A stretch of 12,471 nt of DNA from positions 1-12,471 of the forward strand of contig DQYM01000178.1 of NCBI GenBank assembly GCA_011040545.1, in the 5' to 3' direction. Below are positions 1-12,471 of the stretch, piece by piece. The notes below the pieces were generated by a model. That model made no database searches and had not been told where the DNA came from. It saw only the letters and a list, made by a program, of their open reading frames with translations. Position 1 is the first letter of the stretch, and each line of letters starts with the position of its first letter. This DNA comes from Candidatus Bathyarchaeota archaeon. Lineage in GTDB: Archaea; Thermoproteota; Bathyarchaeia; EX4484-135. The position numbers were made by a program, and so were the translations under genes.

Positions 1-966
1 CCAACTACGACCTACGAGGGCTTCGTTGAGGATGCTGACTTCGCCATAGAGGCTGTTGTAGAACGCATGGATGTGAAGAAGCTCGTCTTCTCAAAGCTAG
101 ATAGCTTAATGCCAGAGCACGCCATACTGACTAGCAACACCAGCAGCTTGAGCATAACTGAGATGGGGAGGGCTACTAACAGGCCCGATAAGGTAGCTGG
201 GATGCACTTCTTCAACCCACCACAGCTCATGCAGCTCGTTGAGGTCATAAGGGGCGAGGACACAAGCGATGAAACCGTACAGGTCGTCATGGAGCTGGCC
301 AAGGCCCTTGGGAAGACGCCAGTCCTGTGCAAGAAGGACGTTAGGGGCTTCATAGTGAACCGTGTGCTCATGCCAGTCCTGCTGGATGCCTTCTGGGCGC
401 TGCACAAGGGCGAGGTAGATGCAGAGGGCGTAGATGCCTCCATGAAGTACGATGCTGGCTTCCCAATGGGCATATTTGAGCTAGCTGATTACATAGGCTT
501 GGACATAATCTACGAGGTTGGGAAGGTCATGTACGAGGCCTATGGCGATAGGGCTAAGCCATGCCCAATCGTTGAGGAGATGGTGAAGGCTGGGAAGCTA
601 GGCCAGAAGAGCGGTGCTGGCTTCTACGATTGGTCGGCTGGTAGGCCACGTATACCATTTGATAAGGTCGGTGAGTGGGATACTGAGCGCTCCTGGGTAG
701 TAGCCATAAATGAGGCTGCCTGGCTAGTACATGAGGATGTAGCTGAGCCTAGGGACATAGATACGGCTATGAAGCTCGGCACTGGCTGGCCACAGGGGCC
801 ATGTGAGAAGGCAGATAAGATAGGGCTGGATAAGGTGCTAAACAAGCTCAAGGAGCTCCACGCTAAGTACGGCCTAAAGCTCTACGAGCCATGCCCACTG
901 CTTGAGGAGTACGTGGCCAAGGGCTGGACTGGCAAGAAGGCTGGGAGGGGCTTCTACCAGTACTAA
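1..966 (+). CDS. 3-hydroxyacyl-CoA dehydrogenase, 5'-truncated by the window edge
   Basis: NAD-dependent oxidation of a 3-hydroxyacyl-CoA to 3-ketoacyl-CoA (beta-oxidation or short-chain acyl-CoA conversions; cytoplasmic). The frame is open from base 1, so the ATG at 67 is internal and the gene begins outside the window. The 321 visible residues start in the second half of the NAD-binding domain; roughly 75-80 residues with the Rossmann glycine loop are missing. Seen: a Glu-rich DADFAIEAVVE segment, SNTSS (45-49), GMHFFNPP with the catalytic His near residue 69, the partner Glu in LVEVI near 81, and GFIVNR with the conserved Asn near 120. Two consecutive C-terminal 3HCDH domains follow, each ending in a K-x-G-x-GFY motif (KSGAGFYDW and KAGRGFYQY). 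The protein stops there: the crotonase domain fused to this enzyme in Sulfolobales and Thaumarchaeota is absent. No obvious link to the methyl-transfer genes. Family assignment is firm; the substrate is unknown. Confidence 0.95.
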   Translation, partial: PTTTYEGFVEDADFAIEAVVERMDVKKLVFSKLDSLMPEHAILTSNTSSLSITEMGRATNRPDKVAGMHFFNPPQLMQLVEVIRGEDTSDETVQVVMELAKALGKTPVLCKKDVRGFIVNRVLMPVLLDAFWALHKGEVDAEGVDASMKYDAGFPMGIFELADYIGLDIIYEVGKVMYEAYGDRAKPCPIVEEMVKAGKLGQKSGAGFYDWSAGRPRIPFDKVGEWDTERSWVVAINEAAWLVHEDVAEPRDIDTAMKLGTGWPQGPCEKADKIGLDKVLNKLKELHAKYGLKLYEPCPLLEEYVAKGWTGKKAGRGFYQY

Positions 967-985
967 GGCTGGCCTCACCAATCAT

Positions 986-997
986 CGGCTTTTTTAC
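986..997 (+). terminator. T-run terminator candidate after the dehydrogenase
   Basis: Six T residues at 990-995, preceded by CGGC, lie 24 bases after the TAA stop at 964-966. Archaeal RNA polymerase commonly stops at such T-runs without a strong hairpin. No clear stem was found, so this rests on the T-run and its position alone. Confidence 0.4.
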
Positions 998-1146
998 CCA
1001 TTGTGGCCTCATAAGACTTATAACCATAAGCGTGTGAGGGGACCGTGGTGATATCTTAAGTGGAACTACCTGAAGGAGAACCTCTTATTATAGTAGCCAC
1101 TACGTAAGCGGCAGTTGGGAGCTAGGCTTCCGCATAAAAGAAGACG

Positions 1147-1178
1147 TGCCCCTTAGTTAAATTGCTCATTCAGGGGCA
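1147..1178 (-). terminator. hairpin plus T-rich tract downstream of EF-1A
   Basis: TGCCCCT (1147-1153) and AGGGGCA (1172-1178) form a perfect 7-bp inverted repeat with an 18-base loop, just past the EF-1A stop codon on the minus strand. Downstream on that strand is a T-rich tract read as CTTCTTTTATG (about 1134-1144). Position and composition fit a terminator for EF-1A. The loop is long, so the fold is uncertain. Confidence 0.4.
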
Positions 1179-1180
1179 TT

Positions 1181-2500
1181 TCACTTGCCCATTGGCCACT
1201 CCTCAGTGATCTCCTGAACTATGCCAGCAGCTATCGTCTGCCCCATGTCCCTTACGGCAAAGCGCCCTAGCTCAGGTATCTTCCTGTACTCCTCAAGCAC
1301 TACTGGCTTTAGGGGCTGGAACCGCACAACAGCACCATCGCCAGTCTTGAGGAAGCTTGGCTTCTCCTCAACGACCTGGCCAGTACGTGGATCTATCTTG
1401 GCTATGAGCTCGGCGAAGCGGCAGGCAACGTGGGCCGTGTGGGCGTGTAGCACTGGCGTGTAGCCAACTGCTATGGAGGTTGGGTGCCATATCACGATTA
1501 TACGGCCTATGAACTCCTTCACCACCGTGGGCGGGTTGTCCTCGTGGCCAGCTACATCTCCACGCCTTATGTCCTTGCGGGAGATACCACGTACGTTGAA
1601 CCCTATGTTATCACCTGGAACGGCCTCTGGTATACGCTGGTGGTGCATCTCTATGGACTTTACCTCTCCCTTCTTGTTAGCTGGCATGAAGATGACTATA
1701 TCGCCTACCTTTAGCTTGCCCGTTTCAACACGGCCAACTGGCACGGTGCCCACGCCAGTGATGGTGAACACATCCTGTATTGGTATCCTAAGGGGTTTAT
1801 CTATTGGCTTTGGAGGTACTTCAAACGTATCAAGGGCTTCAAGGAGGGTTGGCCCCTTGTACCAAGGCATCTTCTCACTACGCTTCACTAGGTTATCGCC
1901 CGTCCAGCCTGAAACAGGCACGAACGGTATCTTATCTACCCTGTAGCCAATCATCTTGAGCATCTCAGCTACACGGGCCTTGACCTCCTCATACCTCTCC
2001 TCGCTCCAGTTGACGGTTGGATCATCCATCTTGTTCACGGCCACGACCAGCTGGCGGACGCCCATGGTGAAGGCGAGGAAGGCGTGCTCACGGGTCTGGC
2101 CCCTAGGCCCTATGCCCGCCTCAAACTCGCCCCTCTTGGCGGAGACGACCAGTATGGCTGCATCTGCCTGGCTAGCACCAGTTATCATGTTCTTCACGAA
2201 GTCCCTGTGGCCAGGTGCATCTATGATGGTGAAGTAGTACCTCGGCGTTTCGAACTTAAGGTGCGTTAGATCTATGGTTAGGCCTCGCTCACGCTCCTCC
2301 TTAAGCCTATCCAGCACCCAGGCGAACTTGAACGTCTCCTTGCCCAGCTTCTTCGCTTCCTCCTCGTACTGCCTAATGGTCCTATCATCAACTGCACCAC
2401 AGAGGTAGAGCAGGTGGCCTACCATCGTGGACTTCCCGTGGTCAACGTGCCCTATTATGATGAGGTTCATGTGTGGCTTCTCAGGCCTGCTCATTCCCAT
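1181..2500 (-). CDS. tuf: Translation elongation factor 1-alpha (aEF1A)
   Basis: GTPase that delivers aminoacyl-tRNA to the ribosomal A site. From the ATG at 2500 it is 439 residues, the normal archaeal length. Seen: G1 GHVDHGKS (17-24), G3 DAPGH (94-98), G4 NKMD (156-159), the switch-I region around RGLTID (72-77), then the two beta-barrel domains ending in EEWPMGK. Between G3 and G4 lies [16 protein letters not shown] (124-139), the long insertion known from crenarchaeal and eukaryotic EF-1A; bacterial and most euryarchaeal proteins have a shorter loop here. Start choice: AGGAGGTG (2512-2505) lies well spaced before the ATG at 2500. A GTG at 2503 is too close, and an ATG at 2494 is a possible alternative. 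A TATA-like box precedes it. It stands alone on this strand: the rps10 gene that usually follows archaeal tuf is not present at 967-1180. Confidence 0.97.
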
Positions 2501-2504
2501 CACG

Positions 2505-2548
2505 CACCTCCTAGCTCGGTGGGGTAGCCGTGAGCTCCCTTATTTAGC
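2505..2548 (-). promoter_or_regulatory. EF-1A promoter and strong Shine-Dalgarno
   Basis: Read on the minus strand, a TATA-like CTAAATAAG (2547-2539), preceded by an A-rich BRE-like stretch, lies about 25 bases before a predicted transcription start near 2517. It is followed by a full-length Shine-Dalgarno AGGAGGTG (2512-2505). The geometry gives a short leader of about 17 bases, as expected for a highly expressed gene. Confidence 0.55.
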
Positions 2549-2651
2549 TTTTTCGCCCCACGTGGCCTAGCCGATAATGGGCGACCAGCCCAGTGGGCAA
2601 GCTATTGGTACGTAGGCTTGTGCAGCAGGGACCGACCAGCTTATCGCCTAG

Positions 2652-2687
2652 TAGGCCTAGTCGAGGCCTAGCGTACCTTCTACGCTA
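2652..2687. repeat. two adjoining perfect 7-bp inverted repeats upstream of the corrinoid gene
   Basis: TAGGCCT (2652-2658) pairs with AGGCCTA (2664-2670) around a 5-base loop. Immediately after, sharing two bases, TAGCGTA (2669-2675) pairs with TACGCTA (2681-2687), also around a 5-base loop. They lie about 80 bases before the corrinoid protein start and about 150 bases upstream of EF-1A. They could be operator sites or mutually exclusive RNA hairpins. No B12-riboswitch consensus was recognised. Pairing is seen directly; the function is not known. Confidence 0.5.
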
Positions 2688-2740
2688 AAATTGTCATTCT
2701 ACTCTCAGTTAAGCCCTCATGCAGCGTGTAGCTGGGCAAT

Positions 2741-2757
2741 TCTTATTAAAAAGAGGT
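2741..2757 (+). promoter_or_regulatory. TATA-like box and Shine-Dalgarno before the corrinoid protein gene
   Basis: CTTATTAAAAAG (2742-2753) resembles an archaeal TATA box and GAGGT (2753-2757) is a good Shine-Dalgarno for the ATG at 2765. The two cannot both be used as drawn: the TATA box predicts transcription starting near 2772, downstream of that ATG. Either the box is not the promoter, or translation starts at the in-frame ATG at 2783 or 2789. Confidence 0.35.
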
Positions 2758-2764
2758 AGTCGGG

Positions 2765-3445
2765 ATGGCGGTGGGGCTGGCGATGGGCATGGGTGGTGAG
2801 GAAATCATAGAGGGCCTTAGGAGGGCCGTGAGGGAGTACGACCCGAACATGGCTCGTGAGTATGCCAGGAAGGCAGCTGAGGCTGGCATAGACCCAGTGA
2901 GGGCACTTGAGGAAGGCCTAGCAAGTGCCCTAAGGGAGATCGGCGATAAGTTCGGGAGGGGCGAGATATTCCTAACGGAGCTGGTGGCTGCTGCTCAAGC
3001 TATGGAGGCTGGCGCTGAGGTCTTGAAGAAGAAGATACTTGAGATGGGCAGGGCTGAGTACGTAGGGCGCTTCCTCATAGGCACGGTTGAGGGCGATATC
3101 CATAGCCTGGGCAAGGGCATAGTAGCTGCCATGCTCATGGCTGCTGGCTTTGAGGTCATAGATCTAGGTGAGGATGTGCCTACTGAGGTCTTCGTGGAGA
3201 AGGTACGTGAGTTCAAGCCAGATATACTAGGGCTAAGCGCCCTCATGACCACTACCATGGCCAAGCAGAGGGAGATCATAGAGGCCCTGAAGGCAGCTGG
3301 CTTAAGGGACAAGGTAAAGGTAATGGTCGGTGGGGCACCAGTTACGGAGGAGTGGGCCAGGGAGATAGGTGCTGATGCCTGTGGCTTAGATGCAAATGAT
3401 GCTGTTAAGAAGGCCCTCCAGCTCGTGGGCAGGAAGGTGGATTGA
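2765..3445 (+). CDS. Corrinoid (cobalamin-binding) protein of a methyltransferase system, MtbC/MttC type
   Basis: Small methyl carrier: its Co(I) corrinoid accepts a methyl group from the substrate methyltransferase and hands it on. 226 residues as called. An N-terminal helical cap domain (about 10-92, with EEIIEGL and PVRALEEGLASALREIG) precedes a B12-binding Rossmann domain (about 102-226). The base-off/His-on motif is intact: DIHSLG (D111, H113, G116), then SAL (158-160) and the GG pair (189-190). Length and domain order match MtbC, MttC, MtaC and MtgC proteins; the sequence alone does not reveal the substrate. It is followed one base later by the MttB-family methyltransferase, the usual partner pairing. 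Start: ATG 2765 has GAGGT at a good distance, but the first eight residues are not family-like, and ATG 2783 or 2789 remain possible. Confidence 0.95.
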   Translation: MAVGLAMGMGGEEIIEGLRRAVREYDPNMAREYARKAAEAGIDPVRALEEGLASALREIGDKFGRGEIFLTELVAAAQAMEAGAEVLKKKILEMGRAEYVGRFLIGTVEGDIHSLGKGIVAAMLMAAGFEVIDLGEDVPTEVFVEKVREFKPDILGLSALMTTTMAKQREIIEALKAAGLRDKVKVMVGGAPVTEEWAREIGADACGLDANDAVKKALQLVGRKVD

Positions 3446-3446
3446 G

Positions 3447-4910
3447 ATGTGCCCCTTCCCAGGACGAAGAATGCTGCAGCTCCTCAGCAGGGACGACATG
3501 GAGGCCATACACCTAGCAGCCATCCAGCTCCTTGAGGAGAAGGGCGTTATAGTGAAGAACGAAGAGGCCTTTCGTGTCCTTAAGGAAGCTGGCTGTGATG
3601 TAGATGAGGCTAGGAAGGTAGCTAGGATACCTGAGCACCTCGTTAAGGAGTGCCTATCTAAGGCCCCATCCGTCATAAGGCTGTACAGCAGGGATGGGAA
3701 GCACGATGTCATAGTAGGTAAGGACAACGTGATATTCAACCCAGGCTCAACGGCCCTCTACATCCTTGATCGCAAGACGGGTGAGATAAGGGAGCCGACC
3801 ACCAAGGACTTCGTGGAGTTCGTAAGGCTAACGGATGCCCTAGAGTACATACAGGCCCAGAGCACGGCTATGATACCTGCCGATGTAGATAAGCGCATAA
3901 CTGACCTGTACAGGCTCTACATAGTGCTGAAGAACTCTACCAAGCCGATAATAACAGGTGCCTTTACGAAGGAGGGCCTACATGATATGGTTAAGATGCT
4001 TGAGATAGTAGCAGGTGCTAGGGCTGGCGATAAGCCCATGGCCATCTTTGATGTCTGCCCATCTGCACCGCTGATGTGGAGCGATATAACGTGCCAGAAC
4101 CTAGTTGATTGCGCTAAGTACAAGATACCAGCCGAGATAGTCTCCATGCCACAGATAGGTGCTACTGGCCCCATAACGCTTGCTGGCAGCATAGCCCAGC
4201 TGAACGCAGAGGAGCTAAGTGCAATCGTCATATCACAGCTCGTTAACCCAGGTGCACCAATAATATACGGTGGCTCACCAACCACATTTGATATGCGCTA
4301 TGCTACCCCTAGGCTTGGGGCTATAGAAACCATCATGCTCTGCTGCGCCTACGCTCAGATGAGCAAGTTCTACGGCCTACCTAGCCATGCCTACCTAGGC
4401 CTAAGCGATTCAAAGGCCCTTGATGCGCAAGCTGGCCTTGAGAGCACTATGGGCATAATACTAGGTGCTATGGCTGGCGTGAACGTCATATCTGGGCCTG
4501 GCATGCTGGTCTCGGAGAGCTGCCAATCCTTTGAGAAGCTCGTCATAGACAACGAGGTTTGTGGCATGGCCCTTAGGCTTGTGGAGGGCATAGAGGTCAA
4601 TGCCGATACGCTAGCTATTGATGTCATGAGGAAGGTATGCCCAGGTGGCCACTACCTAGCTGAGAAGCACACTAGGGAGTGGCTGAGGAAGGAGGTATTC
4701 ATGCCATCACCTGTCATAGATAGGCTAAGCCTAGATGGCTGGCGTAGGGCTGGTGCCAAGGACATAATAGCTAGGGCTAGGGAGAGGGTGGATGAGATCC
4801 TAGCTACGCATGAGCCAGAGCCACTACCGCCAGATGTAGAAGAAGGCCTAAGGGAAGTGCTAAGGACCGTCATGGAGCGATATGGCATAAAGGAAGCGCC
4901 TATCCTCTAA
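3447..4910 (+). CDS. MttB-superfamily corrinoid methyltransferase without pyrrolysine (MtgB-like)
   Basis: Transfers a methyl group from a methylated amine, probably a quaternary amine, to the neighbouring corrinoid protein. 487 residues, close to the roughly 495 of MttB. Family blocks seen: YGGSPTTFDMRYATPR (274-289), GLSDSKALDAQAGLES (318-333), GAMAGVNVISGPGML (340-354) and HYLAEKHTREWLRKE (402-416). The frame contains no internal TAG, so unlike methanogen trimethylamine methyltransferase MttB it does not encode pyrrolysine. By length, the pyrrolysine position would fall around 315-335. Characterised non-pyrrolysine relatives use glycine betaine, proline betaine, carnitine or gamma-butyrobetaine, so one of these or another N-methylated compound is likely; the true substrate is unknown. 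Start: ATG 3447 lies one base after the corrinoid gene stop, with GGAAGGTGG just upstream. The ATG at 3390 lies inside the upstream gene and adds a tail unlike the family. Confidence 0.93.
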   Translation: MCPFPGRRMLQLLSRDDMEAIHLAAIQLLEEKGVIVKNEEAFRVLKEAGCDVDEARKVARIPEHLVKECLSKAPSVIRLYSRDGKHDVIVGKDNVIFNPGSTALYILDRKTGEIREPTTKDFVEFVRLTDALEYIQAQSTAMIPADVDKRITDLYRLYIVLKNSTKPIITGAFTKEGLHDMVKMLEIVAGARAGDKPMAIFDVCPSAPLMWSDITCQNLVDCAKYKIPAEIVSMPQIGATGPITLAGSIAQLNAEELSAIVISQLVNPGAPIIYGGSPTTFDMRYATPRLGAIETIMLCCAYAQMSKFYGLPSHAYLGLSDSKALDAQAGLESTMGIILGAMAGVNVISGPGMLVSESCQSFEKLVIDNEVCGMALRLVEGIEVNADTLAIDVMRKVCPGGHYLAEKHTREWLRKEVFMPSPVIDRLSLDGWRRAGAKDIIARARERVDEILATHEPEPLPPDVEEGLREVLRTVMERYGIKEAPIL

Positions 4911-4922
4911 ACCCCAATTTTT
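4911..4922 (+). terminator. short T-rich junction between convergent genes
   Basis: The methyltransferase stop (TAA, 4908-4910) and the opposing livF stop (4921-4923) are separated by ten bases. The plus strand reads AATTTTTAT here, a minimal T-run that could stop plus-strand transcription. There is no hairpin. Confidence 0.3.
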
Positions 4923-5637
4923 ATAGCCCCGTTTCTATGCCAAGGTAGAGCCTACTTAGCCTCGGGTGGTTTAGGAGCTCCTCAGGTGTTCCTTCAAAGT
5001 TCACACGGCCATCTACGAGCAGGTAGGCCCTATCGCCAATTTCAAGGGCCTTCCTTGCGCTCTGCTCAACAAGTATTATGGCTATGCCAAGCTCATCTCT
5101 TAGCCCTACTATGGTGTTCAGTATCTCCCTGGCTATCCTAGGCGCTAGATCTGTAGTTGGCTCATCAAACATCATGAGCTTTGGCTTCCTAAGCAGGGAC
5201 ATGGCTATGGCCAGCGTACGCCTCTCACCACCGCTGAGGGTCCTAGCCCTCTTATCTATGAGTGGCTTTAAGATCGGGAACATGCTTACTACCTCCTCAA
5301 TCCTATCCTCTACCTCTTCCTTCTTGAGCGAGTACGATGCCATTATCAAGTTCTCACGAACAGTTAGGTTCGTAAATACATTCTCTGTCTGTGGCAAGTA
5401 GGCTATGCCCTTCTTAGCTATCATGTGGGGTGGGTACTTTGTTAGCTCTTCTCCATCAAACCTTATGCTACCTGAGTATATGGTCGTTAAGCCAAATATG
5501 CTCTTAAGGAGCGTTGACTTGCCACTCCCATTTGGGCCAACTATGACCGTTATCTCCTTATCCCTTGCAACCATGTTCACATCGTAGAGGACGCTGAACT
5601 TCCCATAGCCAGCGTTCAGGTCCTCTACGACCAGCAT
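4921..5637 (-). CDS. livF: Branched-chain-amino-acid-type ABC transporter ATPase, LivF-like
   Basis: One of the two cytoplasmic nucleotide-binding subunits of a HAAT-family importer. 238 residues, the standard LivF length. Walker A GPNGSGKST (34-42), Q-loop Gln83 in LPQTENVF, signature LSGGERR (134-140), Walker B LMMFDEP (154-160). The position of the switch His carries VEQ (190-192), as is usual in LivF. The D-loop region reads TTDLAP. It follows livG on the same strand after a 30-base gap, with GAGGGGAT as ribosome binding site before the ATG at 5637, so livG-livF are one transcription unit. Given the context, the imported compound may be the methyl donor of the methyltransferase system rather than leucine; that is inference. 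Confidence 0.93.
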   Translation of the reverse strand: MLVVEDLNAGYGKFSVLYDVNMVARDKEITVIVGPNGSGKSTLLKSIFGLTTIYSGSIRFDGEELTKYPPHMIAKKGIAYLPQTENVFTNLTVRENLIMASYSLKKEEVEDRIEEVVSMFPILKPLIDKRARTLSGGERRTLAIAMSLLRKPKLMMFDEPTTDLAPRIAREILNTIVGLRDELGIAIILVEQSARKALEIGDRAYLLVDGRVNFEGTPEELLNHPRLSRLYLGIETGL

Positions 5638-5667
5638 GCTATCCCCTCAGGCCGTGGGCGTGCGAGC

Positions 5668-6426
5668 TTATAAGTAGGCCTCAACCACCCTTGGATCATC
5701 TATGACCTCCTCAGGTCGCCCCTCGGTAAGCAGGTGCCCCCTATCAAGCACGTAGACGTAATCAACGTACTTCAGGGCTATTTCAAGCCTATGCTCAATT
5801 ATGAAGAAGGTAACGTTAAGCTCCTTCCTGAGCTTAAGCAAGCGTGAGAATATCTCGTGGGCTAGCACGGGGTTAACGCCAGATATAGGCTCATCCATCA
5901 TCACCATTTTTGCATCTGTCATAAGGGCTCTACCGATTTCAAGGAGCTTCATCTGGCCACCGCTTAGGCCATAGGATGGGTGATCCCATAGGTGATCTAG
6001 CTTAAGCAGCTCTAGCAGCTTAAAGGCCTTCTCAACGAGCTCTTCCTCCTTCTTAAGCCAGGCCCTCCTAAATGGGGCCTTCAGTATGCCCTCACCAGGG
6101 TTATCCCTAGCAGCTACTAGGAGGTTCTCAAGGACCGTTAGCTTAACGAAGGGGAGCGGTATCTGGAACGTCTTAACCAGGCCAAGCTTGTAGATCTCAT
6201 GTGGTTTTAGGCCAGTTATATCGTGGCCATCAAAGACTACCGTACCTGCATCTGGCTTGTACATGCCACAGACGACCCTCAAGAACGTGGTCTTCCCAGC
6301 TCCATTGGGCCCCATCATGAGCGTAACTGAGCCCCTCTCAACATCTATGCTTACGTTATCTAGTGCCACCAGGCCCCCGAATGCCTTCCTGAGCCCCTCA
6401 GTATGCAGTATCACATCCCCTGCCAT
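5668..6426 (-). CDS. livG: Branched-chain-amino-acid-type ABC transporter ATPase, LivG-like
   Basis: Second nucleotide-binding subunit of the importer. 252 residues from the ATG at 6426. Walker A GPNGAGKTT (39-47), Q-loop Gln88 in KTFQIPLPF, LivG-type insertion before the signature LSGGQMK (154-160), Walker B MVMMDEP (174-180), D-loop ISGVNP and switch His212 in IIEHRL. Start: AGGTGGTG (6440-6433) sits just upstream of ATG 6426. The longer open frame to 6543 runs into the end of livK and has no homology-like sequence, so it was rejected. Its own TATA box and an inverted repeat lie in the 47 bases after the livK stop, so it may be expressed both from that promoter and by read-through from livK. 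Confidence 0.93.
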   Translation of the reverse strand: MAGDVILHTEGLRKAFGGLVALDNVSIDVERGSVTLMMGPNGAGKTTFLRVVCGMYKPDAGTVVFDGHDITGLKPHEIYKLGLVKTFQIPLPFVKLTVLENLLVAARDNPGEGILKAPFRRAWLKKEEELVEKAFKLLELLKLDHLWDHPSYGLSGGQMKLLEIGRALMTDAKMVMMDEPISGVNPVLAHEIFSRLLKLRKELNVTFFIIEHRLEIALKYVDYVYVLDRGHLLTEGRPEEVIDDPRVVEAYL

Positions 6427-6435
6427 TCCACGCAC

Positions 6436-6457
6436 CACCTCAAAAAATAATGAGGTG
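6436..6457 (-). repeat. perfect 7-bp inverted repeat covering the livG leader
   Basis: CACCTCA (6436-6442) and TGAGGTG (6451-6457) flank an A/T-only 8-base loop on the plus strand. On the livG strand the second arm contains most of the Shine-Dalgarno, and the element lies between the TATA box and the start codon. As DNA it would be an operator-like dyad at the transcription start. In a read-through livK-livG RNA it would be a hairpin hiding the ribosome binding site, and its T-run could act as a livK terminator. Confidence 0.55.
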
Positions 6458-6458
6458 T

Positions 6459-6467
6459 TATATAAAG
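6459..6467 (-). promoter_or_regulatory. TATA box for livG-livF
   Basis: Minus strand reads CTTTATATAA (about 6468-6459), a near-consensus archaeal TATA box. A start about 25 bases downstream falls near 6436, about ten bases before the livG ATG. This would give a very short leader that holds only the Shine-Dalgarno. Confidence 0.55.
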
Positions 6468-6473
6468 GGCCCC

Positions 6474-7742
6474 TTACTCGTAGATAGGCGTGGTCCAGAT
6501 TATGGTATCCGTAGCATAGACCCACTTGCCCACGAACTCCCACTCATAGGTTTCTGGTGAGGTCTCTACGATAGCACAGAGGTCGTAGTCCGAGGCCTCC
6601 TTATCGCCAGCTGGGTTCATCTTCATCCAGCCAGTAGCACCAAAGTAGTTCTCAGCTATCTTGGGTAGCACCTCCTTTACCTTATCTGGATCGTAGGCAC
6701 CTACGTGCATTATGCTGTGGACTATAAGCCAAACGGCATCGTACAGTGGGTAGGCATAGGCATCTGGCTCCTCACCGACCTCATGGTATATGTAGCTTCT
6801 AACGTGCTCAAACTTCGGGGACTTAGTTGGGGCGAAGACCGTGCAGACCATGCCAGTATCCAGCACGAAGTCCACGACAGCGGGGTCTAGGAGCTCGGTG
6901 CACATGACGAAGCCATCACAGCCAAACCACTTCACCTGCCTAAGGGCATCGTAGTCCTTTGCTGACTGGACTATGGTAGCTATCTCACCAAAGCTTATGG
7001 CTAGCACGCCTACTTTCTCAGCCCCGTAGGCTGAGATAGCAGCACTTACCTGGTCGTTCAGCGTGCTGACCTCTAGGCTATAATCTGGCTTCTCAGTGTA
7101 GGGTATAGTGGCATAGACTGTCCCGCCAAATGCATCGCTAACAGCATCCTTTAGGCCCCTGCCCCAATCATCATCCCTGTAGAGGATGATCAGCTGGTCA
7201 ACACCAACGTCCTCGATCATGCTAGCTATGGCTGGCCCCTGGGCAGCATCATTTGGACAGGCCCTGAATACGAAGTCGCCTGGCACGGCAAGGCTTATGG
7301 CCGTTGAGGCATGGGAGATGACCAGCAGGTGGTTTGAATCACAGTACTCCTTTATGGCGCTTAGCTCAGCACTTGACGTAGGGCCAACGAAGAATAGCAC
7401 GCCATCAGCGTGTAGGGCCTTTACCTTATCTAGGCAGACGCTTGGGTTGCTCTCTATATCTTCAATAACGATGTCTATGGTGAAGCCAGCACCTATGTCC
7501 TCTAGCCACGAGTTTATATCGCTCTCGGCTAGCTCAAGGGCAGCCCTATACATTGGCCCCCAAGGGGCCAGGTCGCCCGTTAGCTCAATTAAGCCACCTA
7601 TTTTTAGCGTCCCAGAGAGGCCAGGGGCGCCAGGGGCACCAGGCCCTGGAGCCATGATGGTGCCAATGCCATAGCCAATGCCTATGCCAGCTAGGAGGCA
7701 GATGATCGCTATAATGATAGCAACGGCACCCTTAACCTCCAT
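6474..7742 (-). CDS. livK: Membrane-anchored substrate-binding protein of a Liv-type ABC importer, LivK-like
   Basis: Captures the ligand outside the cell for the LivHMGF importer. 422 residues from ATG 7742. Residues about 6-28 form one hydrophobic segment (VAIIIAIICLLAGIGIG) and act as an anchor; the Cys is not in a clear lipobox. A low-complexity APGPGAPGAPG linker (31-41) follows, then a type I periplasmic-binding fold starting LKIGGLIELTGDLAPWG. GPTSSAE (120-126) and SHASTAIS (143-150) match the positions where family members hold ligand carboxyl and amino groups, so an amino-acid-like or betaine-like ligand is plausible. Start: GGTGA lies just before ATG 7742. A TTG at 7775 would extend the frame by 11 residues into the TATA box and is unlikely. 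The divergent permease genes lie on the other strand, so the importer is split into two facing units. Confidence 0.92.
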   Translation of the reverse strand: MEVKGAVAIIIAIICLLAGIGIGYGIGTIMAPGPGAPGAPGLSGTLKIGGLIELTGDLAPWGPMYRAALELAESDINSWLEDIGAGFTIDIVIEDIESNPSVCLDKVKALHADGVLFFVGPTSSAELSAIKEYCDSNHLLVISHASTAISLAVPGDFVFRACPNDAAQGPAIASMIEDVGVDQLIILYRDDDWGRGLKDAVSDAFGGTVYATIPYTEKPDYSLEVSTLNDQVSAAISAYGAEKVGVLAISFGEIATIVQSAKDYDALRQVKWFGCDGFVMCTELLDPAVVDFVLDTGMVCTVFAPTKSPKFEHVRSYIYHEVGEEPDAYAYPLYDAVWLIVHSIMHVGAYDPDKVKEVLPKIAENYFGATGWMKMNPAGDKEASDYDLCAIVETSPETYEWEFVGKWVYATDTIIWTTPIYE

Positions 7743-7775
7743 GCCCTTCACCAGGTTGGGCAGGGGAATGCCCAA

Positions 7776-7786
7776 TTATTTAAAGC
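7776..7786 (-). promoter_or_regulatory. TATA box for livK
   Basis: Minus strand reads GCTTTAAATAA (7786-7776). A start about 25 bases on falls near 7755, leaving a short leader with GGTGA before the ATG at 7742. This spacing is what favours ATG 7742 over the upstream TTG. Confidence 0.55.
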
Positions 7787-7907
7787 TTTCTAGAAGGCGC
7801 TGTTGCTGGGCTCCTAAGATGCACTGACCACCTTATTACCTATGGACATGGATGATCTACTGGAGATGGGCTAGACGGGCCTTAAGCAGCTCGAGGAGCC
7901 ATGAACA

Positions 7908-7917
7908 CTTAAATAGG
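7908..7917 (+). promoter_or_regulatory. TATA box for the livH-livM-RACo unit
   Basis: CTTAAATAGG at 7908-7917 is TATA-like, about 36 bases before the livH ATG. A start near 7938 would give a leader of about ten bases. The 7776-7948 region therefore looks like a divergent promoter region serving livK on one side and livH on the other. Nothing coding was found in it. Confidence 0.5.
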
Positions 7918-7948
7918 CTGTTCTTTTCCCACGGGGCTGGGGAAGGCC

Positions 7949-8920
7949 ATGTGGATGCTGCTGAGAGATGCCATCACCTACGCCTGTATGCTCATACTAC
8001 TTAGCACAGGCCTAACGCTTACGTACATCACAACCAAGGTACCTAACTTTGCTCATGGTGAGATAGCCGTGATAGGGCTCTTCGTGGCCTTCACGTTCCT
8101 TAAGATATTTGGCCTCAACCCCTACCTAGCCATGCCAGCTGCCTTCGCTCTAAGCGCCCTCACTGCCCTAGGCCTCTACAAGCTGGTGCTAAAGCCACTA
8201 ATGAAGAGGGGGGCCACGCTTGACCACCTCATGATAGCTACACTTGGCTACGACATACTCATCTTCGCCATCCTAAATGTATACGCTGATGTCCTAACGA
8301 AGGTATACAAGGTGAAGACAAGGGGCTTCATGCCATTCAGACCCTATGACTTCACGGTGCTGGATCAGCCAGGCATATTCCTAGTATCCGTGGTGGCAGT
8401 TGTCGTGCTAATGGTAACCCTCCACCTACTCCTCACCAGGACGAGGTTTGGCATAGCCATGAGGGCAACAATAGAGAACCCGAACTTAGCTAGCGTCTGT
8501 GGCGTGAACACCGAGCTCGTTTACACGATATCCTGGATCCTAGCTGGTGGCCTGGCTGGGATAGCTGGCGTCCTCCTGCCCTTCTACTTCAGGGGTAGCC
8601 CCTGCCTTGGCTTCGTGCTTATAGTACCCGTCTTCACCGCCAGCATAGTCGGTGGCTTCTACAGCATATATGGAGCCATGCTAGGTGGTGCCATAGCTGG
8701 CCTATCGGAGTACTTAATAACATATGCTATTGCATCAGCCGTTGGCCCCTGGTTCCTAAGCTACAGGGTAGCCGTTCCACTGATAATGCTAGCCATAACG
8801 CTCTTAATAGCTCCTGAGGGCCTGACTGGCATTAACTGGCGGAGGGCAGGTAGCCTGCTCAAGCAGAAGCTATCTGGCCTTTGGCTCCGCCTTGCCTCCC
8901 TAGGGGGCGTGAAGGCATGA
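7949..8920 (+). CDS. livH: Branched-chain-amino-acid-type ABC transporter permease, LivH-like
   Basis: Membrane subunit of the importer. 323 residues, slightly longer than typical LivH, with about eight hydrophobic segments. Family marks: the VPNFAHGEIAVIG block (31-43) after the first segment, RTRFGIAMRATIENPNLASVCGVN in the cytoplasmic loop that contacts the ATPase, and the glycine-rich GGFYSIYGAMLGGAIAGL stretch. The C-terminus ends in a basic, amphipathic tail (WRRAGSLLKQKLSGLWLRLASL). Start: ATG 7949 follows GGGGAAGG; an ATG at 7955 is a possible alternative. The gene opens the plus-strand unit and overlaps livM by four bases (ATGA), which implies coupled translation. Confidence 0.92.
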   Translation: MWMLLRDAITYACMLILLSTGLTLTYITTKVPNFAHGEIAVIGLFVAFTFLKIFGLNPYLAMPAAFALSALTALGLYKLVLKPLMKRGATLDHLMIATLGYDILIFAILNVYADVLTKVYKVKTRGFMPFRPYDFTVLDQPGIFLVSVVAVVVLMVTLHLLLTRTRFGIAMRATIENPNLASVCGVNTELVYTISWILAGGLAGIAGVLLPFYFRGSPCLGFVLIVPVFTASIVGGFYSIYGAMLGGAIAGLSEYLITYAIASAVGPWFLSYRVAVPLIMLAITLLIAPEGLTGINWRRAGSLLKQKLSGLWLRLASLGGVKA

Positions 8921-10002
8921 TACTCTTACCACCCCTCCTGCTATTCATAATGGATACGATAGCCATGATAGCTATCTACCTCATAACAACTCTCAGCCTG
9001 AACATCCAGTACGGCTACACTGGCATAGCCGACTTCGGCAAGTCAGCTGGTGTAGCCGTTGGTGCCTACGTGGTGGGTGCCATACCAGGTAGGGTGCTCA
9101 TGGCCTTTCTGGCCATAGAGGGCGATTACATCAAGGATAACACGCCCATAGTTAGTGCTATAAACTCGGTCCTAAGTGTTGATGTAGCCCTGGCCATAGG
9201 GACGCTCATGCTTGGCCTAGCGCTAGCAGCTGGCCTTGGTGCCCTATTTGGCTACGTGGCCTCGTACCCTGTCGCTAGGCTTAAAGGTGAGTACCTAGCC
9301 ATATTCATGTTGGCCATATCTGAGGCCATGCGTTATATTTTCAACTACTACACGCCCGTCGTAGGTGGCCCCTACGGCGTTACCGTACCAGATCCATTTA
9401 AGTTCATTACCAGCGCCTACGGTGGCCAGCTAAGGCTCATCTTTGCATCAGTGGTCATACTAATTATATCAATAGGCATGTTCTACTACGCAGAGCGCCT
9501 TGCTAGATCCCCACTTGGCCGAACATTAAGGGCCATAAGGGATTGTGATGTAGCAGCCGAGGTCCTCGGTAAGGATGTAGCTAGCTACAGGATGAAGATA
9601 ATGGTGCTTAGCTCTGCTATGGCTGCTATAGCAGGTGCCCTCTACGCTTTCTACACGCTTTACGTAGCTGCCATAGCCTACGATAGGGTAACGTGGACCT
9701 TCTGGCCCTGGACTATACTCATACTAGGTGGCATGGCCAATAACGTAGGCGTGGTCATCGGTACCATCCTGTTCGTAGTTGTAACAAGGCTCATAATAAT
9801 ATTCAAGCGCTCACTTGAGCCCATACTGCCATTTGATGTAATCTGGCTTGAATATATACTATTCGGCCTCATGCTCATCCTCGTGCTGATGTTCAGGCCA
9901 GAGGGCATACTGCCTGAGAAGCCAACTAAGACCATAGAGTTTGAGAAGATCAAGGAGCGTAGGGCCAGAAAGGGAAGAAGTCATGGTAAGGCTAGCAGTT
10001 GA
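8917..10002 (+). CDS. livM: Branched-chain-amino-acid-type ABC transporter permease, LivM-like
   Basis: Second membrane subunit. 361 residues from ATG 8917, whose ATGA overlaps the livH stop; an upstream TTG at 8881 was rejected because it lies inside livH. Family marks: LNIQYGYTGIADFGKSAGVAVGAY (28-51), where LivM usually has a Gly-His pair and this protein has Gly-Lys; SPLGRTLRAIRDCDVAAEVLG in the ATPase-contact loop; and the RPEGI ending typical of the family. A long polar loop (about 65-85) and a basic C-terminal tail rich in Lys, Arg and Glu follow the last membrane segment. The last 20 bases overlap the start of the RACo gene, so transporter and corrinoid activator are in one transcript. 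Confidence 0.92.
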   Translation: MILLPPLLLFIMDTIAMIAIYLITTLSLNIQYGYTGIADFGKSAGVAVGAYVVGAIPGRVLMAFLAIEGDYIKDNTPIVSAINSVLSVDVALAIGTLMLGLALAAGLGALFGYVASYPVARLKGEYLAIFMLAISEAMRYIFNYYTPVVGGPYGVTVPDPFKFITSAYGGQLRLIFASVVILIISIGMFYYAERLARSPLGRTLRAIRDCDVAAEVLGKDVASYRMKIMVLSSAMAAIAGALYAFYTLYVAAIAYDRVTWTFWPWTILILGGMANNVGVVIGTILFVVVTRLIIIFKRSLEPILPFDVIWLEYILFGLMLILVLMFRPEGILPEKPTKTIEFEKIKERRARKGRSHGKASS

Positions 10003-11770
10003 GGTCAGGCGAGGCGATAGGCTGCTAGAGAAGCTAGCCAACCTAGGCCATGTATTTCCCTCCAACTGTGGTGGCAGGGGTCTATGCGGTAGATGTAGGA
10101 TCCTAGTGCTAGAAGGTCGTGAGCTCCTCTCTAGGCCTACTAAGCAGGAGCTAGCCTTGCTCTCAAGGGAAGAGCTAAGCGGTGGCTGGAGGCTTGCCTG
10201 CCAGGCCATAGCACTATCAAGTGGCTCGCTAGTGCTTGAGCTCCCCTACCTAACTTATAGGCTAGTCGTAGAAGGCGTGGAGGGGCCCGTAGAGCTCTCA
10301 CCTGCTGTAGTAGGACGGCAGCTAGTAATTGAGAAGCCTAGCCTAGCCGACCTAAGGGCTGATGAAGAGAGGATCTTAAGCAGCTTGGGGGCTAACAGCA
10401 TGGATATTGAATTACTCAGGGAGCTACCTAGCTTGCTAAGGCACGGGCCTAGTAGGGCTGAGGCCATCGTGAGGGGAGGGGAGGTACTAGATATTAGGCC
10501 ACCTGGAAGGCCACTGCTTGGCATGGCCATAGATATAGGGACAACGAAGATAGCTGCCTATCTAGTTGACCTGAGGGTGGGAAAGCTGCTATCTACCAGC
10601 AGTGATATAAATCCGCAAGTTGCCTTTGGTGAAGATATAATGTCCCGTATAGCATTCTCTATGGAGGGGCCTGATAAGCTCATTAAGCTTTCAACAGTAC
10701 TTAGGGATGGCATAAACAAGCTCGTACGTGAGGCCTGTAGCTTAGCTGGGGCTTCACCTAACGATGTATACGAGCTCGTCTTAGTCGGTAACACCGTGAT
10801 GCACCACTCCCTCCTTGGCATATCCTTGAGGGGGCTTGGGCTAGCACCATATACGCCAGCTACTACTAGGCCACTCCAGGTTAAGGCCAGGGACCTTGGC
10901 CTTGAGGCTGGCAGGGGCGCTTATGCCTACTTGCCACCGCCCATAGCTGGCTTCGTAGGCTCGGATGCCCTTGCCGATCTAGTGGCCAGTGGCATGTACG
11001 AGCTAGGTGGCACCTGCATGTTGATAGATATAGGGACCAATACCGAGATATTGCTTAAGAGCGGGGATGCCTTCTGGGCCTGCTCCTGTGCCTCAGGGCC
11101 TGCCTTTGAGGGCTGGAGGATAAGCTGTGGGTCTAGGGCCGTGAGGGGAGCCATAGATAGCGTTAGGATTGAGCCAGGCACGTATGAAGTAGCCTACACG
11201 ACCATAGGGGGAGCTAAGCCCATAGGAATCTGTGGCTCAGGCCTCATAGATGCAGTAGCCGAGTTCTACCGTGCTGGCATCCTTGATGCCTCTGGCAGGA
11301 TGCGTGAGGTAGGCACCCCTAGGTTGAGGAGGAGACAGGGGGTCCTTGAGTTCGTATTAGCTTGGGCAAGCGAGGCTGGGGCAGGGCACGATATAGTGAT
11401 AACGCAGAAGGACATAAGAGAGATACAGCTTGCTAAGGCTGCTATAAGGGCTGGCTCCAGGGTCCTCATGGAGAAGGCTGGCGTAGGGCCTGAGGACATA
11501 GACATGTTGTTCATAGCAGGTGCCTTTGGCTCCTCGCTCAACCTAGCAAGTGCAATGGCCATAGGCATGTGCCCAAGCGTCCCCTTATCCCGTGTTAGGT
11601 TCCTTGGGAACTCAGCGGGGGCAGGTGCTAGAATGATGCTTAAGAACGTTGGGCTCAGGAGGAAAGCAGAGGAGCTAGCTAAACACATCAAGTTCGTTGA
11701 GCTAGCAGTTGAAAAAGAATTTAGGGAGGAGTTCCTAAGGGCACTCTCCTTTCCAAGCCTAGGTGCCTAG
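9983..11770 (+). CDS. RACo-type ATP-dependent reductive activator of corrinoid proteins (2Fe-2S ferredoxin domain plus ASKHA domain)
   Basis: Reactivates corrinoid proteins by using ATP to drive reduction of Co(II) to Co(I). 595 residues from ATG 9983. A plant-type [2Fe-2S] domain is at the N-terminus with Cys29, Cys35, Cys38 and Cys73 (C-x5-C-x2-C-x34-C). After a linker (about 90-178) comes an ASKHA-fold ATPase region: DIGTTK (184-189), LVGNTVMHH (267-275), DIGTNTE (349-355), CASGPAFEG (369-377), GICGSGLID (415-423), IAGAFGS (511-517) and GNSAGAGAR (542-550). The architecture matches RACo rather than methanogen RamA, which carries C-terminal [4Fe-4S] clusters instead. Start: ATG 9983 lies inside the end of livM; an upstream GTG/TTG-type extension to 9941 adds nothing family-like. 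It is cotranscribed with the permeases and faces mtrH. The likely client is the corrinoid protein encoded at 2765-3445. Confidence 0.93.
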   Translation: MVRLAVEVRRGDRLLEKLANLGHVFPSNCGGRGLCGRCRILVLEGRELLSRPTKQELALLSREELSGGWRLACQAIALSSGSLVLELPYLTYRLVVEGVEGPVELSPAVVGRQLVIEKPSLADLRADEERILSSLGANSMDIELLRELPSLLRHGPSRAEAIVRGGEVLDIRPPGRPLLGMAIDIGTTKIAAYLVDLRVGKLLSTSSDINPQVAFGEDIMSRIAFSMEGPDKLIKLSTVLRDGINKLVREACSLAGASPNDVYELVLVGNTVMHHSLLGISLRGLGLAPYTPATTRPLQVKARDLGLEAGRGAYAYLPPPIAGFVGSDALADLVASGMYELGGTCMLIDIGTNTEILLKSGDAFWACSCASGPAFEGWRISCGSRAVRGAIDSVRIEPGTYEVAYTTIGGAKPIGICGSGLIDAVAEFYRAGILDASGRMREVGTPRLRRRQGVLEFVLAWASEAGAGHDIVITQKDIREIQLAKAAIRAGSRVLMEKAGVGPEDIDMLFIAGAFGSSLNLASAMAIGMCPSVPLSRVRFLGNSAGAGARMMLKNVGLRRKAEELAKHIKFVELAVEKEFREEFLRALSFPSLGA

Positions 11771-11781
11771 GGCCTCTAGGC
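11765..11781. terminator. 6-bp inverted repeat across the RACo/mtrH convergent stops
   Basis: GCCTAG (11765-11770) and CTAGGC (11776-11781) flank a 5-base loop that is exactly the gap between the two genes. Both stop codons (TAG on each strand) lie in the arms. It could be a shared bidirectional terminator. There is no strong T-run on either side, so support is moderate. Confidence 0.35.
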
Positions 11782-12471
11782 TATCTTATACAATGGGTGA
11801 TCTTTACCTATCTTTATGCCCTCCTCCCTCAGCAGGAAGCCCAAGGCTGCATCTACCATTGCAACAGCTGGGAAGATGTACTTAGCTGCTTCAATTGGCC
11901 CGTAGAGTAGGAAGTCAGCACCAACAGCAGCAGCTAGCACGTTTGCACCAGCCATGCAGGGCTTAACAGCATCCTTCCCCATCTTGGTCTTCAGGCCACG
12001 CCAGGTATCTATGGCGTTGTGGGGGGAGCAACCAATAGGCCACTCTACTTCCTCCCTTAGCTTCAGCAGTGCCTTACAGGCCATGCCAAGGCTAGGTATA
12101 TCCATAACGCAAGTATCTATCAGTGGCTTCTCTATGCCATTTGCAAGTGCTACATCAAGTAGCTCCCTAACTGCCTTTACCCTACCAGCTGTGCTGAACT
12201 CCCTCATGTTAAGAGCTAGCAGGATGGCGCTCCTAAGGCCGATCTCCCTTATGCTCTCAATCTCCTCTCTTGCAAAGCCTGGTGAAAGCGAGTTGTAAAT
12301 GATCCTATCTAGTAGGCCAACCTCAGCAGCATGCTTTAGGCCAGCTAGCCTTACCTTGGCCGTTGTCCCATCTATCAATATGGGCCTATCCGTCCTATCG
12401 GCCACGAAGTCAAGGAACCTCACCATGGCCCTAGGGCTCGATGCTAGCACATCAACCATGCATGGGTTGCC
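11776..12471 (-). CDS. mtrH: MtrH-family methyltransferase (tetrahydropterin/corrinoid), 5' end beyond the window
   Basis: Moves a methyl group between a corrinoid protein and a tetrahydropterin (H4MPT or H4F). 231 residues are visible; the frame stays open to the window edge, where it reads GNPCMVDV, a conserved MtrH segment, so the ATG at 12459 is internal and about 60-80 residues are missing. Seen: IDGTTAKVRLAGLKHAAEVG, DRIIYNSLSPG, LLALNM, DTCVMDIPSLGMA, GCSPHNAIDTWRGL, and a C-terminal hydrophobic ADFLLYGPIEAA segment. In methanogens MtrH is a subunit of the Mtr complex, with its other subunits encoded alongside. None is visible here, as in MtgA-like stand-alone proteins that pair with MtgB and MtgC. 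It likely accepts methyl groups from the local corrinoid protein. Convergent with RACo, with a five-base gap. Confidence 0.92.
   Translation of the reverse strand, partial: GNPCMVDVLASSPRAMVRFLDFVADRTDRPILIDGTTAKVRLAGLKHAAEVGLLDRIIYNSLSPGFAREEIESIREIGLRSAILLALNMREFSTAGRVKAVRELLDVALANGIEKPLIDTCVMDIPSLGMACKALLKLREEVEWPIGCSPHNAIDTWRGLKTKMGKDAVKPCMAGANVLAAAVGADFLLYGPIEAAKYIFPAVAMVDAALGFLLREEGIKIGKDHPLYKIA

Follow-up and report, generated by a model that had tools for sequence, protein, structure and literature searches.

Non-pyrrolysine MttB homologues have been reported beside other genes of corrinoid-dependent methyl transfer in several archaea. In Culexarchaeia, non-pyrrolysine mttB is co-located with mtrH and with genes for a corrinoid protein and a corrinoid activase, and the sections of that report cited here give the Wood–Ljungdahl pathway as present and methanogenesis markers as absent (PMC9723716). 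Quaternary-amine methylotrophy has been proposed for archaea in work on Atabeyarchaeia and Freyarchaeia, in which a non-pyrrolysine MttB, as in our locus, lies near MtrH and the corrinoid protein MtbC (PMC11291895). The MtgABC systems of Desulfitobacterium and Methanolobus vulcani B1d likewise combine an MttB-superfamily enzyme with a corrinoid protein, and an importer gene is adjacent (OpuD in B1d; PMC6855144). Within Bathyarchaeia, a corrinoid protein and a methyltransferase 2 have been proposed to feed H4MPT during O-demethylation; the MT1 of that system, named ‘MtgB’, is a protein of ~300 aa reported to be without homology to known MT1 (PMC10989822).

Here we describe a bathyarchaeial locus that shares parts with each of these systems. 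The window, the whole stretch of 12,471 nucleotides that was analysed, is the entire contig C6 of its source genome, G000 (1.06 Mb, 85.9% complete). A block of nine genes in it probably serves to take up a small methylated compound, most likely a methylated amine or a methylated amino acid, and to demethylate it in a corrinoid-dependent manner, in a bathyarchaeon in which no McrA was found. Each named gene is present with an open reading frame, apart from MtrH, which is truncated by the contig end:

2765..3445, + strand: corrinoid (B12-binding) protein of MttC/MtbC/MtgC type, 226 aa (PF02607 and PF02310)
3447..4910, + strand: MttB-superfamily methyltransferase without pyrrolysine, 487 aa (PF06253)
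4921..5637, − strand: LivF-type ATPase, 238 aa (PF00005), tail-to-tail with MttB
5668..6426, − strand: LivG-type ATPase, 252 aa (PF00005 and PF12399)
6474..7742, − strand: LivK-type substrate-binding protein, 422 aa (PF01094/PF13458, ANF_receptor/Peripla_BP_6)
7743..7948, no strand: putative divergent promoter region between LivK and LivH, with TATA-like boxes seen by eye
7949..8920, + strand: LivH-type permease, 323 aa (PF02653, BPD_transp_2)
8917..10002, + strand: LivM-type permease, 361 aa (PF02653), with a 4-base overlap with LivH
9983..11770, + strand: RACo-type corrinoid reductive activase, 595 aa (PF14574, PF17651, PF17650 and PF00111)
11776..12471, − strand: 3′ part of an MtrH-family methyltransferase (PF02007), continuing into contig C55

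The starts of five genes were revised (MttB 3447, LivG 6426, LivK 7742, LivM 8917 and RACo 9983); all are ATG, there are no internal stops, and the large overlaps in the raw list of open reading frames arose because upstream starts were used there. By strand, the block comprises four transcription units, not one, which counts against a single functional unit. The TATA-like boxes, again read by eye, are similar in a second species of the same genus (genome G001). Scanning the window for Rfam families and tRNAs gave no matches, and a bacterial-type promoter scan found 7 promoters against 8.9 expected from shuffles.

A sequence-only reading of this DNA had listed a Liv importer, an MttB homologue, a corrinoid protein, RACo and MtrH, and Pfam and NCBIfam matches bear out each part. 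The corrinoid protein carries the cobalt-ligand motif DIHSLG (DxHxxG) at residues 111–116 and scores 229.4 bits on TIGR02370, above the cut-off of 215.3, which places it among the corrinoid proteins of methyltransferase systems. The MttB gene starts one base after it, and its product belongs to the MttB superfamily (PF06253/COG5598; 365 bits against a cut-off of 25, spanning 29–491 of the 500 profile positions). Two ATPases, two PF02653 permeases and one ANF/Peripla_BP_6 binding protein make up a Liv-type importer; the top NCBIfam matches of the LivF-type ATPase, UrtE and LivF, fall under their cut-offs. RACo has the middle and C-terminal domains, the linker and an N-terminal 2Fe–2S (Fer2) domain of such activases, with CxxxxxCxxC at position 43 of the 609-aa open reading frame. 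As cut in the window, MtrH scores 203.6 bits on PF02007 and 168.7 bits on TIGR01114, under the cut-off of 271.4. C55 shares an exact 123-base overlap with C6 and supplies the absent 5′ part, giving a reading frame of ~303 aa. The full-length orthologue in G001 reaches 285.3 bits against the same TIGR01114 cut-off, and falls short of the MtgA equivalog NF047990 (249.4 of 550 bits).

That the MttB homologue lacks pyrrolysine was also read correctly. Leu338 occupies the pyrrolysine position, which excludes a pyrrolysine-type trimethylamine enzyme, and there is no internal stop. The protein falls outside MttB proper, the trimethylamine methyltransferase (TIGR02369, 475.6 bits against a cut-off of 525), and no PylS exceeded the cut-off in a profile search of G000.

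The case for the nine-gene block as one functional unit is well supported. G000 and G001 carry the same nine genes in identical order once their contigs are joined through exact overlaps (123 and 104 bases). The block is sharply bounded: matches between open reading frames of the two genomes end at both of its edges, and the flanks compared hold no matching frame. All nine genes are under purifying selection, with dN/dS of 0.04–0.14 between G000 and the second species. In the incomplete genome G000, MttB, LivH and RACo each have a single match, and MtrH occurs once, its two fragments being pieces of a single gene. The RACo gene begins within LivM in G000, with 20 bases in common, and 10 bases beyond its end in G001; RACo probably shares one transcript with the permeases LivH and LivM. 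The earlier inference of a single pathway thus gains from conservation in the second species, from key parts found once in G000, and from the recurrence of Liv near MttB elsewhere. Co-location in relatives, which the sequence-only reading had proposed as a test, holds within the genus (two species) and is only patchy beyond it.

The importer itself was characterized by its binding protein and its relatives. LivK retains an alpha-amino-acid-type motif, which does not in itself assign it a ligand such as Leu, Ile or Val, and its PDB relatives 3td9 and 3ipc bind amino acids; it scores 46 of 477 bits on NF011933. Structure models were too poor for use (pLDDT 60.5 for LivK and 43.9 for MttB). In layout and sequence, the Liv genes match ordinary Bathyarchaeia Liv clusters without adjacent MttB. 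All 18 loci of Liv relatives fetched by LivH similarity were without an MttB or corrinoid-protein reading frame in the stretch examined, four of these contigs being merely 3–5.5 kb long. A Liv subclade specific to MttB was rejected since, in trees, both LivH and LivK of the window fall among Liv rows unlinked to MttB, a test that is biased because those rows were chosen by similarity to the window. The importer had been called dedicated; its presence in the block stands, and its dedication is weakened by this grouping with unlinked Liv modules and by the LivK motif.

Such resemblance would suit genes that are neighbours only, with Liv a general amino-acid importer, the methyl donor entering otherwise, and the adjacency a frozen accident of the genus. 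So would the fact that LivH is the sole LivH-type permease matched in the incomplete G000, as would the absence of Liv from the majority of window-type MttB loci examined (LivH in just 3 of 27). We nonetheless consider mere adjacency unlikely, given a sharply bounded block kept in two species, a RACo gene that overlaps a permease gene, and Liv–MttB proximity above expectation in other families. Of 81 MttB sites, 9 have LivH or LivM no more than 6 kb away, and these fall in seven Bathyarchaeia families (six besides the window's own). A single Liv density predicts 1.1 such sites and a doubled density 2.1, the latter being the stricter and preferred estimate (P ~0.0002); with the window's genus and the LivM-only site L056 excluded, 6 are observed against 2.0 expected (P 0.014). 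Among MttB neighbours in 12 of 195 matching plasmid records (7 or 9 kb flank), none is named as a branched-chain importer, glycine-betaine ABC genes appear in two records and a BCCT gene in one; several of these records give ABC genes with no stated substrate, some of which may be of Liv type.

Two more specific proposals concern the donor. The glycine betaine route of the sequence-only reading, an archaeal counterpart of MtgABC supplied with betaine by a Liv-type importer, draws on the pairing of a non-pyrrolysine MttB-superfamily member with a cognate corrinoid protein and an MtrH/MtgA-type partner. It also draws on locus L071 of another bathyarchaeon, where an MtgB-like protein with the MtgB contact residues adjoins LivHMGF. 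The betaine contacts of MtgB are docking predictions (Tyr94, Asn199, Arg309, His345 and Phe/Tyr353; PMC6855144), and the window enzyme keeps none of the five: with chain 9yce taken as numbered one higher, they become Ser, Cys, His, Ser and, from Phe353, Glu. In a tree supported by SH-aLRT only and with some long branches, the window MttB falls in a separate 30-row clade (support 100), and MtgB and 4yyc group with L071_10239 (98). This clade is cross-domain, with bacterial members, and has its own pocket signature, Ser/Cys/His/Glu, in which Glu is conserved in 27 of 29 rows. In the window enzyme these residues are Ser120, Cys223, His333 and Glu376, numbered on the 506-residue open reading frame. 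Because the contacts are lost and the clade is separate, the glycine betaine model is unsupported. Pocket and tree placement rule it out as the best substrate reading, and with the amino-acid-type motif of LivK they leave the route very improbable. Judged from the MttB pocket, the evidence favours a substrate other than glycine betaine.

If the donor kept its alpha-amino acid head free, as N-epsilon-trimethyl-lysine does, an importer of amino-acid type and a methyltransferase of quaternary-amine type could both fit one substrate. The LivK motif agrees with such a donor, as does an MttB that has lost the predicted carboxylate contacts of MtgB and has the conserved Glu. The flanks of one bacterial clade member contain genes for lysine 2,3-aminomutase (599 bits against a cut-off of 525) and for a BKACE protein nearest the cleavage enzyme of lysine fermentation (305 bits, short of the cut-off of 382). 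Of 29 window-type loci, 7 have saccharopine-dehydrogenase-like genes in the stretch examined, but such genes also occur in 6 other MttB loci. BKACE is unmatched in G000 and G001, so the lysine cleavage step is absent from the incomplete genome as sequenced; its genome-wide association with window-type genomes (13 of 26 against 40 of 230 others, Fisher P 0.0004) is confounded by kinship. On balance this more specific route, with a free alpha-amino head on the donor, is improbable; if true, such an island would represent a new methyl-donor class for corrinoid methylotrophy and for Bathyarchaeia.

Under the preferred reading, a single island for uptake and demethylation, LivFGHKM would import the methylated compound. 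Family membership suggests that the MttB homologue would then methylate the Co(I) centre of the corrinoid protein, that RACo would re-reduce the corrinoid following accidental oxidation, and that MtrH would transfer the methyl group to a tetrahydropterin. From there it would most likely reach acetyl-CoA via CODH/ACS; a genome search found CdhC and an MTHFR-family gene and gave no match for Mer. Methanogenesis was rejected, as McrA was absent from all 8 genomes searched, G000 among them. Bathyarchaeia abound in anoxic sediment, and a compact island joining uptake to methyl transfer would make what they eat testable with few purified proteins. The finding also singles out an MttB clade shared with bacteria, and the conserved pocket of this clade predicts that glycine betaine is not the donor.

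Compared with the described systems, the Culexarchaeia clusters likewise bring non-pyrrolysine mttB together with mtrH, corrinoid protein and activase, again where methanogenesis markers are lacking, and differ in that the cited sections mention no Liv importer (PMC9723716). For Atabeyarchaeia and Freyarchaeia, the term ‘branched-chain’ is absent from the main text of the report (PMC11291895). The MtgABC systems differ from the window in pocket residues, clade and importer type, and the G001 MtrH orthologue misses the MtgA cut-off (PMC6855144). O-demethylation by the published bathyarchaeial ‘MtgB’ was rejected as a model, this protein, as reported, sharing the MtgB name and belonging to a different family from the window MttB (PMC10989822). 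Methanosarcina MttB (7xcl) is of the same family as the window enzyme, and both have a Cys–Pro motif at the position of MtgB Asn199; the window enzyme differs in lacking pyrrolysine and scoring under the TIGR02369 cut-off. Archaeal MttB–corrinoid–activase–MtrH clusters have already been described; what is new is the Liv importer set inside the block, together with the distinct clade of MttB.

The importer, MttB homologue, corrinoid protein, RACo and MtrH named in the sequence-only reading are all present in the window as clear domain matches. The window is contig C6 from end to end, part of the genome (1.06 Mb, 85.9% complete; G000) of a Bathyarchaeon, and the block is laid out as follows:

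From 2765, + strand: corrinoid protein, then MttB (clear domains)
After MttB, - strand: LivF, LivG, LivK (clear domains)
After LivK, + strand: LivH, LivM, RACo (clear domains)
Right end, - strand: MtrH, truncated by the contig end (clear domain)

Large ORF overlaps disappeared once the starts were revised: MttB then begins one base past the corrinoid gene stop, LivH and LivM overlap by 4 bases, and LivM and RACo by 20. Genes for a 3-hydroxyacyl-CoA dehydrogenase and EF-1 alpha flank the block on the left. The 5′ part of MtrH lies on contig C55, with which the end of C6 shares an exact overlap of 123 bases. A tRNA-Ser gene upstream of MtrH on C55 (L153:439-527) lies at the right block edge in G000; no counterpart was found in contig C8 of G001, a second species of the same genus.

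In G001, contigs C72 and C8 share an exact 104-base overlap within LivM. After contig joining, the two species have nine genes in common, identical in order and strand. Identity is 84% for MttB, 92% for the corrinoid protein, 81-88% for the Liv subunits, 65% for RACo and 79% for MtrH, and dN/dS is 0.04-0.14 in all nine genes, ratios that are rough because dS is 0.9-2.2. Outside the block, no matching ORF was detected (ORFs of at least 100 aa, 1e-8) over flanks that in the shorter case reached ∼2.6 kb to the left and 5 kb to the right. In G000 there is one match each for MttB, LivH and RACo, and the two MtrH fragments there are one gene; since the genome is incomplete, ‘single-copy’ applies only to its sequenced part. 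The block is a real, conserved importer-demethylation island. Despite this good conservation, two species of one genus represent a single evolutionary case.

Of 256 Bathyarchaeia genomes, 50 contain MttB relatives and 127 contain LivH relatives. Proximity was scored at 81 sites in 47 genomes (80 stretches around some of the MttB matches, plus the window) against a null in which Liv genes were randomly placed per genome, with counts from the LivH query and up to 8 scored per genome. LivH or LivM lay within 6 kb of MttB at nine sites (1.1 expected) and within 3 kb at six (0.7 expected); the corresponding LivH distance in the window is 3.04 kb. The nine sites span seven families (f1 and f6 twice; f3, f10, f16, f22 and f25 once), and one of them, L056, has a LivM gene only. 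Loci L072 and L114, where different Liv subunits sit at the end of a contig, were excluded from the count. Under a stricter null with doubled Liv density, the nine sites compare with 2.1 expected (P 0.0002), leaving 7 versus 2.1 when the window genus is excluded (P 0.004) and 6 versus 2.0 when L056 is also excluded (P 0.014). In an MttB tree of 92 rows, 12 are labelled Liv-linked (L072 and L114 included), and this label requires nine changes, which points to an association gained or lost many times.

The proposal that these parts form one pathway called for co-location in relatives. This held within the genus, for all nine genes, and was patchy outside it. Window-type loci have MttB proteins that are close to that of the window and have their own Ser/Cys/His/Glu pocket signature. 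In a count of 27 such loci, many on short contigs, that omits L063 (a cut window-type MttB) and two bacterial loci, LivH was found at 3, LivM at 4, the corrinoid protein at 19, MtrH at 11 and RACo at 7. Liv linkage is rare within this clade.

The glycine betaine model, borrowed from bacterial Mtg systems, fares poorly. The window MttB has Leu at the Pyl position of 7xcl, a pyrrolysine-type Methanosarcina structure. In the available part of one report, docking predicted five MtgB residues as glycine betaine contacts (PMC6855144). All five are replaced in the window MttB, the fourth lying beside an alignment gap (Ser in one alignment, Gly in another). Among 90 MttB ORFs of at least 420 aa from the fetched loci, 29 share 43% identity or more with the window MttB and count as window-type; one of these comes from Bacillota and one from Dehalococcoidia. 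Ser and Cys are each found in 29/29; the His position holds His in 24, Gln in 4 and Gly in 1, the Glu position Glu in 27, Val in 1 and Asp in 1, and the Pyl site Leu in 25, Glu in 2, Val in 1 and Ile in 1. The MttB tree, with SH-aLRT support only and several long branches, separates the window clade (30 rows, support 100) from the MtgB group (support 98). The substrate of the window MttB is probably not glycine betaine. MtgB's Tyr, Asn, Arg and Leu are kept in just one of the 61 remaining rows, L071_10239. Its gene directly adjoins LivH-LivM-LivG-LivF (L071:5391-13145, genome G009), and the protein matches MtgB at every pocket position (Tyr, Asn, Arg, Leu, His, Tyr). With this pocket and adjacency, and the window clade standing apart, a Liv-MtgB pairing in Bathyarchaeia may therefore be found at L071 and not in the window, making L071 a stronger candidate than the window for a glycine betaine system supplied by a Liv importer.

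The Liv survey comprised 20 stretches: two continuations of MttB loci, and 18 of the 19 best LivH matches outside the genus (42-52% identical). No MttB or corrinoid-protein ORF lies in any of these 18. Wherever one of them contains both LivK and LivH (15 cases), the two genes diverge, as they do in the window. The window LivK matches the solved amino-acid-binding proteins 3td9 and 3ipc and retains a Ser, Ser-Thr, Glu motif common, by eye, to most of 16 aligned rows. In LivJ these residues hold the ligand by its alpha-carboxylate and alpha-ammonium group; a literature search on this point yielded no paper. The motif is partly lost, by eye, in the MttB-adjacent binding proteins of L071, L072, L103 and L110.

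Further substrate clues come from gene neighbours. In a Bacillota genome, the genes along L034:5806-12203 encode a Na+/H+ antiporter, lysine 2,3-aminomutase, an MttB of the window type and a BKACE of the lysine-fermentation type, one after another; the aminomutase gene ends 84 bases ahead of the MttB ORF, and the downstream BKACE is closest to the lysine-fermentation cleavage enzyme. A dehydrogenase-BKACE pair lies inside the cluster at L039 and L062, and a saccharopine-dehydrogenase-like gene occurs at 7 of 29 window-type loci and at 6 other MttB loci. Neither G000 nor G001 gave a BKACE match. A methylated amino acid as methyl donor is a bold, unproven proposal.

CdhC (CODH/ACS) was found in G000 and in 7/8 genomes searched, and McrA in 0/8. 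The F420-dependent reductase Mer was matched in neither G000 nor G001; each of the two genomes carries an MTHFR-family gene, only part of it in G000. On this gene content, acetyl-CoA synthesis from methyl-tetrahydropterin would be the likeliest methyl sink. The G001 MtrH scores above the MtrH cut-off and below that for MtgA. UroD-family genes adjoin window-type MttB at four loci of family f22 (L038, L040, L042, L043), the one scanned (L042) being MtaA/MtbA-like; the UroD-family protein is perhaps an alternative methyl acceptor enzyme.

Other methyltransferase loci were also encountered. PylS exceeded the cut-off in 3/8 Bathyarchaeia genomes searched (G026, G035 and G104; L149-L151). G026 and G035 have MttB ORFs with in-frame TAG, one in G026 ∼1.3 kb from PylS, and are likely pyrrolysine users. 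MtmB-family genes lie close to MttB in L067, L072, L094 and L115 of Bathyarchaeia (PF05369 in L067, homologues elsewhere); the L067 ORF is open along the whole profile without TAG. On a plasmid of the haloarchaeon Halomicrococcus gelatinilyticus (L137), an MttB-family gene is directly followed by an ABC importer's binding protein, two permeases and ATPase.

Related modules appear in the available portions of published accounts: mttB-mtrH-corrinoid-activase clusters in Culexarchaeia (PMC9723716), MttB-MtrH-MtbC in Asgard archaea (PMC11291895) and mttB in Bathyarchaeia (PMC11264602). Transporters reported in such excerpts include OpuD (PMC6855144) and MFS (PMC8604678) importers adjoining MttB-superfamily genes, and an EamA-type transporter gene in the E. 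limosum choline cluster (PMC12155760). Among the papers listed in literature searches, no title or abstract opening described a pairing of Liv with an MttB-type enzyme, in Bathyarchaeia or otherwise. A loose parallel to the window Liv genes is offered by A. fulgidus, whose branched-chain importer genes are, in the excerpt available, upregulated on a methoxylated aromatic (PMC8359953). The window island is a new form of an already known archaeal module.
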